The translations under genes and the position numbers were made by a program. From Gammaproteobacteria bacterium (GTDB taxonomy: Bacteria; Pseudomonadota; Gammaproteobacteria; Ga0077536), in the NCBI GenBank assembly GCA_021773835.1, contig JAJFJQ010000015.1, positions 62,001 through 126,000 of the forward strand: a stretch of DNA of 64,000 nucleotides, written 5' to 3'. Below the pieces are notes generated by a model. That model was given only the letters and a program-made list of their open reading frames with translations. It was not told the DNA's origin and made no database searches. Shown one piece after another: positions 1 through 64,000 of the stretch. Positions within the stretch are counted from its first letter, which is position 1; each line of letters opens with the position of its first letter.

Positions 1-1
1 C

Positions 2-724
2 GGCCGCCAAGGTCTGGATCTCCGTCTCGGTACCATGGTTACGGCGACAGATACCGCAGGTGACAAAGTCAAGGTGACCTACACCGGCGACGACGGCGAG
101 CAGACCCTTGAGTTCGATAAGTTAATCGTGGCCGTTGGGCGAGTGCCGAGCACGGCCGGACTTGGGGCCGCAGAGGTTGATTTAGCGTTGGATGACCGCG
201 GATTCATCATCGTCGATGATGAGTGCCGCTCGAATCTCGATGGGATCTATGCGGTCGGCGATGTGGTGCGCGGTCCGATGCTCGCACATAAGGCATCCGA
301 GGAAGGTATCGCTGTGGCCGAACGGATCGCCGGGCAATCACCGCACATAGATCTCGGATTGGTGCCGTGGGTTATCTACACCTGGCCGGAGATCGCTTGG
401 GTCGGCAAAACCGAACAGGAATTGTCCGGAGCCGGACGACCTACTGCCATTGGTACCTTTCCGTTCATAGCAAGCGGACGGGGTCGCGCAATGGGTGAGC
501 TCGATGGCTTCATCAAGATCATCGCGGACGCGAAAGACGATACCGTGCTCGGGGTACACATCATTGGCCCCGGCGCCTCGGAACTGATCGCCGAAGCGGT
601 ACTTGCGATGGAATTCGGTGCCAGTGCGGAAGATATTGCGCGTACCGTCCACGCCCACCCAACGTTATCTGAAGGCTTGCACGAGGCCGCCTTAGGGGTC
701 GATTCCCGCACCATCCATATCTAG
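2..724 (+). CDS. lpdA: Dihydrolipoamide dehydrogenase, C-terminal part (5' end outside window)
   Basis: This is the E3 flavoprotein of 2-oxoacid dehydrogenase complexes, which reoxidises dihydrolipoamide with NAD+. The frame is open from the first bases of the window, so the FAD-binding N-terminus and redox disulfide lie upstream; about 240 of the usual 470 or so residues are present. Visible are the AVGRVP segment, the second FAD-contacting stretch YAVGDVV, the dimerisation domain, and the catalytic HPTLSE motif near the C-terminus, which carries the His-Glu dyad. It is probably the last gene of a pyruvate or 2-oxoglutarate dehydrogenase operon. Which complex it serves cannot be told from this fragment. 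Confidence 0.93.
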   Translation, partial: GRQGLDLRLGTMVTATDTAGDKVKVTYTGDDGEQTLEFDKLIVAVGRVPSTAGLGAAEVDLALDDRGFIIVDDECRSNLDGIYAVGDVVRGPMLAHKASEEGIAVAERIAGQSPHIDLGLVPWVIYTWPEIAWVGKTEQELSGAGRPTAIGTFPFIASGRGRAMGELDGFIKIIADAKDDTVLGVHIIGPGASELIAEAVLAMEFGASAEDIARTVHAHPTLSEGLHEAALGVDSRTIHI

Positions 725-766
725 GTCTCCGCAACACGCTCGTCGGCGGGTGTCGATTGCTCGTGC

Positions 767-795
767 TTGCAATATTGTGCAGTGCAACTTAGATT
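767..795 (+). promoter_or_regulatory. Candidate phaA promoter with TGC-rich PhaR operator
   Basis: A TTGCAA hexamer (767-772) is followed after 17 bp by TAGATT (790-795), a plausible -35/-10 pair about 45 bp upstream of the thiolase start. Bases 767-787 form a TGC/GCA-rich near-palindrome, and its TGCAATAT word recurs in the phasin promoter. PhaR repressors of other PHA producers bind TGC-rich palindromes. That this is a PhaR site is an inference from sequence and context. Confidence 0.45.
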
Positions 796-839
796 ATCAG
801 ATCGAATCCCGAACCACAGCCACTTAAACGAGGATCTGT

Positions 840-2018
840 ATGCAAGATGCTGTCATCGTATCAGGCTTAAGAACCGCCGTTGGCGCCTTTGGTGGGGCCT
901 TGAGCGACATTCCGGCACCCACACTAGGCGCGGCAGTCATCGCGGCACTGGTCGAGCGAAGAGGCCTTGATGGGAAAGCCATAGACGAAGTCATCCTCGG
1001 CCAAGTACTCACCGCCGGCAGCGGTCAAAACCCGGCACGCCAAGCCGCAATAGAAGCCGGGCTACCGCATTGCGTGCCAGCGATGACTATTAATAAAGTT
1101 TGCGGCAGTGGACTAAAAGCCGTGCATCTCGCGGTTCAAGCGATCCGCTGCGGCGACGCGGACATCATCATCGCCGGCGGCCAAGAGAATATGACCGCCG
1201 CACCACACGTATTACCGAAATCGCGTAACGGCACTAAGATGGGCGATTGGACCCTACGTGATTCGATGATTATCGATGGCCTAACCGATGCCTTTAACGA
1301 CTACCACATGGGCATCACGGCCGAGAACATCGCCGAACAATATGACATTTCACGCGCGGACCAAGACGAGTTCGCAGCCAGCACGCAACAAAAGGCCGAA
1401 GCGGCGCTGAGCGAAGATCGCTTCGCAAGTGAAATTGTCCCGATCGAGATCCCCCAACGTAAGGGCGATCCGATCCGCTTTGAGCGCGATGAGTTTCCAC
1501 GCGCCGGCGTTACCGCCGAAGCCCTGGGTAAATTACGCGCTGCGTTCAAGTCAGACGGCAGCGTTACGGCCGGCAATGCCTCAGGGATCAACGACGGTGC
1601 CGCAGCGGTACTGGTAATGAGCGCCGCTAAGGCCGCCGAACTCGGCCTGACCCCAAGTGCAACGGTAAAGGCCTATGCCAGTGCGGGTGTGGATCCGGCG
1701 ATCATGGGTACCGGACCGATCCCGGCTACGAGAAAGTGTTTAGCCAAAGCCGGTTGGGAACCTAGTGACCTTGATCTAATTGAGGCAAACGAAGCGTTTG
1801 CCGCGCAGGCTATCTCAGTGAATCGCGATCTGCAGTGGGATCTTAATAAAGTTAACATTAATGGCGGCGCAATCGCTCTCGGGCATCCAATCGGTGCATC
1901 AGGTACACGGATCTTGGTCACCTTACTACACGAGATGGCGCGTCGAGATGCACGTCGCGGACTCGCCACCCTCTGTATCGGTGGCGGCCAGGGTGTAGCG
2001 CTGGCAGTTGAGCGTTAG
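840..2018 (+). CDS. phaA: Acetyl-CoA acetyltransferase (beta-ketothiolase)
   Basis: Condenses two acetyl-CoA into acetoacetyl-CoA, the first step of polyhydroxybutyrate synthesis, and can run in the degradative direction. The 392 residues match the usual thiolase length. Catalytic residues are all visible: Cys88 in NKVCGSG, His349 in the GHPIGASG motif and Cys379 in CIGGGQG. The ATG is preceded by a CGAGGA ribosome site. phaR lies immediately downstream and phaC, phaE and a phasin are within 12 kb, which supports a PHA role over fatty-acid oxidation. No acetoacetyl-CoA reductase (phaB) lies beside it; the SDR at 16680-17426 is a distant alternative. Confidence 0.93.
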
Positions 2019-2045
2019 CCCCGGCCCATGAGTGCTTAGTATATG

Positions 2046-2058
2046 AAGCATATTGCTT
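2046..2058. promoter_or_regulatory. Small palindrome upstream of phaR, possible autoregulatory site
   Basis: The 13-base inverted repeat AAGCATATTGCTT lies about 90 bp before the phaR start. It shares the TGC/GCA character of the palindromes at the phaA and phasin promoters. PhaR proteins commonly repress their own gene, so this may be an operator. The match is short and could be chance. Confidence 0.25.
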
Positions 2059-2146
2059 TACCGATAAGACACCCAAGCGAACAACAAGATTTGACAGGGT
2101 GCTCAAGTTGTACGCGCATCTGCGCAGGCCCAAGGAGACCAATACA

Positions 2147-2632
2147 ATGAACGACCAGTCCGATAAACGTATCATTAAAAAGTATCCGAATCGTCGACTC
2201 TACGATACCGCAGAGAGCAAGTACGTCACTTTAAGCGACGTGCGTGAGTTGGTCCTAAGTGGCGTGTCATTTTGCGTGATAGACAAGAAATCAGGCGAAG
2301 ATATTACACGTAGTATCTTGCTCCAAATCATTATCGAGCAGGAAGAAGATGGCGATCCGATGTTCAGTACCGATGTGCTGGAGCAGATGATCGGATTCTA
2401 CGGGAAGTCGGTCCAAGGTCAGGCAGGCGATTTTATCCGCAGTAGCCTAGAACTATTTCAGGAACAGCAACAACGGTTTCAGGAGCAAGTCACCGGCGCC
2501 ATGCAGAGCAACCCACTGACTTCCAGCTTCGCAGAAGTAGCTCAGCGCAATATGGACACGTGGACGCAGATGCAAAAATCTTTCTTCCAAGCTGCCGGGC
2601 TTGGCGGCACCGACAAAAAGCCCCAGGACTGA
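2147..2632 (+). CDS. phaR: Polyhydroxyalkanoate synthesis repressor PhaR
   Basis: A DNA- and PHA-binding repressor that shuts off phasin and PHA genes until polymer granules titrate it. The N-terminus carries the hallmark KKYPNRRLYDT motif of the PhaR DNA-binding domain, followed by the PHB accumulation regulatory domain. The Gln-rich tail (residues about 95-125) probably contacts granules or other subunits. The ATG at 2147 is chosen because AAGGAG lies 9 bases upstream and the protein then begins just before the conserved motif; an upstream GTG at 2099 would add 16 unconserved residues. The length of 161 aa is normal. It lies 128 bp after phaA on the same strand. Confidence 0.93.
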   Translation: MNDQSDKRIIKKYPNRRLYDTAESKYVTLSDVRELVLSGVSFCVIDKKSGEDITRSILLQIIIEQEEDGDPMFSTDVLEQMIGFYGKSVQGQAGDFIRSSLELFQEQQQRFQEQVTGAMQSNPLTSSFAEVAQRNMDTWTQMQKSFFQAAGLGGTDKKPQD

Positions 2633-2807
2633 CCTCGCTACAAAAGCTGACATTCAAATCACACTTCCGGCTTCGATTATCTGTATTAGCCGGTATCTGA
2701 CCTGGCCGACAGTGTTAGATTGTCTCTAAAGCCGACACTCACTCAGGCATATCGGCGACTACCGTTAAGTGCCCTCAAGGGCCATTGGGAACCAACACTC
2801 GGTAAAA

Positions 2808-3461
2808 TTAACGCAGGACTTCACGCATTTCCTGCACAGAGTCTTCTGCCATAGACAGGATAGAGTCTAAGGTCATCTTCGATGCCGTTTCTCGGTTGCC
2901 CGAATCAAACGGTGGACATGGGTCGTATTCAAGTAGCAACTGAGCATTTTTTGCGGTCTCCTCTCCGGCGACTACCGCCATTACTTTTAGAGCAAAATCC
3001 AATCCGGCCGTTACGCCGCCACCTGTGATGATGTTTCCGTCAACCACAAAACGTCCGGGCTCGTAAATCCCCCCGCATTCGGCGATCAAATCGGTGAATG
3101 CCCAGTGGCTGGTGACTCGTTTACCTTTCAGCAAGCCGAGCTTCCCTAGAACGAACATGCCAGTGCACACGGAAGTTATCCACTTGGCGTTGGACGCCTT
3201 CAATTCCACAAAGCGCATAAAAGCCGGGTTCCCGCAGGCAAGAGCGGTGCCATAACCGCCAGGAATGCACAAAATGTCCGCGTCGGGACAGTCCTCAAAG
3301 GTGATATTGGGTCCAATCGAGAATCCGCAATCGGTGGGAATCGGCGATAAAGACGTCGCGGCAACATATACGTTCGCCCCCGGCAACATACTGAACATTT
3401 GCGCCGGTCCGGTGAAATCAAGTTGCGTAACACCATCAAAAATCGGAAATACGATATTCAT
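2808..3461 (-). CDS. Isonitrile hydratase-like DJ-1/PfpI family protein
   Basis: Probably hydrates an isonitrile to an N-substituted formamide, or a related thiol-based reaction. The 217-aa protein has the DJ-1/PfpI fold. Asp15 lies near the N-terminus in LDFTGP and the Cys99-Thr100 pair lies in the nucleophile elbow SVCTG. The 84-residue Asp-to-Cys spacing equals that of Pseudomonas isonitrile hydratase InhA (Asp17, Cys101, Thr102). A C-terminal PPFDSG-x-x-ET segment is also InhA-like. It is divergent from a GlxA-type regulator 81 bp away. A second such gene occurs at 39230-39913, again next to a GlxA regulator. Substrate is unknown. Confidence 0.8.
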   Translation of the reverse strand: MNIVFPIFDGVTQLDFTGPAQMFSMLPGANVYVAATSLSPIPTDCGFSIGPNITFEDCPDADILCIPGGYGTALACGNPAFMRFVELKASNAKWITSVCTGMFVLGKLGLLKGKRVTSHWAFTDLIAECGGIYEPGRFVVDGNIITGGGVTAGLDFALKVMAVVAGEETAKNAQLLLEYDPCPPFDSGNRETASKMTLDSILSMAEDSVQEMREVLR

Positions 3462-3542
3462 TGCACTCTCCTAAGGTTACAGATTGAGAGAATATCGTTC
3501 TAATCAATGGCGGATATGGCAATAATCTGTCAATATTCGCCA

Positions 3543-4514
3543 ATGCCGCAGATCATACGAACTGTCATATTTGTCGTATTCGACCGTTGTCAGATACTTG
3601 ATTTTAGCGGGCCGGTTCAGGCATTTACATTGGCAAACCCGCTCTTGGCAGAATCTAATCTTACGTTCGGCGGCTATCGCATAAAGCTCGTTTCCGCCGA
3701 CGGTTCGCTAATCACAACGGAATCTGGTGTAGTTGTACAAACAAAACCTCTTCCTCGCGTGATACCTGCAAACACCACCCTATTACTTGCAGGAGGCCCC
3801 GGGGTTGATGAGTTGCTGTCTAATGAGAAGCTTCGAAAATGGTTTCAGCGCGTAAGCCGCCAATGTGAGCGCTTTGGCTCTGTTTGCACTGGCTCTTTAG
3901 CCCTTTCCGCGTGGAAACTACTCGACGGGAAACACGCCACAACGCATTGGATTTCTCTTGAAAGGTTAGCGCAAAACGAAAAAATAACTGTCGATGGCCG
4001 ACCGCTGTACGTTAGAGACGGAAACACCTGGACCTCTGCAGGAATTAGCGCAGGAATTGATATGGCGCTTGCGATGATTGAAACCGACGCGGGAGTTATA
4101 GTTGCCACAACGATTGCGCGCCAGCTTGTCCTCTACAGTAAGCGGTCGGGCGGGCAATCCCAATTTGGCGACCTTTTGGGTTTGGACGAAAAAGATACTC
4201 TCGGTCAATTCATTAACCTGCATCAGTGGATCAGAGAAAATGTAAGGCAAAACATCTCCTTGAGTCGGATGGCTGAAATATGCGCGATGAGCGAAAGAAC
4301 ATTTTCTCGCCGCTATTCTCAAATCATCGGAATGTCTCCATTTGAAACGATCACTCGAATAAGAGTAGAGATGGCGAGGACGTTACTAACAACCACACAA
4401 CTGCCGATTAGTGTCATTGCAAGAAAGAGTGGATTTGCAACTCCCGAGATGCTGGCTAAATCGACAAAAAAATTATTAGGCGTGGCGCCTAGAAATATTA
4501 GGGAAGCCCGTTAA
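3543..4514 (+). CDS. GlxA-type AraC family transcriptional regulator (DJ-1 domain plus AraC HTH)
   Basis: Two-domain regulator: an N-terminal DJ-1/PfpI-like sensor domain (about residues 8-190), with a Cys retained in the elbow SVCTGSL, then a C-terminal AraC double helix-turn-helix (about 215-320) containing the typical MAEICAMSERTFSR segment. Such proteins usually activate neighbouring amine or nitrogen catabolic genes. The divergent isonitrile-hydratase-like gene (2808-3461) is the likely target. An in-frame ATG at 3507 would add 12 residues; 3543 is preferred because the conserved domain starts right after it. Neither start has a clear ribosome site. Base use here looks more AT-rich than in the flanking PHA genes. 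Confidence 0.85.
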   Translation: MPQIIRTVIFVVFDRCQILDFSGPVQAFTLANPLLAESNLTFGGYRIKLVSADGSLITTESGVVVQTKPLPRVIPANTTLLLAGGPGVDELLSNEKLRKWFQRVSRQCERFGSVCTGSLALSAWKLLDGKHATTHWISLERLAQNEKITVDGRPLYVRDGNTWTSAGISAGIDMALAMIETDAGVIVATTIARQLVLYSKRSGGQSQFGDLLGLDEKDTLGQFINLHQWIRENVRQNISLSRMAEICAMSERTFSRRYSQIIGMSPFETITRIRVEMARTLLTTTQLPISVIARKSGFATPEMLAKSTKKLLGVAPRNIREAR

Positions 4515-4751
4515 CAATGTTCAAGAACGAAAAGGCATTGGATCAGCGAAAGTCGCTTCATGGCCGGTTAGAGCCCACAAGCGCACTAATCGAGTGACCG
4601 CTTAATGGAAAACTTGATGTAGTTTCGAGAAAATCGTAGCAGCGGACGTTCATGGGGGCGGTGCGACTGCGTGCTTTCGACCCTGAACCGCCAGTTGCGC
4701 ATTTTTCTCCTTAGTGATCGAGTAACCTATCAGCATTCCACAGTCGCCGAA

Positions 4752-5348
4752 ATGAACAAAATGACGGATGAAAATCAACAGAGGGAGGCCCTCTGGGCGA
4801 ATGCTGTTCAGACATTTAGGAAAGGCGACAAAGCTGGCGCACTTTTTCTTTTTAAAAAGTTGAGCCAGCAGGGTTCGTTAGCGGCCTTATTAGAAATTGG
4901 AAATATTTATGAACTCGGCGGCAACGGAGTAGAGCAAGACTACGTCGAAGCCCGTAGATGGTACGAAAGAGCCGTAAACGAGGCTGACGAAATCAAAGCA
5001 TATTCATCTCTCGGCCGATTGTACTATTGCGGACATGGAGTCCAACAAGATTTCAGCAAAGCGTTTTTTTACTTCAATAAGTTAAAAGAAGAGAACGAGC
5101 CGGGCGTTTTGTACATGATCGGCAAAATGTACGCAAAAGGGCTCGGCGTTGAACGAGATATAGATTCGGCACTTTTGTTTCTTCGTCAATCTGCCGACCT
5201 CGGCAACGCGGTCGCTCCGCGAGAAATCGCCGTTATTGAGATGGAAAACGGACAGCGCTTATCAGGCGCACTAAGTTGGTTGAGAGCGACTTTTCGCCTC
5301 GCGTGGATTTTGTTACGTGATCCTGGAGACAATCGAATAAAAATCTAG
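4752..5348 (+). CDS. Sel1-like repeat (SLR/TPR) protein
   Basis: Contains about three Sel1-type helical repeats between residues 35 and 150, recognisable by LLEIGNIYELG, SLGRLYYCGHGV and IGKMYAKGLGVERD. Sel1 repeats are protein-protein interaction scaffolds. No signal peptide is seen from this start, and the C-terminal segment SWLRATFRLAWILL is hydrophobic enough to contact a membrane. The ATG at 4752 is chosen because the following sequence is hydrophilic and precedes the repeats. A GTG at 4671 would add 27 residues. It is monocistronic, with no functional hint from neighbours. The AT-rich codon use resembles the preceding regulator gene. Confidence 0.75.
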   Translation: MNKMTDENQQREALWANAVQTFRKGDKAGALFLFKKLSQQGSLAALLEIGNIYELGGNGVEQDYVEARRWYERAVNEADEIKAYSSLGRLYYCGHGVQQDFSKAFFYFNKLKEENEPGVLYMIGKMYAKGLGVERDIDSALLFLRQSADLGNAVAPREIAVIEMENGQRLSGALSWLRATFRLAWILLRDPGDNRIKI

Positions 5349-5651
5349 AGAAACGTTAACAGAACCTTCGGTGTCACGTTCTGCTTTTTGCCTTTTGCTT
5401 TTTTGAATGACCGGTTGTGGCCGACAAGCGCCGATAACAACACGATTTGAGTGGCACTTTGAGCGTCCGCTTTAGAGTGTAGATTCAATCATCTCTGACA
5501 ATGTCAGTCGGGCCAGATACGGACTAATACGGATTATCAATGCCTCAGATAGTGCCTACGACGATGCGGATGTTTACTTGAATAGAATGTCGCCGTCTCA
5601 AGGCGATCCACAAAACTCTTTTAAAGCCACGCAACAAATTCGGTTTACGGA
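5349..5651. other. Non-coding gap between convergent Sel1 and LysR genes
   Basis: No gene is supported here. One frame is open from 5476 to 5655 and translates plausibly, but it has no start codon and runs into the LysR stop, so it may be a gene remnant. No convincing terminator hairpin is visible. Confidence 0.5.
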
Positions 5652-6551
5652 CTAATTTCCGCTTATCCCCGTCAGTACCGCTGCGTCGGCTTCCAGCGCT
5701 TTACCGAGAAAATCGAACACTGCGCGGATCCGGGCACTTCGATTAATCTCTGGATGGGTGACGAGCCAAATCTCCCGGCGATAATTAACGTCATTGTTCA
5801 GTACACGACGTAGATCTGGATGTGAGTCGCCGATAAAGCAACTAATGGCACCAAGGCCGATGCCGGCGGCGGTCGCCTCCACGATGCCCATGTGGCTGTT
5901 CGATCGATGTCGAATGTGATCTTGTTTAAACAACGATTCTAGTTTTTTAATTAGCGGTGTCCGCCCCATCTCTTCATCAAAGCCCACATGATAATGACGC
6001 TTTAATTTTGTAGCGCGCTCAGGCAGTCCGTATTCATCTAGATAGGAGTGGCTGGCATATAGACCAAAGTTCAGTGTCCCAACTTTTCGGCAGATCAAAT
6101 CGCCTTGCTCGGGGCGACGCAGCCTCACGGCAATGTCTGCTTCCCGGCGTAATAGATTGACGTTTTGGTTGTCGATATCGACTTCAATCGCGAGATCGGG
6201 GAACTCGGCGTAAAATTCGCCAAGCTTATGCGGCAACCATTTTATTCCTAAGTCTTCGATCAAGGAGACGCGGACGTTGCCCTGGAGCTCTTGATTAGCG
6301 CCCGTCGCAATCCGCTCGATTGCCAAGGCCTCCTCTTCCATGTGCCTCGCATGATTTAGAATACTCTCACCGACCTCTGTCGGCGTGAGTCCCTGAGCCG
6401 TTCTATCAAATAACTGCGCACCGAGCTGAGCTTCCAATTGCTCTATTCTGCGCCCAACGGTGGGTTGGCTAACATTTAGCCGGCGAGCCGCCGCGGAGAG
6501 ACTGCCCGTCTCCGCGACCATGGCTACATCTTGTAGGGACCGCCAATCCAT
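5652..6551 (-). CDS. LysR family transcriptional regulator
   Basis: A 299-residue LysR-type regulator of normal length. The winged helix-turn-helix occupies about residues 1-62, with the recognition region SLSAAARRLNVSQPTVGRRI. A periplasmic-binding-protein-like effector domain (about 90-290) follows. The effector cannot be inferred. It is divergent from the small secreted protein gene at 6682, with 130 bp of AT-rich DNA between them holding CTAT/ATAG repeats, so control of that gene and itself is likely. A rightward target other than 6682-7161 is not apparent. Confidence 0.88.
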   Translation of the reverse strand: MDWRSLQDVAMVAETGSLSAAARRLNVSQPTVGRRIEQLEAQLGAQLFDRTAQGLTPTEVGESILNHARHMEEEALAIERIATGANQELQGNVRVSLIEDLGIKWLPHKLGEFYAEFPDLAIEVDIDNQNVNLLRREADIAVRLRRPEQGDLICRKVGTLNFGLYASHSYLDEYGLPERATKLKRHYHVGFDEEMGRTPLIKKLESLFKQDHIRHRSNSHMGIVEATAAGIGLGAISCFIGDSHPDLRRVLNNDVNYRREIWLVTHPEINRSARIRAVFDFLGKALEADAAVLTGISGN

Positions 6552-6593
6552 GCTGCTGCCGTGTCGACATCTTGGCTATTCATTTTTGTATAT

Positions 6594-6621
6594 CCTATAG
6601 ACATAAATAGGTGAAGACTAT
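6594..6621. promoter_or_regulatory. LysR-type operator candidate in the divergent promoter
   Basis: Bases 6594-6611 form an inverted repeat CCTAT-N8-ATAGG. The second half continues as ATAG-N7-CTAT (6607-6621), the exact spacing of an OxyR-style LysR module. The flanking DNA is strongly AT-rich. It lies between the divergent LysR gene and the secreted protein gene. Binding by the adjacent LysR protein is inferred. Confidence 0.4.
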
Positions 6622-6681
6622 TCAAATATATATATCATAATAGCACCATCTTTTCACCGTACCGGGAAAAAGAGGCACATC

Positions 6682-7161
6682 ATGAAACTGACCGTAAAGA
6701 GAACTGCATTAGCGGCGATCCTTTCCTTGCTAACTGTCACAGTGGCGGACGCGGCGCAAACAAGCACGCTCGATGACATCGCTTGGTTTTCATCCACTAC
6801 TTCGAATTTACTCAACCGTAGCAGCAATGAATTGGCTAAAAAACACCTGCGTCGTGGCATCAAGATTGCCCATCGGGCGATGGAAAAGCGGCTAACGCCG
6901 ATGGACCAACTCATCGCCAACCATAATCTTTGTATCGGTTACTTAGCTGCTAAGAACGTCACGTTGGCCGCCCAATACTGCGCCCGCGCCCACGATCTCG
7001 CACAAGGGCCCTACCGTGTTGCAAAGATTCGAGGCGCCAATTTTCTACACACGACAGGAAGGCAAAACCGCACGGACTTAAAACTAACCCCATCCCAGGT
7101 ATTAGTCAGAAACATTCACGTACAAAACGCCGAAACTCGACTTGCACTACTTGTAAGGTGA
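6682..7161 (+). CDS. Small exported protein with TPR-like helices, function unknown
   Basis: I do not recognise a named family. The 159-residue product starts with a clear Sec signal peptide (basic MKLTVKR, hydrophobic core to about residue 20, likely cleavage after ADA). The mature part is rich in Ala, Leu and charged residues. Two segments (about 45-75 and 80-105) have the spacing of tetratricopeptide helices, including AHRAMEKRL and AAQYCARAHDLA. Two cysteines at about 94 and 107 could pair in the periplasm. It is probably controlled by the divergent LysR regulator. Confidence 0.65.
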   Translation: MKLTVKRTALAAILSLLTVTVADAAQTSTLDDIAWFSSTTSNLLNRSSNELAKKHLRRGIKIAHRAMEKRLTPMDQLIANHNLCIGYLAAKNVTLAAQYCARAHDLAQGPYRVAKIRGANFLHTTGRQNRTDLKLTPSQVLVRNIHVQNAETRLALLVR

Positions 7162-7180
7162 TCGCCTTGAAGTGCTTTTA

Positions 7181-7247
7181 GGGACACCCACGAAAAAGGC
7201 TTTTGGGGAGTTCTTTATGGAGGGTTCGTTATGGGACACTCACGAAA
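7181..7247 (+). repeat. Short direct repeat, possible relic of a REP/RAYT-type element
   Basis: GGGACACCCACGAAA at 7181-7195 recurs with one mismatch as GGGACACTCACGAAA at 7233-7247, 52 bp apart. Similar GGGACAC ends are known at edges of REP-associated transposase elements. No transposase is present. The rest of the 7162-7403 gap also holds a duplicated TTTAAGAAATT word and no gene. Confidence 0.4.
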
Positions 7248-7403
7248 TTTACTAGACGCAAGCAGACACCAAACGGTTATTCGACCGGTGTAATCGATCC
7301 GCGCGTCGGTATTTTAGTGGGCGTCCTTTAAGAAATTCGCTTTAAGAAATTACATTAAAAAAGCGTGGCGGAGTGTCTGAGATCGGATGCCGGCTAGTAA
7401 TCG

Positions 7404-9167
7404 CTAAGCGGCCTTTTGCGATTCGATAATTTCGCGCTTAATCCGCTCAATCTGCTCGACAATTGCACCCGGTAGGCGATCACCAAAACTACCAAAGTAT
7501 TCCTCGATGGCTTCCATCTCGGTCCGCCAGATCTTCGGGTCAATGGCGAGCAGTGCGGCAACGGTAGCCTCATTAAGATCGAGCCCAGATAGGTCGAGGT
7601 CTTTACCTTGTGGGATTAATCCGATCGGCGTTTTCACTGCGTCTGACGATCCCTCGCAGCGCTCAATGATCCATTTCAATACGCGCATGTTGTCGCCAAA
7701 CCCGGGCCACATGAAGTTTCCATCGGCGTCTTTGCGGAACCAATTGACATGAAATACCTTCGGTAGCTTGTCGGAGCGTTCTTTAAAACTCAGCCAGTGC
7801 GCCCAATAATCCGCGAAGTTGTAGCCGCAGAACGGTTTCATCGCCATTGGGTCGCGTCTAACTTGGCCGACCTGCCCGGTCGCCGCCGCGGTTGTTTCGG
7901 AGGCCACCGCCGCCGCCGCGAATACGCCATGGTCCCAATCCAGTGCCTCAAATACCAAGGGCGCTACGGCGGAACGCCGCCCGCCAAAAATAAATGCAGA
8001 AATCGGGACCCCTTGTGGGACATTCGCTTGATCGGAGTAGCTTGGGCATTGCGAGGCAGACACCGTAAAGCGCGAATTCGGATGTGCAGCGGGTCCGTTC
8101 GCGGCGTCGTGCGGACGGCCTTGCCAGTCGATCAATTCGCTTGGTTTCGGCCCGTCGATGCCTTCCCACCAGGGCGCACCATCGGCAGTAACCCCGACGT
8201 TGGTGTAGATAGCATTGCGCCCAAGCGTTTTCATGCAGTTTGGATTCGTGGTGAGGCTAGTGCCGGGTGCAACACCAAAAAATCCCGCTTCGGGATTGAT
8301 TGCCCACAGACGTCCGTCTTCTCCGAGATGTAGCCACGCGATGTCATCACCCACCGTCCAGACTTTCCAACCCTTGAATTCCGCCGGTGGCACCAACATT
8401 GCCAGATTTGTTTTGCCGCACGCCGACGGGAAAGCCGCGGCAACGTAGGTCGTCTTACCGCTCGGATCCTCGATGCCTAAGATCAGCATATGCTCGGCCA
8501 ACCAGCCTTCCGTGCGCGCCTGCCAACTGGCGATCCGTAGTGCATGGCATTTTTTGCCTAACAATGCATTGCCGCCGTAACCAGAGCCGAAACTCTTAAT
8601 CATGAGTTCTTCGGGGAAATGCATTATGAAACGTCGTTCAGGGTCGAGATCGCCGACCGAATGAAGTCCGCGCACGAAAGAATTACCGGCTTCAATATGA
8701 TCAAGCGCACGGCGACCGATGCGCGCCATGATCCGCATATTCGCGACCACATACGGGCTATCGGTGATTTCGACACCGGCGCGCGAGAATGGAGATCCGT
8801 AAGGGCCCATCAGGTAGGGAATGACGTACATGGTGCGTCCAGTCATACAACCCGCAAACAGCGCATCAATTTTGGCGTGCCCCTCGTCCGTTGCCATCCA
8901 ATTATTGTTGGGACCGGCGTCCTCCTCACTTTCGGTACACACAAATGTCAGGTGTTCGACTCTAGCCACATCACTTGGGTCCGAGCGATGCAAAAAACAA
9001 TTCGGATGGGTCTTCTCGTTCAGCTTCTCCAACGTCCCGTCAGCCAACATTTCTTCGATTAGCTTGTCATGCTCGGCGTCCGAACCATCGACGAGATGGA
9101 TCTTATCCGGCGTTGTTGCTGCCGCGACCGCGTCGATCCAGGCGGCCAATTCGGGATTGTTCGTCAT
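7404..9167 (-). CDS. pckG: Phosphoenolpyruvate carboxykinase (GTP)
   Basis: Converts oxaloacetate and GTP to PEP, GDP and CO2, the entry to gluconeogenesis from acetate or PHA-derived acetyl-CoA. The 587-residue length fits GTP-dependent PEPCK. The nucleotide P-loop FPSACGKTN contains the family-specific reactive Cys250 and Lys252. The C-terminal lobe has the NWFRKD and FGDNMRVLKWI motifs. The ATG at 9167 is chosen because GAGGAGA lies about 10 bases upstream and the protein then begins normally; the frame stays open for 36 more codons. It stands alone, divergent from the phasin gene 491 bp away. Confidence 0.96.
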   Translation of the reverse strand: MTNNPELAAWIDAVAAATTPDKIHLVDGSDAEHDKLIEEMLADGTLEKLNEKTHPNCFLHRSDPSDVARVEHLTFVCTESEEDAGPNNNWMATDEGHAKIDALFAGCMTGRTMYVIPYLMGPYGSPFSRAGVEITDSPYVVANMRIMARIGRRALDHIEAGNSFVRGLHSVGDLDPERRFIMHFPEELMIKSFGSGYGGNALLGKKCHALRIASWQARTEGWLAEHMLILGIEDPSGKTTYVAAAFPSACGKTNLAMLVPPAEFKGWKVWTVGDDIAWLHLGEDGRLWAINPEAGFFGVAPGTSLTTNPNCMKTLGRNAIYTNVGVTADGAPWWEGIDGPKPSELIDWQGRPHDAANGPAAHPNSRFTVSASQCPSYSDQANVPQGVPISAFIFGGRRSAVAPLVFEALDWDHGVFAAAAVASETTAAATGQVGQVRRDPMAMKPFCGYNFADYWAHWLSFKERSDKLPKVFHVNWFRKDADGNFMWPGFGDNMRVLKWIIERCEGSSDAVKTPIGLIPQGKDLDLSGLDLNEATVAALLAIDPKIWRTEMEAIEEYFGSFGDRLPGAIVEQIERIKREIIESQKAA

Positions 9168-9569
9168 TAAAACTGTCTCCTCGAATTGGCAATGTCTAAC
9201 TGTCCAATTCGACATGTAAGCGTCTTTGGGATGGCGAGTGTGCAGCGCAAAAGTGAAGCGGGGAATCCTAACCAACCCGGTTGCAAATTTGAAGGTCGGA
9301 CGTCCCGATTTTCGAAATTAATTGCGATTATTTACCAATCGCTTTGTATTCTTAATTGAAAAAGCGCCGTCGAGTCCTCCTCCCCACCCAGATATCACGA
9401 CGTGTGGCGGATTTTGTTGGCCTAATCTGCAGTCCAACGGCGCACACGAGCTCAGCGCGGCCGGCTGCACACCTTCGGTGATATCTACCGGTTAAACCAT
9501 AGCGCGATTGCGCCCAAGAAATACGCTGGTTTCCAGTCTGTCAGATCTCATAATTTCGCGACGAATCCC
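9168..9569. other. Upstream region of pckG
   Basis: No gene is supported here. It is the leader and promoter region of pckG on the minus strand. The inverted repeat GCGATT-N7-AATCGC (9324-9342) in an AT-rich stretch is a candidate operator about 160 bp upstream of the pckG start. Its binding protein is unknown. Confidence 0.4.
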
Positions 9570-9622
9570 TTGACAGCGGATCATGATCGGTCTATTGTGC
9601 GCTGCAATATATTGCATCGCAC
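9570..9622 (+). promoter_or_regulatory. Phasin promoter with overlapping PhaR-type operator
   Basis: A consensus -35 TTGACA (9570-9575) is followed after 17 bp by TATTGT (9593-9598). A TGC/GCA-rich dyad, made of ATTGTGC, GCTGCAATAT and ATTGCATCGCAC words (9594-9622), covers the -10 and start site. PhaR repressors of other species bind such sequences at phasin promoters until granules form. The dyad is seen directly; the regulator assignment is inferred. Confidence 0.6.
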
Positions 9623-9658
9623 CATTTTACATAAAGACATCTCACAGGAGATAAACTG

Positions 9659-10036
9659 ATGGAAAACAACTACTTCGAACAGTTTAATACCTACGGCAAG
9701 GCAGCCACCGAGTCCGCCAAAGCGCTAGAGACGCTCAACACCAAGATCTTCGGACAACTCACGCAAAAGAACATGGAGTTGTTTAACTCGGCCATCGAGA
9801 TCAATAACAGATTCGTCTCTCTGCTAGGTAACACCAAAGACGTCCAAACCTTACTGACCGAGCAGGCCCAGCTGACCAGTGAATACACCGGTAAAGTCGT
9901 CGAGGTTATTAGAGACGCCTCCGAGATCGTTGTCGGCTCCAGCGACGAATACCAAGCATGGTTTGAAGACAGCGTGAAAAGCGCAGCCGAATTCGGCCGT
10001 GAAGCAGCAACGACGCTAAGCAAAAACGCCGCCTAA
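9659..10036 (+). CDS. Phasin family granule-associated protein
   Basis: A 125-residue helical amphipathic protein of the phasin type, which coats PHA granules and controls their number and size. Sequence features are the N-terminal YFEQFNTYGKAATES, long heptad-like helices rich in Ala, Glu, Gln and Thr, a single Trp, and no membrane segment or signal peptide. The start has a strong AGGAG site 8 bases upstream. A PhaR-type operator overlaps its promoter, a terminator follows it, and phaC and phaE lie just downstream on the opposite strand, all consistent with a major phasin. Confidence 0.9.
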   Translation: MENNYFEQFNTYGKAATESAKALETLNTKIFGQLTQKNMELFNSAIEINNRFVSLLGNTKDVQTLLTEQAQLTSEYTGKVVEVIRDASEIVVGSSDEYQAWFEDSVKSAAEFGREAATTLSKNAA

Positions 10037-10080
10037 TTCTCCATTCCGTATCAGCACTGCAGCTGATACTGGCCTCCACT

Positions 10081-10127
10081 CCCCCCCGGTGCTCTGGACC
10101 CAGACTACTGGGGGGCATTTTTAATTT
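10081..10127 (+). terminator. Rho-independent terminator of the phasin gene
   Basis: Six C (10082-10087) pair with six G (10110-10115). An inner TCTGG/CCAGA stem lies between them, and the hairpin is followed by CATTTTTAATTT. It lies 45 bp after the phasin stop, between convergent genes. The T-run is on the plus side, so it serves the phasin transcript mainly. Confidence 0.75.
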
Positions 10128-10140
10128 CTCCGGCGAGTTA

Positions 10141-10365
10141 TTAATCTTCCGTCTCGATCACTTTCTCTGGCTGCCCTGGTTTCCGCCAAGACCAAAAGAC
10201 AATGGTCAAGATCCCCAGCAGGATCTCGTCAATCAACGGAACGAAGTCCGGGATGGCAATGTCAATCAATAACAATGCGGCCGCAATTAGAAACAAATTC
10301 TTAAAGCGTAGCTGGGCCAATCGCTGCAAGATGGGACCGGCCGGACTACTCGAACTACTATTCAT
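10141..10365 (-). CDS. Small inner-membrane protein, DUF6116-like
   Basis: A 74-residue protein with a hydrophilic Ser-rich start, a FKNLF-type entry, and two hydrophobic stretches (about 26-42 and 46-60) separated by FVPLIDEILLG. It ends in a charged tail. The pattern resembles the small gammaproteobacterial DUF6116 family, whose function is unknown. It follows phaC by 53 bp on the same strand, so it is probably the last gene of the acs-phaE-phaC transcript. A link to PHA is contextual only. Confidence 0.7.
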   Translation of the reverse strand: MNSSSSSPAGPILQRLAQLRFKNLFLIAAALLLIDIAIPDFVPLIDEILLGILTIVFWSWRKPGQPEKVIETED

Positions 10366-10418
10366 GAGTAAATCTCCTGCTGCGATTCAATCAATCACTG
10401 GTACATGTGTGTGGGACG

Positions 10419-11480
10419 TCATCGTTGCCCTAGCCATTCGTGAATGGCGCTGGGTAACAACTCATGAGCGGTAAGGCTCACGTATAAGCCGATATGGCCA
10501 CCCGGAAATTCCAACGCTTGATAATCGTCGCTACCGACGTATTCACCTAACGCAAGCGATGCTGCTGGCGGGACCAAATGATCGTTCGATGCGTAGATAT
10601 TCAGCACTGGCATGCGCAAAGATTCTAACGCCACGCGTCGATCTCCAATCCTTATATTGCCTTTAATCAAACCGTTGTTTTGATAAAAATCACGCGCAAA
10701 CTCCCGGAACGCTTCACCTGCGAGCGCCGGACTATCAAATATCCATTTCTCCATGCGCATGAACATGCGCGTCGTTTCGACATCGTCTAGCGTATCGAGC
10801 ATGTGCACATATTTTTGCTGCGCGAGTCGGAACGGTTTCAGCGACAAAAATATTGCGTTCAACATGTCGCCAGAAATATTTCCGCTACTGTCTACTAGCA
10901 GATCAACATCGACGTGCCTAAAGAGATGACTAAGCATATCGTCACGGGTGTGGAAATCGATCGGCGTTACGGTCGTGATCAAATTACGGACCTTTTCCGG
11001 CCGCAACGCGCTATAGCAAACGCTGAAGGTGCCGCCTTGGCAAATACCGAGCAGGTTGATCTTGGTTTGCTTAGCCGCTGCGCGGATAAAATCCACCGAG
11101 GCATCGACATAGCGACAAATGTAATCTTCGAGGCTAAGCCGGCGGTCCGCGCCATCCGGATAGCCCCAGTCGATGAGATAAATGTCCAGACCGCGATCTA
11201 GTAACGAGCGGATTAATGATCGGTCGTGCTGTAGGTCGGCCATATCCGGACGATTAACCAAAGCGTAGACGATCAATACCGGTACCGGATTATCGACAAC
11301 CGTACGCGCTTGGTATCGGTAGAGCACGACATTGTCGATACGGAAGACTTCCTGACGTGCACACGATCCGAGCGTTGCATCTTTGGCTGCCTGCAGGGTC
11401 GCGCGACCGGCGTTTAATTTTTCTGCAGCAGTGGAGAGTTCTGCGTACAGATTCTTCGGGGTAATGCGGATCCGCGGCAT
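10419..11480 (-). CDS. phaC: Class III poly(3-hydroxyalkanoate) synthase subunit PhaC
   Basis: Polymerises 3-hydroxyacyl-CoA to PHA at the granule surface. From the ATG at 11480 the protein has 353 residues, the size typical of class III PhaC. The alpha/beta hydrolase catalytic residues are Cys147 in the lipase-like GICQGG box, Asp300 in SNDHLVPP and His329 in GGHIGLY. These are offset by two from those described for Allochromatium PhaC. The frame is open a further 61 codons upstream, but those overlap phaE and are not PhaC-like. It starts 4 bp after the phaE stop, so translation is probably coupled. Confidence 0.96.
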   Translation of the reverse strand: MPRIRITPKNLYAELSTAAEKLNAGRATLQAAKDATLGSCARQEVFRIDNVVLYRYQARTVVDNPVPVLIVYALVNRPDMADLQHDRSLIRSLLDRGLDIYLIDWGYPDGADRRLSLEDYICRYVDASVDFIRAAAKQTKINLLGICQGGTFSVCYSALRPEKVRNLITTVTPIDFHTRDDMLSHLFRHVDVDLLVDSSGNISGDMLNAIFLSLKPFRLAQQKYVHMLDTLDDVETTRMFMRMEKWIFDSPALAGEAFREFARDFYQNNGLIKGNIRIGDRRVALESLRMPVLNIYASNDHLVPPAASLALGEYVGSDDYQALEFPGGHIGLYVSLTAHELLPSAIHEWLGQR

Positions 11481-11484
11481 GACC

Positions 11485-12489
11485 CTACTTAGGCGAGGGC
11501 TCGGTTTCGGATCTAATATTGCCGATGTCGAATTCATGCACAGAGCGCGCCGCCCGGGGGCGGGCTTTAGCTTTACGCGGGCGTTTAGCGGCCACGCCAC
11601 GCTTGTGCTTCGCCGGTCCGTGTACGGGTTGCTTCTTCGCCGTCGCGGAGTTGTCATCCGCACTCTGTTTATTTTGCTCCGCCGGCGTTAACCCTTCCAC
11701 ATGCTGCGACAAGGCATCGATCCGAGCGTGTAGTGCAGCGAGGTCTTTGTCACCCAACACGCGCTCCCCCAACGCACGCACCTCGGCGGCCAATGCATGC
11801 TGGCGCTCGATAAGTGAGTCCAATTCGCTTCTGCTCGGCTGATTCATAGATGCCTGCGCCGCATCGCTGAGCTCCTGCCAAATCTTACGCGCGCGGGCAG
11901 TAGAGTTAATACAATTCCCAAATGCTTTGGAGTATCCAGGTGTCATCACCTGCTCAGCGTATACCTGCTCGGCAGTTATGATCCACAGGTCATAAAGTCC
12001 ACGCAAGCTTGTGATTTCGATGTCATCTTTTTCGTTGTTGGTGATCGATTTCTGAAAGCGTTTTAGGGCCGCCGTACAGATGCCGGCCAATTGGCGATTA
12101 AGCTGATTACTGGCATCGATCTGATCTTTTAGCGCTTCACTGAGTTCGCGCCAGCGAAGCTCGGTTTCTCGATTGAGCCCTAAAGGTGGCAGATCTTTCA
12201 TTGCAACAAACTCGGAAGGCGCCATACCAAACCAAGCATTGCTAGCAGATCGGTCACTACCAACGCCGCCACTAAACGGCCACCCTTGCAGTGGCGCCCC
12301 GAAAAGACCGTACAAACCTTTATTAAACCATTGGCTAAAGGCGTCTAGACCAGGCTGGGTTTGGCCGGGATCAAATCCGAATTGGCTCCAAGGTCCGCCC
12401 ATGTCGGCGCCATTGACCTGCTGCAGCAGCGTTTGCCACACACGCTGCAATTGCTGCTGCATCTCCGCCCAGGCGTTCGGATCACTCAC
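11485..12489 (-). CDS. phaE: Class III PHA synthase subunit PhaE
   Basis: Non-catalytic partner that activates PhaC in class III synthases. It shows the N-terminal Trp- and Gln-rich region, the family core around MAPSEFVAMKDLPPLGLNR, the AEQVYAE segment, a predicted coiled coil near residues 235-280, and a Lys/Arg/Ala/Pro-rich tail that may bind polyphosphate, DNA or the granule. The start is uncertain. The GTG at 12489, 20 bp after the acs stop, gives 334 residues and begins just before the conserved part, but no strong ribosome site is visible. An ATG at 12579 would overlap acs by 71 bp. Confidence 0.9.
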   Translation of the reverse strand: MSDPNAWAEMQQQLQRVWQTLLQQVNGADMGGPWSQFGFDPGQTQPGLDAFSQWFNKGLYGLFGAPLQGWPFSGGVGSDRSASNAWFGMAPSEFVAMKDLPPLGLNRETELRWRELSEALKDQIDASNQLNRQLAGICTAALKRFQKSITNNEKDDIEITSLRGLYDLWIITAEQVYAEQVMTPGYSKAFGNCINSTARARKIWQELSDAAQASMNQPSRSELDSLIERQHALAAEVRALGERVLGDKDLAALHARIDALSQHVEGLTPAEQNKQSADDNSATAKKQPVHGPAKHKRGVAAKRPRKAKARPRAARSVHEFDIGNIRSETEPSPK

Positions 12490-12508
12490 TGTGGTAACGA
12501 TCGGCGGT

Positions 12509-14446
12509 TTACTTAACCGCGCGATTGTCGACCAGATGATCGACGACCGCGGGATCGGCCAAGGTACTCGTGTCGCCAAGGCTATCCAATTCGTTGGCGG
12601 CTATCTTGCGTAAGATGCGACGCATGATCTTTCCCGAACGCGTCTTTGGCAAACCTGGCGCCCACTGAATGACATCCGGGGTCGCGATCGGTCCGATCTC
12701 GGTGCGCACGTGCTTTACCAATTCGCTTCGCAGATCGTCGGTGGCTTCTACCCCATTCATCAACGTGACATAGGCGTAGATCCCTTGACCTTTGATCTCA
12801 TGCGGATATCCGACGACTGCCGCCTCGGCGATCGTATCGTGCAACACCAACGCGCTTTCGACCTCGGCGGTGCCCATGCGGTGGCCCGACACATTGATAA
12901 CGTCATCGACACGCCCGGTGATCCAGTAATACCCGTCTTCATCGCGTCGTGCACCGTCACCGGTGAAATAATTGCCCGGAAACATCTTGAAATAGGTCTC
13001 GACGAAGCGGTCGTGATCGCCATAAACAGTTCGCATCTGTCCAGGCCAACCCGACTTGATCACAAGCGATCCCGAAATAGCACCTTCGAGCTCCTGACCT
13101 GCATCATCGAGTAGCGCGGGCACGACACCAAAGAACGGTAAGGTTGCCGATCCGGGTTTTAGTTGCGTCGCACCCGGCAGCGGTGTGATCAAGATGCCTC
13201 CGGTTTCGGTTTGCCACCAGGTGTCGACAATCGGACAACGCTTGTCCCCGACGATCTGGTAGTACCACTCCCACGCCTCAGGGTTGATCGGTTCACCAAC
13301 CGAGCCCAGGATACGCAAGGATTTGCGGCTCGAGCGCGTCACAAACTCGTTGCCCTGGCCCATCAAAGCACGCAGCGCCGTCGGTGCCGTATAGAAAATA
13401 TTGACCTTGTGTTTATCGACGACCTCCCACATACGCCCAGCGTCGGGGTAGTTAGGGACACCTTCAAACATTAATGTCGTTGCACCATTTGCCAATGGTC
13501 CGTAGACAATATAGCTGTGCCCGGTAACCCAACCGACATCCGCCGTGCACCAGTAAATATCACCGTCGTGATAATCAAATACATATTTGTGGGTCATCGC
13601 CGCGTGCAGTAGATAGCCGCCAGTGGTGTGCAACACGCCTTTGGGCTTACCGGTCGAGCCGGAAGTGTAGAGGATAAATAACGGGTCTTCGGCCCCCATC
13701 GCTACCGCTTCGCAGACGGGATCGGCGTTGGCGATCGCTTCGTGATACCAAACGTCGCGACCCGCATGCCAATCGATCGCGCCACCGGTGCGCTTAATCA
13801 CGAATACCGTATGCACGTCGGGACATTTTTCTAAGGCCTTGTCGGTATTCTCCTTCAATGGGATCGGGCGGCCACCACGCACGCCCTCATCCGCCGTAAT
13901 GACAACGGTGCAATCCGAATCCAAGATCCGATCTTTCAATGCGTCCGGAGAAAATCCGCCAAACACGATGGAGTGCACTGCACCGATCCGAGCGCAGGCC
14001 AACATTGCAACCGCCGCCTCCGCCACCATCGGCATATAGATCGATACACGGTCACCTTTTTGTACACCCTTGTCCCTTAGTGCGTTGGCAAAACGGCACA
14101 CCTCGGCATGTAATTCTCGATAGCTGATCGCTTTATCGTCTTGGGGGTCATCACCCTCCCAAATGATTGCGGTCTGGTCACCTCGGGTATCCAAATGACG
14201 ATCGAGGCAGTTATAGCTGACGTTTAAGGTTGCGCCATCAAACCAGCGTATGTTCCCACCGACGAAATCCCACTCGGAAACCGTGTCCCAAGGGCTGAAC
14301 CACGTAACAAACTCATTCGCACGCTCGGCCCAAAAGGCATCTGGGTCATCGATCGACTGTTGATACATTTCACGGTAGGTCGCCTCATCGATATGTGCGG
14401 AGGCGGCCATTGCAGGTGGTACGGGATAAACCTTCACTTCGGACAT
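12509..14446 (-). CDS. acs: Acetyl-CoA synthetase (AMP-forming)
   Basis: Activates acetate with ATP and CoA to acetyl-CoA. The 645 residues cover the full ANL-family enzyme. It has the P-loop [12 protein letters not shown] (about 265-276), the WWQTETGG segment, and the C-terminal TRSGKIMRR motif whose Lys606 is the position acetylated in homologues to switch the enzyme off. It is the first gene of a leftward run acs-phaE-phaC-small membrane protein, so acetate activation and polymerisation are probably co-transcribed. That pairing fits growth or storage on acetate. Confidence 0.97.
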
Positions 14447-14678
14447 CGTGTTCCCCCTTGGGACTATCGGGAATTCTTATTAGTAGGCAGATGGCGGGTT
14501 CGAAGCCCGCGTTTTCAGCCGCGAACGATGGCCGCGATTGTAGCATAGGGACCGTCGCCAATAGGGGCCTCGCCGGGCGTTTGACTGAAGCTGATCTCAT
14601 CGACGTTGATTGATTGCCCATAGCCGAGCCGCTAAGGTGTGCGCGCCTGTAAACATCTCTACGGAGTACGAAATACCA

Positions 14679-15686
14679 ATGCATGATCGTCCGCCAGAAC
14701 TTGCCTGCGCGCTACGCGCGGTCGCCGAAGCTTGCGCTGTTACGCGTCTCGTTCAATCGGATCTTGACCAGATCCGACAACTAACAAAAGACGATCGCAG
14801 CCCCGTAACGGTTGCAGATTTTGCCGCGCAAGCAATCGTTGGAATGCGTCTGACCGACGAACTGGGCACCGTTGCCCTCGTTGGTGAGGAAACGGCAGCC
14901 GATCTGCGGCAGCTCAAATCAGATGCATTGCCGCGTGCCATCACCCAAGCGGTCCGCCATATCAGGCCCGAAATTTCAGACGACGCAGTTCTAGACGCGA
15001 TCGATCTCGGCAATCACGATGCGAGCGCCGCAACCTATTGGACCTTGGATCCTGTCGACGGCACCAAAGGATTTTTACGGCATGGCCAATATGCGGTGTC
15101 CTTGGCCTTGATTGAAAACGGCAAGGTCAAACTCGGCGTCCTCGGGTGTACAAACTTGTCAGCCGACTTCAATCGCGGATTTAATGACCCCGATCCCCTT
15201 GGTTGTATCTATTACGCGACCCTAGGCAATGGTGCGTGGTTTTTACCGGCGAACGATATTGATCTCGACCCAAGCCGGATCAGTGCTGCGACCGAGGTCA
15301 GCTTGGACACACTCCGGGTATGCGAGTCAGTTGAGGCTGCGCACTCGAAGCAAGACGATACTGCACGAATCATTAAGCATCTTAACGCGACTAGTAAACC
15401 TGCCCGGCTCGACAGCCAGTGCAAATACGCGGTCGTTGGGCGCGGTCAGGCAGATGCTTATTTACGCCTCCCGACTGGGGTCGGCTACGTCGAAAAAATA
15501 TGGGACCATGCGGCCGGCATGCTGGTCGCGCAAGAAGCAGGGGCAATCGTCAGCGATATGTTTGGTAATGCCCTCGACTTCTCCAAAGGTGCGACCTTGA
15601 GCGCGAATCAGGGTGTCGTGTGTACGGCACCGAGCATCCATGCGCGGATCATTGAAGCGATAGAGGCCTTGGGTATCGGGCCGTGA
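14679..15686 (+). CDS. 3'(2'),5'-bisphosphate nucleotidase / inositol-monophosphatase family (HAL2-like)
   Basis: Probably removes the 3'-phosphate of 3'-phosphoadenosine 5'-phosphate or PAPS, or acts on a related substrate. The lithium-sensitive phosphatase signature is complete: an early Asp/Glu site in GEETAAD, the metal-binding LDPVDGTKGF motif (about residues 123-132), and the C-terminal WDHAAGMLVAQEAG. The length of 335 aa resembles eukaryotic-type HAL2 more than the shorter CysQ. The ATG at 14679 has an ACGGAG site; a TTG at 14610 is an unlikely alternative. The stop overlaps the next start by 4 bp, so the two genes are translationally coupled. Confidence 0.85.
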   Translation: MHDRPPELACALRAVAEACAVTRLVQSDLDQIRQLTKDDRSPVTVADFAAQAIVGMRLTDELGTVALVGEETAADLRQLKSDALPRAITQAVRHIRPEISDDAVLDAIDLGNHDASAATYWTLDPVDGTKGFLRHGQYAVSLALIENGKVKLGVLGCTNLSADFNRGFNDPDPLGCIYYATLGNGAWFLPANDIDLDPSRISAATEVSLDTLRVCESVEAAHSKQDDTARIIKHLNATSKPARLDSQCKYAVVGRGQADAYLRLPTGVGYVEKIWDHAAGMLVAQEAGAIVSDMFGNALDFSKGATLSANQGVVCTAPSIHARIIEAIEALGIGP

Positions 15687-16663
15687 GTAAGATCCACGAG
15701 CGCTTAAACGTCAAGCTGCCGATCTGGAATGCCGGCATGGGGATTGGGATCGCCGGCGCGGCACTTTGCTCGGCCGTGTCTGAGGCACGCGGACTTGGTG
15801 TGCTTGGACTCGGTGGTCTGGATCCCACCGCGATGCGCATGCATCTTAGCGAAATGCGGCAGCTCACCTCACGTGCGTTTGGGGTCAACATCATCATCCC
15901 AATGATGCAGCCCGGACAAATAGAAACCTGTTTCGACGAAAAAGTGCCATTAATGGTTTTATTCTGGGGTGATCCATCGGCGTTTATCCGTGACGCGCAT
16001 AAACGTGGGATCTTGATCGTGGCACAGTGCGGTGATGTCGAAGAAGCGGTACGGGCTGCGGACGCGGGCGTTGATGGGGTTATTGTTCAAGGCACGGAGG
16101 CTGGCGGGCATGTAAAAGCCACACAACCACTCGCCGAGGTAGTGCGTGAAACGGTCGCCGAACTTGGCTCACTACCGGTCATTGCGTCCGGCGGTATTGC
16201 GACCGGCGAAGACATTGCAAACACGCTGAAACTCGGCGCAAGTGCGGTTTCGATGGGCACACGATTTTTGGCCACGAACGAAGCCAGAGTAGTCGAGGCT
16301 TATAAAGCACGAGTAGTAGATGCTGGATCAGATGACACCGTATTTACCAAACTATTCGACATGGGGTGGCCGGACGCTGCGCATCGCGTGCTTAGAAATC
16401 GTGCGTATAACGATTGGGAAGCCGCTGGCAGCCCGCCGAGCGGCGACCGTCCGGACGAGAATGAAACAATCGGAACGCTTGAAGGTGGCCATGAGCCGAT
16501 CGAATTGCCGCGTTACACGGTCGTGCCACCAATCGTAAGTTTTAATGGCGATATTGAAGAGACCGCGATGTATTGCGGTGAATCTTGCGATCGGATTGAC
16601 GCCATCAAAACAACCACGGATGTGATGACGCGTTTAGTTGGCGAATTAAACACAGCCGTGTAG
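15683..16663 (+). CDS. NAD(P)H-dependent flavin oxidoreductase / nitronate monooxygenase family
   Basis: A 326-residue FMN TIM-barrel protein of the 2-nitropropane dioxygenase/nitronate monooxygenase family. Signature parts are the N-terminal LPIWNAGMG, the QGTEAGGH segment with the catalytic-type His, and the FMN phosphate site GGIATGEDI followed by GASAVSMGTRF. It starts with GTG inside the stop of the preceding nucleotidase (GTGA overlap). The substrate may be a nitronate or an enone/quinone; sequence alone does not decide. The C-terminal extension after residue 240 is variable in the family. Confidence 0.85.
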   Translation: MSKIHERLNVKLPIWNAGMGIGIAGAALCSAVSEARGLGVLGLGGLDPTAMRMHLSEMRQLTSRAFGVNIIIPMMQPGQIETCFDEKVPLMVLFWGDPSAFIRDAHKRGILIVAQCGDVEEAVRAADAGVDGVIVQGTEAGGHVKATQPLAEVVRETVAELGSLPVIASGGIATGEDIANTLKLGASAVSMGTRFLATNEARVVEAYKARVVDAGSDDTVFTKLFDMGWPDAAHRVLRNRAYNDWEAAGSPPSGDRPDENETIGTLEGGHEPIELPRYTVVPPIVSFNGDIEETAMYCGESCDRIDAIKTTTDVMTRLVGELNTAV

Positions 16664-16679
16664 ACCGAAGCAGCGCCGA

Positions 16680-17426
16680 TCATCGGCCACCCGACACCTC
16701 GATAAAGCTGCCGGTTGTGTAACTGGCGTCCTCGGATAGCAACCATAAAATAGATTGCGCTACCTCCTCCGCACTGCCCTCCCTTTGCATGGGGATCGCA
16801 CTGCGTAATCGGTCAATACGACCGGGTTCGCCCGAACTTGCATGGATCTCAGTGTCGATGAGACCAGGGCGCACTGCGTTGACCCGAATGCCCTCAGTTG
16901 CCACTTCTTTAGCTAGGCCCAAGGTAAAGGCGTCGATGGCACCTTTTGACGCCGCGTAGTCGATAAACTCATTCGGCGATCCGATCCGCGCTGCAGCAGA
17001 CGAAAGATTGACGATTGATCCGCCCGATCCACCATGCTTGGTCGACATACATTTCACCGCTTCGCGCGCGCATAGAAAACTCCCGGTAATGTTGACAGCG
17101 AACACGCGCTGTAACCGGTCGGCCGTCATCTGCTCAACACGCGACTGCAGCGCGACGATACCGGCGTTGTTAACCAATCCTGACGGTAGGCCGAGTTCCG
17201 CCTTGCAGGTTTCGAATAATCTAACGACGTCTTGATCGCTGGCGACATCACCTTTGACCGCAATAGCCGATTGCCCGGCCGTGGCTACTGCCGCAACCAC
17301 AGCGTCGGCTGCCACACTATCATTGTTGTAGCTAATGCAAACGTCGTAGCCACGCGCGCCGGCAAGGCGTGCGGTCGCTGCGCCGATACCTCGACTGCCC
17401 CCTGTCACAACGACGACCTGACTCAT
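16680..17426 (-). CDS. SDR family NAD(P)-dependent oxidoreductase
   Basis: A classical short-chain dehydrogenase of 248 residues. It has the Rossmann motif TGGSRGIG near the N-terminus, NNAG in the middle and the active-site Tyr-x3-Lys in YAASKGA. The C-terminal GSFIEVSGGR is typical of FabG-like proteins. It is convergent with the nitronate monooxygenase gene and divergent from a secreted hydratase-like gene. The substrate is unknown. It could supply acetoacetyl-CoA reductase activity for PHA, since no phaB is next to phaA, but nothing beyond family membership supports that. Confidence 0.88.
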   Translation of the reverse strand: MSQVVVVTGGSRGIGAATARLAGARGYDVCISYNNDSVAADAVVAAVATAGQSAIAVKGDVASDQDVVRLFETCKAELGLPSGLVNNAGIVALQSRVEQMTADRLQRVFAVNITGSFLCAREAVKCMSTKHGGSGGSIVNLSSAAARIGSPNEFIDYAASKGAIDAFTLGLAKEVATEGIRVNAVRPGLIDTEIHASSGEPGRIDRLRSAIPMQREGSAEEVAQSILWLLSEDASYTTGSFIEVSGGR

Positions 17427-17550
17427 TGGCGCTCCTCTAGCCTTTTCGCAGCATTGCTAGTGCTCTCAAGCTTACCTCATCCGTTGCCCTAGCGAATCGG
17501 AAAACGCACACTAAGCATCCAGGCCAAATTCGCGAAAATAGATACCGCAA

Positions 17551-18387
17551 ATGAAATTAATCCAACCCGCATTGTTCGCCGTTTGCTGCTTATTCGCACA
17601 CGCGCCACACGCAGAAAACACCCCGGACGCACAGTACATAGCTGAATTATTCTTTGCTGCACAAAAATCAGCAACCTACTTCCCCGACATCATCAAGATC
17701 AATCCCACGCTCGATGAATCGATTTTGTACGAGATCCAGCGACGTTTCGTCGCGCTGCAAGTACAAGATGGATCATCGATCGGCGGTTTCAAGGGCGGTT
17801 TTATTCCTAAAGCGCCGGTCGGCGGCGTCCTCTTTGCGAAAGGCATCCTGCATGGCTCACCGACAATCGAGCGGGGGAAATTTCAAGGGCTGTTGGTTGA
17901 GGCTGAGATCGCATTCAGGCTGTGTCAAACAGTATCAACACCGATCGCCAGCGTCGCCGAACTAAAATCATTCACCTGCGGAATCTATCCAGCGATCGAG
18001 TTACCCGACGCTGCGGTCGCGGACCTTGACCAACTCAAGCAGGACTTCGTGCATCTGCGCCGCTTATTGATCCCAACCAATATGGCCGCATCTCACCTAC
18101 TGCTTGGTGAAGGCGCGGAACCCGGCACGCTCGATCTCGATCGCCTTGATGTAACCGTTGAGCTCGACGGAATACCGATCGGGTTTCGCGATGGCGCGAC
18201 CTCTAAACACGATATTTGGGCGCGCGCATTGTGGGTAATCAACGATTTCGTTATCGCTAACGGCTACACGGTTACGCCGAATCATGTGATCATCCCAGGA
18301 TCACTAACGGGTCTACATCCCGGTAACCCAGGCCGCTACCGCGTAGACTATGGCGAACTGGGAACCGTTGAATTTACGGTTCGCTGA
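17551..18387 (+). CDS. Exported 2-keto-4-pentenoate hydratase-like protein
   Basis: The mature part resembles the hydratase/decarboxylase (MhpD/FAH-like) fold that acts on 2-hydroxydienoates in aromatic meta-cleavage pathways. Visible are IGGFKGG near residue 77, VEAEIAF with the usual metal-binding Glu pair (about 116-121), and IPGSLTGLHP near the C-terminus. Unusually, the protein begins with a good Sec signal peptide (hydrophobic core to about residue 17, likely cleavage after HAPHA), predicting a periplasmic location for a normally cytoplasmic enzyme family. It stands alone between an SDR and a methyltransferase gene. Confidence 0.75.
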   Translation: MKLIQPALFAVCCLFAHAPHAENTPDAQYIAELFFAAQKSATYFPDIIKINPTLDESILYEIQRRFVALQVQDGSSIGGFKGGFIPKAPVGGVLFAKGILHGSPTIERGKFQGLLVEAEIAFRLCQTVSTPIASVAELKSFTCGIYPAIELPDAAVADLDQLKQDFVHLRRLLIPTNMAASHLLLGEGAEPGTLDLDRLDVTVELDGIPIGFRDGATSKHDIWARALWVINDFVIANGYTVTPNHVIIPGSLTGLHPGNPGRYRVDYGELGTVEFTVR

Positions 18388-18478
18388 ATGCCCCAGCACC
18401 ACTGCCAACAGCAATGCATTTGTCAATCTACGACGTGCCATAATCACCGCACCAAAACCTACTAGGAACAGACACTCC

Positions 18479-19312
18479 ATGGCGAAAGTAAGCGAACAAC
18501 ACGAATTCTGGAACGAAGAAGGCGGTGACCGTTGGGTCGAGAACATTGACCGTGTGGAGTCCATGATCTCTAACCTAAGTACCCATCTGCTAGCGCATGC
18601 CGCGCCGAGTGATGGCGAACACGTGCTCGACATTGGTTGCGGCGGCGGTATTACCAGCGCAGCGATCGCGAGTGCCGTTGGATCGCGCGGCCTGGTTTTG
18701 GGCGTGGATATCTCCGAGGTCATTCTTCAGGTCGCAAGAAGCCGTTATGCAGACGTCTCCAACCTCAAATTTGCCAACGCTGACGCCGAAGTGTTCCCCT
18801 TTGCGCAGAGAAGTTACGACCTCATTACGTCCCGCTTTGGCGTTATGTTCTTTCCGGATCCCGACGCAGCGTTCCGAAACATTTACCAAGCCGGCAAACC
18901 TGGCGCACGGATGGTCTTCCTGTGTTGGCGCACTTTGGCGGAGAATCCTTGGATGGGTGCACCCGCGGCTGCCGCATTTACGATACTCACACCACCCGAA
19001 AAACCGGCACCCGGCACCCCCGGGGCATTTTCACTAGCCGATGAACAACGAACCACCAAGATCATGGCCGATGCCGGGTTCACTGATATTAAATTCTCCC
19101 CGGTCGATGAGCCGGTGAACCTCGGTGCAGTCGATCCCGTATTGCATTTCATGGCGGCAATGGGGCCAACAGCGGAGCCCTTAAAAAATGCGAACGACGC
19201 GGACCGCGCGGCAGCATTGGCTGCGATGCGGGCGACATTAGTGGAACACGACACAACCGATGGCGTTGTAATGCCAAGCGCGATTTGGGTAGTCGAAGCG
19301 CGGATAAAGTGA
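18479..19312 (+). CDS. Class I SAM-dependent methyltransferase (UbiE-like)
   Basis: A 277-residue Rossmann methyltransferase. Motif I is VLDIGCGGG (about residue 48), followed by GVDIS and the ANADAE acidic segment. The HEFWNEEGGDRW opening and the RFGVMFFPDP segment are typical of a UbiE/Coq5-like subgroup of unknown substrate. The ATG at 18479 is chosen because an AGGAAC site precedes it and the family-type N-terminus follows; the frame is open for 43 more codons upstream, across the end of the preceding gene. Its role is not set by its neighbours. Confidence 0.85.
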   Translation: MAKVSEQHEFWNEEGGDRWVENIDRVESMISNLSTHLLAHAAPSDGEHVLDIGCGGGITSAAIASAVGSRGLVLGVDISEVILQVARSRYADVSNLKFANADAEVFPFAQRSYDLITSRFGVMFFPDPDAAFRNIYQAGKPGARMVFLCWRTLAENPWMGAPAAAAFTILTPPEKPAPGTPGAFSLADEQRTTKIMADAGFTDIKFSPVDEPVNLGAVDPVLHFMAAMGPTAEPLKNANDADRAAALAAMRATLVEHDTTDGVVMPSAIWVVEARIK

Positions 19313-19339
19313 GACCGCGGCGGTGCCGTCAATAGGCAA

Positions 19340-19777
19340 CTATTCAAAACGCGCCGAGAACGCAGAGAAAAATTGATCCGATAGCTTGCGCGTTGTGGCG
19401 CCAAGAAGACGTGAACCTATCTGTGCGAGCTTGCCGCCTACCGTCAAACTTGCACTATAGCTGAGTAGTGTTCCGGTACCGTCGGGCGCCAACTGAACGT
19501 CCGCTCGACCTTTCCCAAAGCCAGCCACACCACCTTTACCCTCACCGACGATTGCATAGGAGTGCGGCGGATTGCTGTCGCAGACCGAGAGCCTACTCTT
19601 GAACTTAGCTTTAACCGGACCAAATTTGGCCATCACCTCACACTCATACTCATCCTCACCGATCTGCGACATCGATTCACAACCCGGGATGCAGGCTTGC
19701 AACACCTCCGGGTCGTTAAGATCCTGCCATACCTGTTGCGGTGCCGCGTCGAGTCGGTATTCACCATTGATCTCCAT
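19340..19777 (-). CDS. CoxG/SRPBCC family protein
   Basis: A 145-residue START-like (SRPBCC) protein of the CoxG type. It begins MEINGEYRLDA and has the IPGCESM and GEGKGGVAGFGKGRADV segments characteristic of carbon monoxide dehydrogenase subunit G. CoxG proteins help anchor or assemble molybdenum hydroxylases of the CODH family. Here it is an orphan: the only related large subunit in the window is at 32298-34661, 13 kb away. It may serve that enzyme or one elsewhere. Confidence 0.85.
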   Translation of the reverse strand: MEINGEYRLDAAPQQVWQDLNDPEVLQACIPGCESMSQIGEDEYECEVMAKFGPVKAKFKSRLSVCDSNPPHSYAIVGEGKGGVAGFGKGRADVQLAPDGTGTLLSYSASLTVGGKLAQIGSRLLGATTRKLSDQFFSAFSARFE

Positions 19778-19959
19778 GCGTGCTCCTGCACAAGAAAGTG
19801 CGTGTTAAAACATGTTCGAGTGGAATAGATGAGGCGCTATTATTGGTGGGAAACGATGATCACGCAATTTGCGTGTGCAAATGTGACGAATGAGCCTAGC
19901 GCCGGCTCATTATCCAGTTCACTAAATCTGCTATTCGATGGAGGAGCGGGCTCAGGCAG

Positions 19960-20409
19960 CTACCACGCACACTCACCCGCGGGGAGTTGGACGCGTAATT
20001 CACTCCCATTGGCATCGGTCTTACGTTCGAAACAATTGCCGTTGATATCGCGCAGTAAGCGTCGGGTGATTGGTGCGTGCGCCTGTCGTACCGGCACCGT
20101 GGTCGTGGTGGTTGTTGGCGCATAGACGACGGGTGGTGGTAACGGATATCGCGGCTGGGCCAGCAGCGTTCCGAGCACCAGTCCGCCAACCAGGTAGCCG
20201 GCATGCCCGCCACGACGACCATATCCGTAATGGCGATATCCGCGGAATCCACGATAGCCGTGACCGAATCCGTGATGCCGATAGCCATACCCGAAGCCGT
20301 GACCATACCCATGGTGCCCATAACCGTACCCGTGGCCATAGCCACGTGCAGATACTCCCTGACTTAAAACCAGGAGCAGGGCTGTCACGCAAGCAATGAT
20401 AATTTTCAT
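19960..20409 (-). CDS. Exported Gly/His/Tyr-rich low-complexity protein
   Basis: Function unknown. From the ATG at 20409 the 149-residue product has a Sec signal peptide (MKIIIACVTALLLVLS, cleavage near VSA). A low-complexity block follows (about 21-70) of repeating Gly-Tyr-Gly-His and Arg-His units, then a Gly-rich hydrophobic stretch (GYLVGGLVLGTLL), a Pro/Thr run, and a folded-looking tail containing NGNCFERK and GECAW with a possible disulfide. Similar proteins are common in the envelopes of gammaproteobacteria. The His-rich block could bind metals, but this is speculative. A start at 20439 is possible. Confidence 0.7.
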   Translation of the reverse strand: MKIIIACVTALLLVLSQGVSARGYGHGYGYGHHGYGHGFGYGYRHHGFGHGYRGFRGYRHYGYGRRGGHAGYLVGGLVLGTLLAQPRYPLPPPVVYAPTTTTTTVPVRQAHAPITRRLLRDINGNCFERKTDANGSELRVQLPAGECAW

Positions 20410-20753
20410 CGTGATACTCACCTTCTGCGTCGACCGCACCGGTATGGTGACTGGCTCAAACTTAACCTAGGCTGAATCGGGATCTGCTCGGGAATCGAAT
20501 AAGCACCTGCGCTGAGGCATGTGCAAGCCTTGGCGCCACCTGACTTACTTAACTATTTGATTAATAGATGTTTAATTAAAAATTCCGGATTTACGTCGAG
20601 CCTTCAAAGCAGCCCATATATTGACTCGGCGGCCGCACTGCAACACTATTCGGTTCGCTACAGCGCGAAATCAAATAATAAATGCGCCCGGCTTCCCTGA
20701 AATTACCAGATTGACCCCATGGTCTAGCGGACCCTGGCGATAAGGAATCTTGC
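20410..20753. other. Gap upstream of gltA and the Gly/His-rich gene
   Basis: No gene is supported here. It is the shared upstream region of two divergent genes. An AT-rich block at about 20540-20585 is a likely promoter area, and an AAGGA ribosome site at 20742-20746 precedes gltA. No operator could be assigned. Confidence 0.5.
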
Positions 20754-22064
20754 ATGAGTAGTAAACCTGCTGTCGAGCAACCAGCACTCGCGACACTCAC
20801 CACCAACGGACAAACCTATGAACTACCGATCATTACCGGCACCGTCGGTCCGAGCGTAATCGATGTTTCAGATCTGTATTCGCAAACAGACCAATTCACG
20901 TATGACCCGGGATTTACATCAACTGCGGCGTGCGAATCGAAAATTACCTATATTGATGGTGATGCCGGCATCCTACTGTATCGCGGCTACCCCATCGCGG
21001 AGTTGGCGGAAAAGAGTAATTTCGTAGAAATTGCCTTTCTGCTGCTTACCGGCGAGTTACCCAGCAAGGCTGAATTCGAAGAGTTTAATCATGCCATTAC
21101 GCACCACACGATGGTGCACGAGCAATTGTTGAAGTTCTTCTCGGGCTTTCGCCGGGACGCTCATCCAATGGCGATTATGTGTGGCGTTGTGGGTGCGCTG
21201 TCAGCGTTTTATCACGACTCGACGGATATCAACGACGCCTATCAACGTATGGTCGCGAGCCGCCGGTTGATCGCCAAAATGCCGACGATTGCTGCGATGG
21301 CATTAAAGTATTCGCTGGGACAACCCTTCGTCTATCCTCGCAACGATCTCGATTACACAGCGGACTTTCTCCACATGTGCTTCGCCGTGCCGGCACAGGA
21401 ATATAAGGTCAATCCGGTCATTGCGCGTGCGATGGACCGGATCTTTATCCTCCACGCCGATCACGAACAGAATGCTTCAACTTCTACCGTTCGCCTGGCA
21501 AGTTCATCCGGCGCTAACCCGTTCGCGTGCGTTGCCGCTGGCATCGCCTGCCTATGGGGACCAGCTCATGGCGGCGCCAATGAGGCTGCACTGAAAATGC
21601 TCGCCGAGATTGGTGAGGTCGATCGGATCCCGGAATACATCAAACGTGCAAAAGACAAAAACGATCCCTTCCGCTTAATGGGTTTTGGCCATCGGGTGTA
21701 CAAAAATTACGACCCGCGCGCGCGCGTAATGCAACAAACCTGTCACGAAGTCCTAAAGGAACTCGGTATCACCGACGATCCAATGCTGGATGTAGCGATG
21801 GAACTGGAACGCATCGCGCTGTCCGATGATTACTTTATCGAGAAAAAGCTCTACCCCAATATCGATTTCTATTCCGGCATCACCCTAAAAGCGATTGGTT
21901 TTCCAACCACGATGTTCACCGCTTTGTTCGCCCTTGCGCGTACAACCGGCTGGGTCGCGCAATGGAACGAAATGATTGAGGATCCAAGCCAACGTATTGG
22001 TCGCCCGCGTCAGGTGTACTCAGGTCATACAGAGCGCGAGTACGTCGACCTGGCCAAGCGCTAG
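20754..22064 (+). CDS. gltA: Citrate synthase (type II, hexameric class)
   Basis: Condenses acetyl-CoA with oxaloacetate at the start of the TCA cycle. The 436 residues match the Gram-negative type II enzyme, including the N-terminal beta-rich domain (about 15-60). Catalytic segments are [23 protein letters not shown] and PNIDFYSG, which carry the two catalytic His and one Asp. The start is the ATG after AAGGA. It is monocistronic. It competes with the phaA/acs/pha genes for acetyl-CoA. Confidence 0.97.
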
Positions 22065-22171
22065 GATGAGTAACAAAGACCGTTAAAACTATCGGGTCAT
22101 TGCTTCTACCTGGGTGCCCGATCGTCAGATCGCGATAAGAAAGCGGCAACAGGTAGCAACCGCCACCATTC

Positions 22172-23206
22172 GTGACACACATTCTCGTTCAAGGTATCGG
22201 CAGCGTTGGCGGGCTTGTAGCCGGCGAACTCATCCGCGCTGGCGCCGAGCCCTGTCTCGTTACTGGAAATCCAGAAATCTCGGCCGCGATTAATCGCAAC
22301 GGTATTTCGATCACAACGCCAAACGATACCTTTCACGTTGCCGCAAGTGCCTATACTGACCTGCGGGATATTCCAACGGGACAATCGTTCGACTGCGCCT
22401 ACCTCGCGATGATGGCAGGCGGCGTCGTCGAGGCGGCACGCGGCGCGCTTCCGCTACTCAGCAAAAACGGTTATTTCGTGTCGTTTCAAAATGGCTTTGT
22501 CGAAGAGGCCATCGGCCAAGCCGTCGGTCTTGAACGTGTGATCAGCGCCACGGTCGCGTTTGGTACAACCATGAAAGCGCCAGGAATTTACCAACGCACA
22601 ACCACCGGCCGGCTCATCATCGGAGAAATGGATGGACACACAAGCTCGCGCATAAACGAACTACGCGACACCTTAGCCCACGTTGTAGAAACCGAGATCA
22701 GCAGCAATATCGTCGGTGTATTGTGGGGAAAGTTGGTCTGGAACGGCGCCGTATCATGTTTGTGCGCGGTCTCGGGGAAGTTACTCGGGGAATTGTTTGA
22801 TTGTGAGGTCGGCCGCGAATTATTTCTGTTGGCATTTCGAGAATCCGTGGATACCGCTACGGCACAAGGGGTCACGATCGAACCTGTCATCGTCGACCCA
22901 CGTGATTATTATTTTGGCATTACCGATAGCTCGGCGAAGCGTATCGAAATCTTGCAACGCGTGAAGCAATTCGTCGGTATGTACGCCGGAGTCACCCCGT
23001 CGACTTTGGAAAGCCTAAAGCGTGGGCGTAAAAGTGAAATCGATTTTCTCAATGGCTATATTTTAGAGAAAGCGACAGCAGCTGGGCTCGAACTATCACT
23101 CAATGAGGTGGTGATTCGAATGGTTCATGAGATCGAGGCGGGCACCCGCACCATCACACCAGACAACCTTGATGAACTATCTAATATTCTACGCGAGCGC
23201 TACTAA
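22172..23206 (+). CDS. Ketopantoate reductase (ApbA/PanE) family protein
   Basis: A 344-residue protein with an N-terminal Rossmann motif GIGSVGGLVAG and a C-terminal helical domain with WGKLVWNGAVS and GRKSEIDFLNG, the latter carrying the usual catalytic Lys/Glu area. True PanE reduces 2-dehydropantoate for CoA synthesis. Many paralogues act on other 2-oxo acids, and the length here is longer than PanE (about 300). The start is a GTG. It is followed by a palindromic repeat and a convergent MetE-like gene. A specific panE assignment is not justified. Confidence 0.8.
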   Translation: MTHILVQGIGSVGGLVAGELIRAGAEPCLVTGNPEISAAINRNGISITTPNDTFHVAASAYTDLRDIPTGQSFDCAYLAMMAGGVVEAARGALPLLSKNGYFVSFQNGFVEEAIGQAVGLERVISATVAFGTTMKAPGIYQRTTTGRLIIGEMDGHTSSRINELRDTLAHVVETEISSNIVGVLWGKLVWNGAVSCLCAVSGKLLGELFDCEVGRELFLLAFRESVDTATAQGVTIEPVIVDPRDYYFGITDSSAKRIEILQRVKQFVGMYAGVTPSTLESLKRGRKSEIDFLNGYILEKATAAGLELSLNEVVIRMVHEIEAGTRTITPDNLDELSNILRERY

Positions 23207-23250
23207 GTAGCTGTTAGTGGATACGCCATATAGGGGCTGGCCGTTTAACG

Positions 23251-23359
23251 TGTTTGTGGAACCACGGAGACCACTAAGGACACGAAGTATAAGATTCTGA
23301 ATATTTTTTAAATTTCGATTTGCTCCGTGTCCTTAGTGTCCTCCGTGGTTAAAAACACA
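23251..23359. repeat. Long imperfect inverted repeat between convergent genes
   Basis: The arm at 23251-23287 pairs with the arm at 23321-23359. Both contain the words CCACGGAG, CACTAAGGACACG and a TGTTT outer edge in inverted orientation, with a few mismatches. The AT-rich centre is about 33 bp. It can form a large hairpin in both transcripts and may act as a bidirectional terminator or be an immobile palindromic repeat. No transposase is nearby. Confidence 0.7.
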
Positions 23360-23438
23360 ATTTCCAGAATTCCCATATTAAGTTACCACCACGTACGCCT
23401 TAGTTCATCAACAACTCGACATCACCCATTGAGTTTCT

Positions 23439-24458
23439 TCAGGACACCTCTTGTCGCACGATCTCCGCAGCCTCCACCATCGAGCGCAGCTTTCCGAACG
23501 CAGCCCCCCGCGTGAGATATTTCATCCCGCAATCCGGCGCCGCAATAAGTCTTTCCGGCGCCACAAAGGGTAAGGCCCGGCGGATCCGATCCGCGAGTAC
23601 GGCCGGCGATTCGATCTCATTGGTTGATAGATCGATGACACCAAATACGATCGTCTTCTCCGATAGCGAGGAGAATACTCCAAGATCTAGGTGCGGTTGT
23701 GCTGCCTCAATTGAGATCTGATCGACACTGCAATCTGCTAGTTGCTCGAGAAACGTATAAGCCTTGGGTTTGTCTGGTGACACGATGAAGCCATAGCCGA
23801 AGCAAAGATGGATCGCCGTCGTTACATTAATGCCTTCCAGCGCACGATTAATGACCTTAATCCCATACAGATTCGCACCGTCCGGATCCTGGCGTAACCA
23901 CGGTTCATCCAGCTGGATAACATCCGCACCGGCCACCTGCAGATCTCGGGCCTCCGCATTCACGGCATCTGCGTATGCCATGGCCGCGGCCTCCGGATCG
24001 CCGTAATAGTCGTCGCTAGCTTGTTTGCTCAAGGTAAACGGCCCTGGCAAAGTAATCTTCGCGAGTCGATCAGTGTGCGACTTTAGGAAACGCAAATCGT
24101 CTACTTCCACGGGCCCATGGCGCCGCACCGGCCCGATAATCCGCGGCATCGGGATCTCATAGCCTTCGACTTTTCGAATAAAGGGATCAGCCGTATCGAT
24201 GCCAGAGAGCGAAGTCGCAAACCGATTGGAATAGCTCTCTCGCCGCATCTCACCGTCGGTAATGCAATCGATTCCGGCAAGTTCTTGGTCTCGGATCGCA
24301 AGCAAAGTCGCGTCATTTTGCGCTTCATTGAGATACGAGTCGTCTATTCGCCAAATGTCTTGGGCGCGAACACGTGGAACCACTTTCGCTTTGAGTATTT
24401 CGTGATCCACCAACCACTCGGGTTGGGGATAGCTACCGACCACGGTCGTCTGTAACAT
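23439..24458 (-). CDS. MetE-like (core, single-domain) cobalamin-independent methyltransferase
   Basis: A 339-residue protein that corresponds to the catalytic C-terminal barrel of methionine synthase MetE without its N-terminal half. Zinc-ligand segments are present: IHLCFGYG (His and Cys), SIEAAQ (Glu) and APDCGMKYL (Cys). Such core-MetE proteins transfer methyl groups between thiols and unusual donors, or cleave thioether adducts; several occur in catabolic islands. LDEPWLR is a further conserved segment. The gene stands alone and is convergent with the ketopantoate-reductase-like gene. The natural donor is unknown. Confidence 0.82.
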   Translation of the reverse strand: MLQTTVVGSYPQPEWLVDHEILKAKVVPRVRAQDIWRIDDSYLNEAQNDATLLAIRDQELAGIDCITDGEMRRESYSNRFATSLSGIDTADPFIRKVEGYEIPMPRIIGPVRRHGPVEVDDLRFLKSHTDRLAKITLPGPFTLSKQASDDYYGDPEAAAMAYADAVNAEARDLQVAGADVIQLDEPWLRQDPDGANLYGIKVINRALEGINVTTAIHLCFGYGFIVSPDKPKAYTFLEQLADCSVDQISIEAAQPHLDLGVFSSLSEKTIVFGVIDLSTNEIESPAVLADRIRRALPFVAPERLIAAPDCGMKYLTRGAAFGKLRSMVEAAEIVRQEVS

Positions 24459-24714
24459 TTAATGCCTCTTTAGGATCACTGATATTTTGCATAATCAATG
24501 CAAAACTTAGTTCTGGTCTGTCTGTCATCATCGTGCCGCAACCGATGCGGGCTTGAAGTTTCGGACGTGAGCTAGAGTAACGCACATCCCGGAAGCTCGC
24601 TATTACGGTCAGCTGCCCGTTTAATAATATGGGCCGAACAGATTGTGAATTGAAATAATCCGATATAACGAATTCGGTGTTCTTATGGAACATTAACCAA
24701 TAATGTAGCGAACA

Positions 24715-26661
24715 ATGTCATTGCACGAAAAGAAATCGACGTTCCGTCCAGATATACAAGGCTTAAGGGCGTTTGCGGTGGGGCTGGTGGTTGTTTATCA
24801 CAGCGGCCTTGGTTGGTTGCCTGGCGGCTATATCGGGGTCGATATCTTCTTTGTTATTTCAGGCTATCTAATTTCACGCATGCTACTCGAAGAATGGTAT
24901 GCGGATGGCCGGATCGATGTCCTCGGATTCTACGCTCGGCGGATGCGTCGCCTGCTACCGGCTGCTGCGGTGGTGCTTCTCTGTACCACTGCCTTCGCGC
25001 GAATAATGTATTCACCGGTCGAAATAAAGACCTTTAGTTCTGATGCCATTGCAACCGCAGTGTATCTAAGTAACTTCTGGTTCGCGCATCTCGCCACAGA
25101 CTATTTAGCAAGCGACGAAGCTGTAAGCCCATTACTGCACACGTGGTCGCTTGCGGTTGAGGAACAATTTTATATTTTCTGGCCTGCTTTTCTGATCCTC
25201 GTCGGAAAAACCATCGGAACCCGCGACCAGCTGCGTAAATTCGCAATCGCAATTAGCGTTGTAATCGTCTTTTCATTTTTGATTTCACTGGCGCTAACGC
25301 ATTATTCTCAGCCGCACGCATTTTTTGGTTCGCCGACTAGAGCTTGGGAATTTGGGGTCGGCGCGATAATCGCTGTGTTAAATCCAGCGCAACCAGGCAC
25401 AGCCCGGCTACTTTCACGTGGCGCCGGTTGGTTGGGTTTGCTACTGATGATCGCTGCCGCACTGAGCTTCTCTACGGAAACTCAATTTCCAGGAATTGCC
25501 GCACTGCTTCCGGTCATCGGCGCAGCCTTACTTATCGCGTTCCCGCTAGCACCCCAAAGCAGCGTTTTGCATTGGATACTCAGCCATCGGTTCGTACAGT
25601 TCTTCGGTAACATTTCTTACTCCTTCTATCTCTGGCACTGGCCGGTGTTCGTCTTTATGGGGTTGTACGGTTTAGGCGGCTCGTGGGCGGCTAGTTTTGG
25701 TGGGATCGCCCTGTCCGCGAGTCTGGCGGCCGCCAGCTATTACACGATCGAAAATCCATTTCGATTTAACCGGACACTAGTGGCGAACCATGTTGCAGCC
25801 TTCGGCGCCAGCCTCGCTATAATCAGCCTTGCGCTCGGCGCTGGCGTGCTGACTCGATACGAGGCGATCGCCACGATTAACTCTAGCGGGCAACAACGAT
25901 TTCTTGCGGCACGAAAAGACGTCCCCAAGAGTTATGCCGAAGGTTGCCATCGCAAGATCTCGGAAGAACGAGTGGACCCGTGCGTGCACGGTGCGCCCGA
26001 CTCAAGCCGCGTGATCGTACTTTTCGGCGATTCGCATGCTGTCCATTGGGTCCCTGCAATCGAATCGATCGCTCGAGATAATCAAATTCGACTCCTTACA
26101 TTTACAAAATCCGGCTGCCCATCCGTGCTGATCGAAGTTAGGCTACCGTCACTAAGACGTACCTACGACGAATGTACACGTTGGCGCGAGTCCGTGTTTC
26201 GCGAAATTAATCGCATGAGCCCAAGTTTGGTATTGCTTTCTAACAGCTACGGGTATTTCGGCATTGACGCAGCGACGTGGCGCGACGGTGTACGGAAATC
26301 ATTGAATCGGCTGAATGTCTCGGGTGCTCGGGTAGCCATTATTCGCGATACGCCTCGGGTCGGGTTCAATGTCCCATTGTGTCTGTCACGCGCTGCGTGG
26401 CGCGATCTCAATCTAGACGAGGAATGTCAATTTGATCTCGCGTCAACAACCAATTCGATTTTTGACGACGTTGAAAAATCTGAGCTATCACGATTTAGCA
26501 ACATGTTTCGGATCGATATGAGCAATGCTATTTGCGACACACCGCAATGCCGAGTGGAAAGGGACGGGATCATTATGTTTAGTGACACTAACCACTTAGC
26601 CGCAAGTTTCGCGCGCTCCCTATCTGACGAGCTGCTTACACGTTTACCTAAAGGTCTTTAG
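24715..26661 (+). CDS. Acyltransferase 3 / SGNH-hydrolase fusion protein (OafA-like O-acetyltransferase)
   Basis: An inner-membrane protein of 648 residues that probably O-acylates a cell-surface polysaccharide or lipid. Residues about 8-365 form the acyltransferase-3 domain of around ten membrane helices, opening with FRPDIQGLRAFAV, with WSLAVEEQFY and YLWHWPVF as later signatures. Residues about 435-645 form a periplasmic SGNH hydrolase-like domain with the GDSHAVHW nucleophile block and a late Asp/His-containing DTNHL. It has no polysaccharide genes beside it. Confidence 0.92.
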   Translation: MSLHEKKSTFRPDIQGLRAFAVGLVVVYHSGLGWLPGGYIGVDIFFVISGYLISRMLLEEWYADGRIDVLGFYARRMRRLLPAAAVVLLCTTAFARIMYSPVEIKTFSSDAIATAVYLSNFWFAHLATDYLASDEAVSPLLHTWSLAVEEQFYIFWPAFLILVGKTIGTRDQLRKFAIAISVVIVFSFLISLALTHYSQPHAFFGSPTRAWEFGVGAIIAVLNPAQPGTARLLSRGAGWLGLLLMIAAALSFSTETQFPGIAALLPVIGAALLIAFPLAPQSSVLHWILSHRFVQFFGNISYSFYLWHWPVFVFMGLYGLGGSWAASFGGIALSASLAAASYYTIENPFRFNRTLVANHVAAFGASLAIISLALGAGVLTRYEAIATINSSGQQRFLAARKDVPKSYAEGCHRKISEERVDPCVHGAPDSSRVIVLFGDSHAVHWVPAIESIARDNQIRLLTFTKSGCPSVLIEVRLPSLRRTYDECTRWRESVFREINRMSPSLVLLSNSYGYFGIDAATWRDGVRKSLNRLNVSGARVAIIRDTPRVGFNVPLCLSRAAWRDLNLDEECQFDLASTTNSIFDDVEKSELSRFSNMFRIDMSNAICDTPQCRVERDGIIMFSDTNHLAASFARSLSDELLTRLPKGL

Positions 26662-26707
26662 CATCCCATCGGATTCAACCGCTTAAATCCTTAAGGTTAA
26701 ATCCAAG

Positions 26708-27841
26708 CTAAAGTTGGTAAACCTCAGCGACACTATCGCCAAGTAAGTTGTTACGCGCGGCTTCCGATAAAGGTGCGACGAGTTCCTCTAACTCTTCCAT
26801 ATAATTGCCGGGATGATCGAAATGTGGGTAGTCGGTCGCCCAGAAAAAGCGATCGTTGCCAACGTAGTCAATAATATGCGCGAGCGCACGCTCGTCGGGA
26901 TCACCCGAAATCCAACATTGGCGTTTGAAATATGTGCTCGGTTTTTCTTTAAGCGGAACCTCGGCCCCTAGGGAGGTTGCGTAGGTTGTGTCCATTCGAT
27001 CGAGGGCGGCGCCAATCCAACCAGCACCAGACTCCAGTACAACGATTTTAATCCGCGGGAAACGGTCGAATAATCCCCACTGAAATAAACCATAGAATGC
27101 CTGCTGCGGCCCTTGCATGCCCAGTGCGTTTTGCATCCAACCCGCCTTACCCATCCCACTAAAGCGTTGGTAGGTTCGGATCTTTGGGTGCTCGGCCATC
27201 GGATGAATCGCAACCGGTACTTGCATCTCCTCGGCCTTGGCCCAAAAAGCATCGTGATCAGGGTGGGCATGTGGGATCCGCGTCAGCGTATAGGGCGCGA
27301 GAAACGCTCCTTTTGCACCCGCCCGCACCGCGCGTTCTAGTTCCGTTGCCGCTGCATCCGGATCCGCCAGCGAAATATGTGCTGCCGCGATCAATCGACC
27401 GTCGGAGTCCGAGCAGAAGTCACAAATCCAACGGTTGTAGGCACGTGCGTAGGCGAGCGACAGTTGCGGATCGTCGAGTTCACATTCCCAGGTTAATCCG
27501 AGGCTCGGATATAAGATCGCTTTGGCAATGCCTCCTTGATCTAGCAGAGAGACGCGCTCTTTTGGTTCCATAGACCCGAATGGCGCGTAGCCGGGATACG
27601 GTCGATCGCTCATCTCGGCCAACTCCTCGGCGCTTTTACCCATTGCACCCAAGCGCGTGAGGATCGCTACGTCGAAAAATTGAGACCGCTTGCCGCCTAG
27701 TTCTAGATATTCTTTACCGTCGTGCACGCGCAGGCGTAGAGCACGATCGCGATAGGCGGGATCGATGTAACGTTCCCAAGTGTCTGCTGGTTCGAGAATA
27801 TGCCCATCCGCATCGACAATGTTGGTGTGATGTAACGTCAT
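26708..27841 (-). CDS. Amidohydrolase-2 family protein (decarboxylase-like)
   Basis: A metal-dependent TIM-barrel protein of 377 residues in the amidohydrolase-2 family, which contains non-oxidative decarboxylases (resorcylate, carboxyvanillate, ACMSD) and ring hydrolases. Visible are the N-terminal metal-site strand DADGHILEP, IHPMAEH in the middle, and WATDYPHFDHP with the late Asp. It is the last of four leftward genes after an alcohol dehydrogenase and a ring-hydroxylating dioxygenase alpha/beta pair. It may therefore decarboxylate or hydrolyse a product of the dioxygenase. The reaction is inferred from family and context. Confidence 0.82.
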   Translation of the reverse strand: MTLHHTNIVDADGHILEPADTWERYIDPAYRDRALRLRVHDGKEYLELGGKRSQFFDVAILTRLGAMGKSAEELAEMSDRPYPGYAPFGSMEPKERVSLLDQGGIAKAILYPSLGLTWECELDDPQLSLAYARAYNRWICDFCSDSDGRLIAAAHISLADPDAAATELERAVRAGAKGAFLAPYTLTRIPHAHPDHDAFWAKAEEMQVPVAIHPMAEHPKIRTYQRFSGMGKAGWMQNALGMQGPQQAFYGLFQWGLFDRFPRIKIVVLESGAGWIGAALDRMDTTYATSLGAEVPLKEKPSTYFKRQCWISGDPDERALAHIIDYVGNDRFFWATDYPHFDHPGNYMEELEELVAPLSEAARNNLLGDSVAEVYQL

Positions 27842-27858
27842 TTAATTATGGGAGATCA

Positions 27859-28401
27859 CTAAAGAAATATACCGAGGCTCTGCACGGGCAACGTTGCATG
27901 TGACAAAATCACCTCGCGCCGTCGTAAGCGCAACCCGCCGCTTGAGCGGCGCAGGATATCATGTCGTTCTGCAGCGAGTATCGTATGCTCGCTCACATCA
28001 CCACGTCCGTAATATACAAGTATGTTTGATGTCGCATTGATCGTAGTGCTGTCGGGGGCTGTCGTGCGCAGATTACCGATTAGACGCCGCGTGCGAGTAG
28101 GCGGATCTTCGCCCCAAGCGCTCTTTGTCGCGAGGCGCGAAATCCGCATTTTCATCGACGCAATGTCCTCTTTCATATGCCAGGCGTCCGGCTGCAGAGG
28201 GTCTTCCGTGCGATGCCGCGTTTGCCGGATCGGCACCTCATAACTGATGTCTTCGCTCAGTAAGCCGAGCCAATCCTCCATGCGATTGTCGTCGAGCAAG
28301 GCTGCCTCATGCACGAGAAATTGATAACACTCGAACCACAAGGCCATCGCCGCGCCGTCGTTCACAGCCGACCCCGCTCCACCACCGGGTGCTTCGCTCA
28401 T
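27859..28401 (-). CDS. Aromatic-ring-hydroxylating dioxygenase, beta (small) subunit
   Basis: A 180-residue SnoaL/NTF2-like structural subunit of a Rieske dioxygenase. The FECYQFLVHEAALLDD segment and the YEVPIRQTR strand are typical, as is a C-terminal RREVILSHA strand. It carries no metal ligands. Its ATG overlaps the stop of the alpha subunit gene by one base (TGATG), so the two are translationally coupled and expected in an alpha3beta3 complex. The N-terminal Gly/Ala-rich stretch is probably disordered. Confidence 0.88.
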   Translation of the reverse strand: MSEAPGGGAGSAVNDGAAMALWFECYQFLVHEAALLDDNRMEDWLGLLSEDISYEVPIRQTRHRTEDPLQPDAWHMKEDIASMKMRISRLATKSAWGEDPPTRTRRLIGNLRTTAPDSTTINATSNILVYYGRGDVSEHTILAAERHDILRRSSGGLRLRRREVILSHATLPVQSLGIFL

Positions 28402-29780
28402 CAGGCCAACTTCCGCGGCGCCGGAATCAACTCCGGGTAGGCATCATCGCGCAGGAAGCGCACCCATTGTCGAAACGTGTAACGATAGGCGTTCTCCTCG
28501 TAGCGATGCGAGGTCGCCGCTCCCGGACCCGGCCAATCTTCGATTTGCTCCGCCGTGCCAATCGCAAATCCGGATTGGTAATTTAACTTCATCGAGCGTC
28601 CAATGACGCTACTACTCGTACGGTTGATGCCGTGTCCAGCCAATCCGTCATCCTGATCGAACACACCACCACTACCGAAGGTCCGAATTGCAATGAGGTG
28701 CGATTTCTCGCGGAACTCCGCCGACGCACTGGCCGGTATGAGGTTCCAAACCCACGCCTCCATGCGGCCATCGCCGCGTGGCAACCACATTCGGATCTGC
28801 GCTAAGGGCACCGCCGGGATCTTCGGATCAACGGTGATTGGGAACACGAGATAAGAGAAATTCGGAAACAGCGTACCAACTAGCACGCGGCTACGCTTCA
28901 TGAGGTCAATTTGGAAGTCATCGAGATGCTTTGTACTGTAGCGCGCGATCATTTCTGCCGGATATCCCCAATAGGCGATCTCATCAGACGGGGCGATGGA
29001 AATCGTGATGTTGTGCCCATGTCCAGTGATGATGTGATGGCCGAGGATGTTCGCCGCCGGCGGTACTGCCAACGCACCGATCTCAAATAACGATCGGTGT
29101 AGGGTGATGAGGTGGTAGTCGTCGCCAAAACCGTCGAAGCCGGCCTTCCAAGTCGTTGGCCAAGTCGCTCGTTGCGGCGGTCCTAAAACTTCTAAGTCAT
29201 CGAATAAACCGAAAAAAATATCGAGATAATATGCGGCATCGCCCATGTACTCTGCCAATGATGGTGCATCGGGATCAAGACAAGCGAAGTACAAACCACG
29301 ATATTGCTCTAACCGCGTAACCGCTAACAGCCCCCATTCCCCTCGATCGATCCCGCCAAGTACGTCGTCGATCGCAGGTGCCGTGGTCAACTCCCCGGTA
29401 TTCGCGTAGGTCCATCCATGATAGGGGCATTGAAATGCCTTGCTGTTACCACGCTCGACGGTGCAGATTTGATTGCCGCGATGCCGACAAGCGTTGAACA
29501 AAAGTCGGATCTCGCCGTCACTACTGCGGATAAATATAAACGAATCCTCGCCGATGTAGCGGATAACGTGGTCACCGGGTTCCGGGATCTCCGACACGTG
29601 TCCAATAAAACTCCAAACTCGCGGGAACAAACGTTCGCGTTCTAAAGCGTAGAGTTCCGGGTCATTACCAAACACCCAGGCTGGCACGAGGCCGTCGTTT
29701 AGGTCGGTTTCGACACCTGATAGTCGCTGCTCGAGTTCCGCGGACACGGACCGTGTACGTAGGATATTGAGTTCTGCCAT
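28401..29780 (-). CDS. Aromatic-ring-hydroxylating dioxygenase, alpha (large) subunit
   Basis: Catalytic subunit of a Rieske non-heme iron oxygenase, which adds O2 to an aromatic or related ring. From the ATG at 29780 it has 459 residues. The Rieske cluster ligands are Cys98/His100 and Cys118/His121 (CRHRG and CPYHGW). The mononuclear iron site is DDYHLITLH with His223 and His228, and a late Asp lies in DQDDG. The ATG at 29780 begins the conserved N-terminus; 43 upstream codons would overlap the alcohol dehydrogenase end and are ignored. No reductase or ferredoxin is in the operon. Confidence 0.92.
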   Translation of the reverse strand: MAELNILRTRSVSAELEQRLSGVETDLNDGLVPAWVFGNDPELYALERERLFPRVWSFIGHVSEIPEPGDHVIRYIGEDSFIFIRSSDGEIRLLFNACRHRGNQICTVERGNSKAFQCPYHGWTYANTGELTTAPAIDDVLGGIDRGEWGLLAVTRLEQYRGLYFACLDPDAPSLAEYMGDAAYYLDIFFGLFDDLEVLGPPQRATWPTTWKAGFDGFGDDYHLITLHRSLFEIGALAVPPAANILGHHIITGHGHNITISIAPSDEIAYWGYPAEMIARYSTKHLDDFQIDLMKRSRVLVGTLFPNFSYLVFPITVDPKIPAVPLAQIRMWLPRGDGRMEAWVWNLIPASASAEFREKSHLIAIRTFGSGGVFDQDDGLAGHGINRTSSSVIGRSMKLNYQSGFAIGTAEQIEDWPGPGAATSHRYEENAYRYTFRQWVRFLRDDAYPELIPAPRKLA

Positions 29781-29802
29781 GGTCGACCTCGCCAAATAGC
29801 CT

Positions 29803-30903
29803 TTAGTCTTCGAATAGGATCGCAGCGCGCGTATATTGATGCGTTTCGAGATCCGAGAACGCTTGGTTGATACCCTCGAGCGGATAGAAACGATCCGTAA
29901 TACGGTCAAACGGTAATTCGTTCATCATCATCAGGTCAACGAAGCGCGGTATGTCGCGGCGCGGCACAATCGAGCCGCCGTTGGTTCCAGTGATTATTTT
30001 CTCGTTGATCAACCCACGAAGCGGCACACTGTACTCGATATCACCACGCATGATACCGATGGCGCAGACCGTGCCACCGTTGCGGGTAGCAGCAATGCCG
30101 GTCTCCATTGTCGATGGCGCACCGACCGCATCGTAGAAGAAATCAACCCCAGCGCCGCTAGGGCTTAAGCGAATGATGTCTTCAACAACATCAGGTCCGG
30201 CGACGATCACATCGGTAGCGGCGCCTAAGCTAAGCGCGGTGTCTAATTTTGAGGGGACGTTATCGATTGCTATCACCCGCTTCGCGCGTAGGGCACGCGC
30301 GCCAAGCATCGTCGCAATACCAACACCGCCAGCACCCAGTACCGCAACGACTGCGCCCGGCTCGACCGGCGCTCGAATCATCGAAGCACCGAGGCCTGTT
30401 GAGATACCGCAGGCCAGGCCTGCGATCTTTTCCAATTCGACATCACGCCGAACTTTGATCGCACCAGCGGCTGGTACAACCGCATATTCGGCGAACGACG
30501 ATTGGCAGAAAAAACTGTTGATGCGCTGCCCATCGCGTTCTAGGCGAGGCGTTCCGTCCGGCATCACGCCGGAGAAGGCGACCTCGAACCATCGATCGCA
30601 CACCGACAACGCGCCGCGATCGCATTGGGGACAAGCGTTGCATGGCATGACAATGGAACATACAACCGGATCACCCACGGAGAATGCCGTAACGCCCGGC
30701 CCTACTTTGTCGACATAACCGCAGCCTTCATGACCAAGCACGACGGGCTTTGGTACGTCGAAATTTCCCCGCATCACAGACAGATCGGTGTGGCAGATCC
30801 CAGCCGCGACGATGCGCACTCGCAATTCGTGGGAACCAGGCTCCGGCATATCGATTTCTTGGATCTCAAGGCTGTCGATCGCCGTGCAGACTGCCGCCTT
30901 CAT
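29803..30903 (-). CDS. Zinc-dependent medium-chain alcohol dehydrogenase
   Basis: NAD(P)-linked oxidation of an alcohol, perhaps a benzyl-type alcohol or diol from the dioxygenase. The 366 residues show catalytic-zinc motifs GICHTD and GHEGCG, the four-Cys structural zinc loop CNACPQCDRGALSVC, and the cofactor loop VLGAGGVGIAT followed by DNVPSK, the Asp suggesting NAD preference. It is the first gene of the leftward operon adh-dioxygenase alpha-beta-amidohydrolase (23 bp to the alpha gene). A 174-bp divergent promoter region separates it from the FAD monooxygenase gene. Confidence 0.92.
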   Translation of the reverse strand: MKAAVCTAIDSLEIQEIDMPEPGSHELRVRIVAAGICHTDLSVMRGNFDVPKPVVLGHEGCGYVDKVGPGVTAFSVGDPVVCSIVMPCNACPQCDRGALSVCDRWFEVAFSGVMPDGTPRLERDGQRINSFFCQSSFAEYAVVPAAGAIKVRRDVELEKIAGLACGISTGLGASMIRAPVEPGAVVAVLGAGGVGIATMLGARALRAKRVIAIDNVPSKLDTALSLGAATDVIVAGPDVVEDIIRLSPSGAGVDFFYDAVGAPSTMETGIAATRNGGTVCAIGIMRGDIEYSVPLRGLINEKIITGTNGGSIVPRRDIPRFVDLMMMNELPFDRITDRFYPLEGINQAFSDLETHQYTRAAILFED

Positions 30904-31077
30904 CCGATGCCCTCGCCCCGTAACGCTGTTCGCTTTGTCACCATTATGCCGCCAGTTTGCTTGTGTGCATACGTAGAACTAGTATGCCTAAACACAGCGA
31001 CGAAGAAGCGTATGGAATGAACAATGATTGCGCTGCAACAACGCGATGACCAGGGATAAACAGCGACGCTCCAAGCA

Positions 31078-32232
31078 ATGAACCCTGATGCTCGGATCGC
31101 AATTATCGGCGCGGGCCTCGGCGGCTTAGTTGCCGGTGCACTACTCCAGCAGCGCGGTTACCGCGTCCGAATATTCGAGCAGGCCCCCGAGTTTGCCCGC
31201 CTCGGTGCCGGTATCAACCTCAGTCCAAATGTAATGAAAGTGCTCGGCGAGATCGGTGTCTCGGATCGCCTGTTAGACATTGGGATCCGACCTCGCTCCT
31301 GGGTCAGTCGTGACTTAACGACCGGTGAGATCTTATTTGACTATCGAATGCGTGATGTCGTTGAGACAAAATTCGGCGCACCCTATATCACCATTCACCG
31401 CGGCGACTTTCATGCCGTGCTAACTGAAGCGGTCGCTCCTGGAACAATTGAATTCGGCAAGCGTTTGCGCGGCTTTGAACAGCAAGCCGGCAACGTGCGC
31501 CTCGATTTCGACGGCCACCCGAGTGTGGATGTTGACTTCGTGATCGGCGCCGACGGCATTAATTCTATGGTGCGCGAAACCCTGCTCGGTCCGGAATTAC
31601 CAATCTACACAGGCTATGTTGCACATCGTTCAATCTTTCCCATGAGTCGCCTCGACGGTATGGAGGTCGACGACTTTTGTAAATGGTGGTCGGACGATGC
31701 GCACGGCGACCGTCATATCGTCGTCTATTTACTGGACAAAGCCGCTGAAGAGATCTACTTCGTCACCGGGGTACCGCAAGCGGATTGGGATCACGGCTTG
31801 TCATTCGTTGATACCGATATGGAGGAATTTCGCGGACACTTTGCTGGATTTCACGAAAACGTGATCCGCCTCGTCGAAGCGTGTCCAACTGCCACAACGT
31901 GGCCGATTTTCGAACGCGAACCGCTCACGCTGTGGAGTCGCGGCCAAGTCGTGTTACTTGGCGACGCTTGCCATCCGATGAAACCCCATATGGCACAAGG
32001 CGCTGCCATCGCGATCGAAGACGCGGCGATCCTTGTGCGCTGTCTGGAACATTGTGGCGACGCTCTGGGCGCCGCGTTGACACTTTATGAAAACAGTCGC
32101 AAAGCGCGCGCCTCACATGTCCAAAAACATTCCCATGCAAATAAATGGTTGCGTGCACCAATGGACCCGAGTTGGGTATTTGGTTATGACGCGCTAACCC
32201 AAGAACTCGGCGTTCCGGCGGGAACGCCGTAA
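31078..32232 (+). CDS. FAD-dependent aromatic monooxygenase (salicylate hydroxylase-like)
   Basis: A class A flavoprotein hydroxylase of 384 residues. It has the dinucleotide-binding motif GAGLGGLVAG at the N-terminus with Glu in FEQ, the DG motif GADGINSMVR, and the GD motif LLGDACHPMKPHMAQG. It probably hydroxylates, and possibly decarboxylates, a phenolic acid using NAD(P)H. It heads a rightward pair with the molybdenum hydroxylase large subunit (65 bp gap) and is divergent from the dioxygenase operon, which suggests one catabolic unit. Confidence 0.9.
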   Translation: MNPDARIAIIGAGLGGLVAGALLQQRGYRVRIFEQAPEFARLGAGINLSPNVMKVLGEIGVSDRLLDIGIRPRSWVSRDLTTGEILFDYRMRDVVETKFGAPYITIHRGDFHAVLTEAVAPGTIEFGKRLRGFEQQAGNVRLDFDGHPSVDVDFVIGADGINSMVRETLLGPELPIYTGYVAHRSIFPMSRLDGMEVDDFCKWWSDDAHGDRHIVVYLLDKAAEEIYFVTGVPQADWDHGLSFVDTDMEEFRGHFAGFHENVIRLVEACPTATTWPIFEREPLTLWSRGQVVLLGDACHPMKPHMAQGAAIAIEDAAILVRCLEHCGDALGAALTLYENSRKARASHVQKHSHANKWLRAPMDPSWVFGYDALTQELGVPAGTP

Positions 32233-32297
32233 CGAGCCCAAACGTCGGGACGCGCGCTAGTACGCGAAAAATAGTCCGAATAAATAGAGATAACGAC

Positions 32298-34661
32298 ATG
32301 TCCAAATCCGACGTCGCAGAAATTACCCCCAAGGTCATCGGTCAATCGATCCTGCGCAAGGAAGACGCAAGCTTACTTGCGGGGCGCGGAGAATACGTTG
32401 CCGACATCATTTTGCCTGGCATGTTGCACGCGGCCTTTGTGCGCTCGCCATTTGCCCACGCAAAAATCACGAACATTGATTTGAGCGCCGCCAGCGCAGT
32501 TCCAGGGGTCGAACTCGTGTGGAGCGGCAGCGACGTTAAACCGCTTTGCGAGGGACTGTTGGGAACGCTAGAACTCGACAATTTCACCTCAACCTTGCAG
32601 CCATTGATTGCGGACGCTGAGGTCCGCTTCGTCGGGGAAATCGTGGCTGTGGTGGTCGCGAGCAGTCGTCGCCTGGCTGAAGATGCGGCCGGAGTCGTCG
32701 ACGTCGACTACGAAGAGCTGCCAATCGTTGCCAACATTGACGAGGCGCGCAAGGCCGAAAACCTCGCAAATGATCAAGTACCGGGTAACATTATTCACGC
32801 CGCCACACGCGTCGGTGATGACCTCGCCGATGCACTCGCCAGCGCAGCAGTCGTAGAGCACGGTAAATTTTATAATAACCGGATCAGTGCAGCACCGATG
32901 GAGACGCGTGGCTGCGTTGCGCGGCACGAGTGGACTAGCGGTCTGTTAACGTTTTGGTCGTCGACACAAATGCCTGGGCTGTTTCGTACACTCATCGCGA
33001 CGACCTTGCAGATCCTTGAACAGACAATCGAGATCCGCAATCCGCAAGTCGGCGGTGGATTTGGTCAGAAGGCGCATTTATTTCCGGAAGAATTGATCGT
33101 TTGTCTCTTATCTCGTGATATGGCGAGACCGGTTTCATGGATTGAGGATCGGCAGGAACATCTCCTCGCCGCGACCCATGCTAAAGACCAAGTCAACGAC
33201 ATGACCATGGCCTTCGACCGCGACGGCCGTATATTAGCGATTCAGAATCGATCGACGACCGATAGCGGCGCCTACAATAATTTGCCGTGGAGCGCGGCAA
33301 TTGAGTCGACCGTGGGCACCGCAAGTATTACCGGCGCTTATAAGATCCCACTCGCACACGCCGAATGCGCTGAAGTTGCCACCAATAAATGTCCCATCGG
33401 GGCCTACCGCGGCGTTGGTTGGACGGCCGGACAGACGGCTCGGGAAACACTATTGGATCGCGCAGCGCGCAAACTCGATCTGTCGCCGTTTGAAATCCGC
33501 CGGCGTAACGTCATCGGCGAAGCGGATTTCCCGTATACAAATGCGACAAAATTAATGGTCCGCGAAGGTACCTTTTTCGAAACCGTGAACGTGCTTGAAC
33601 GGATGGTGGATTACAATGCATTTCGTGAACGTCAAAAGGCGTCCCGCGCCGACGGTAAGTACCTCGGTCTCGGTGTCAGCGTATTTAATGAACTGTCCGG
33701 GATCGGCACACGGGCCTTGCATTACATCGACCTGCCGACCGCAACACATGACACCACGACAGTTCGGATCGACCCGACCGGTACGGTGACGGTCACGACC
33801 TCGCTAACCTCCCAAGGTCAAGGACACGCGACGACCTTCGCGCAGGTGGCAGCCGATGCGTTTGGCATCTCGATCGACAAAGTCGTGGTCCGCGCAGACA
33901 GTACGGCAAATGCCTGGGGTATGGGGGCTTGGGCCAGCCGCGCTGCGGTTATTGGCGCAGGTTCTATTGGCCGCGCCGCGGACGTCGTGCGAGCCAAGAT
34001 CAAACAGGTAGCCGGTCATATGCTCGAAGTCTCACCCGAAGACATCGTGCTTGAAAACGATCAAGTTCATGTTGCCGGCGTCCCAAGCAAGAGTATGTCT
34101 TTCGCCGATGTCGCCGGTGCGATCTATTTCGCGGAATCCGCTCACCCGCCAAACTTTGATCCCACATTGGAAGCGACAGCAGCATTTGATCCAGCGGAGA
34201 TCGTTTTAGCCAACGGCGGCCACGCAGCGATCGTAGAGGTCGATATCGAAACCGGGATCGTGCGCGTTGAAAAGGTATTCGCGGTTGAAGATTGTGGGCA
34301 AATGATCAACCCAATGATCGTCGAAGGTCAGATCCGAGGAGGCGTTGGCCAAGCGATCGGTTCGTGCTTGCTGGAAGAGATCGTCCATGACGAGCGCGCG
34401 CAGATCGTCAGCACTACCTATATGGATTACCTATTATCGACTTCGATGGATGTTCCGGATATCGAGATCGAGCATCTAATGACCCCTTCCAACTTGGTAC
34501 CCGGCGGAATCAAAGGCATGGGAGAGTCGGCGATGATTTCCGCGCCCGCTGCAGTCGTCGGCGCAGTCAATGATGCACTGGCCTGCCTCGATGTATCCAT
34601 CGAACGCTTTCCGATCTCGCCACAACGAGTGTTCGCTGCACTTGCCGCCCGTAGGGCTTGA
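32298..34661 (+). CDS. Molybdenum hydroxylase large subunit (xanthine dehydrogenase / CoxL family)
   Basis: Molybdopterin-cytosine-dinucleotide-binding catalytic subunit, 787 residues, which hydroxylates an aldehyde or N-heterocycle with water. Seen are the N-terminal hammerhead domain (about 12-125), VGGGFGQK for cofactor binding, the GAYRGVG loop in place of the CO-dehydrogenase AYRCSF loop, and the C-terminal active-site Glu in KGMGESA. CO dehydrogenase activity is therefore unlikely. The FAD (CoxM) and 2Fe-2S (CoxS) subunits are absent nearby. It follows the FAD monooxygenase and is convergent with a methyltransferase gene. Confidence 0.9.
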   Translation: MSKSDVAEITPKVIGQSILRKEDASLLAGRGEYVADIILPGMLHAAFVRSPFAHAKITNIDLSAASAVPGVELVWSGSDVKPLCEGLLGTLELDNFTSTLQPLIADAEVRFVGEIVAVVVASSRRLAEDAAGVVDVDYEELPIVANIDEARKAENLANDQVPGNIIHAATRVGDDLADALASAAVVEHGKFYNNRISAAPMETRGCVARHEWTSGLLTFWSSTQMPGLFRTLIATTLQILEQTIEIRNPQVGGGFGQKAHLFPEELIVCLLSRDMARPVSWIEDRQEHLLAATHAKDQVNDMTMAFDRDGRILAIQNRSTTDSGAYNNLPWSAAIESTVGTASITGAYKIPLAHAECAEVATNKCPIGAYRGVGWTAGQTARETLLDRAARKLDLSPFEIRRRNVIGEADFPYTNATKLMVREGTFFETVNVLERMVDYNAFRERQKASRADGKYLGLGVSVFNELSGIGTRALHYIDLPTATHDTTTVRIDPTGTVTVTTSLTSQGQGHATTFAQVAADAFGISIDKVVVRADSTANAWGMGAWASRAAVIGAGSIGRAADVVRAKIKQVAGHMLEVSPEDIVLENDQVHVAGVPSKSMSFADVAGAIYFAESAHPPNFDPTLEATAAFDPAEIVLANGGHAAIVEVDIETGIVRVEKVFAVEDCGQMINPMIVEGQIRGGVGQAIGSCLLEEIVHDERAQIVSTTYMDYLLSTSMDVPDIEIEHLMTPSNLVPGGIKGMGESAMISAPAAVVGAVNDALACLDVSIERFPISPQRVFAALAARRA

Positions 34662-34714
34662 TTTTTTAGTCCACACTGCAAAGACCACACCCACCTTACA
34701 CACTGCGGCAAAGG

Positions 34715-35470
34715 TCAAGCGAGTCGCCCGAAGCGCAAAGCCAAATCCCAGCTCAAGCTCCGTCGCGAAGTCGCCTCGCCCCATAACGGGACGACGCGCG
34801 CAGCCAATAACGCCACGGGATCGGCACCGCGCGCTTCCTTGTAGCGCTGCACTGCAGACCAAGAGCCTATGTAGCCGAGTATCCCCGCGAGATCCCAATT
34901 CACTTTAATGGCAAACGCCGGCGTATCGAGGTCGATGAATGGAAACGGGATCGATCGATATTGATCGTCTACCCAACGACGCTCATTTGGCCAGTACGGT
35001 CCGACTACATCGGCGTAAAACCAACGTATTGCAGCGTCGATGTCGGGGCCAAGTTGGGGCGACACCGACAAAAAGCTATAGGTCCAGGCGGCGATGTGCC
35101 CAGTCGGCTTCAGCACTCGTCGCACCTCGGCATAGAAAGGCTCAAAGTCGAACCAGTGCAGAGCCTGTCCGATCGTGACGAGGTCAACCGTATGATCCGC
35201 GAGTGGCATTGCTTCAGCCACGGCTTGCACATATTGCACTGAAGTATCACGCGGTGCATTTCCAAGCTGAGCACCGCTTTGATCCGACGCCACGACGGTA
35301 CCCGCGTGACGCCGCAGCGCCTCCGCCGCTTGACCGCTACCGGTTGCGCAATCCCAAATGGTCGCGTCATTTGGCAGCGTCGTGGTCAAGAAGTCATATA
35401 AGTGATCGGGATACTCAGGTCGGTACTGTTTGTAGGATTTCGACTGGGTCGAAAAATAATCCTTTCGCAT
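34715..35470 (-). CDS. Class I SAM-dependent methyltransferase
   Basis: A 251-residue methyltransferase of the methyltransf_11 type. The N-terminal YFSTQSKSYKQYRPEYP is characteristic of a broad family of unknown substrate. Motif I is WDCATGSGQAAE with the acidic DQSGAQL after it. IGQALHWFDFEPFYAE is a further hallmark. It lies 62 bp downstream of the molybdopterin oxidoreductase on the same strand. It may be co-transcribed with it. Confidence 0.85.
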   Translation of the reverse strand: MRKDYFSTQSKSYKQYRPEYPDHLYDFLTTTLPNDATIWDCATGSGQAAEALRRHAGTVVASDQSGAQLGNAPRDTSVQYVQAVAEAMPLADHTVDLVTIGQALHWFDFEPFYAEVRRVLKPTGHIAAWTYSFLSVSPQLGPDIDAAIRWFYADVVGPYWPNERRWVDDQYRSIPFPFIDLDTPAFAIKVNWDLAGILGYIGSWSAVQRYKEARGADPVALLAARVVPLWGEATSRRSLSWDLALRFGRLA

Positions 35471-35532
35471 ACGAAAATATAATGACGTCGATCGAAAGCA
35501 GCGCTGCTGGCCGATTCAACTCGCTTCGCGAT

Positions 35533-37923
35533 CTATTCTTGTAGCAACGCGATCTGGCACAAGTACGACCGGTGCGGTACGCAGCCACCAACGGGATCGT
35601 AATCGGCGTTCCCAATCATTCGGTTAAGGTTTGCGCCGCTTTCGTTTTCGGCGTCGTAGCCTGGCAGCGACAACGGGTCGCAAGCTTGCCACCAGCCAAC
35701 TGTCGCGCGCACAACCCGAGGATCAATAGATTTTGAATAGCGGGCGCGCATGCGCGTGCCGCCATGTGGGGTCGTGAGCACGACCCAATCACCATCCCCG
35801 ATCCCCCGACTCGCCGCGGTATCCGGGTGAACATCGATCCGGGGCTCACGTTCATGGCGGCGCAATTTCGCGACATGACGATATTGACTATGGATGTAAT
35901 GCGGCGATTTTGTATCGGTCAATACCAACGGGAAATCCTGTGCGAGATCGGGCCGTGAGATCGGGCCAACCGCCGGTTCGACGTACTCGGGTAGGGGTGC
36001 ATAGCCGTGGGCGAGAAACGTCTCGGAGTACAATTCGACGCGACGACTTGGGGTTGCGAAACCTGGCGCCGTCCCGTTAGTAGCATCCGCATATTTCTTG
36101 TAACGCGTCTGTGCGGGCACTTCGATACCGCGCGGCGCGTTCCGCAGATCGTCAAGATCGAGACCACTTGGCTCAAGTATCGCGCGGTACCCGCCATCCA
36201 TCTCACCACCCCAAAAGTTTTCAGCGAGATCAAGTCGTTTAGCCAATTCGAAGGCTATCCACGCATCTGATCTCGATTCGCCCAAGGACTCGATGACCTG
36301 TGGCTTCATTTGCACATAGTTCGACGCTGCCTGGTCGACCATAAAATCTGTCCGCAAACCTTCGCGTTCCCACGGTGTATTTACCGGTAGAAAAATATCG
36401 GCATGAGTCGCGGTTGGGGTCATGAAGAGATCTGCGTGCACCATGAACTCAAGCGCATCTAGAGCTCGCGCGCCTCGCTCGCCGTCCGCGTGTGACACTA
36501 AAATATTCATACCGAAGCTTACGAATGCATCAACCCCATAGGGATTGCGATCCAGTACAGCCTTATACAGCGCATCGGAAGTGATCCAACCAAAAATTGA
36601 TTCAGGACCGAGTGTGCGCTCCTCACGGCCTAGCGACTTGTCGAGCATCCCGTCCGGCATGAGTTCACCGCCGAAAATCGGTGCAGCCGGTACGCGCTCG
36701 AATAAGACGTTGCCGCCCGGCGCATCAAAACAGCCGGTGAGCGCGTATAAACACGCGATCGCGCGGTTGGTTTGGGTGGTGTTGGAATGCATCTCGAGCC
36801 CAGCCCAGGCGTAGCATGAAACCGCCTTACTCGAACCGATCAGGCGCGCCGTTGCACGTATTTGATCGGCTGACACCCACGTTATTTCCGCCGCATGTTC
36901 GGGTGAGTACTCGTTACACAGATCACGGTAGCGTTCGAATGCCGGTCGACAGGTCTGCAGGCCATTCACCGTCTCAACATCGCGTGCACCGACGAGAGAA
37001 GCCACCGAAATCGACTCGGTATAACGCCCCGCTTGCGTATCGTAGTGCGCTAATCGCCCTCGGTGCTCATCCCAAGCAACGCGAAGACTGTGATCACCAC
37101 CGGGCTCTAAGTCCGCACCAGTTAGAAATTGCCCATTATCGTCGCGCACGAGAAACGCGCCATTGGTCCACTCGCGAACAAAATCCGTGTCGAAAAGACC
37201 TTCCTCGATCATCACTCCTGCGATCGAAAGCGCGAGCGCACCGTCGGTCCCCGGCCGAATTTGTAACCACTCATCGGCCTTGGCAGCGGCGCCGACCCGA
37301 ACCGGATCCATCACGATTAGCTTCGCACCACGCTTTTTTGCGTCGGCCACGCGCGTGCCGAACGCGAGCCAAGTCGTGCCGGGATTATTACCCCACAGGA
37401 TCACGCAGTCGCTATTAGCGACATCACTCATTGGTAGGGGTACACCGAAGGTGTGCGGATACACAAAATCTTTCGCGAATGCGCAAAGTTCGATCGATGC
37501 AACGGCATTCGGCGTACCGAAAGCTTGGCGCAAGCGTTCTACAAATGGATAGCCATCCTGCATCGCGGTGCCGGCGCTGGTCGTGATACTAAAGGCAATC
37601 GATTCCGGTCCCGATTTCGCCTGAATGCGCTTTAGCGCCGCCGCGGTGGTATCCAGCGCCTCATCCCAGCTTATCCGTACCCAGCCCGGATCCGGATCCC
37701 CTTTTGGCCGTGTTCGTTTCATTGGGTGCAGCACCCGCGCGTCGCTATAGACGTACGCCGGTGCAGCCTGACCCTTTCCACACAGCGTATTACCGGTTGG
37801 GTGTTCTCGATCGGGCTCCACGGCGACCAGTCGCCCGTCTTCAACGACCGAGATACAGCCGCAGCTCGACCAGCACAGCGCACAGTATCCGGGGATGCGT
37901 TGTTGTTTGAGATTGGCGGCCAT
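35533..37923 (-). CDS. Molybdopterin-dependent oxidoreductase (formate dehydrogenase/DMSO reductase superfamily)
   Basis: A 796-residue catalytic subunit. The N-terminal [4Fe-4S] motif is Cys14-x2-Cys17-x3-Cys21-x26-Cys48. Residues to about 590 bind the bis-MGD cofactor, and the C-terminal molydop-binding domain (about 665-790) has LVLTDTKSPHY and RHVAKLRR. No twin-arginine signal is present, so it is cytoplasmic, unlike many respiratory members. The residue replacing Cys/Sec is not obvious in SYAWAGLEM. The substrate is unknown. It is divergent from the second GlxA regulator, which may control it. Confidence 0.88.
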   Translation of the reverse strand: MAANLKQQRIPGYCALCWSSCGCISVVEDGRLVAVEPDREHPTGNTLCGKGQAAPAYVYSDARVLHPMKRTRPKGDPDPGWVRISWDEALDTTAAALKRIQAKSGPESIAFSITTSAGTAMQDGYPFVERLRQAFGTPNAVASIELCAFAKDFVYPHTFGVPLPMSDVANSDCVILWGNNPGTTWLAFGTRVADAKKRGAKLIVMDPVRVGAAAKADEWLQIRPGTDGALALSIAGVMIEEGLFDTDFVREWTNGAFLVRDDNGQFLTGADLEPGGDHSLRVAWDEHRGRLAHYDTQAGRYTESISVASLVGARDVETVNGLQTCRPAFERYRDLCNEYSPEHAAEITWVSADQIRATARLIGSSKAVSCYAWAGLEMHSNTTQTNRAIACLYALTGCFDAPGGNVLFERVPAAPIFGGELMPDGMLDKSLGREERTLGPESIFGWITSDALYKAVLDRNPYGVDAFVSFGMNILVSHADGERGARALDALEFMVHADLFMTPTATHADIFLPVNTPWEREGLRTDFMVDQAASNYVQMKPQVIESLGESRSDAWIAFELAKRLDLAENFWGGEMDGGYRAILEPSGLDLDDLRNAPRGIEVPAQTRYKKYADATNGTAPGFATPSRRVELYSETFLAHGYAPLPEYVEPAVGPISRPDLAQDFPLVLTDTKSPHYIHSQYRHVAKLRRHEREPRIDVHPDTAASRGIGDGDWVVLTTPHGGTRMRARYSKSIDPRVVRATVGWWQACDPLSLPGYDAENESGANLNRMIGNADYDPVGGCVPHRSYLCQIALLQE

Positions 37924-38206
37924 CGTTCGCGTACCTCCGCGTTTGGTATGTGTTATGACAACAGAAGATCACGCTGAGGGCTAGTTTGCACTACCCACAA
38001 GTCTTGCTTGGTACCTTCATCCGCGGTGATCTGAGAGGCGAATTTCATTAACCGATATTGGAATTGGCGAAGCCCCATCGTATCGCTATTTCGAGCCACA
38101 AGCCGAGCCGCTCAATACCGCCAATAATTATGCTCAAGTCTTTGTGGCAGTAAAAGTGGGGTACATGACATTGCAGACACTGCCAAACCTCGCCATGATG
38201 CACTTC

Positions 38207-39217
38207 ATGGCAGCAAAATCTCGTAACGGCACCATCGTCATGCTGGCCTTCCCCGGCGCGGAAATTATCGATATCGCGGGACCGCTGGATGTTCTGTGCG
38301 CTGCGCCCTGCGTCCGCGCTAATGACTTCGATCTGAGCAAAGCGCAGCGATCGGTTGTGGTGTCGGAGTTCGGTGGTCCGATTACCACACAACCAAGTGG
38401 GATCAGCGTCCATACCGAGCCCCTGGCGTCGGTTGCGCGAAAAACAATCGATACTTTGATTGTTCCCGGCGCCTACCGTATGGAGCATGTTATTAATCGA
38501 CCATCGCTCCTCAAGTGGGTCCGAACGACTGCCGGCCGCGCTCGGCGCGTCGTGTCGATATGTACAGGCGCATTTTTGCTCGCACAGGCCGGCCTGCTGG
38601 ATGGCCGGCGTGCAACAACCCATTGGTTACGCGTGAAAGAATTCGGCCAACGCTATCCCAAAGTTACAGTCGAAGCTGATGCCATTTTCGTGAACGACGG
38701 CAATATCTACAGCTCTGCCGGAATTACCGCCGGCATGGATTTGGCCTTACACCTCGTTGAAGCCGATTGGGGTGCCGATATCGCCCTGACCATCGCGAAG
38801 AACTGGTTACTCTATGTCAAGCGACCAGGTGGCCAATCGCAATTTAGTGCGCTGTTGCCAAACAAGGCGTGCGAGCGGCTGACGATCGCCGAGTTGCAGT
38901 CATGGATCATGGAAAATCTCAATGCTGATCTGTCAGTCATCAAACTAGCGGAGCGTGTTTCCATGAGTCCGCGGCATTTCGCGCGAGTCTTCCAAAGCGA
39001 CACTGGTGTTACACCAGCAAAATACGTTGAAACGGTACGCATAGAAGCCGCGCGACGATGGCTAGAGGACAGTTCGCGCCCCATAGAAACCATCGCCGCT
39101 GAATGTGGTATGGGTGATAGCGAAAGATTGCGGCGAAGTTTTATTCGGCGTTTAGGTGTCAATCCTAGCGACTACCGACGCCGATTCGAGCGACAACAAT
39201 CTCTAAATATTCACTAA
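38207..39217 (+). CDS. GlxA-type AraC family transcriptional regulator (second copy)
   Basis: Same architecture as the regulator at 3543-4514: an N-terminal DJ-1/PfpI domain (IVMLAFPGAEIIDIAGP, with a Cys elbow SICTGAF), then an AraC double HTH with RVSMSPRHFARVF and the second helix ECGMGDSERLRRSF. Length is 336 residues from 38207. Other in-frame starts (GTG 38144, ATG 38195/38198) cannot be excluded. It precedes an isonitrile-hydratase-like gene by 12 bp, so the pair is an operon. It is divergent from the molybdopterin oxidoreductase. Confidence 0.88.
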   Translation: MAAKSRNGTIVMLAFPGAEIIDIAGPLDVLCAAPCVRANDFDLSKAQRSVVVSEFGGPITTQPSGISVHTEPLASVARKTIDTLIVPGAYRMEHVINRPSLLKWVRTTAGRARRVVSICTGAFLLAQAGLLDGRRATTHWLRVKEFGQRYPKVTVEADAIFVNDGNIYSSAGITAGMDLALHLVEADWGADIALTIAKNWLLYVKRPGGQSQFSALLPNKACERLTIAELQSWIMENLNADLSVIKLAERVSMSPRHFARVFQSDTGVTPAKYVETVRIEAARRWLEDSSRPIETIAAECGMGDSERLRRSFIRRLGVNPSDYRRRFERQQSLNIH

Positions 39218-39229
39218 AGGAAATGACCA

Positions 39230-39913
39230 ATGACTAGCCTTATGAACGTCGGCATTTATGTATTTGAGGACATGACCATGCTTGATGGCTATGCGCCATT
39301 GCAGATCCTCTCATTTGCAGAGCAATTTAATACCTTCACCTTTAGCAAGAATGGGACTCCCGTAAAATCCGACAGCGGTGCCTTGCTGACGCCCGATTTT
39401 GGTCTCGATGACTGTCCAGACTTGGACATTCTCGTAATGCCCGGCGGCGGCGACGTCCTGGGCGAAATGCGTGATAGCAAGCTACAAGACTTCCTGAAAA
39501 GTAAAGGCGCAGAAGCGAAGTACATCACTTCCGTGTGCACCGGTGCACTGATCCTGGCCGAAGCCGGCCTCCTAGATGGCTACAAGGCGACGACGCATTG
39601 GGCCTACATTGAGGAGCTTGCGGCCTATCCGAAAATCGATGTCGTGGACGAACGGGTAGCCGTCGACAGAAATCGTATCAGTGGCGGAGGTATCACCGCA
39701 GGGATTGATTTTGCACTGACTGTAATCGCGGAAGTCATCGCACCCGAAGCCGCGCAAGCAATACAGCTCGTTTTCGAATATCGACCACAGCCGCCTTTTA
39801 ACACAGGCTCTCCCGAAACCGCGCCAAAAGAATTAGTTGCCATGGTTAAAGGTATGGTGGACGAGAAAAGTAAAGACTTACAGGAATACGTGAAGAATAA
39901 GCATGCGGCATAA
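39230..39913 (+). CDS. Isonitrile hydratase-like DJ-1/PfpI family protein (second copy)
   Basis: A 227-residue protein close in length and motifs to Pseudomonas isonitrile hydratase InhA (228 aa). Asp19 and the Cys103-Thr104 nucleophile elbow (SVCTG) keep the 84-residue InhA spacing. The C-terminal PPFNTGSPET segment is shared with the copy at 2808-3461. It is expected to be cytoplasmic and to act on an isonitrile or a related carbon electrophile. It follows its GlxA regulator by 12 bp with AAAGGAA just upstream of the ATG, and a strong hairpin follows it. Confidence 0.82.
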   Translation: MTSLMNVGIYVFEDMTMLDGYAPLQILSFAEQFNTFTFSKNGTPVKSDSGALLTPDFGLDDCPDLDILVMPGGGDVLGEMRDSKLQDFLKSKGAEAKYITSVCTGALILAEAGLLDGYKATTHWAYIEELAAYPKIDVVDERVAVDRNRISGGGITAGIDFALTVIAEVIAPEAAQAIQLVFEYRPQPPFNTGSPETAPKELVAMVKGMVDEKSKDLQEYVKNKHAA

Positions 39914-39931
39914 GTCAGATGATTTAAGCCG

Positions 39932-39985
39932 CAGGATCAGGCCTTACTACCGGACCTATTGATGCTAATTGTAAGGCCGATCCTG
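39932..39985. terminator. Strong hairpin between convergent genes
   Basis: The arm CAGGATCAGGCCTTAC (39932-39947) pairs with GTAAGGCCGATCCTG (39971-39985), 15 pairs with one bulged A and a 23-nt loop. It lies between the isonitrile-hydratase-like gene and the convergent dps gene, so it probably ends both transcripts. No strong T-run follows, so the mechanism is uncertain. Confidence 0.6.
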
Positions 39986-40010
39986 TTACCTACCCTGAAT
40001 TGATGTCGTA

Positions 40011-40460
40011 TCAATCCAAGTGACTGCGTAGCATCCAGACACTCTTTTGGTGAACATCTATTCGACGGATCGCCAGATCGGCACTCGCCGGATCGTGATT
40101 ACGCTCCGCTGCCGTCACCGTGTCCTTAGCCAGTGCGACGAGCCGCTCCATGTCGACTGCCAAATTGTTGATCATAACGGTAGCTTTTGGACTGGCAGTA
40201 TCTTCCTCGATGGCGCTAAGTTCGGAAAACTCGCTATAGCTGCCTGGTGCCCGTTCTCCGAGCGCGCGGATTCGTTCGGCGATTTCGTCAACGGCCAAGG
40301 CCAGCTCCGAGTATTGCTGTTCGAATAGTGTATGCAGCGTGGTGAACATTGGCCCTTGGACGTTCCAGTGGTAATTGTGGGTTTTCAAATACAGCGTATA
40401 ACTCGTGGCGAGTAATTTTTTCAATTGCTCGACGACGCTATCTTTTGCGGTTTTATTCAT
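40011..40460 (-). CDS. dps: Dps family DNA-binding ferritin-like protein
   Basis: Forms a dodecamer that stores iron, consumes H2O2 and shields DNA. The 149-residue product shows HNYHWNVQGP with the intersubunit ferroxidase His residues, and the FEQQYSELALAVDEIAERIR helix with the acidic ligands. The ATG at 40460 is preferred over 40475 because GGAG lies 9 bases before it. It sits downstream of catalase and a small membrane protein, in a group divergent from oxyR, as expected for an OxyR-controlled stress module. Confidence 0.92.
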   Translation of the reverse strand: MNKTAKDSVVEQLKKLLATSYTLYLKTHNYHWNVQGPMFTTLHTLFEQQYSELALAVDEIAERIRALGERAPGSYSEFSELSAIEEDTASPKATVMINNLAVDMERLVALAKDTVTAAERNHDPASADLAIRRIDVHQKSVWMLRSHLD

Positions 40461-40515
40461 TGTTCCAGTCTCCATCGTTATGCTCTAGAGGCGTTAGGTG
40501 CTTGAAATTGCCGGA

Positions 40516-40707
40516 TCAGACGGATCCGATCTGGTAGACGATCCAGGGGACGACTAACCACAGCAAACCCTTTATTAAAAAGAAGGAAAACCCCGCGATT
40601 CCGATCAGTTTGCCAAAGCGTGTGTTACCTAAGACATGGGCGCCGTGACGAAAACTGGCCGTCGTCGATAATGACAGCGGGGATGAATTGGTTGTTGACT
40701 CACTCAT
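40516..40707 (-). CDS. Small membrane protein overlapping the catalase gene
   Basis: A 63-residue protein with a Ser/Thr-rich hydrophilic first half and one hydrophobic segment (about residues 36-60, [19 protein letters not shown]). The start overlaps the katA stop by 8 bp, so translation is coupled to catalase. It is not a family I recognise. The context suggests a role in, or co-expression with, oxidative-stress defence. Confidence 0.65.
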
Positions 40708-42157
40708 GTTCCGATATCTCCTGCAGGTCGATACCCAACGCTAGCGCGACGCCCTTACCGTAGGATGGATCGGCTGCACTGCAGTGACGAATGTGACGCA
40801 ACTGGATCTCCCGCGGCGCTTGCCCTAGCGATCGCGCCGTATTCTCAAACAGAGCTTGTTGCTCGGTAGCGGTCATCTGGCGGAACAGCGCTCCGGGTTG
40901 CGAGAAATAGTCTGTATCTTCACGATGATCCCAATGACCCGCTGCGCCTTGGAGAGCCAATGGTGGCTCGCTATAGTCCGGTTGCTCTACCCATTCGCCT
41001 TGGTCGTTTGGTTCATAGCCGAGCGTTCCACCGTGGTTCCCATCAACTCGCATGGCACCGTCGCGATGGTAGCTATGCACTGGGCAGCGCGGCGCGTTAA
41101 CGGGAATGAGATGATGGTTAACTCCAAGACGATAACGTTGTGCATCGCCGTAGGAAAACAGCCGGCCTTGCAACATCTTGTCGGGCGAGAATCCAATACC
41201 GGGCACGACGTTAGCTGGATTGAAGGCAGCTTGTTCAACTTCTGCGAAGAAATTCTCCGGATTACGATTTAATACGAGTTCACCGACCTCAATCAGCGGG
41301 TAGTCCGCATGCGGCCATATTTTCGTTAGGTCGAACGGGTTATACGGCACGGTGGCGACATCTTTTTCCGGCATGATTTGAACCGCAAGCGCCCACTTGG
41401 GGAAGTTACCGTTTTCAATACTGTCGTAGAGGTCGCGATGATGGCTTTCGCGGTCTTCGCCGATCACGGATTGCGCTTCGGCATCGGTTAGGTTCTTGAT
41501 GCCTTGCTGCGACTTGAAATGGAATTTAACCCAATGGCGCTCATTGTTGACATTCATGAAACTAAAGGTGTGACTACCAAAACCGTGCATGTGCCGGTAA
41601 CTGGCCGGGATCCCACGGTCGCTCATTACGATCGTCACCTGGTGCAGCGCTTCGGGTAACGAAGTCCAAAAATCCCAATTGTTCTTGGCGCTGCGTAGAT
41701 TCGTCCGCGGATCACGTTTGACTGCGTGATTGAGATCGGGAAATTTCAATGGGTCGCGTAAGAAAAAGACCGGGGTGTTATTACCGACGAGATCCCAATT
41801 ACCCTCCTCGGTGTAGAACTTGAGCGCGAAGCCGCGAATATCACGCTCCGCGTCGGCCGCGCCGCGTTCTCCGGCAACGGTAGTGAAACGTACAAACAGC
41901 TCGGTTTGCTTACCCACTTCTGAAAATATTTTCGCCCGTGTGTATTGGGTAATGTCATGGGTTACGGTGAACGTGCCATAGGCACCTGAACCTTTCGCAT
42001 GCATTCGCCTCTCCGGAATGACTTCACGATCGAAATGGGCCAGCTTCTCTAGGAACCAAACATCCTGCAGCAGCTGGGGACCGCGTGGACCGGCGGTCAT
42101 GACGTTTTGATTATTAGCAACGGGGCAGCCGGCGTTGGTGGTAAGTTTCTTAGTCAT
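40700..42157 (-). CDS. katA: Catalase, small-subunit clade 3 type
   Basis: Heme catalase that dismutates H2O2. From the ATG at 42157 it has 485 residues. The distal His53 lies in [12 protein letters not shown], the active-site Asn in [10 protein letters not shown], and the proximal Tyr in [14 protein letters not shown]. The ATG is chosen for the GAGGATC site about 10 bases upstream; 36 further open codons lack family character. It is divergent from oxyR with a 168-bp shared upstream region and is followed by a coupled small membrane protein and dps. Confidence 0.95.
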
Positions 42158-42286
42158 AGCGATGATCCTCGTGTCGATAAAATGCGGTAAATCAGCAGTA
42201 CAAGGCGCCCAAAGGCCGTCTTGTGGGTTGTTGATTGGCACTTTGCACGTGTTACGATGAATCATCCAATGAATAATATTTTTGTT

Positions 42287-42305
42287 TATAATCGATTTGC
42301 TCGAT
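42287..42305 (+). promoter_or_regulatory. oxyR promoter element with short palindrome
   Basis: A consensus -10 TATAAT (42287-42292) lies 34 bp before oxyR. It overlaps the inverted repeat ATCGA-N5-TCGAT (42291-42305), a possible autoregulatory site. No full OxyR ATAG-N7-CTAT consensus is visible in the katA/oxyR gap. Confidence 0.35.
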
Positions 42306-42325
42306 AACTGTAACTAAAGGCTACG

Positions 42326-43234
42326 ATGGCTGCGCTACCCACCGTCAAACAACTGTCTTATCTGATAGCACTCGCCGATGAGCTCAATTTCACGCGCGCC
42401 GCAGCATCTTGCTTCGTCACCCAGTCAACGCTGAGCGCCGGGTTAAAGGAGCTGGAGAAGGTGTTGAACACGCAGCTGTTGGAACGCGATAGACAAAACG
42501 TCTTGATGACCCCGACGGGGCTTGAGGTAAGCGAGCGCGCAAGAGCGATCGTTGCAGCGACTCAAGACCTGGTTGAAATAGCGAGCGCAAGATCGGAACC
42601 AATGACCGGGCAGCTCCGAGTTGGCATCATCCCCACTATCGCACCGTTTTTGTTACCGCAATGGATGCCGCAAATTCGACAACAATATCCCAAGCTGCAA
42701 CTAATATTGCGTGAGGACACCACCGCCAATTTGCTTTTTCAACTCGAAGGTGGGCAGCTCGATTTCGCGCTGATCGCACTGCCCTACGACACAGGTAATT
42801 TCTTAGTTACGCCGTTGTTCGACGACAATTTGTGGATCGTTGGACGTAGGGACGATCCGCAACTAAAGCCAAAAAGAATCAAGGTCTCACCGGCTCTATC
42901 CGATCAGCTATTGCTGCTGGAAGAAGGTCATTGTCTGCGGGACCATGCTTTGTATGCATGCGGTGCATCGAACCGTGGGTCGTCGTTGGGCGTGGCGGCC
43001 ACAAGCCTACTAACGTTAGTGCAAATGGTCGAGTCCGGCATTGGTATCGGGCTGATTCCAGAAATGGCCGTGAAAAGCGGGTTAACTCAAGGCACGGAAT
43101 TGCTTACGCGCTCGATCGTCGGACCCGCTCCAAAACGCACCATTGCGCTGGTCGCTCGCCGATCTAGCGCTCGATTAGCAGCCTTAGATGCGCTTGCGGA
43201 ATTGATCCTGCAAATCGACGCCTCGGTAGCCTGA
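42326..43234 (+). CDS. oxyR: Hydrogen peroxide-sensing regulator OxyR
   Basis: LysR-type activator of 302 residues. The HTH covers residues 1-60. The redox pair is present: Cys203 in EEGHCLRDHAL and Cys212 in YACGA, nine residues apart like Cys199/Cys208 of E. coli OxyR. The LVQMVESGIGIGLIPEM segment is also OxyR-typical. Oxidation by H2O2 should form the disulfide and activate katA and dps, which are encoded divergently. Confidence 0.95.
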   Translation: MAALPTVKQLSYLIALADELNFTRAAASCFVTQSTLSAGLKELEKVLNTQLLERDRQNVLMTPTGLEVSERARAIVAATQDLVEIASARSEPMTGQLRVGIIPTIAPFLLPQWMPQIRQQYPKLQLILREDTTANLLFQLEGGQLDFALIALPYDTGNFLVTPLFDDNLWIVGRRDDPQLKPKRIKVSPALSDQLLLLEEGHCLRDHALYACGASNRGSSLGVAATSLLTLVQMVESGIGIGLIPEMAVKSGLTQGTELLTRSIVGPAPKRTIALVARRSSARLAALDALAELILQIDASVA

Positions 43235-43265
43235 ATGCTGGCGGGTTGATAACTTCACACTGCAA

Positions 43266-43646
43266 TCAAACACCATCGCTGCGTTCCGTGACATGGACCG
43301 CACCACGTTGGTCATGCTCGATAATTTCAAGCTCCCATTGAAACCCCGGTTGAAATTCCTGCAGCATAACCAGGTATCGACGCAACTCCGGCAAGTTGTT
43401 ACCTAGCTTTTTCGAGACGATTCGTGCGTGCTCCCGAGCGCCTTCAAAATCGAATGGTATGAGCTGTTCCTCCGCAGGTATGCCGCCCAATAAACCTGAA
43501 CCGGCGGCACCGAAGACACCCCACTGGACATCAGCGGCAAGATCCGCCAGCAGCTTCTTTATTTGGGACAGCACAATGACGGTCATTAACGAAAAGGCAG
43601 CAAGTACCGCCAGTAGCGCGAAGACCATCACGTTTTGGTCACTCAT
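43266..43646 (-). CDS. Single-pass membrane protein of unknown function
   Basis: From the ATG at 43646 the product has 126 residues. One N-terminal membrane helix (about residues 6-27, VFALLAVLAAFSLMTVIVL) is followed by a soluble domain with DFEGAREHARIVSKKLG and LPELRRYLVML segments. It is not a family I recognise. The N-out or N-in orientation is not clear. It is convergent with oxyR. An upstream start at 43685 would add 13 basic residues and is less likely. Confidence 0.6.
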   Translation of the reverse strand: MSDQNVMVFALLAVLAAFSLMTVIVLSQIKKLLADLAADVQWGVFGAAGSGLLGGIPAEEQLIPFDFEGAREHARIVSKKLGNNLPELRRYLVMLQEFQPGFQWELEIIEHDQRGAVHVTERSDGV

Positions 43647-43902
43647 GGCAAACCTCCGAGAACGCAGCGCGTTCCGATGAGTCAATCAGGCGGACGTACA
43701 CTATCGATAGGACACACCGGATTGGACTGTGCCCGGCATTCTAATAATCATCTATTTCCATGGGTATCCCGCAAATGCGGTATGCGGAAGAAAGATGAGC
43801 GAAAGGCCTATTCAATCGCTAAGCAAGCCCCCCTGATATGTGAATTGCACCCGTCGAACGGGCGCGTTACGCTGCCATGCCGAGCGGCAGATACCTAGGT
43901 CC

Positions 43903-43926
43903 TGTTTGGCCGAAGCGGCCTAAACA
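43903..43926. promoter_or_regulatory. Palindrome upstream of the FAD-linked oxidase gene
   Basis: TGTTTGGCC (43903-43911) and GGCCTAAACA (43917-43926) form a near-perfect inverted repeat around a 5-nt centre, ending 19 bp before the ATG. It could be an operator or an mRNA hairpin over the ribosome site. No dedicated regulator is adjacent. Confidence 0.4.
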
Positions 43927-43945
43927 ATAAGCGGTAGAAGAGATC

Positions 43946-45469
43946 ATGTGCGCGAAAAAGACTGCAGCTCCCGCATCGAACGCCAGCTCAATCAACAGCA
44001 AAAGACGCGAGTTACTGCGCATCGCCGGCGGTGCTGCACTCGCGCCCCTGGCCGGTGGATTAAACGCGCTTTCGCCCACCATCATGGCTGCAGACCGCCC
44101 CCGGTCCCTCCTCGAAGTGTCCGGCACCGTGATTTCGACGGCGGACGAATCTTACGAAATCTCGCGACAAGCACTCAGCTGGCAAACGCGGAAATCAACT
44201 CATCGCCCGCACCTGATCGTCCAAGTCGAGTCGGTTGAAGATATTGTTGCCGCCGTAAAACATGCCCGCGCAAATGACTTGAAAGTTGCCATACGCACAG
44301 GCGGTCACAGTTGGGTCAACTCTAGTATCCGTAATGACAGTGTGTTGTTGGATCTCGGAAAATTCCGCAGCATGTCGATAGATACCGATGCAAAAACTGC
44401 ACGCGTCGGCCCCGCCGTTACCGCTAGCGATTTTTTACGAGAGCTGCGTGCGCACGATTTGGTATTCCCAGTGCCGCATTGCGGTACCGTGCCGCTCGGC
44501 GGTTTCCTCCTAGGCGGTGGTCTCGGCTGGAATTATCAAAGCTGGGGTGGCATGGCTTGTTATTGCATTCGCGGGATAGAGCTTGTGACCGCCGACGGCC
44601 GTCACATCTATGCCGATGAAAAACAGAACCCAGACTACCTGTGGGCCGCGCGCGGCGGTGGACCAGGATTTTTCGGAGTCGTCACGCAGTTCCATTTGGA
44701 TGTTTACCCTCTGCCGAAAATGGTCTCACTCAGTTCCTACTCGTGGCCATTAGAGCACGTCGAGTCAGTGGGCGACTGGATGAGCGAGAACTTCGAGATA
44801 CTTCCCGACGCAGTCGAAATGCAAGGCGTTTTATTGACGAACCCAAACGCCTCCGCCGGACGATGTGACCCTAATGGAAAGACCTGCCAAGTTTATACTT
44901 ATGGCTTCTACGACACGATGGAAGAATCGCGTGAGGCACTGTCGCCATTGATAGACAGCGTACCCGCAGCGGCACATGTCACTAAAAATGAATTACAACC
45001 GTCATCTATTGAGGCGCTGCTAGCCGCAATTGATGCTACTTGGGTGCCGGCGCGATTCGAGGCCGACAATCTATGGTCGGACGAATCGTTGGGCAAAATT
45101 GGCTCGTTGCTCAAGGAGCATTTTTCTTGCGCACCGTCGCCGCTATCGGCCGTACTGTTCGAACCCGGGCGCAGAAACATGCACTTTCCCGACGCAGCGT
45201 TTTCAATGTGGGCTCGATCTATCGGGTTTCTATATGCAATCTGGAACGATCCAGCGGACGATCAAAAAAACTTTGATTGGGTCGCCAAAGGGATGGAATT
45301 GATCGAGCCAATCGGAAAAGGACATTTCATCAGCGAGACCAACTTGCTTGCCGGGCGAGCAACAGGTTCCTACTCGGCGGAAAACTGGGAACGCCTGCAA
45401 GCGCTGCGTGCGCGTCACGACCCGAGCGGACTGTTCCATTCGTATCTTGGATCCGGCGATGTCGTGTGA
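43946..45469 (+). CDS. Tat-exported FAD-linked oxidase (berberine-bridge-enzyme type)
   Basis: A 507-residue VAO-fold oxidase. The N-terminus has a twin-arginine signal (KRRELLRIAGGAALAPLAGG), so the folded flavoprotein should go to the periplasm. The FAD domain (about 85-260) contains RTGGHSW, whose His is the usual covalent flavin site, and VPLGGFLLGGGLGWNY. A BBE-type C-terminal piece is expected at YSAENWERLQALRARHDP. Substrates in this family include sugars, alcohols and polycyclic phenolics. It is monocistronic. Confidence 0.85.
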   Translation: MCAKKTAAPASNASSINSKRRELLRIAGGAALAPLAGGLNALSPTIMAADRPRSLLEVSGTVISTADESYEISRQALSWQTRKSTHRPHLIVQVESVEDIVAAVKHARANDLKVAIRTGGHSWVNSSIRNDSVLLDLGKFRSMSIDTDAKTARVGPAVTASDFLRELRAHDLVFPVPHCGTVPLGGFLLGGGLGWNYQSWGGMACYCIRGIELVTADGRHIYADEKQNPDYLWAARGGGPGFFGVVTQFHLDVYPLPKMVSLSSYSWPLEHVESVGDWMSENFEILPDAVEMQGVLLTNPNASAGRCDPNGKTCQVYTYGFYDTMEESREALSPLIDSVPAAAHVTKNELQPSSIEALLAAIDATWVPARFEADNLWSDESLGKIGSLLKEHFSCAPSPLSAVLFEPGRRNMHFPDAAFSMWARSIGFLYAIWNDPADDQKNFDWVAKGMELIEPIGKGHFISETNLLAGRATGSYSAENWERLQALRARHDPSGLFHSYLGSGDVV

Positions 45470-45787
45470 TCAGCATTTGTGCTCAACGCCGCGCGGCGAT
45501 ACCCGGCCTTAGCACCAAGCGCAACGTTTGAGTTCTGGGAGCCGCCGCAAAGGTTCTTGCGGCATGGTCGATCTCGGCAATTCGCGCCACTAAATTTAAT
45601 CAGTGCCGTTGACCACGCCAATCGTTCTGATGCCGTGCAATCGCCCTACTAATTTGATTGACTTATCAGAACTGAACTTCTTTCGGCTGTGGGTTGTGGA
45701 CCTAATCACATTGTAGGGTCGAAAATCTGCATCGCCACAGGAGCTGTCCTAGCCTGAGATCCCAAGCCACTCGATGGAAACGATCCC
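45470..45787. other. Gap after the FAD-linked oxidase, with a hairpin
   Basis: No gene is supported. A perfect 7-bp stem with a 6-nt loop, GCCGCAA-N6-TTGCGGC, lies at 45544-45563 and may terminate the oxidase transcript, although no T-run follows. The remainder is probably the upstream region of the small exported protein. Confidence 0.45.
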
Positions 45788-46060
45788 ATGCGAATCACCC
45801 AAATAGTCCTGCTCACCTTGATCGTAGTTTCTAGTGGGTCTGCCGTAGCCCGCGATTCAATAGAAGATGCGACCGCTCGAGGAATTATGAGCCGTGACTC
45901 TGATAAATCGGCCAATGTCGCGGTAAGCACGCAAACCAACGACGGTCCCAAGTACCGAAGTAACCGCAAGACTCGGCCTTTGCGCGATTATTATCTCCCC
46001 AACTATCCACACCGAATCAGCGTTTGTACGGGTGGGCGAGGAGGAACCGGCCGCTGTTGA
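45788..46060 (+). CDS. Small exported protein of unknown function
   Basis: A 90-residue product with a Sec signal peptide (MRITQIVLLTLIVVSSGSAVA, likely cleavage after AVA). The mature part is short and hydrophilic, with Arg/Tyr-rich and Gly-rich stretches and two cysteines near the end (VCTGG and GRC) that could pair. It has no recognisable domain. Confidence rests on the signal peptide and open frame only. Confidence 0.5.
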   Translation: MRITQIVLLTLIVVSSGSAVARDSIEDATARGIMSRDSDKSANVAVSTQTNDGPKYRSNRKTRPLRDYYLPNYPHRISVCTGGRGGTGRC

Positions 46061-46124
46061 TAGCGACGTGGAGGAAAACTAGCCGTAAAAATATGCAGCT
46101 CTCGGCAATAGGGACTGCACCGAA

Positions 46125-46865
46125 TTAACTCGGAAATAAGTTATCGTCCTGAATGTTTTCCGGATCCGGAAATGCTTTTTTAGAATGAGACAAGCCCAAA
46201 CTCAAATACATTTCGCACAGCTTGTAAGCAATGACACCTGGATTAAGCACCGGCACCGGCAAGCGCTCTTGTAAATACGCATGGGATTGATGCATCGTCG
46301 TAGACCCAAGCATCAGAACATCGGCCCCGTCTTCCTCGATGGCTTTTTTGCCTTCCGCCTCCAGTAGGCCAAAAACGATATCTTCTTTCCCTTCGAGCAG
46401 TTCTTGGACATCCGGTCGTGTATCGATATGACGGATGGACGCGAGGCGATGCTCGAGACCATATTCGCGTAGTGTCTTCATATACATCGGTGTCCACGGT
46501 GCCCACATACTCAAAATCGAGAACTTATGGCCAAGCGTGCACGCAATGTGAAATGAGGACTGCCCGGGCGCAATTACAGGAATATTCAGCCGTGCACGCA
46601 GTGCATATAATCCCGAATCACTGACCGTGTTTATACATACGGCATCAAAGCCTTCCTCCTCGGCCCGAACACCGGCCTCGATGACGATCGTCTCCATGAC
46701 ATAGAAGTCATAGTAGCTATTGGCAAGACTCATCAAGCGTTTGGATCCGACAAACTCAACGTCAAATTCAGCGCCGATGTACTCTTGCGGAATTTGCGTC
46801 TCGATCAATTCTCGCGTGTGCTCCGACAGCGGTACGGGAAATATTACTTTGATCCGTTTATTCAT
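46125..46865 (-). CDS. Asp/Glu/hydantoin racemase superfamily protein lacking catalytic cysteines
   Basis: A 246-residue two-domain protein similar to hydantoin racemase. Racemases use two cysteines, one per domain. Here the first site reads NTVSDSGL, with Thr80 where C-F-S-D-P-G-L carries Cys, and the second reads MLGSTTM with Ser188 in place of the LGC-x-GM cysteine. Classic racemisation is therefore doubtful; a ring hydrolase, isomerase or decarboxylase activity is possible. It is the last of three leftward genes (XRE regulator, GST, this gene) opposite a RutA-like gene. Confidence 0.82.
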   Translation of the reverse strand: MNKRIKVIFPVPLSEHTRELIETQIPQEYIGAEFDVEFVGSKRLMSLANSYYDFYVMETIVIEAGVRAEEEGFDAVCINTVSDSGLYALRARLNIPVIAPGQSSFHIACTLGHKFSILSMWAPWTPMYMKTLREYGLEHRLASIRHIDTRPDVQELLEGKEDIVFGLLEAEGKKAIEEDGADVLMLGSTTMHQSHAYLQERLPVPVLNPGVIAYKLCEMYLSLGLSHSKKAFPDPENIQDDNLFPS

Positions 46866-46923
46866 AGGGTTCTACTTCAATAATTGTCCAAGACGCTGGG
46901 GACCAGCTGGATTAACTCGGTGG

Positions 46924-47691
46924 CTATTCAGAAGCACTAACACGTATTCGTTTCTTGTCCGGGTCCGGCAGTAACGCGGACGCTTGCCAACTTTCTCGCT
47001 CGTATATTCGCTGCATGAACTTTCCAATGTTGGGATACCGCTCAAACAGATCATCCACACCAATAAATGGAAACATGTCCAGCCTTGGCGCTAAGGTGAT
47101 ATCTGCGAGCGAAAAATCATCCCCTAACAACCATGGTCTGTTGTCTAATAGCTGATTCTCCATCCAGCTCATCCTTTCAAAAAGGATCTCGATGTACTCA
47201 GACAATCGTTGTTCATCCGCCGGTTCGGTCAATATACGTTGAGCAAATTTTGCGTAGGCTGCATTTTGAGTATTACTTACGATTTCGTTTACCAAGGCCG
47301 TTTCCGTCATATGAGTGCTTTGCAGACGTGTTTTACCGTATGTTTGGTAGATCGCTTCACGGAACGGCTTGGCCCATTCCATTTCATACGCCATCCACAT
47401 CCGCATTTCGACCTGCAATTCCTTCGACTTCGGAATCAAACTCGGCTCAGGAATAACGTGGTCTAAATACTCGCAGATCACATTTGCGTCAAAGACTACT
47501 TGCTCTCCATGGACTAAGGTGGGCACCAGACCCGCCGGATTTAACTTGAGATACCATTCTTGTTTTTGCTCCATGAATCCAAGGTTGAGCCAACAAATTT
47601 CAAAGTCGTAGCTCTTTTCGAGCAACGTCATGCGCACACGTCGACCACAAGGGCTGTTGGCAGCATCGTAGAGAATAAGATCAGTCTGCAT
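46924..47691 (-). CDS. Glutathione S-transferase family protein
   Basis: A 255-residue cytosolic GST-like protein. The thioredoxin-fold N-terminus has ANSPCGRRVRM, with a Ser/Cys active-site area, and the LVPTLVHGEQVVFDANVICEYL glutathione-contact region. The helical C-terminal domain carries LLGDDFSLADITLAPRLD. Such enzymes in catabolic islands isomerise maleyl-type products or open thioether and ring bonds. Its start overlaps the XRE regulator stop by 11 bp, and the racemase-like gene follows 58 bp later. Confidence 0.88.
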   Translation of the reverse strand: MQTDLILYDAANSPCGRRVRMTLLEKSYDFEICWLNLGFMEQKQEWYLKLNPAGLVPTLVHGEQVVFDANVICEYLDHVIPEPSLIPKSKELQVEMRMWMAYEMEWAKPFREAIYQTYGKTRLQSTHMTETALVNEIVSNTQNAAYAKFAQRILTEPADEQRLSEYIEILFERMSWMENQLLDNRPWLLGDDFSLADITLAPRLDMFPFIGVDDLFERYPNIGKFMQRIYERESWQASALLPDPDKKRIRVSASE

Positions 47692-48271
47692 CGTCGTCTT
47701 CTACCGGCGCCTTCATCCAGGTAACAGGATAGCAAGCGGTCACGTTGACCCGCTCCAAACGCCGCTCTCCAAAAAAGCTCTCGACAGCAATATCCCCTTC
47801 TCCCATATCTCGCAAAAATCCACAGAAGCCGACGTCACCTTCAAGTTTGATAATCGACAGCGTGTTGAATCTTTTGGCATTGTTTAAGGAAAAAAACGCC
47901 AGCCATCCATTAATCTCTACGTTTCGGCCAACATCACGCAAGATCACGGCGCGTAGATCGTCATCCTGGGTAGAACTTGGGGTGGGAACGGTCTCCAGCT
48001 TTTCGTCCCAAGGGTAGACGATTAACTCGCCGTCCGACATGCGCGCTTCGCCAATCACCAGCGTTTGTTCAGTGCCCCTTGCAGCGGATTTTTCCAAATC
48101 TTTATGTAGGCGTGACAAGCGCTGTGAGATGTATTCGGGCAACTGTCGGCGACCAGTCTCCCAATGCGAGACTGATGCGGGATTAGCCCCAAGTATTTCG
48201 CCTAGGGCCGCTTGGGTGATACCGAATTGTTCGCGAAATTCCCGCACCTGATTTGGATCCGATTTACCCAT
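47681..48271 (-). CDS. XRE family transcriptional regulator
   Basis: A 196-residue regulator. The N-terminal Cro/C1-type HTH (about 8-60) contains FGITQAALGEILGANPASVSHWETGRR. A linker and a C-terminal domain of unknown type (about 85-185), which may bind an effector, follow. It is divergent from the RutA-like gene. The shared promoter holds repeated TATAC half-sites that are a good operator. It probably controls both the leftward GST/racemase genes and the rightward RutA-like operon. Confidence 0.85.
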   Translation of the reverse strand: MGKSDPNQVREFREQFGITQAALGEILGANPASVSHWETGRRQLPEYISQRLSRLHKDLEKSAARGTEQTLVIGEARMSDGELIVYPWDEKLETVPTPSSTQDDDLRAVILRDVGRNVEINGWLAFFSLNNAKRFNTLSIIKLEGDVGFCGFLRDMGEGDIAVESFFGERRLERVNVTACYPVTWMKAPVEDDDAD

Positions 48272-48314
48272 CTGATGACCTTTTGAGCGAGCGACGTTGA
48301 CAATAGGGATTGCG

Positions 48315-48350
48315 TATATAGACTATACATTACTTTACAAAACTATACAT
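48315..48350. promoter_or_regulatory. Operator cluster for the XRE regulator
   Basis: ACTATACAT occurs twice exactly 20 bp apart (48322-48330 and 48342-48350). The first copy is also the right half of an inverted repeat GTATA-N5-TATAC (48315-48329). A TTGACA lies upstream at 48297-48302. The two-turn spacing fits cooperative binding of a dimeric XRE regulator in this divergent promoter. Binding is inferred. Confidence 0.5.
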
Positions 48351-48417
48351 CGATAGCATTCGCCACCTGCAACACTGGTTCCAGGTACACCGTAAATCAT
48401 TCAGCGGCCAAAATATC

Positions 48418-49485
48418 ATGATGGAAATTGGAGTTTTTTTACCGATTGCGAAAGGCGGTTTCATTATTTCGAAAAACGTCCCACCGACCTGGCCTACTTG
48501 GGAGTTGAATCGTGATGTAACCCTTAAGTGTGAATCACTAGGGTTTGAGTTCGCCTTGTCCATGGTGAAATTTCGCGGATTTGGGGGTGAGACTGAGTAC
48601 TGGGATCATGCGCTCGACTCGTTCACGCTAACGGCGTCGCTCGCACCTATAACGTCCCGGATCAAATTATTCCCGTCCGTCACAAACCTATCGCTACACC
48701 CAGCGGTGGCGGCACGCATGGCGTCGACGATTGAAGCCGTATGTCCCGGCCGCTTTGGACTCAACATCGTGTCGGGTTGGTTTAAGGACGAGTTTGCGCA
48801 ATTGGGCCTGTGGCCGGGCGACGAGCATTTCGAGAACCGTTATGACTACGCCGCCGAGTATGTCGCCGTATTAAAAGATCTTTGGGAAACGGGCGAATCA
48901 AATTTTAAAGGTCAATACTTTGAATTGAACGATGCTCAAATCAAACCACAGCCGACAACGCCGATCCCGTTGGTCTGTGCCGGACAATCGGCAAAGGGGA
49001 TAAGCTTTACTGCCACCTGTGCAGATCGAAATTTTGTCATCGCCGGCGGCAACACCAATGACGTTGAGGCCGACATCCGGTCGTTTAAAGCCATAACCGA
49101 GCAGTTACAATCGACTGCGCGTTCGCTAAACCGTGACGTGGGGACGATCGCATTGTTTAACGTGATCGCGGCCGAGACAGACAGCGAAGCGAATGCGCGA
49201 TTTGAGCACATTGTTGCCGGTGCGGATGAGACCGCCATTGCCAACCTGGGCGGCAGCGCCGAGCTAGATAGTTCCGAAGGAATGATTGATAGTTTAAAAC
49301 GCAAGAAAATGTTCATGGGGCTACCAACATTGGTAGGCGGCTATCGCACCGTCGCAAGTTACTTAGACCGCATTTATGATGAAGCAAAAGTAGACGCCTG
49401 TATGATTGCTGTACCTGATTTCGAAAACGACATCGATACCTTTGGCGAACACATTTTACCTAAACTTGAATCAAGGAAAGCCTGA
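48418..49485 (+). CDS. LLM-class flavin monooxygenase, RutA-like
   Basis: A 355-residue luciferase-like monooxygenase resembling pyrimidine monooxygenase RutA along its length. Shared segments are the IGVFLPI start, ELNRDVTLKCE, FALSMVKFRGFGG, WDHALDSFTL, LNIVSGWFKDEFAQLGLWPGDEHFENRYDY and a GETFGEHILP-like end. RutA uses FMN and O2 to open the uracil ring between N3 and C4. This homologue may oxidatively open a ring amide or imide. No other rut genes are present; it is followed by a racemase-superfamily and an enoyl-CoA-hydratase gene, which points to a different pathway. Confidence 0.88.
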   Translation: MMEIGVFLPIAKGGFIISKNVPPTWPTWELNRDVTLKCESLGFEFALSMVKFRGFGGETEYWDHALDSFTLTASLAPITSRIKLFPSVTNLSLHPAVAARMASTIEAVCPGRFGLNIVSGWFKDEFAQLGLWPGDEHFENRYDYAAEYVAVLKDLWETGESNFKGQYFELNDAQIKPQPTTPIPLVCAGQSAKGISFTATCADRNFVIAGGNTNDVEADIRSFKAITEQLQSTARSLNRDVGTIALFNVIAAETDSEANARFEHIVAGADETAIANLGGSAELDSSEGMIDSLKRKKMFMGLPTLVGGYRTVASYLDRIYDEAKVDACMIAVPDFENDIDTFGEHILPKLESRKA

Positions 49486-49490
49486 TCACT

Positions 49491-50237
49491 ATGCCGGATT
49501 CACTAGGATTTCGTAAACTATTTGGGGTCGTCGCACCATCGACAAATACATCAGTGCAACCCGAGTATGAAGCCATGACGCCCCACGGCGTCACCAACCA
49601 CTTCTCGCGCGTTGTTATTCCCAATACCACCGTGACGGACGATGCGAGTTTTATGGCGATGTTGAACAATATCCGTTCTACAACGCAAGACGCGGTTGAT
49701 GCCGTTATGACGTGTAATCCGGACCATATCGTATTGGGTATGTCGGCCGAGACATTTTGGGACGGTAAAGACGGTAGCGATAAACTAAAACAACGGCTCG
49801 AACAACGAGCTGGGGTAGGCATTACGATGGGTTCAGAAGCTTGCCTTGCTGCACTTAAGGCCTATGGGAATATTAAGCGCATTGCCGTAGTCACGCCCTA
49901 CATGCCAGTGGGGGACAACAATGTCCGGCAATTTTTTGGCGACTGCGGTTTTGAGATCACGGACTTAATCGGTCTCAAATGCTCTAGCCCTGTATCAATC
50001 GCCCACGTTTCAAAACAGGAGTTACGCGATACAATTATTGAACTCGATGGCCCTAATGTAGATGCTATCGTACAAGTTGGCACCAATTTAGCCATGGCCG
50101 CGCTTGCGGCGGTCGCCGAGTTTTGGCTCGACAAACCCGTTATTGCTATCAATACCGCAACGTATTGGTACGCTTTACGACAAAATGGAATCGAAGACAA
50201 AGTGCACGGACTCGGAAAATTACTAGAAGAATATTGA
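49491..50237 (+). CDS. Maleate isomerase / arylmalonate decarboxylase-like protein without catalytic Cys
   Basis: A 248-residue member of the Asp/Glu racemase superfamily closest to maleate cis-trans isomerases. The N-terminal GVVAPSTNTSVQPEYE is typical. The first catalytic site reads VLGMSAETFW (residues 81-90) and the second VQVGTNLAM (about 195-202), neither with the usual Cys. It begins 5 bp after the RutA-like stop, so both are in one operon. A hydrolytic or lyase reaction on the ring-opened product is an attractive but untested idea. Confidence 0.82.
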   Translation: MPDSLGFRKLFGVVAPSTNTSVQPEYEAMTPHGVTNHFSRVVIPNTTVTDDASFMAMLNNIRSTTQDAVDAVMTCNPDHIVLGMSAETFWDGKDGSDKLKQRLEQRAGVGITMGSEACLAALKAYGNIKRIAVVTPYMPVGDNNVRQFFGDCGFEITDLIGLKCSSPVSIAHVSKQELRDTIIELDGPNVDAIVQVGTNLAMAALAAVAEFWLDKPVIAINTATYWYALRQNGIEDKVHGLGKLLEEY

Positions 50238-50250
50238 TGGGGGATAAAAC

Positions 50251-51096
50251 ATGACGGATCGAACACGAGTCGCGAGTTACGGCCCAACCGAAGAAGTACT
50301 AGTTGACCGGATCTCTGGTGACGATGGGATCTATGTCGTCACCCTAAATAGTCCAGAGACATTCAACACCATGACAGTCGACTTGATGAAGGCGATAGCG
50401 CACGCGTTCGATGCCATTAGCAAACGCGCCGATCCGGATCCGAACAACGATGAAGTACGCGCCGTCGTTCTGCGCGGCGAAGGACGCGGTTTCGTGATCG
50501 GCTTAGACATCGGCAAGCTAGATGAGTACTTCGCCGGCGGCGTTTCCGGGAAGAACGATCCCTGGCGCGCGATCCGTGACTGCCCGTTCCCGGTCATCGG
50601 CGCCGTCAACGGTCCCGCTGTAACCGGCGGGTTCGAGATCGCGATGGCCTGTGATGTGCTCCTGGCTTCTCCACGTGCTGTGTTTATGGATAACCATGCC
50701 AAGTACGGCGTTCATCCAGGCCGTCAGCTGTCGCAAAGTTTGATCCATGTTTGCGGTGTCAAGAATGCGAAATTCGCCACGATGAGTTCTTTCCCAATCG
50801 AAGCGGATCTTGCGCATACCTGGGGGTTGGTGCAGCAGGTTTACCCAGACAACGAAACACTCGACCGCGCAAGCATCGAAATCGCCCGTATGATGTCGCG
50901 AAACCATCCCATGATGGTCAAACGATATAAGAGTCTTATCGACCAAGGCGCTATGGGCACCTACGCAGAGGGCCTTGCGTTAGAAGAGGCATCCGACGGC
51001 ACATTTTACGATGAACTCACGGATCTTAATGCGACGCTTGAGGACGGTGCCACGAAATTTCAGGAATTGGTCTCGTGGGTCGCGGCGCGGGAATAA
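50251..51096 (+). CDS. Enoyl-CoA hydratase/isomerase family protein
   Basis: A 281-residue crotonase-fold protein. It has the oxyanion-hole segments GEGRGFVIGLDIG and NGPAVTGGFEIAMACD and the C-terminal trimerisation helices. In this family Glu residues near positions equivalent to 144 and 164 of rat hydratase do catalysis; here GVHPGRQLSQ and TWGLVQQVYP replace the commonest forms, so the reaction may be a hydrolase or lyase variant. It is third in the RutA-like operon (13 bp gap). A mobile element starts 5 bp after its stop. Confidence 0.85.
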   Translation: MTDRTRVASYGPTEEVLVDRISGDDGIYVVTLNSPETFNTMTVDLMKAIAHAFDAISKRADPDPNNDEVRAVVLRGEGRGFVIGLDIGKLDEYFAGGVSGKNDPWRAIRDCPFPVIGAVNGPAVTGGFEIAMACDVLLASPRAVFMDNHAKYGVHPGRQLSQSLIHVCGVKNAKFATMSSFPIEADLAHTWGLVQQVYPDNETLDRASIEIARMMSRNHPMMVKRYKSLIDQGAMGTYAEGLALEEASDGTFYDELTDLNATLEDGATKFQELVSWVAARE

Positions 51097-51101
51097 ATAA
51101 T

Positions 51102-51407
51102 AAATGGGGTCGGAGTTGATTTCTATACTGAGGCCCCGCGTAATCGAAATCTAACTGTGCGAATTACATCTGGGCTCTTCACGCGCGAGACCTGCGCCTT
51201 CAAAAGCCGCGCCATACTCGGCGTAAATGTATATCGTCATTTAATGGTCACTGACCCGTTGCGCGACTTAATACAGTATACCTGCAATATATTTGCGCAG
51301 CTGCATTGCCATTTCGCCTCTAAATTTTAGTCGTTGCATCCCTACGACTACGTCCGTGCTATTAGCAGCAAAACCGTCGGACCTTATAACTTACTCCGAC
51401 CCCATTT
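51102..51407. repeat. MITE-like inverted-repeat element, copy A
   Basis: A non-coding element of about 300 bp with a perfect 15-bp terminal inverted repeat, AAATGGGGTCGGAGT (51102-51116) and ACTCCGACCCCATTT (51393-51407). Its interior aligns with copies B and C, including CTCTTCAC, TTCAAAAG and ACTCGGCG on the left and GTGCTATTAG on the right. No transposase frame is present. Similar GGGGTC ends occur near Y1-type (RAYT-like) transposases elsewhere, so mobilisation in trans is likely. Confidence 0.8.
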
Positions 51408-51412
51408 TATAT

Positions 51413-51949
51413 TTACTCCCGAGTCCATCCGAATAAGGAAACCGCAATCCACGCGGCCTCCAATGCAAATACCGGCCAGTTTCCTTGTAAGTAAAGAATC
51501 GGCATTAACGACATTGCTGCAATGATGTTATAAATCAGAAACCTCGAGCGTTTTATTGCTCCGGTAGTGAATAACAGATAAGCCGCGCAGAATAGCGCGC
51601 CAGCAGCCCAGCCTAAGATTGTCATTCCCGTTGCGTAATCTACTACGGCATACGCCATGCCAGTGATACTGCCTACCGCAATCGGCGCGGCGATCCAAAT
51701 CTCAGAAAGCGAAACGCGACGTGAAAATGAAATATTTGCGATCGCGATAAAACTAACCACCCCCCAGAAAGCGTTCGTGGCGACCGCTTGCCACGAGCTG
51801 ATCACAGACGAACTAATCACAAGTGCGAGCGCAGCTACAAAATTCAGCGCGAAATAGAGTTTCGGTTTGTAGTCCGGGTGAAACGACAGGTAGCCGTGAT
51901 TACCCAAGTACAACGTGGTCCCTACCCATCCTAGCGTATTGAATATCAT
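51413..51949 (-). CDS. Multi-pass membrane protein, CBU_0592-like, duplicated
   Basis: A 178-residue integral membrane protein with about six hydrophobic helices. The two halves look alike, each with a short Leu/Tyr-rich helix, an Asn or Ala-containing helix and a Trp-containing helix. That resembles two CBU_0592-type units in tandem, although the family has no known function. It is monocistronic and its 3' end abuts the repeat element A. Confidence 0.65.
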   Translation of the reverse strand: MIFNTLGWVGTTLYLGNHGYLSFHPDYKPKLYFALNFVAALALVISSSVISSWQAVATNAFWGVVSFIAIANISFSRRVSLSEIWIAAPIAVGSITGMAYAVVDYATGMTILGWAAGALFCAAYLLFTTGAIKRSRFLIYNIIAAMSLMPILYLQGNWPVFALEAAWIAVSLFGWTRE

Positions 51950-52239
51950 TACTTTGCAGTCAATTACTTTCCAAAGGGCCAGGTCCTAGCTTTTGTACTC
52001 CTAGCATTCTCTAATCGTAACCGGAGCGTGCAGGAAAAAGGCGAGATTCGGCATTGGAGGCTATGTTATATGGGCCTACCTTAAATGCCGTGTAATTGAA
52101 ACCTAAATCTAGCCATTGTTAAGGAAATCGGGCGAGCGTAAATGCAATGAATATTCATACGCCGACCGGCCGAATTTTTGCTGATTATCGTACAAATCCG
52201 GGTTAACATACCGCGCAAAGCAAAAACAAGAAATTACAC

Positions 52240-53280
52240 GTGTACGAAGCATTTTATAATCTCGACGCCAAAGCTTTTAGCTTACTTCCCAACCCCGCGT
52301 TCCTCTTTATGAGTCAGCAGCACGCACACGTGATGTCGACCCTTGAATATGCGATAAACAATGATGCAGCGCTATCGGTGGTAACGGGCGACGTCGGTGC
52401 CGGAAAAACCACCGCCATCCGCCAGCTGCTGATCCAGCTTGACCAGACCGTAACTGTTGGCCTGATCTCCAACACTCACCGCGAATTCGGTAGTCTCATG
52501 CAATCGGTTGCGTTGGCCTTTGGAATACATTTCAAAGGCAAAGAGAAGGTCGAGCTTTATCAAGATTTCACCGATTTTCTCGTTAACGAGTATGCCGCAG
52601 GGCGGCGCACCTTATTGATCTTGGACGAAGCACAAAACCTCGATGCTCAAACGCTCGAAGAGGTTCGGTTGCTCACCAATATCAACGCGGATGACCACAC
52701 CTTGCTGCAATTGCTGCTCGTTGGGCAATCTGAATTACGGGACTTACTCAGACGCCACGAACTACGCCAACTGACACAACGAATCAACGTAATGGCGATG
52801 CTCGGGCCGCTGGACGAGAGAGAAACAATAAATTACATCCGGCATCGTCTTACCCGCGCTGGCGGTGACGCAAAGCTGTTTCATAAAAATGCACTGCGGC
52901 TGATTTACTGGAACAGCCGCGGGATTCCACGCGTGATAAATTTGTTGTGCGAACTTGCACTGGACTACGGGTTTAGCCGCGGCAAAAGAAAAATTCACGC
53001 ACAAATCATCGCCGATATTGTGCATGATCGAGCGGAATCTGGTGTCTTCGGCGAAGTGGTTTACGATTTAGAGACCTTGGGGGCAACCGATAAGGCGAAT
53101 GCACTCGAGGCCGCCGCGCGTAAAAAGTTAAAAGCGCTAAAATCGCGAGCCGATTCCAAATCGTCGTCAGATGTAGTGTCACCGGAAATTCGACGGGTCG
53201 GAAAAAAAGTAACTGACCTACCCGTAGACCAGTCGGATGTGACGGAAATCTCCGTAAGGCAATTAAGCTCGATAGCGTAA
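52240..53280 (+). CDS. ExeA/GspA-like AAA ATPase
   Basis: A 346-residue P-loop ATPase. It has Walker A GDVGAGKTT (residues 50-58), Walker B LLILDEAQ (about 125-132), and a GIPRVINLLCELAL sensor-2 region. The N-terminal FYNLDAKAFSLLPNPAFLF is the signature of ExeA/MshM-type proteins linked to type II secretion, MSHA pili or exopolysaccharide export. It lacks a membrane helix and the peptidoglycan-binding domain of ExeA. No partner secretion genes are adjacent, so its system is elsewhere. The start is a GTG. The Lys-rich tail (about 290-346) is probably disordered. Confidence 0.85.
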   Translation: MYEAFYNLDAKAFSLLPNPAFLFMSQQHAHVMSTLEYAINNDAALSVVTGDVGAGKTTAIRQLLIQLDQTVTVGLISNTHREFGSLMQSVALAFGIHFKGKEKVELYQDFTDFLVNEYAAGRRTLLILDEAQNLDAQTLEEVRLLTNINADDHTLLQLLLVGQSELRDLLRRHELRQLTQRINVMAMLGPLDERETINYIRHRLTRAGGDAKLFHKNALRLIYWNSRGIPRVINLLCELALDYGFSRGKRKIHAQIIADIVHDRAESGVFGEVVYDLETLGATDKANALEAAARKKLKALKSRADSKSSSDVVSPEIRRVGKKVTDLPVDQSDVTEISVRQLSSIA

Positions 53281-53318
53281 ATTTCGCCGCAAACGTGGTG
53301 CCGGCTTTGGTTGACCGG

Positions 53319-53346
53319 AATATAATTTACTCCAATCCCATTTTTA
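53319..53346 (+). repeat. Degraded solo end of the MITE-like element
   Basis: A stretch with TATAATTTACTCCAATCCCA followed by TTTTTA matches the right ends of elements A and B (TATAATGTACTCCGACCCCA) with two or three changes. No left end is visible nearby, so this is a solo relic in the gap between the ATPase and Rieske ferredoxin genes. Confidence 0.5.
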
Positions 53347-53424
53347 AACTGCGATTATTGACGTAGCCTAATGCGACGAAATCGCCGTGAACCGGCGATT
53401 ATCAATTGTAATTGGAGGGTCTAA

Positions 53425-53742
53425 GTGGCCAGTACTCAATTAGTTCCCGTTGGTGAGTTATCGAAAGGCGAAATCCGAAAGGTCGAGATTGATGGGCGTC
53501 ACCTCTTATTAGTCAACGGAGAAAAAGGCCCCGCGCTAATCGATCGTGTGTGCCCTCATTTAGGAGGCGACCTCGCCAAGGGCAAGGTTGTTGCGCATCG
53601 AATACGTTGTTCTACCCACAGCTATGTATTTGACCTCAAAACGGGTAGTTGCCCCCTCGCGGAACGTGAAGGGTTCGAGCCGCTGGCAGTTTACGAGTTG
53701 CACGAAAGTGAAGGATATCTTTGCGTTGAATTAGCGGATTAG
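53425..53742 (+). CDS. Rieske [2Fe-2S] ferredoxin
   Basis: A 105-residue soluble Rieske protein. Cluster ligands are Cys43-x-His45 (RVCPHLGG) and Cys62-x2-His65 (RCSTHSY). No signal peptide is present, so it is cytoplasmic. It may pass electrons to a ring-hydroxylating oxygenase. The dioxygenases in the window (28401-29780 and 61122-62345) lack a ferredoxin partner, so it could serve either; the FAD/cytochrome b5 protein just downstream is another candidate partner. The start is a GTG with a GGAGG site. Confidence 0.88.
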   Translation: MASTQLVPVGELSKGEIRKVEIDGRHLLLVNGEKGPALIDRVCPHLGGDLAKGKVVAHRIRCSTHSYVFDLKTGSCPLAEREGFEPLAVYELHESEGYLCVELAD

Positions 53743-53941
53743 CAATCACATAGCGACGACACCACTTTTGGATCGCGCCGTATGTTGCGATCCTTCTGCC
53801 GGCCTTTGACCAAGTTGACCATCCCCGTCGAGACCACACCGGAGTCACCTGCGGCCTACCATCGGGCATCACGGTCGAGAGGCGTACAAAGGATTTTTTC
53901 TCGAACAGATCTCGAGAATTCTCGGGGACACCAGCTACCAT
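53739..53941 (-). pseudogene. PPOX-class (pyridoxamine-phosphate-oxidase-like) oxidoreductase pseudogene
   Basis: The reading starts MVAGVPENSRDLFEKKS and continues RLSTVMPDGRPQVTPVW, the classic start of a PPOX-class F420/FMN oxidoreductase. After Trp at about 53835 the frame is lost. The continuation is in another frame, as VNLVKGRQKDRNIRRDP, which in intact homologues follows about nine residues later. So there is a small deletion with frameshift, and the frame then stops at 53739, missing the C-terminal half. The end overlaps the stop of the convergent Rieske gene. The intact ancestor had about 130-140 residues. Confidence 0.75.
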
Positions 53942-54086
53942 GGGATGTTCTCCTCGTTGATGAAGGATATAACGATAGATCCAAAAGCAAAGATGATTGG
54001 ATTTTGAAGCCGACCTGTGGGCAATAGTTGGGTGATAAAGAAGACTCCTTGACCGGTTCAAAAGTCCTTGCCGTCGTTGAATCTGG

Positions 54087-54111
54087 ATGATACCGTACGG
54101 TACGGTATCAT
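54087..54111. promoter_or_regulatory. Perfect 25-nt palindrome, TetR operator candidate
   Basis: ATGATACCGTAC-G-GTACGGTATCAT is a perfect inverted repeat with 12-bp arms, 69 bp before the FAD/cytochrome b5 gene. TetR-family repressors bind palindromes of this size, and a tetR gene is the next gene in the operon (55864). It overlaps the region where the operon promoter is expected. The regulator assignment is inferred. Confidence 0.65.
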
Positions 54112-54179
54112 TATATTTCAAACTCTAATGTGGGTCGTCCTCGACGCCGGCGGCCCGATCAGGTCGGGAGGTAGTCGTT

Positions 54180-55850
54180 ATGCATGCAATTATCGTCGGA
54201 GCCGGAATGGGGGGACTATTCGCCGCATTAGCACTTCGGGAATCAGGTGAATTCGAGTCCATCGATGTCTATGAACAAACCCGAGAGCCAAGTACAGCCG
54301 GCGCCGGCTTGAATATCCCACCCAACGCGGCACGCTTGTGCCACTGGTTGGGTGTCGATCTCGACGGCGGCGATCCAAAAGGTGCACACGGTGCAGTCGA
54401 TGGAGGCCGTGCAGCCATTCTCGAGAGCACTCGCGGGATCATGGCCGACGGAACGGTGTCGGTAAAACCGATTGACCACAACACCGTTATTGGCGACGGC
54501 GCGGGATTTCATCATATGCATCGTCTTGATTTGTTGATGTGCCTGTATAAGAGAGCTTTCGAGTTCGCCCCGGAAACGGGGGCCACCTGCCCGATAAAAA
54601 TCCATATGGGTAAACGCTTAAAGGCACTACAGCAGGACGCGTCTTCTGCCACGGCGACATTTGAAGATGGCACCCAAGCAAGCGGCGAGCTGGTCGTCGG
54701 TGCCGACGGCATCAATTCAAAAACGCTACGGCTATTGTGGCCTGAGGCGCCACCCAGGCGCTGGACGGAGGTCACGTGCTATCGCGGTTTGATCCCGCGT
54801 GAGACCGTCCGAGGGCTAATGAAGGCTGACGGTAGTCCTATGGATAACAATCCGATCGATTCCTTCAGTATGGACGCCCGCAAAACGCTGAAAGGGTACG
54901 TGATCACCTACTGGGTACGCGGAGGCGAACTGCTAAACGTGTGGATGGCGTACTACGAGCCGAATTCCGCAGAATTCGAAACGGACGAAGGCGACTGGTT
55001 TCCCGCCGACCGGCAGGAAATGTACAAAAACATGTCGAACGCTTTTGCTGGCGACAGCAGGAAAGACGACATCCTTGCGTTGGCTAGTGCGGTGGAGGAC
55101 CCAACGAAGTGGGGACTCTATGATTTCGATGCCTTTGAATATTGGCAAGACGGTCGAATTTGCCTACTTGGCGATGCCGCTCATTCCATGTTGCCGACGT
55201 TTGGACAGGGCGCTGCGCAAGCGATGGAGGACGGAGCGGCGCTATACAGTTGTTTTAAGCTGCATGGGAAAGACGTGTATAGCGCACTGTTACATTACGA
55301 AAGGGTTCGACATTATCGCGCCACGCGCTTTCAATTTGCGTCAAAGTTTCTTTTTAAGCATCTCGAGCCCGAGGATACGCCGCAACGGCGGCAAATCTTG
55401 AAGGCGTTAAACGAACGGGACTACCCTGTTTTTGACCACGAACAACGTGCCGGCGACGATGATTCCTGGATTTACGCCTTTGATGCTCGCGAGATAGGGG
55501 ACAAGCTGCCGTTGAAAAAACTGGGGCCGTGGGATTTTCGCTCGCGCTCAGCGGCTATGGAGGCCCGGCGCGAGGTGATGGGAAATCTTTGGACACCTAA
55601 GACATCGTTAAATGGCGATCGCAAGGTCACGCGGGCCGAAGTCGCGGAGCACAACACGTTCGATGATTGTTGGGTGATCATTCGGGATAAGGTTTACGAT
55701 ATCAGCGAATGGAAAGACCACCACCCTGGCGGACCGTTTGTCGCGAGAATGCATGCCGGCAAAGATGCGACAGGCGAGTTTGGCGACTACCACAGCAAAA
55801 TGGCAGAACGCCACATGACTCACTTCTGCGTCGGCGAAGTAGTCGATTGA
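54180..55850 (+). CDS. FAD-dependent monooxygenase fused to a C-terminal cytochrome b5 domain
   Basis: A 556-residue fusion. Residues about 1-400 are a class A flavoprotein monooxygenase: the nucleotide motif GAGMGGLFAA, the DG motif VGADGINSK, and the GD motif LLGDAAHSMLPTFGQG. Residues about 478-556 are a cytochrome b5-like heme domain starting VTRAEVAEHNTFDDCWV, with axial His515 in the HPGG motif and His538 in DYHS, 23 residues apart as expected. Such a heme domain joined to a flavin hydroxylase suggests internal or external electron transfer beyond NAD(P)H. It is followed by its TetR regulator (13 bp gap). Confidence 0.9.
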   Translation: MHAIIVGAGMGGLFAALALRESGEFESIDVYEQTREPSTAGAGLNIPPNAARLCHWLGVDLDGGDPKGAHGAVDGGRAAILESTRGIMADGTVSVKPIDHNTVIGDGAGFHHMHRLDLLMCLYKRAFEFAPETGATCPIKIHMGKRLKALQQDASSATATFEDGTQASGELVVGADGINSKTLRLLWPEAPPRRWTEVTCYRGLIPRETVRGLMKADGSPMDNNPIDSFSMDARKTLKGYVITYWVRGGELLNVWMAYYEPNSAEFETDEGDWFPADRQEMYKNMSNAFAGDSRKDDILALASAVEDPTKWGLYDFDAFEYWQDGRICLLGDAAHSMLPTFGQGAAQAMEDGAALYSCFKLHGKDVYSALLHYERVRHYRATRFQFASKFLFKHLEPEDTPQRRQILKALNERDYPVFDHEQRAGDDDSWIYAFDAREIGDKLPLKKLGPWDFRSRSAAMEARREVMGNLWTPKTSLNGDRKVTRAEVAEHNTFDDCWVIIRDKVYDISEWKDHHPGGPFVARMHAGKDATGEFGDYHSKMAERHMTHFCVGEVVD

Positions 55851-55863
55851 ATTTGGTGAAATA

Positions 55864-56469
55864 ATGTCCGCTGTAAGTTTATCTATTAGTAAGCGTCAAA
55901 CAATCCTTGAAGAAGCTACGGAACTGTTCCTAGAGCAAGGATACAACGCGGCTAGCATGTCGGAACTACTGAGGCGTGTCGGCGGATCCAAGACGACCAT
56001 TTACACGCACTTCGGGGATAAGGCCGGCTTGTTCACCGCAATTGTCGATGAACTGCTGAAGGAGACGGTAGCGTTTACGGATTCTGATCGGCTGGTGTCG
56101 CTGAGTTTACGCGATGCGCTCGAGGCGATCGCACTACAACATCTCGAAGTCGTGCTATCGGATCGCTATATTCGCATGATCCGGATCGTCGTCGCCGAAG
56201 TCGATCGATTTCCCGAGATTGGCGAGGCGTTCTATGCGCACGGGCCGGGCTTGAGTTACAAAAACTTCGAGACTTTTCTCAAACGGCAGGTTGCTTCGGG
56301 GGATCTCGACATCGACGATACGGCACGCGCGACGGACACCTTTTTCGGCACGTTACTGCATCGCGAAGTACTGGCACGAATCTATGGCGTAAAAACGACC
56401 CCGTTGCGCAACCGAAAAGCTATGGCAGAAGCTGTCACCGACGAATTTATAACCCGATACCGCGCATAA
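55864..56469 (+). CDS. TetR/AcrR family transcriptional regulator
   Basis: A 201-residue TetR repressor. The N-terminal HTH (about 10-55) has TELFLEQGYNAASMSELLRRVGGSKTTIYTHF split across the standard helices. The C-terminal TetR_C-like domain (about 70-195) is an unassigned ligand-binding region. It is co-transcribed with the upstream FAD/cytochrome b5 gene and is the likely reader of the palindrome at 54087-54111. The ligand is probably the substrate or product of that monooxygenase. Confidence 0.9.
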   Translation: MSAVSLSISKRQTILEEATELFLEQGYNAASMSELLRRVGGSKTTIYTHFGDKAGLFTAIVDELLKETVAFTDSDRLVSLSLRDALEAIALQHLEVVLSDRYIRMIRIVVAEVDRFPEIGEAFYAHGPGLSYKNFETFLKRQVASGDLDIDDTARATDTFFGTLLHREVLARIYGVKTTPLRNRKAMAEAVTDEFITRYRA

Positions 56470-56680
56470 GCTAATCGCTGCATCAGCCCTTCCAAATCAA
56501 CACTTAATAGGACCTCAACGTTACTTAAAAACGCAATCCTAGAAGCTGCAGACACCGCTGGTGGTAAAGAGGGCTTAGTCGAATACCCGGCCGTTAAAGC
56601 GCGAACGGGTCCAGCCGGCTTTTAGAATTTTCCCTAACGGGATACACAGGATAAGTATTTATTTTGAGTAGAAGCCATTA

Positions 56681-57382
56681 CTAGTCTTTTTTGAATTGCG
56701 CACTGCCAAACATATTTTTGTAAGTTTCTTCAGATGGATTACCGACTTTCAAATCATCTGACATCATCGCAATTCCGCGTTGTACGCCAGGCCTTTGCGA
56801 AACTTCTTCGTTCCATCTCAACACGTTCGGGTATTCGTCTAATTCAATTTTGTGCATGGTGCGTTGTTTGATCGTAGTCCAGGGAAAGGTCGCAACATCG
56901 GCAATGGAGAAATCATCGCCAGCAAGATAGGTGAACTCAGCAAGACGTTTGTCCAACACACTGTAAATTTGTTTGCTGACATTGTGGTAACGTTCTTTTG
57001 CTAGGGGAATATCTTCCGGGCAATAGCCTTGAAAGTAACCATTCTGGCCGAACATGGGACCAACGTTGCCCATCTGAAACATCAACCACTGCTTCACCTC
57101 ATAACGTGTTTTAACATCCTTCGGATAAAGCTTGCCGGTTTTTTCTGCCAGATAAAGTAGGATCGCGCCCGATTCAAAAACGCTATAGGGTTGGCCCCCG
57201 GGACCATCCGTATCAACGATGGCGGGGACGCGGTTATTTGGGCTTATTTTAATGAATTCCGGATCAAACTGTGCACCATTGTGAATGTCGATCGGAAAGA
57301 TTTTGTAATCGATCTCGACTTCCTCGAGCATGATTGCAGTCTTGTGACCATTTGGGGTGGGCCAATAGTAATGATGAATCAT
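56681..57382 (-). CDS. Glutathione S-transferase family protein (YfcG/YghU-like)
   Basis: A 233-residue GST of the Nu-like type. The N-terminal region carries WPTPNGHKTAIMLEE and the SPNNRVPAIVDTDGPGG loop characteristic of YfcG disulfide oxidoreductases, with YSVFESGAILLYLAEKTGKLYP for glutathione. The helical domain has YLAGDDFSIADVATFPW. It starts inside the stop of the upstream GST gene (ATGA overlap), so the two form a coupled pair. Reaction and substrate are unknown. Confidence 0.9.
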   Translation of the reverse strand: MIHHYYWPTPNGHKTAIMLEEVEIDYKIFPIDIHNGAQFDPEFIKISPNNRVPAIVDTDGPGGQPYSVFESGAILLYLAEKTGKLYPKDVKTRYEVKQWLMFQMGNVGPMFGQNGYFQGYCPEDIPLAKERYHNVSKQIYSVLDKRLAEFTYLAGDDFSIADVATFPWTTIKQRTMHKIELDEYPNVLRWNEEVSQRPGVQRGIAMMSDDLKVGNPSEETYKNMFGSAQFKKD

Positions 57383-58119
57383 AGGGTTCCATTCTGCTTC
57401 TGTAATTCAAGCACTTCTTGAACATTTTTTTGCAGAAACTCGGCCGAGTCATCGCCGACATAATCGACGTTGTAATGCTTGGTCACGGATGGGCGTTGTA
57501 GGGCGTCTCTATACCAGGCTTCAAGATTAGGTCGGTTCTCGAAACAATCGAAATCTGGGTGTAGCGGATCTTTATCGTCATAGAAATTTACGCGAAAATC
57601 CACATAACTAATAGCATGCAGCATAGCCGCTTGACCGATATCAAAATCGGTAAATCCACGTTTGCACGAAGCCTCAAGTTTGTCGAAGCCTCTAAAGAAT
57701 TTTGGCCATATCCATTCGAAAAATTCGATACGTCGTTTGTCTTCAGGGTTCCAGCACTCCATAACTAACAGTACCGTTGATTCAAAAATAGTATCGGCAA
57801 TGGTGAGACGCGTAATCGCATCCCAACGTGAGGGGCCATTCTCAGGGTATAGTTTTTTTCCCGATTTGCTCATGCTATCGAGACATTCAACGATTGCCTG
57901 ACTAGCATAAATCGCCTGCCCATCGTCAAGGACCAGCGTCGGCACCTTATCAAGAGGATTAACGAGAGCGATGGAATATTTGTCGCCCTGATCCTCACCC
58001 TCCCGATTTTTAAACGGATAGGTGGGAACGAAAGTCATGTCATCCCATAGTCCAACTTCGTGGATCGACACCAGTACCTTATGAACAAATGAATGAAATG
58101 GCGAGTAAAAAAGTTTCAT
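57379..58119 (-). CDS. Glutathione S-transferase family protein (second of pair)
   Basis: A 246-residue GST-like protein. It begins MKLFYSPFHSFVHKVLVSIHE. The glutathione-binding region has NPLDKVPTLVLDDGQAIYASQAIVECLD. It is more diverged from YfcG than its partner. The 4-bp overlap with the downstream GST suggests a heteromeric or sequential role. Tandem GSTs also occur in haloalkane, lignin-ether and epoxide catabolic operons. The upstream 301-bp gap is the promoter region. Confidence 0.85.
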   Translation of the reverse strand: MKLFYSPFHSFVHKVLVSIHEVGLWDDMTFVPTYPFKNREGEDQGDKYSIALVNPLDKVPTLVLDDGQAIYASQAIVECLDSMSKSGKKLYPENGPSRWDAITRLTIADTIFESTVLLVMECWNPEDKRRIEFFEWIWPKFFRGFDKLEASCKRGFTDFDIGQAAMLHAISYVDFRVNFYDDKDPLHPDFDCFENRPNLEAWYRDALQRPSVTKHYNVDYVGDDSAEFLQKNVQEVLELQKQNGTL

Positions 58120-58420
58120 GCTTGTTCCCTCAAATGATTTAAAACGTTATATGCAGGGTATCGTTTTTTCTACGCTCGAAATAACCTATCGATCGGGCAG
58201 ATTGTCCAAATTCTTTAAGGTAACAAAGGGACAAGGGCGTTGCGGTATCGTGCGCTTTTTACCGTGTCGCCACGCGGTTAGGTAAAAGCTTAACGCGTTG
58301 TGAGTGATCGAAACAAAAGAAGTGAAATAAATTGGTGACCGGGAGCTTCCGGAGATTGTATATGTCGATCTCCAGCCAATCTGGCGTGACTGTTGGGCGT
58401 TCGCGAATAATACGAACGAT
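58120..58420. other. Gap upstream of the GST pair
   Basis: No gene is supported. Two weak hairpins are visible: GGAGAT-N11-ATCTCC near 58351-58373 and GTTCG-N9-CGAAC near 58399-58417. The latter could terminate transcripts of the leftward gene group starting at 60031. The rest is presumably the GST promoter region. Confidence 0.4.
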
Positions 58421-58789
58421 CTAGTCTGTCTCTTGTTCCACCATGCTCATGGCTTCGGCATAGGAGGCTCGGTCCTTATCTTCAGGTCTACCTTCCAGGC
58501 CTTCAATTTCTGAGTACACAATGCGGGTAATTTCGCCAAGCATTTCTTGGCGGCGGGCTGCGCGTTGCTGCATCACTTCTGCAGTCGGTTCGAACGCTTC
58601 GATGTCAGTTGCGTTGAACAGCCCGCGTTGTGCGGCGAGTTGCTCGATGGTATCCATGCGGTCGCGCATGACAGATACTTCGCCTGCCAGCCCCATCAGC
58701 ATGGCGAGTAGCTTGTCGACATCGGGATCGGCGAAAAAGAAGGGGCGTTCGCCTTTTGCTTTACGCGGTAAAGTTGGGTTATCTGACAA
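58421..58789 (-). CDS. Small coiled-coil-like protein of unknown function
   Basis: A 122-residue hydrophilic, helical protein. Residues 24-50 (DKLLAMLMGLAGEVSVMRDRMDTIE) look like an amphipathic or coiled-coil helix, followed by acidic and charged helices. No signal peptide or membrane helix is seen. It is encoded 72 bp after the methyltransferase gene on the same strand, so a shared transcript is likely. I recall proteins of this kind near Rieske oxygenase genes, but cannot name a family. Its role is unknown. Confidence 0.6.
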   Translation of the reverse strand: MSDNPTLPRKAKGERPFFFADPDVDKLLAMLMGLAGEVSVMRDRMDTIEQLAAQRGLFNATDIEAFEPTAEVMQQRAARRQEMLGEITRIVYSEIEGLEGRPEDKDRASYAEAMSMVEQETD

Positions 58790-58861
58790 TGCGGGCCTCT
58801 TTAATTATTCGTCTATCAATCGGGTCAATCGTTAGGTTTTACGTTTCGCGCAAGCTGCCGC

Positions 58862-60031
58862 TCATTTTTCTGCACCATACAGAAACCAAAAGCCACCACC
58901 GCCAAAATCTCCACCTTGAAATTTATTCGAGCGTTTCGCCTTTGCCACCTGAAAAGCGCTGGACGCCATTTCTTCAAATTCTTTGTCCGGATCGAAGCCA
59001 GAATCGGCGGCGAGTTGTTTAAGGTCTATTTCATGAGAACGGCGCCAGAAGGGTTCGTTATTGTTTACGGTATCCCAGTCAAGCATGAATGCATCAAAGG
59101 CTTCCATGCCAGCATACGGTGGCGTCTCCGCGTGGACCATGATGCCGCCTGGTTTGAGTAGGCGATGGCACTCGGCAATTATATTTTTTATGGATTTTTG
59201 CGAGGTCTCGTGCAGTAAGATGCTCGAGACGATGAGATCGAACGAGTTGTCTTCAAAGTTCGTACCCTCGGCATTCTGCTGTGAGTAGTGAATTTCTTTG
59301 CCCATCGATTCGGCGCGCGCATGTGCGTAGCGCAACATTGGACTCGCAACATCTATGGCCTGTACCTCTGCTTGTGGCCATTGTTCTGCATACGCCACGG
59401 TGCTGTGGCCGACGGAACAACCCATATCTAAAATTCTAGCGGGCTCAAACCCTGGTCGTCTTTCTTTCAACCACTCGATAATACTGCGGCCGATGTCCGA
59501 GTTATCAGGACCCATCTGACCCATCGCATAAATGAACACGGCGCGGTCATAAACGGCGCCCGGTGCTACATCGTCGCTCACAACCTCGGTGTGATATCCG
59601 CCGGGTTGGCAATGGATATCTACAGCCGATAGGTAACGCGGCACCGCTAGGCTTGGATCCAAGGTTAATGAACCTTTCGCGCCACCATTAACTTTGCTGC
59701 GCCGAACCAGGCCCTCGAGATCTCTCTCGACAGGTTTTTGTGCGGCGGACCACATAATTTCTTGGCTGGTGCGAAGTAGTGCACTCCACATTTGGTAATG
59801 TGGGTCTTTGGTCATGAACGGTTCAACATCGGTGCGCAACACCGGGGCCTTGCCGGTTGTCTTAGTGATTTCTGGTTCTACGCGTTTTTCGTACGCGACG
59901 CGAACACCCGGGTGGATCTTGGCGACGATGTGCTCTTTGAAAGAGCGAGCGAACTGTTGGCGTGCTAATTCGTCATGCGTTGGTTTGGGCAGCATGTCAT
60001 GTCTACCCTGCTCTAGTTCGTTCATGTCCAT
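58862..60031 (-). CDS. SAM-dependent methyltransferase with an extra N-terminal domain
   Basis: A 389-residue protein. The catalytic domain (about 170-330) has motif I RILDMGCSVGHSTVAYAE, the AIDVASPML acidic site and the NLIVSSILLHE-like motif IV. The first 160 or so residues form an additional domain with no clear relative, containing LARQQFARSFKEHIV and KDPHYQMWSALLRTSQE. It belongs to a leftward pair with the small coiled-coil gene and is divergent from the alpha/beta hydrolase by 208 bp. The methyl acceptor is unknown. Confidence 0.82.
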   Translation of the reverse strand: MDMNELEQGRHDMLPKPTHDELARQQFARSFKEHIVAKIHPGVRVAYEKRVEPEITKTTGKAPVLRTDVEPFMTKDPHYQMWSALLRTSQEIMWSAAQKPVERDLEGLVRRSKVNGGAKGSLTLDPSLAVPRYLSAVDIHCQPGGYHTEVVSDDVAPGAVYDRAVFIYAMGQMGPDNSDIGRSIIEWLKERRPGFEPARILDMGCSVGHSTVAYAEQWPQAEVQAIDVASPMLRYAHARAESMGKEIHYSQQNAEGTNFEDNSFDLIVSSILLHETSQKSIKNIIAECHRLLKPGGIMVHAETPPYAGMEAFDAFMLDWDTVNNNEPFWRRSHEIDLKQLAADSGFDPDKEFEEMASSAFQVAKAKRSNKFQGGDFGGGGFWFLYGAEK

Positions 60032-60239
60032 CGTCGCTCTCCAAGATATTGGCTCCCAGGCTATGCGCTGGGATTGGATGTTGGTTGTGGGCCGATTGTC
60101 AGGTCATTATTCGCCACCGGATACCAGGATTCAAGCTACGCCCTTTGGCCGACCCTGGTAATATTCGTGCCGTCTCGCGTGGCAATGCACAGGTGCGGGT
60201 GGACAAACCCGTCTTTGGTTAACAGATAGGACTAAAAGT

Positions 60240-61028
60240 GTGATTAAAAAAGGCTATGTGGATTGCGCCGCCGGGCAAATTCATTATCGTTTTCAGAGGG
60301 GTAGGGACAGCAATACGCCGATTGTGTGGTTGCATCAAACGGCCAGTTCCTCTGCCATGTACGAGAAGGTGTTTTCCCGTCTTACCGACTTAGGCACCCT
60401 GTATGCCTTGGATACACCGGGATTTGGCTGCAGTTTTGACCCCATTGGTACGCCGAATATGCGCCAGTATGCCGACTGGCTTGTTGAAGCCTGCGATAAT
60501 CTCGGCATCGGACAATTCCATGTCTTTGGGCACCATACGGGTGGCTGCTTGCTGGCTGAGATGGCCGTCGCACACCCTGAACGGGTGAAGAGCGCCATGA
60601 TGATAGGGCCCGTGCCCTTAACGGCCGAAGAACGCGAGAGTTGGCGTGGGCATTTCCCGACACCATTGTCGCCCACTGCGGACGGCGCTTACTTAAAGCA
60701 GACTTGGGATTCCCTGGTCGAGGGTGCCAGTCACGATCTTGAATTACATCATCGTGAAGCGTTGGACACCTTGCGGGCCTACATGGGAAGGTTTAATACC
60801 TATAACGCCGTATGGGATCAGGACTTTGTGGCGCTATACGAAAAGATCGCCTGTCCGATACTGATCATGTGCTCGGAAGACGACGTACTGTGGCCGTACT
60901 TTGAGCGTGCGCAAACACTGCGGCCAGATGCTGTTGCGGCGACTATAGGGGGCGCGAACTTCGAGCCGGATTTAGATCCCGATGGGGTGAGCGAGAACGT
61001 CAGGAAGTTCTTGGCGAGCATTGTATAA
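60240..61028 (+). CDS. Alpha/beta hydrolase-fold protein with atypical active site
   Basis: A 262-residue alpha/beta hydrolase-fold protein, probably acting on an aromatic-pathway intermediate. The nucleophile elbow reads GHHTG (97-101), with His99 where Ser is expected. The position of the catalytic His is Asn in IGGANFEPD near the C-terminus, where hydrolases have GGHF. The acid-turn SEDDVLW keeps Asp. It is thus either a lyase/isomerase or binding protein or a hydrolase with an altered mechanism. GTG start. It is upstream of the Rieske oxygenase gene by about 90 bp on the same strand, suggesting one operon. Confidence 0.85.
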   Translation: MIKKGYVDCAAGQIHYRFQRGRDSNTPIVWLHQTASSSAMYEKVFSRLTDLGTLYALDTPGFGCSFDPIGTPNMRQYADWLVEACDNLGIGQFHVFGHHTGGCLLAEMAVAHPERVKSAMMIGPVPLTAEERESWRGHFPTPLSPTADGAYLKQTWDSLVEGASHDLELHHREALDTLRAYMGRFNTYNAVWDQDFVALYEKIACPILIMCSEDDVLWPYFERAQTLRPDAVAATIGGANFEPDLDPDGVSENVRKFLASIV

Positions 61029-61121
61029 GATCGTTCTAGGCTCGGACCTAACTTCACCACCTATTAAAATTTATACACAATCTAAATTTCACCTACGTGT
61101 AGCACTATTCTGAGGTTGAAA

Positions 61122-62345
61122 ATGGACGACAAAGTAAAAGATACCGAGGCAAAGCGTCATCGCTGGTTAGAACGCTGTCCTGAAATGGGCACTGAGCCAG
61201 TTCCTGTTGCTCGTGTCACTGATCCGAATTATTTCGAAAAAGAACGAGAGAAAATCTTCAAGCGCGCCTGGTTACATGTGGGAAGAGTGAACGAAATCCC
61301 TAATAAGGGTGACTGGTTTGTTCAAGATGTTGTCGTTGCTGGCACCTCGCTCATTATTGTGCGTGGTCAAGATGATGTGGTACGCGCCTTTCACAATATC
61401 TGTCGCCATCGAGGCAGCAAACTCGCGCTAGAAAAAAAGGGCACTAGTACAGGGATGCTGAGTTGCCACTTTCATGGATGGACATACAATACTGAAGGAA
61501 AACTGTCTTACATACCCGATGAAGAAAAATACTACGAGCCCCTATGTGGTAAACAAAACTTACTACCAGTCGCATGTGATACCTGGGAAGGCTTCATCTT
61601 TATTAATCTCGATCCCGAACCAAAAGAAACTTTACTTGAATTTTTGGGACCGGCCGCAGATAGATTCGAAGGTTATCCCTTCGATACCAATCCTACCGAG
61701 CTAATTTATCGCGGTGACATAAAAGCCAACTGGAAGTTGGTGATGGACGCACAGGCTGAAGCGATTCACGCCGCGTTTTTGCACGTAAATCCGTGGCCTG
61801 GCCTATTTTCTGGCGGTGATAGCCCATTCGCGAAATACCTAGATATTAGTTTTTATGGCCAGCATAGTAGCTACACTCTGGCTGCAGGTACTGAATACGA
61901 GCCGACGGAAGTTGAGGCCTTGGCATTATCAATGGGGCCATCTGTCTCATCATCAGGTGATGACGCCATTCAAACTTGTAAAAAACTTAATCCAAGCAAT
62001 GATCCCAACTGGATATTTGATAGTTTAGTTTTGTTTCCAAACTTTATTATCTATTGTTTTGGAGGGGTCTTTCACACGCATCAGTTCTGGCCGCTTGATC
62101 ATAAAACAACCACCTGGGATTTGCGTATGCATTTACCAGCAGCGACAAAAGCATCAGAATTATTTTCCCAAGAATTTGCGAAAATATTTCTACGCGATCC
62201 GTTTCTGGAAGATGGCGTTATAAACGAAGAAATGCAGAAAGCGATGGAATCTGGCGCCATGTCGCACTTCTACATGCAAGACGATGAGGCCTTAATACGC
62301 CATTGCTATTGGGTCGCTCATAACGCTGTCATGGCCGAAGATTAA
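61122..62345 (+). CDS. Rieske aromatic-ring-hydroxylating oxygenase, alpha subunit
   Basis: A 407-residue Rieske non-heme iron oxygenase. Cluster ligands are Cys94-x-His96 (CRHRG) and Cys115-x2-His118 (CHFHGWTY). The mononuclear iron site is DAQAEAIHAAFLH (His-x4-His), with Asp or Glu residues toward the C-terminus as third ligand. The ATG at 61122 is chosen over the TTG at 61116. It ends with a TAATG overlap to a small gene. No beta subunit follows, so it is likely an alpha-only oxygenase. Base use is noticeably AT-richer than upstream, which suggests acquisition. Confidence 0.92.
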   Translation: MDDKVKDTEAKRHRWLERCPEMGTEPVPVARVTDPNYFEKEREKIFKRAWLHVGRVNEIPNKGDWFVQDVVVAGTSLIIVRGQDDVVRAFHNICRHRGSKLALEKKGTSTGMLSCHFHGWTYNTEGKLSYIPDEEKYYEPLCGKQNLLPVACDTWEGFIFINLDPEPKETLLEFLGPAADRFEGYPFDTNPTELIYRGDIKANWKLVMDAQAEAIHAAFLHVNPWPGLFSGGDSPFAKYLDISFYGQHSSYTLAAGTEYEPTEVEALALSMGPSVSSSGDDAIQTCKKLNPSNDPNWIFDSLVLFPNFIIYCFGGVFHTHQFWPLDHKTTTWDLRMHLPAATKASELFSQEFAKIFLRDPFLEDGVINEEMQKAMESGAMSHFYMQDDEALIRHCYWVAHNAVMAED

Positions 62346-62671
62346 TGATGAACACATTACCCAAACAGTTTGCCGAACTTGAGATACTAAGTGACTGGGC
62401 TGGCGCTAGTGAACAAGAAAGAGTGGAACGTCGTCGTAGTTCCAGTCCTGAAGAATTGAGGTCATTTTATGACCTCATGAAACCACAACTAGAAGCTGCC
62501 CTAAAGTACCTTGATGACTTTCCACTGGATGACATGCCAGCCCCTGAGGAAAAATTACTTCACTTAACACTAACGATGGTAGAAGTCGCCTTCGCCGTTG
62601 AAAAATATGATGCTGTCGGGGTTGTGCCGCTTGGGATCCCGCCTCAACAATTTGGACCGGTCCGGAAATAA
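62345..62671 (+). CDS. Small conserved-looking protein downstream of the Rieske oxygenase
   Basis: A 108-residue acidic helical protein with segments SSPEELRSFYDLMKPQLEAA, YLDDFPLDDMPAPEE and EVAFAVEKYDAVG. Its start overlaps the oxygenase stop by one base, so translation is coupled. I recall similar small proteins next to Rieske oxygenases in sphingomonad-type catabolic gene clusters, but there is no named family or function. It might help assembly or electron transfer. Confidence 0.7.
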   Translation: MMNTLPKQFAELEILSDWAGASEQERVERRRSSSPEELRSFYDLMKPQLEAALKYLDDFPLDDMPAPEEKLLHLTLTMVEVAFAVEKYDAVGVVPLGIPPQQFGPVRK

Positions 62672-62672
62672 A

Positions 62673-62971
62673 GGGGATCGGAGTTAATTACGATACTTCA
62701 ACGGTTAGTGAACAAAACGTAACTGTTCGATTTTGATGCGTTCTCTTCACACGCGCCGCCTATATTTTCAAAAGACACACCGTACTCGGCGACTGTGTAT
62801 CATACCCCTGGATGATCACTTATTCGTTTCACAACACGGCGCGAAGTACCCACAACGTGTTAGCGCAACACCGTCGCCATTTTGCCCCTTTACTTTAGTT
62901 GCTATGTTCCTGCCTATACGTGTGTGCTATTAGTAACTGCGCCGTCGATTCCCATAATGTACCCCGACCCC
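62673..62971. repeat. MITE-like inverted-repeat element, copy B1
   Basis: A 299-bp copy that starts GGGGATCGGAGTTAATTA (62673) and ends ACCCCGACCCC (62961-62971). It aligns with copy A across its length: CTCTTCACACGCG, TTCAAAAG and TACTCGGCG on the left, GCTATTAG and ATAATGTACCCC on the right. It begins 2 bp after the stop of the small gene of the oxygenase operon. No coding function is seen. Confidence 0.75.
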
Positions 62972-62978
62972 ATTTTTA

Positions 62979-63129
62979 TACCCGTTGCATAATGTGGCGC
63001 GGGACATTCACAACGTATTTGCGCAACATCGCCGCCATTCCGCTTCCTCACTGTAGCCGCTATGTTCTCATCTGTATGTGCCTGCTATTGGTTACAGCAC
63101 TGCCGGATCTTATAATGTACTCCGACCCC
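62979..63129 (+). repeat. Tandem duplicate of the right half of the MITE-like element (B2)
   Basis: About 150 bp directly downstream of B1 repeat the right half of the element a second time: ACAACGTATTTGCGCAAC, a CGCTATGTTC segment, GCTATTGGTTACAGC and the right end ATAATGTACTCCGACCCCA. It is closer to A in some blocks (CCCGTTGC) than to B1. The arrangement is a left end, a right end and another right end in the same orientation. Confidence 0.7.
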
Positions 63130-63155
63130 ATTTTTATTCTGTTTTGATTGGTGAC

Positions 63156-63884
63156 ATGATCGGCCCGCCACACGCGAAAGCCCTAAATCGGCGTTGTATC
63201 TTGACCCGTAGCTTGATTTTGCTCGCGTTGATAGCGGGAAACGCCCAAGCGTACGCGAGCCAAGATTGGCATACCTGGGGTGCGATCGTCGCGAGTGGGA
63301 AGATCAGCGAGCAATCGTCGACATTGCGATTCTGGCTGGAAGGTCAGGGCCGGTTTAATGATGACAGTTCGCGATTTAATCAAGGCATAGTACGCACAGC
63401 ACTCGGTAAAGTCGTCGCACCGCGAACAGCACTCTGGGCGGGCTATGCGTTCATCCCAAATAACCCACCTGGCCGAGGTGACACGATCGTCGAACATCGT
63501 GCATGGCAGCAACTCACATGGTCAACCGGTTCATTGTTGCCCGGATTTACGTTAGCGACACGAACTCGCTTGGAACAACGGACGATAGAGGGGACAGACG
63601 ATACTGGCTGGCGATTCCGTCAACTCGCGAAACTGACGTGGCCAATCGCGGCCAGTGAATGGCTTTATCTTTCGCTCTGGGATGAAATATTCCTTAATTT
63701 CAATGATACCGACTGGGGCGCCGACGGTGGCCTCGATCAGAATCGGTTATTCGGCGGTATTGGCATCAATCTTTCAGCCAATGCGAAAACTGAAATCGGT
63801 TATCTACACCAGTTCGTTCGACGCGCTGGCCGTAGCGATCAACAAAATCATATTCTTTCCCTCACAGTCCTGCTGAGTTATTAA
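63156..63884 (+). CDS. DUF2490 family outer-membrane beta-barrel-like protein
   Basis: A 242-residue exported protein: the signal region ends near NAQAYA, then DWHTWGAIVASG opens the DUF2490 barrel. The sequence alternates aromatic and small residues in beta-strand fashion (RFWLEGQGRF, LWAGYAFIP, RTRLEQR, WLYLSLWDEIFLN) and ends at a strand LTVLLSY, as outer-membrane barrels do. The start is the ATG at 63156; an upstream one at 63078 lies in the repeat element. It lies between element copies B2 and C, so the interval may have moved as a unit. Confidence 0.8.
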   Translation: MIGPPHAKALNRRCILTRSLILLALIAGNAQAYASQDWHTWGAIVASGKISEQSSTLRFWLEGQGRFNDDSSRFNQGIVRTALGKVVAPRTALWAGYAFIPNNPPGRGDTIVEHRAWQQLTWSTGSLLPGFTLATRTRLEQRTIEGTDDTGWRFRQLAKLTWPIAASEWLYLSLWDEIFLNFNDTDWGADGGLDQNRLFGGIGINLSANAKTEIGYLHQFVRRAGRSDQQNHILSLTVLLSY

Positions 63885-63893
63885 CAATTATTG

Positions 63894-64000
63894 GGGTCGG
63901 AGTTAATTCCCAAGCTTTGATGGTTAATGACAATAAGGTTGTTATGCAATTGGAAGCCGTTTGCTTCGCATCTGTGATCTAGACCTACAAGAGGCACGCG
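63894..64000. repeat. Left end of a third MITE-like element (copy C), running past the window
   Basis: GGGGTCGGAGTTAATTCCC begins at 63894, nine bases after the DUF2490 stop, and matches the left end of copies A and B. The following stretch (GGTTAATGA, TTGTTATGCAATT) aligns loosely with the start of B. The element is cut by the window edge, so its right end cannot be seen. Confidence 0.65.

Follow-up and report, generated by a model that had tools for sequence, protein, structure and literature searches.

The 64,000-nucleotide stretch of gammaproteobacterial DNA analysed here (the window) carries on its forward strand an ATG-started open reading frame of 278 codons, for an apparently exported protein of the HpcG/MhpD kind (Table 1). 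It is preceded by genes for a nitronate-monooxygenase-like protein and, divergently oriented, an SDR-family protein, and downstream are a SAM methyltransferase gene and the gene for a CoxG protein; SDR, like PpsA, PpsR, LOG, HAD and nadC below, is a name presumed from sequence motifs. The longest open reading frame of the methyltransferase begins at 18350, inside the hydratase gene, and its likely start is the ATG at 18479 (region 18350-18481 of the window).

Table 1. Features of the hydratase-like gene and its flanking genes; positions are those of the window.
Feature	Position	Strand	Basis or remark
SDR-family gene, divergent	16680..17426	-	same place in L040 (same genus)
Gene for exported HpcG/MhpD-like protein	17551..18387	+	ORF, family search, orthologues, fold
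Predicted signal peptide, codons 1-21	17551..17613	+	end by homology with L011; heuristic picks A16
K81 codon (HpcG K61 column)	17791..17793	+	Lys in 30/30 leaderless rows
Active-site loop, group I form GGFIPKAPV	17794..17820	+	the 59 other rows and HpcG have nine residues more
E117-A-E119, presumed metal ligands (HpcG E106, E108)	17899..17907	+	alignment
C125, presumed disulfide partner of C143	17923..17925	+	invariant in group I
C143, presumed disulfide partner of C125	17977..17979	+	invariant in group I
E150, third presumed metal ligand (HpcG E139)	17998..18000	+	alignment
SAM methyltransferase, downstream	18479..19312	+	gap about 90 bp; same order in L040, L050 (genus)

The L011 orthologue is of equal length and 67% identical. 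The dN/dS ratio against it, a rough figure as dS is near or above 1, is 0.18 over residues 23-278 and 0.33 over residues 1-22, and such values indicate that the reading frame is a real gene under purifying selection. In-frame starts occur at codons 1 (ATG), 8 (TTG), 59 (TTG) and later, the next ATG being codon 178, and thus translation without the leader cannot yield the whole domain. A start past the signal was considered and rejected on this ground and because initiation at TTG codon 59 would, in the structure model, cost two helices and cut a third. The original prediction had named homologues starting at an internal methionine past the signal as one case that would overturn it; the window gene offers no such start.

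Pfam returns zero matches, even at E 10, and the 7 matches of PF01557 (FAA_hydrolase; gathering score 23.9) in the host genome do not include the window protein. In NCBIfam, HpaH (TIGR02312) is matched at E 6.2e-14, followed by DmpE (1.3e-6) and DmpH (4.5e-5), all far below their cut-offs; curated equivalog cut-offs are missed for TIGR03220 (28 vs 408.8 bits), TIGR03218 (22.9 vs 350.55 bits) and NF008461 (12.2 vs 350 bits). A sequence search of the PDB finds HpcG (2EB4) at 3.8e-9. That HpaH and HpcG head these lists favors the view of the protein as a hydratase of canonical type, acting on 2-oxopent-4-enoate or 2-oxohept-4-ene-1,7-dioate and merely exported, for extracytoplasmic aromatic breakdown, but the HpaH score is 52.2 bits against a cut-off of 351.5.

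An AlphaFold2 model (7 sequences) has a mean pLDDT of 81.3 and a pTM of 0.79, with pLDDT below 50 at residues 1-22 and 85-89. It superimposes on HpcG (2eb4) with Z 28.0 and 2.5 Å over 247 of 262 residues at 23% identity, and on MhpD (1sv6) and NahK (5d2i) with Z 27.6 and 27.0; for the first FAH-fold enzyme beyond the HpcG/MhpD subfamily Z falls to 17.5. The predicted fold, together with the NCBIfam and PDB matches, assigns the protein to the HpcG/MhpD hydratase-decarboxylase subfamily of the FAH fold, a fold common to it and to the 2-oxopent-4-enoate hydratases (MhpD/DmpE) and 4-oxalocrotonate decarboxylases (NahK/DmpH). The more distant FAHD group of oxaloacetate tautomerases/decarboxylases (FAHD1, YisK, OAT1) shares the core domain (6foh, Z 16.7, 186 residues; 8sky, Z 16.7, 181 residues of the model), but here the alignment covers the C-terminal three quarters alone, from model residue 75. 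The HpcG and MhpD alignments run from model residue 22-23 through to the end, with the structure chains entering at residue 1-3, and the leader is therefore an addition before a complete domain; as in HpcG/HpaH, the whole fold is present from residue 23.

Hydratase-decarboxylase enzymes of this kind are known to take part in aromatic breakdown in the cytoplasm, and it was against this norm that a Sec signal in front of a hydratase-like domain had been predicted. The reading frame is as predicted, the domain begins at model residue 23, and the VEAEIAF segment pointed out as metal-binding is found at residues 116-122. The N-terminus reads MKLIQPALFAVCCLFAHAPHA and then E, that is, one Lys, a hydrophobic core free of charged residues (mean hydropathy of the best 10-residue stretch 2.78) and small residues. 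Cleavage could occur after A16 (L-F-A before H), as the signal heuristic chooses, or after A21 (P-H-A before E), by homology with L011, where Pro occupies position -3; the site of the window protein itself appears weak, and that of L011 (S-Y-A before V) is good. The heuristic is lenient, passing 724/3600 whole-protein shuffles as well, and the argument consequently rests on conservation of the leader, not on a single score.

For this comparison, full-length relatives were collected from whole-genome searches, with starts chosen by eye, and sorted into group I (7 rows, the window protein and six orthologues at 42-67% identity), group II (12), group III (8), a mixed set X (8 exported rows of other families, and L138 in addition) and 30 rows without a leader; the fragments L015, L018 and L029 are left out of trees and counts except where they are named. 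The heuristic passes 7/7 rows of group I, 12/12 of group II, 7/8 of group III and 9/9 of set X (35/36 exported rows) and 1/30 of the leaderless, its errors being leaderless L079, which passes, and exported L033, which fails by 0.02. L014, one of the seven group I proteins, lacks a positively charged residue ahead of the core when read from the chosen ATG, and its start is unsure. In three set X proteins (L066, L070 and, judged by eye, L071) the leader ends in a lipobox, and these would be lipoproteins; the heuristic also flags L069, which is left out of that count. The leader thus recurs across the exported groups, as the original prediction had proposed to check, and in every full-length group I protein. 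Periplasmic export of the window protein via Sec is on sequence grounds well supported.

That the hydrophobic N-terminus is instead an uncleaved anchor, the domain still being periplasmic, is unlikely: the poor cleavage site of the window protein and the long, anchor-like leader of L138 would suit it, but the leader is of ordinary length, the core of exported rows is followed by small residues, and L011 has its good site.

The earlier statement that the family is cytoplasmic must be qualified: it also contains a whole exported branch, and the window protein is thus not a single oddity. In a maximum-likelihood tree built with the signal columns removed (L138, L092 and L142 left out), 35 exported and 28 leaderless rows separate with branch support of 100/100. 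The first tree, in which the signal columns were kept, divides the rows likewise (support 99/93), and L138 adjoins the exported branch from outside on a long branch. A single origin of export is the simplest reading of these trees, not proof. Several set X rows are long-branched and their positions in the tree unsure.

Of 36 genomes sampled from the host's family, 9 have group I, in two cases as contig-end fragments, and a contig scan gave 8 loci, of which seven are group I genes already found in the family genomes and the eighth is a 25% match in Myxococcales that has no leader. Among 369 genomes drawn evenly from the class, 40 match a group II/III profile at 1e-25 and at least 13 have an exported member (G000, G011, G012, G018, G072, G079, G121, G123, G154, G195, G308, G353 and G377), as read from N-termini, and nine of these genomes belong to other families than the host; 13 is a lower bound because N-termini were read at 30 loci, with six candidates scored per genome. 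L135 is not counted among the leader readings. Exported relatives occur in nine further gammaproteobacterial families. Of 398 genomes from across the phylum 73 match, and only G121 (263.9 bits) stands clear of the next rows (at most 141 bits; 30 loci read); the window gene itself scores 130.7 on this profile, so that divergent members of the group I type would be inconspicuous in the phylum survey. When plasmids were searched for the window protein, the sole hit was a weak one from Rhodococcus (28.5% over 64%). Among the matches listed for open-licence literature no exported HpcG/MhpD member was found; passages of PMC8508651 name 2-keto-4-pentenoate hydratase only within a STRING list, and in passages of PMC6679007 the hydratase mentioned is aconitate hydratase B alone.

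Mature parts of group I proteins have exactly two cysteines, C125 and C143, both invariant in 7/7 rows, and the spacing between them is identical in the fragments L015 and L018; a C125-C143 disulfide is likely on this pattern. Leaderless rows most often (10/30) have Lys and Asp in the two columns, a pairing that would fit neighbouring positions. An odd number of cysteines after the leader is found in 3/36 exported and 15/30 leaderless rows (Fisher p 2e-4), and in 2/24 and 10/21 (p 0.006) once the rows are thinned at 60% identity, a step that removes relatedness only partly. Cysteine parity would then be a second, independent sign of export. Taken with a leader kept across a deep branch, the lipobox versions and the lack of an internal start, it makes a cytoplasmic protein with a chance hydrophobic N-terminus very improbable indeed, even granted the location for which the family is known and the rate at which shuffled sequences pass the heuristic.

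Active-site columns are numbered here by HpcG, whose E106, E108 and E139 we take to be the metal ligands. The alignment used 28 leaderless rows (L138, L092 and L079 left out), and the final residue counts are over all 30 leaderless and 36 exported rows. The window protein keeps the K61, E106, E108 and E139 columns of HpcG, and K81, E117, E119 and E150 are present in 7/7 group I rows, where they are among the invariant columns. Set X keeps K, E106 and E139 in 9/9 rows and E108 in 8/9 (Asp in L138), and group II keeps K61 and the triad columns in all but L028, which has Arg in place of K61 and His in place of E108. Conversely, Asp at the D164 column occurs in 30/30 leaderless and 0/36 exported rows, Asp at D79 in 20/30 and 0/36, and Arg at R144 in 29/30 and 3/36; the window protein has T176, V90 and A155 at these columns. 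Val or Ile at the D79 column, as in the window protein, is also seen in 8/30 leaderless rows, L009 included.

Group I differs further in the loop that follows the lysine. The spacing from K61 to P78 is eight residues in group I alone and 17 in the 59 other rows and HpcG, and in the shortened loop the T65 and S66 columns have become I and P and the D79 column V. Over the group, T65 is replaced by Ile or Val, S66 by Pro and G202 by Arg, and the P211 column is also changed, so that seven HpcG columns (D79, R144, D164, T65, S66, G202 and P211) are altered in the window protein. The segment after E150 is about six residues longer in group I than in groups II, III and X, and close in length to that of HpcG, where E139 to N165 spans 26 residues against 27 in the window protein. 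We read this pattern as retention of the end of the site that would hold the metal and the 2-oxo acid, and loss of the end that would shape hydration. For a canonical hydratase, the loss of residues fixed or common in the leaderless enzymes and a loop nine residues shorter are hard to accommodate.

One exported clade (L032, L033, L034, L036, L037, L039, L122 and L123) has lost nearly all metal ligands, and the fold of its group III protein L033 is predicted intact; proteins of this clade are likely to be pseudoenzymes or to serve in binding. In group III, Glu remains at the E106, E108 and E139 columns in 0/8, 1/8 and 1/8 rows, with an intact predicted fold (pLDDT 85.7; Z 31.5 against HpcG over 258 residues). 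As this group has the fold of group I by prediction but not the triad, catalysis cannot be the reason why all exported members are kept, and a sister group that has no metal site makes a binding role a serious rival for the window protein too: a non-catalytic periplasmic binding or scaffold protein, whose fold would hold a small acid ligand while the metal site vanishes. Loss of the D79 and D164 counterparts in all 36 exported rows and of R144 in 33 would agree with this, as would the failure to find pathway neighbours of the window gene. Group I, with its three ligands and K81 in invariant columns, argues the other way, and we regard a binding role for the window protein as possible, with somewhat less than a one-third share of our confidence.

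The methyltransferase gene lies 3' of the hydratase-like gene in both other gene-bearing genomes of the genus and the SDR gene adjoins it in one, the contig of the second ending within the gene. Beyond the genus, group I has five loci (L041-L045), at which neither linkage is present and no conserved neighbour points to a substrate; a shared group I operon was accordingly rejected, the two neighbours being confined to the genus. Two loci of a single genus (g9), L044 and L045, have an acyl-CoA synthetase gene adjoining the group I gene; in L043 one of 72% identity lies about 7.6 kb off, and in L042 one of 34% identity about 4 kb off. Cluster c27 resembled a conserved neighbour but was set aside: Pfam matches nothing in the single member scanned, which is taken to be an antisense reading frame.

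Ring-cleavage or hpa genes are also missing among the neighbours read, which separates the window protein from HpaH, and the host has a lower meta-pathway operon elsewhere, on contig C56 (L149:7611-12696). In that operon the genes for a DmpG-domain aldolase and an acetaldehyde dehydrogenase are flanked by two leaderless hydratase/decarboxylase paralogues, and an aldehyde dehydrogenase gene adjoins them. The gene is therefore, as had been claimed, unlinked to a meta-cleavage operon. These leaderless paralogues are the host's own MhpD/DmpE and NahK/DmpH types, from which the window protein differs by export and by the same column changes that set it apart from HpcG. A host already provided with two such enzymes, and a set of neighbours in which no ring-cleavage gene was read, leave the merely exported canonical hydratase with little chance; among the roles originally offered (hydratase, lyase or binding protein) it is the least likely.

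Genes of groups II and III have a location of their own, between ppsR and c10 and near ppsA, in seven loci (L046, L051-L056), with one extra gene before c10 in L055 and L056; c10 encodes a small exported protein without a Pfam match. The host's ppsA-ppsR locus (L159:6608-8135) has PpsA, PpsR and c10 in order, together with two HAD genes, a lipoprotein gene and nadC; a LOG gene was not found there, and PpsR is about 130 bp from c10 with no hydratase gene between. Group I was for this reason rejected as the positional orthologue of groups II and III, the host locus being largely present yet without a hydratase gene. In two other gammaproteobacterial settings, each a different family, a MAPEG gene overlaps or touches an exported FAH-fold gene (L151:7595-8005, L153:7981-8364, L161 and L164), the pair occurring in both gene orders; L162 and L163 have no MAPEG gene within 1.5 kb on either side.

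The reading that we prefer, at a probability of roughly one half, is that the window protein is a periplasmic metal-dependent enzyme that acts on a 2-oxo acid with changed chemistry, and not a meta-cleavage hydratase. The protein would be exported to the periplasm by Sec and its leader cleaved, and the C125-C143 disulfide would form in the mature protein. A divalent metal held by the E117/E119/E150 triad would grip the 2-oxo-acid end of the substrate, and the altered distal site would direct a different step, which may be keto-enol tautomerisation, decarboxylation, C-C cleavage or hydration. The substrate would be a 2-oxo acid encountered in the periplasm, and the protein would work as a stand-alone enzyme, outside any aromatic catabolic pathway.

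Chorismate mutase and cyclohexadienyl dehydratase are unrelated to the present enzymes in chemistry and are not known to share their fold. They provide an analogy alone, as intracellular-pathway enzymes with an exported proteobacterial version (PMC10520331). The hydratase of the 4-hydroxyphenylacetate pathway requires a divalent metal, according to the extract of PMC12718150 consulted. Excerpts of PMC10825186 call enol-keto tautomerisation critical in MhpD and describe oxaloacetate tautomerases of the wider fold on which cations or EDTA are without effect; the FAHD-group members named in them are cytosolic and mitochondrial, with no exported bacterial one among them. The window protein is set apart from HpcG/HpaH by both its signal peptide and its cysteine pair.

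A wider history may be sketched tentatively, and we would sooner doubt than assert it: one old export event would have brought the hydratase fold to the gammaproteobacterial envelope, to serve there in a 2-oxo-acid role, and in some lines the enzyme would be turning into a metal-free ligand-binding protein. On this view catalysis would survive in group I, stabilised by its disulfide, and the metal-free state would be that of group III, next to ppsA-ppsR.

What is new here, as judged from leaders, trees and alignments, is an exported branch of the HpcG/MhpD kind of enzyme, of which the window gene is one member. Pfam leaves the window protein blank, and transfer of the HpaH name would place a catabolic step where none exists. 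Groups I and III form a matched pair, with and without the metal site, by which the enzyme and binding-protein hypotheses may be separated. That the exported branch largely keeps the metal site and drops residues fixed in its leaderless relatives suggests 2-oxo-acid/enol chemistry in the envelope.

Follow-up and report, generated by a model that had tools for sequence, protein, structure and literature searches.

OnpA is ortho-nitrophenol 2-monooxygenase (EC 1.14.13.31). It is reportedly encoded in the ortho-nitrophenol cluster of strain NyZ215, where it acts on ortho-nitrophenol and is said to yield o-benzoquinone and nitrite, being active as a single protein. OnpB of the same strain is said to resemble vanillate demethylase reductases, and OnpC is reportedly a catechol 1,2-dioxygenase. 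The paper on the ortho-nitrophenol cluster of Alcaligenes sp. NyZ215 dates from 2007 (J Bacteriol 189:6587, as it appears in the reference list of PMC5604080). PMC13386531, citing J Bacteriol 2012 194:1342, describes OnpA as a bacterial monooxygenase of 558 aa to which a cytochrome b5 is fused, and its activity is reported to need the b5 domain. The hydroxylase-b5 architecture is therefore not new. In a literature search, no published explanation was found for what the heme does in monooxygenases of the OnpA type, and queries on the combination of hydroxylase and b5 domain returned little directly.

Each half of this architecture has other relatives. The phenol-acid hydroxylases of class A, 8gsm, 5eow (6-hydroxynicotinate 3-monooxygenase) and 6bz5/5evy (salicylate hydroxylase), belong to the same flavin family, carry the same motifs and are the best PDB matches of the protein described below, but they lack a b5 domain and their similarity to it is far lower. 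Flavocytochrome b2 (1fcb), fatty acid hydroxylase (4zr0) and sulfite oxidase (1mj4) share a homologous b5 domain with the same bis-histidine ligands, joined to catalytic domains unrelated to the flavin part considered here.

The DNA analysed, hereafter the window, is a stretch of 64,000 nucleotides from a gammaproteobacterial genome. It carries a gene of the OnpA type with the following parts.

54180..55850, + strand: OnpA-type flavin monooxygenase-cytochrome b5 fusion gene, 556 aa, single ORF
54180..55379, + strand: class A flavin monooxygenase part, residues 1-400 (Pfam FAD_binding_3, invariant motifs, PDB relatives 8gsm, 8r2t, 5eow)
55203..55220, + strand: GQGAAQ motif, residues 342-347, presumed close to the flavin, as in other class A enzymes
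55380..55619, + strand: linker, residues 401-480 (invariant G449, P450, W451, W471, P473)
55629..55841, + strand: cytochrome b5 domain, residues 484-554 (Pfam Cyt-b5, PDB b5 alignments, invariant histidines)
55722-55724 and 55791-55793, + strand: predicted axial heme ligands His515 and His538 (alignment to b5 structures)

The gene begins with ATG, closely preceded by the Shine-Dalgarno-like gggaggt, and runs for 556 codons. An internal stop or frameshift, which the first-pass annotation had named as grounds for giving up the fusion, is absent from this frame. Pfam profiles matched the protein at 1.7e-17 (FAD_binding_3) and 2.2e-4 (NAD_binding_8). The three signatures of class A flavoprotein monooxygenases, GxGxxG, DG and GD, lie within one FAD_binding_3 chain: GAGMGG at residues 7-12 (54198-54215), ADG at residues 175-177 (DG at 54705-54710) and GD at residues 331-332 (55170-55175). 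In a 24-sequence alignment G7, G9, G11, G12, D176, G177, G331 and D332 were invariant. The top PDB relatives of the flavin part were the class A hydroxylases 8gsm, 8r2t and 5eow, together with salicylate hydroxylases.

The C-terminal domain was matched by the Cyt-b5 profile (E 4e-24) over profile positions 1-73 of 74. It aligned nearly end to end with solved b5 structures, best with 4b8n (E 2.1e-15), and matched yeast cytochrome b2 at E about 1e-14 to 1e-13. In the alignments to solved structures, H515, the first residue of HPGG (515-518), and H538 coincide with the heme ligands of b5. Both histidines occur in all 28 full-length family sequences, and H515, P516, G517, G518 and H538 were invariant in the 24-sequence alignment. 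The coordinates and content given in the first-pass annotation, a class A FAD hydroxylase followed by a full b5 domain with His515 and His538, were thus borne out by Pfam, motifs and alignments. From the invariant ligands, the window protein is predicted to bind a b-type heme. Modelling with AlphaFold2 from 24 family sequences gave a mean pLDDT of 59, too poor for flavin-heme geometry or a fold search.

It could be argued that the b5 domain is decaying or is carried along passively, and pieces of such genes do decay, as two remnants that retain the C-terminal part alone (L041 and L068, see below) indicate. The domain is, however, conserved about as well as the flavin domain and better than the linker, which is the least conserved part despite its invariant residues; both heme ligands are invariant, and the b5 requirement of OnpA given in PMC13386531 points the same way. 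A passive b5 domain is therefore highly improbable.

When about 85,000 species genomes were scanned, 27 loci emerged, the majority encoding a full-length fused relative. In all, 27 further distinct full-length fused sequences, 61-82% identical to the window protein, kept the fusion and both histidines. Their hosts are Gammaproteobacteria, Alphaproteobacteria (Bradyrhizobium, Ruegeria, Rhodospirillaceae), Streptomyces and Acidimicrobiia; an 84% identical fragment of the gene was seen in a Candidatus Binatia genome (locus L023). The occurrence of this fusion in unrelated genomes excludes chance and sequencing error, and the 27 other full-length sequences rule out a sequencing artefact. The combination had been called uncommon, and the samples agree: a further full-length fused copy was found in none of 369 sampled genomes of the class, in 1 of 398 sampled genomes of the phylum and in 7 of 146 Bradyrhizobium genomes. 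The fused gene is rare and scattered in these samples.

The nearest bacterial relatives that lack b5 are about 35-41% identical. In a tree built from the flavin part only, a branch with 100/100 support separated all fused proteins from the rest. They form a single clade, for which one fusion event suffices; repeated independent fusions are unsupported. An origin from phage or plasmid was also rejected, as just one homologue lies on a plasmid and none on a phage. Separately, stretches of linker plus b5, 66-70% identical, were observed at L041 1153-1665 (genome G011) and L068 4918-5256 (G913) and are probably decayed gene copies. One of the 27 further sequences is a paralogue in the genome of the window itself, 76% identical, on contig C55. 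Around it (L036 5931-17603, L037 7613-9223), a reading by eye gave three more MhpA-like flavin hydroxylases, luciferase-like and fumarylacetoacetate-hydrolase-like proteins and an amidase.

Two members lie in catechol-pathway clusters. Pseudomonas fluorescens C2 (locus L005) encodes a 558-aa fused protein that is 73% identical over its full length, b5 domain included. Its gene is followed by one for a 320-aa OnpB-type reductase of the ferredoxin-NAD(P)H kind and by one for a LysR protein, and a catechol 1,2-dioxygenase scoring above the curated cut-off lies about 6 kb upstream. This protein, in the same clade as the window protein, served as a proxy for OnpA of NyZ215. The second member, 67% identical, is on a plasmid of Streptomyces sp. 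NBC_01340 (locus L067), among a muconate/chloromuconate cycloisomerase, an intradiol dioxygenase and a dienelactone-hydrolase-like gene; 3-oxoacid CoA-transferase subunits and a thiolase (beta-ketoadipate enzymes) are in the same cluster, and an OnpB-like reductase lies about 2.7 kb from the fused gene. Genes of the iron-alcohol-dehydrogenase type in this cluster are read as maleylacetate reductases. The region L067 7216-24245 appears to be a complete modified ortho-cleavage cluster around the OnpA homologue; the plasmid table lists no genes there.

Surroundings of the fused gene vary at nearly every locus. No gene besides the fusion recurs across the family loci, and a family-wide conserved operon was rejected. 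Glutathione-transferase genes were noted within a few kilobases in the window, at L001 and at L023. A Rieske protein gene (53425) lies 440 bases upstream of the fusion gene. The first-pass annotation had proposed this protein as a possible reductant, and the corresponding explanation is that the b5 domain takes electrons from it, which would give the flavin a different electron source. A 70% identical homologue does lie 4.4 kb from the fused gene of one close relative (G009, locus L001). The other genomes with fused genes that were tested have no close homologue, and a general partner role is for this reason unsupported. A seemingly decayed reverse-strand remnant also separates the Rieske and fusion genes, and the reported activity of OnpA as a single protein speaks against such a donor. 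Electron supply by the Rieske protein is thus given very little credence.

The remnant, a reverse-strand ORF at 53636-54121, matches PNPOx_N weakly and looks like what is left of a pyridoxamine-phosphate-oxidase-like gene. Further upstream, 52240-53280 encodes an XrtA/PEP-CTERM-type ATPase (TIGR03015, 278.8 bits, under the 324.5 cut-off), with no other exosortase genes recognised nearby. A catabolic region at 26708-37923 contains the alpha and beta subunits of a ring-hydroxylating dioxygenase and another class A hydroxylase, similar to the 3-hydroxybenzoate 6- and 6-hydroxynicotinate hydroxylases; molybdenum-hydroxylase-like genes were read there by eye.

Two features flank the fusion gene and are candidates for its regulation.

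54086..54112, no strand assigned: operator-like palindrome GATGATACCGTACGGTACGGTATCATT, 27 bp, 68-94 bases 5' of the start codon
55864..56469, + strand: TetR-family regulator, 201 aa (Pfam TetR_N, TetR_C_7)

With up to 2 mismatches allowed, the palindrome core has a single occurrence in the 6.1 Mb genome, against 0.00 expected from shuffles. The TetR gene starts 13 bases past the stop codon of the monooxygenase and is likely to be in the same operon. The fragment in the Binatia genome is preceded, in the same place, by a near-identical palindrome (around L023 7898-7922). There, monooxygenase codons 1-197 run straight into the final 32 codons of the same TetR, with 84% identity on both sides. 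This is most simply explained by a unit of palindrome, monooxygenase and TetR that both genomes once had in common, with an internal deletion at L023 that arose either in the organism or during assembly. A close homologue of the TetR of the window was found in none of the other carriers tested. The palindrome and the TetR gene, echoed at the Binatia locus, suggest a TetR-controlled operon. The closest solved TetR structure is NalC (3.7e-21), a regulator responding to chlorinated phenols; this likeness offers only a hint of a phenolic inducer.

We consider it quite probable that the window enzyme is an OnpA-family, NAD(P)H-dependent class A flavin monooxygenase with its own b-type heme in the C-terminal b5 domain. 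The observed basis is the presence of both domains, the conserved heme ligands, the single clade, the homology to an enzyme of a catechol cluster, the palindrome and the TetR gene; heme binding, reaction type, heme role and regulation are what we infer for the window protein. NAD(P)H would reduce the FAD, and reaction with O2 would give the C4a-hydroperoxide. A phenolic substrate, probably ortho-substituted, would be hydroxylated at the substituted carbon, in the manner of OnpA on ortho-nitrophenol. The bis-histidine heme of b5 would sit adjacent to the flavin domain and be needed for activity, its role being either structural or to relay single electrons between the flavin and either quinone or a reductase. 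The downstream TetR would probably repress from the upstream palindrome until a phenolic compound releases it.

The OnpA-family architecture is evident: like OnpA of NyZ215, the window protein combines a flavin monooxygenase and a C-terminal b5 in one chain of about 556-558 aa. Two marks of an onpABC cluster, a linked or genomic OnpB-type reductase and a linked catechol 1,2-dioxygenase, are both missing. A search of the genome at E 1e-8 gave no OnpB-type reductase (the positive-control genome gave E 1.4e-220), and no catechol-pathway genes adjoin the fusion gene. Two intradiol dioxygenases are encoded on other contigs, far under the catechol 1,2-dioxygenase cut-off. The TetR neighbour and the GQGAAQ motif are further differences from OnpA. 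At residues 342-347, both members from catechol-pathway clusters have GQGVNQ, and VN at 345-346 was seen in none of the other 26; 24-25 of the 28 carry GQGAAQ, counting those with a single change elsewhere than at 345-346, and one carries GQGCAQ. The two VN members formed a clade of their own in 25% of bootstrap trees.

The substrate of the window enzyme may therefore not be nitrophenol. An isofunctional ortho-nitrophenol 2-monooxygenase, in an organism degrading ortho-nitrophenol via catechol, would fit the 73% identity to a protein of the onp-like cluster of P. fluorescens C2 and the match over the whole length with its b5 domain. It is at odds with the missing reductase, the lack of a linked catechol 1,2-dioxygenase, the difference at 345-346 and the position of the window protein outside the group of the P. 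fluorescens protein in the tree, and this assignment is doubtful. A finer version of the preferred reading retains the same enzyme design with another substrate, another phenol or a heteroaromatic phenol, in catabolism or detoxification. GQGAAQ and GQGCAQ resemble the QGAA and QGAC in phenol-acid hydroxylases that decarboxylate their substrate, 8gsm and 5eow among them; the gene is solitary or in varied surroundings, has its own candidate TetR switch and occurs widely but in a scattered manner. The absence of a substrate clue from a conserved neighbourhood and the high overall identity to the catechol-pathway members temper this version, towards which we lean slightly.

A bolder extension, which we regard as rather improbable, concerns the GQGAAQ type that makes up most of the family. 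The substrate of such enzymes would be a natural phenol distinct from nitrophenol, and they would have no partner quinone reductase; the b5 heme would reduce the quinone product, the enzyme being hydroxylase and quinone reductase at once under a phenol-sensing TetR switch.

The kind of enzyme is already known, and the candidate regulation unit and the motif split are modest additions. The split near the flavin tracks whether a catechol pathway and an OnpB-type reductase are present, a correlation of two cases for the VN motif. With 28 full-length sequences, the motif split and a candidate operator-regulator pair, tests of the substrate and of the role of the heme become easy to design.
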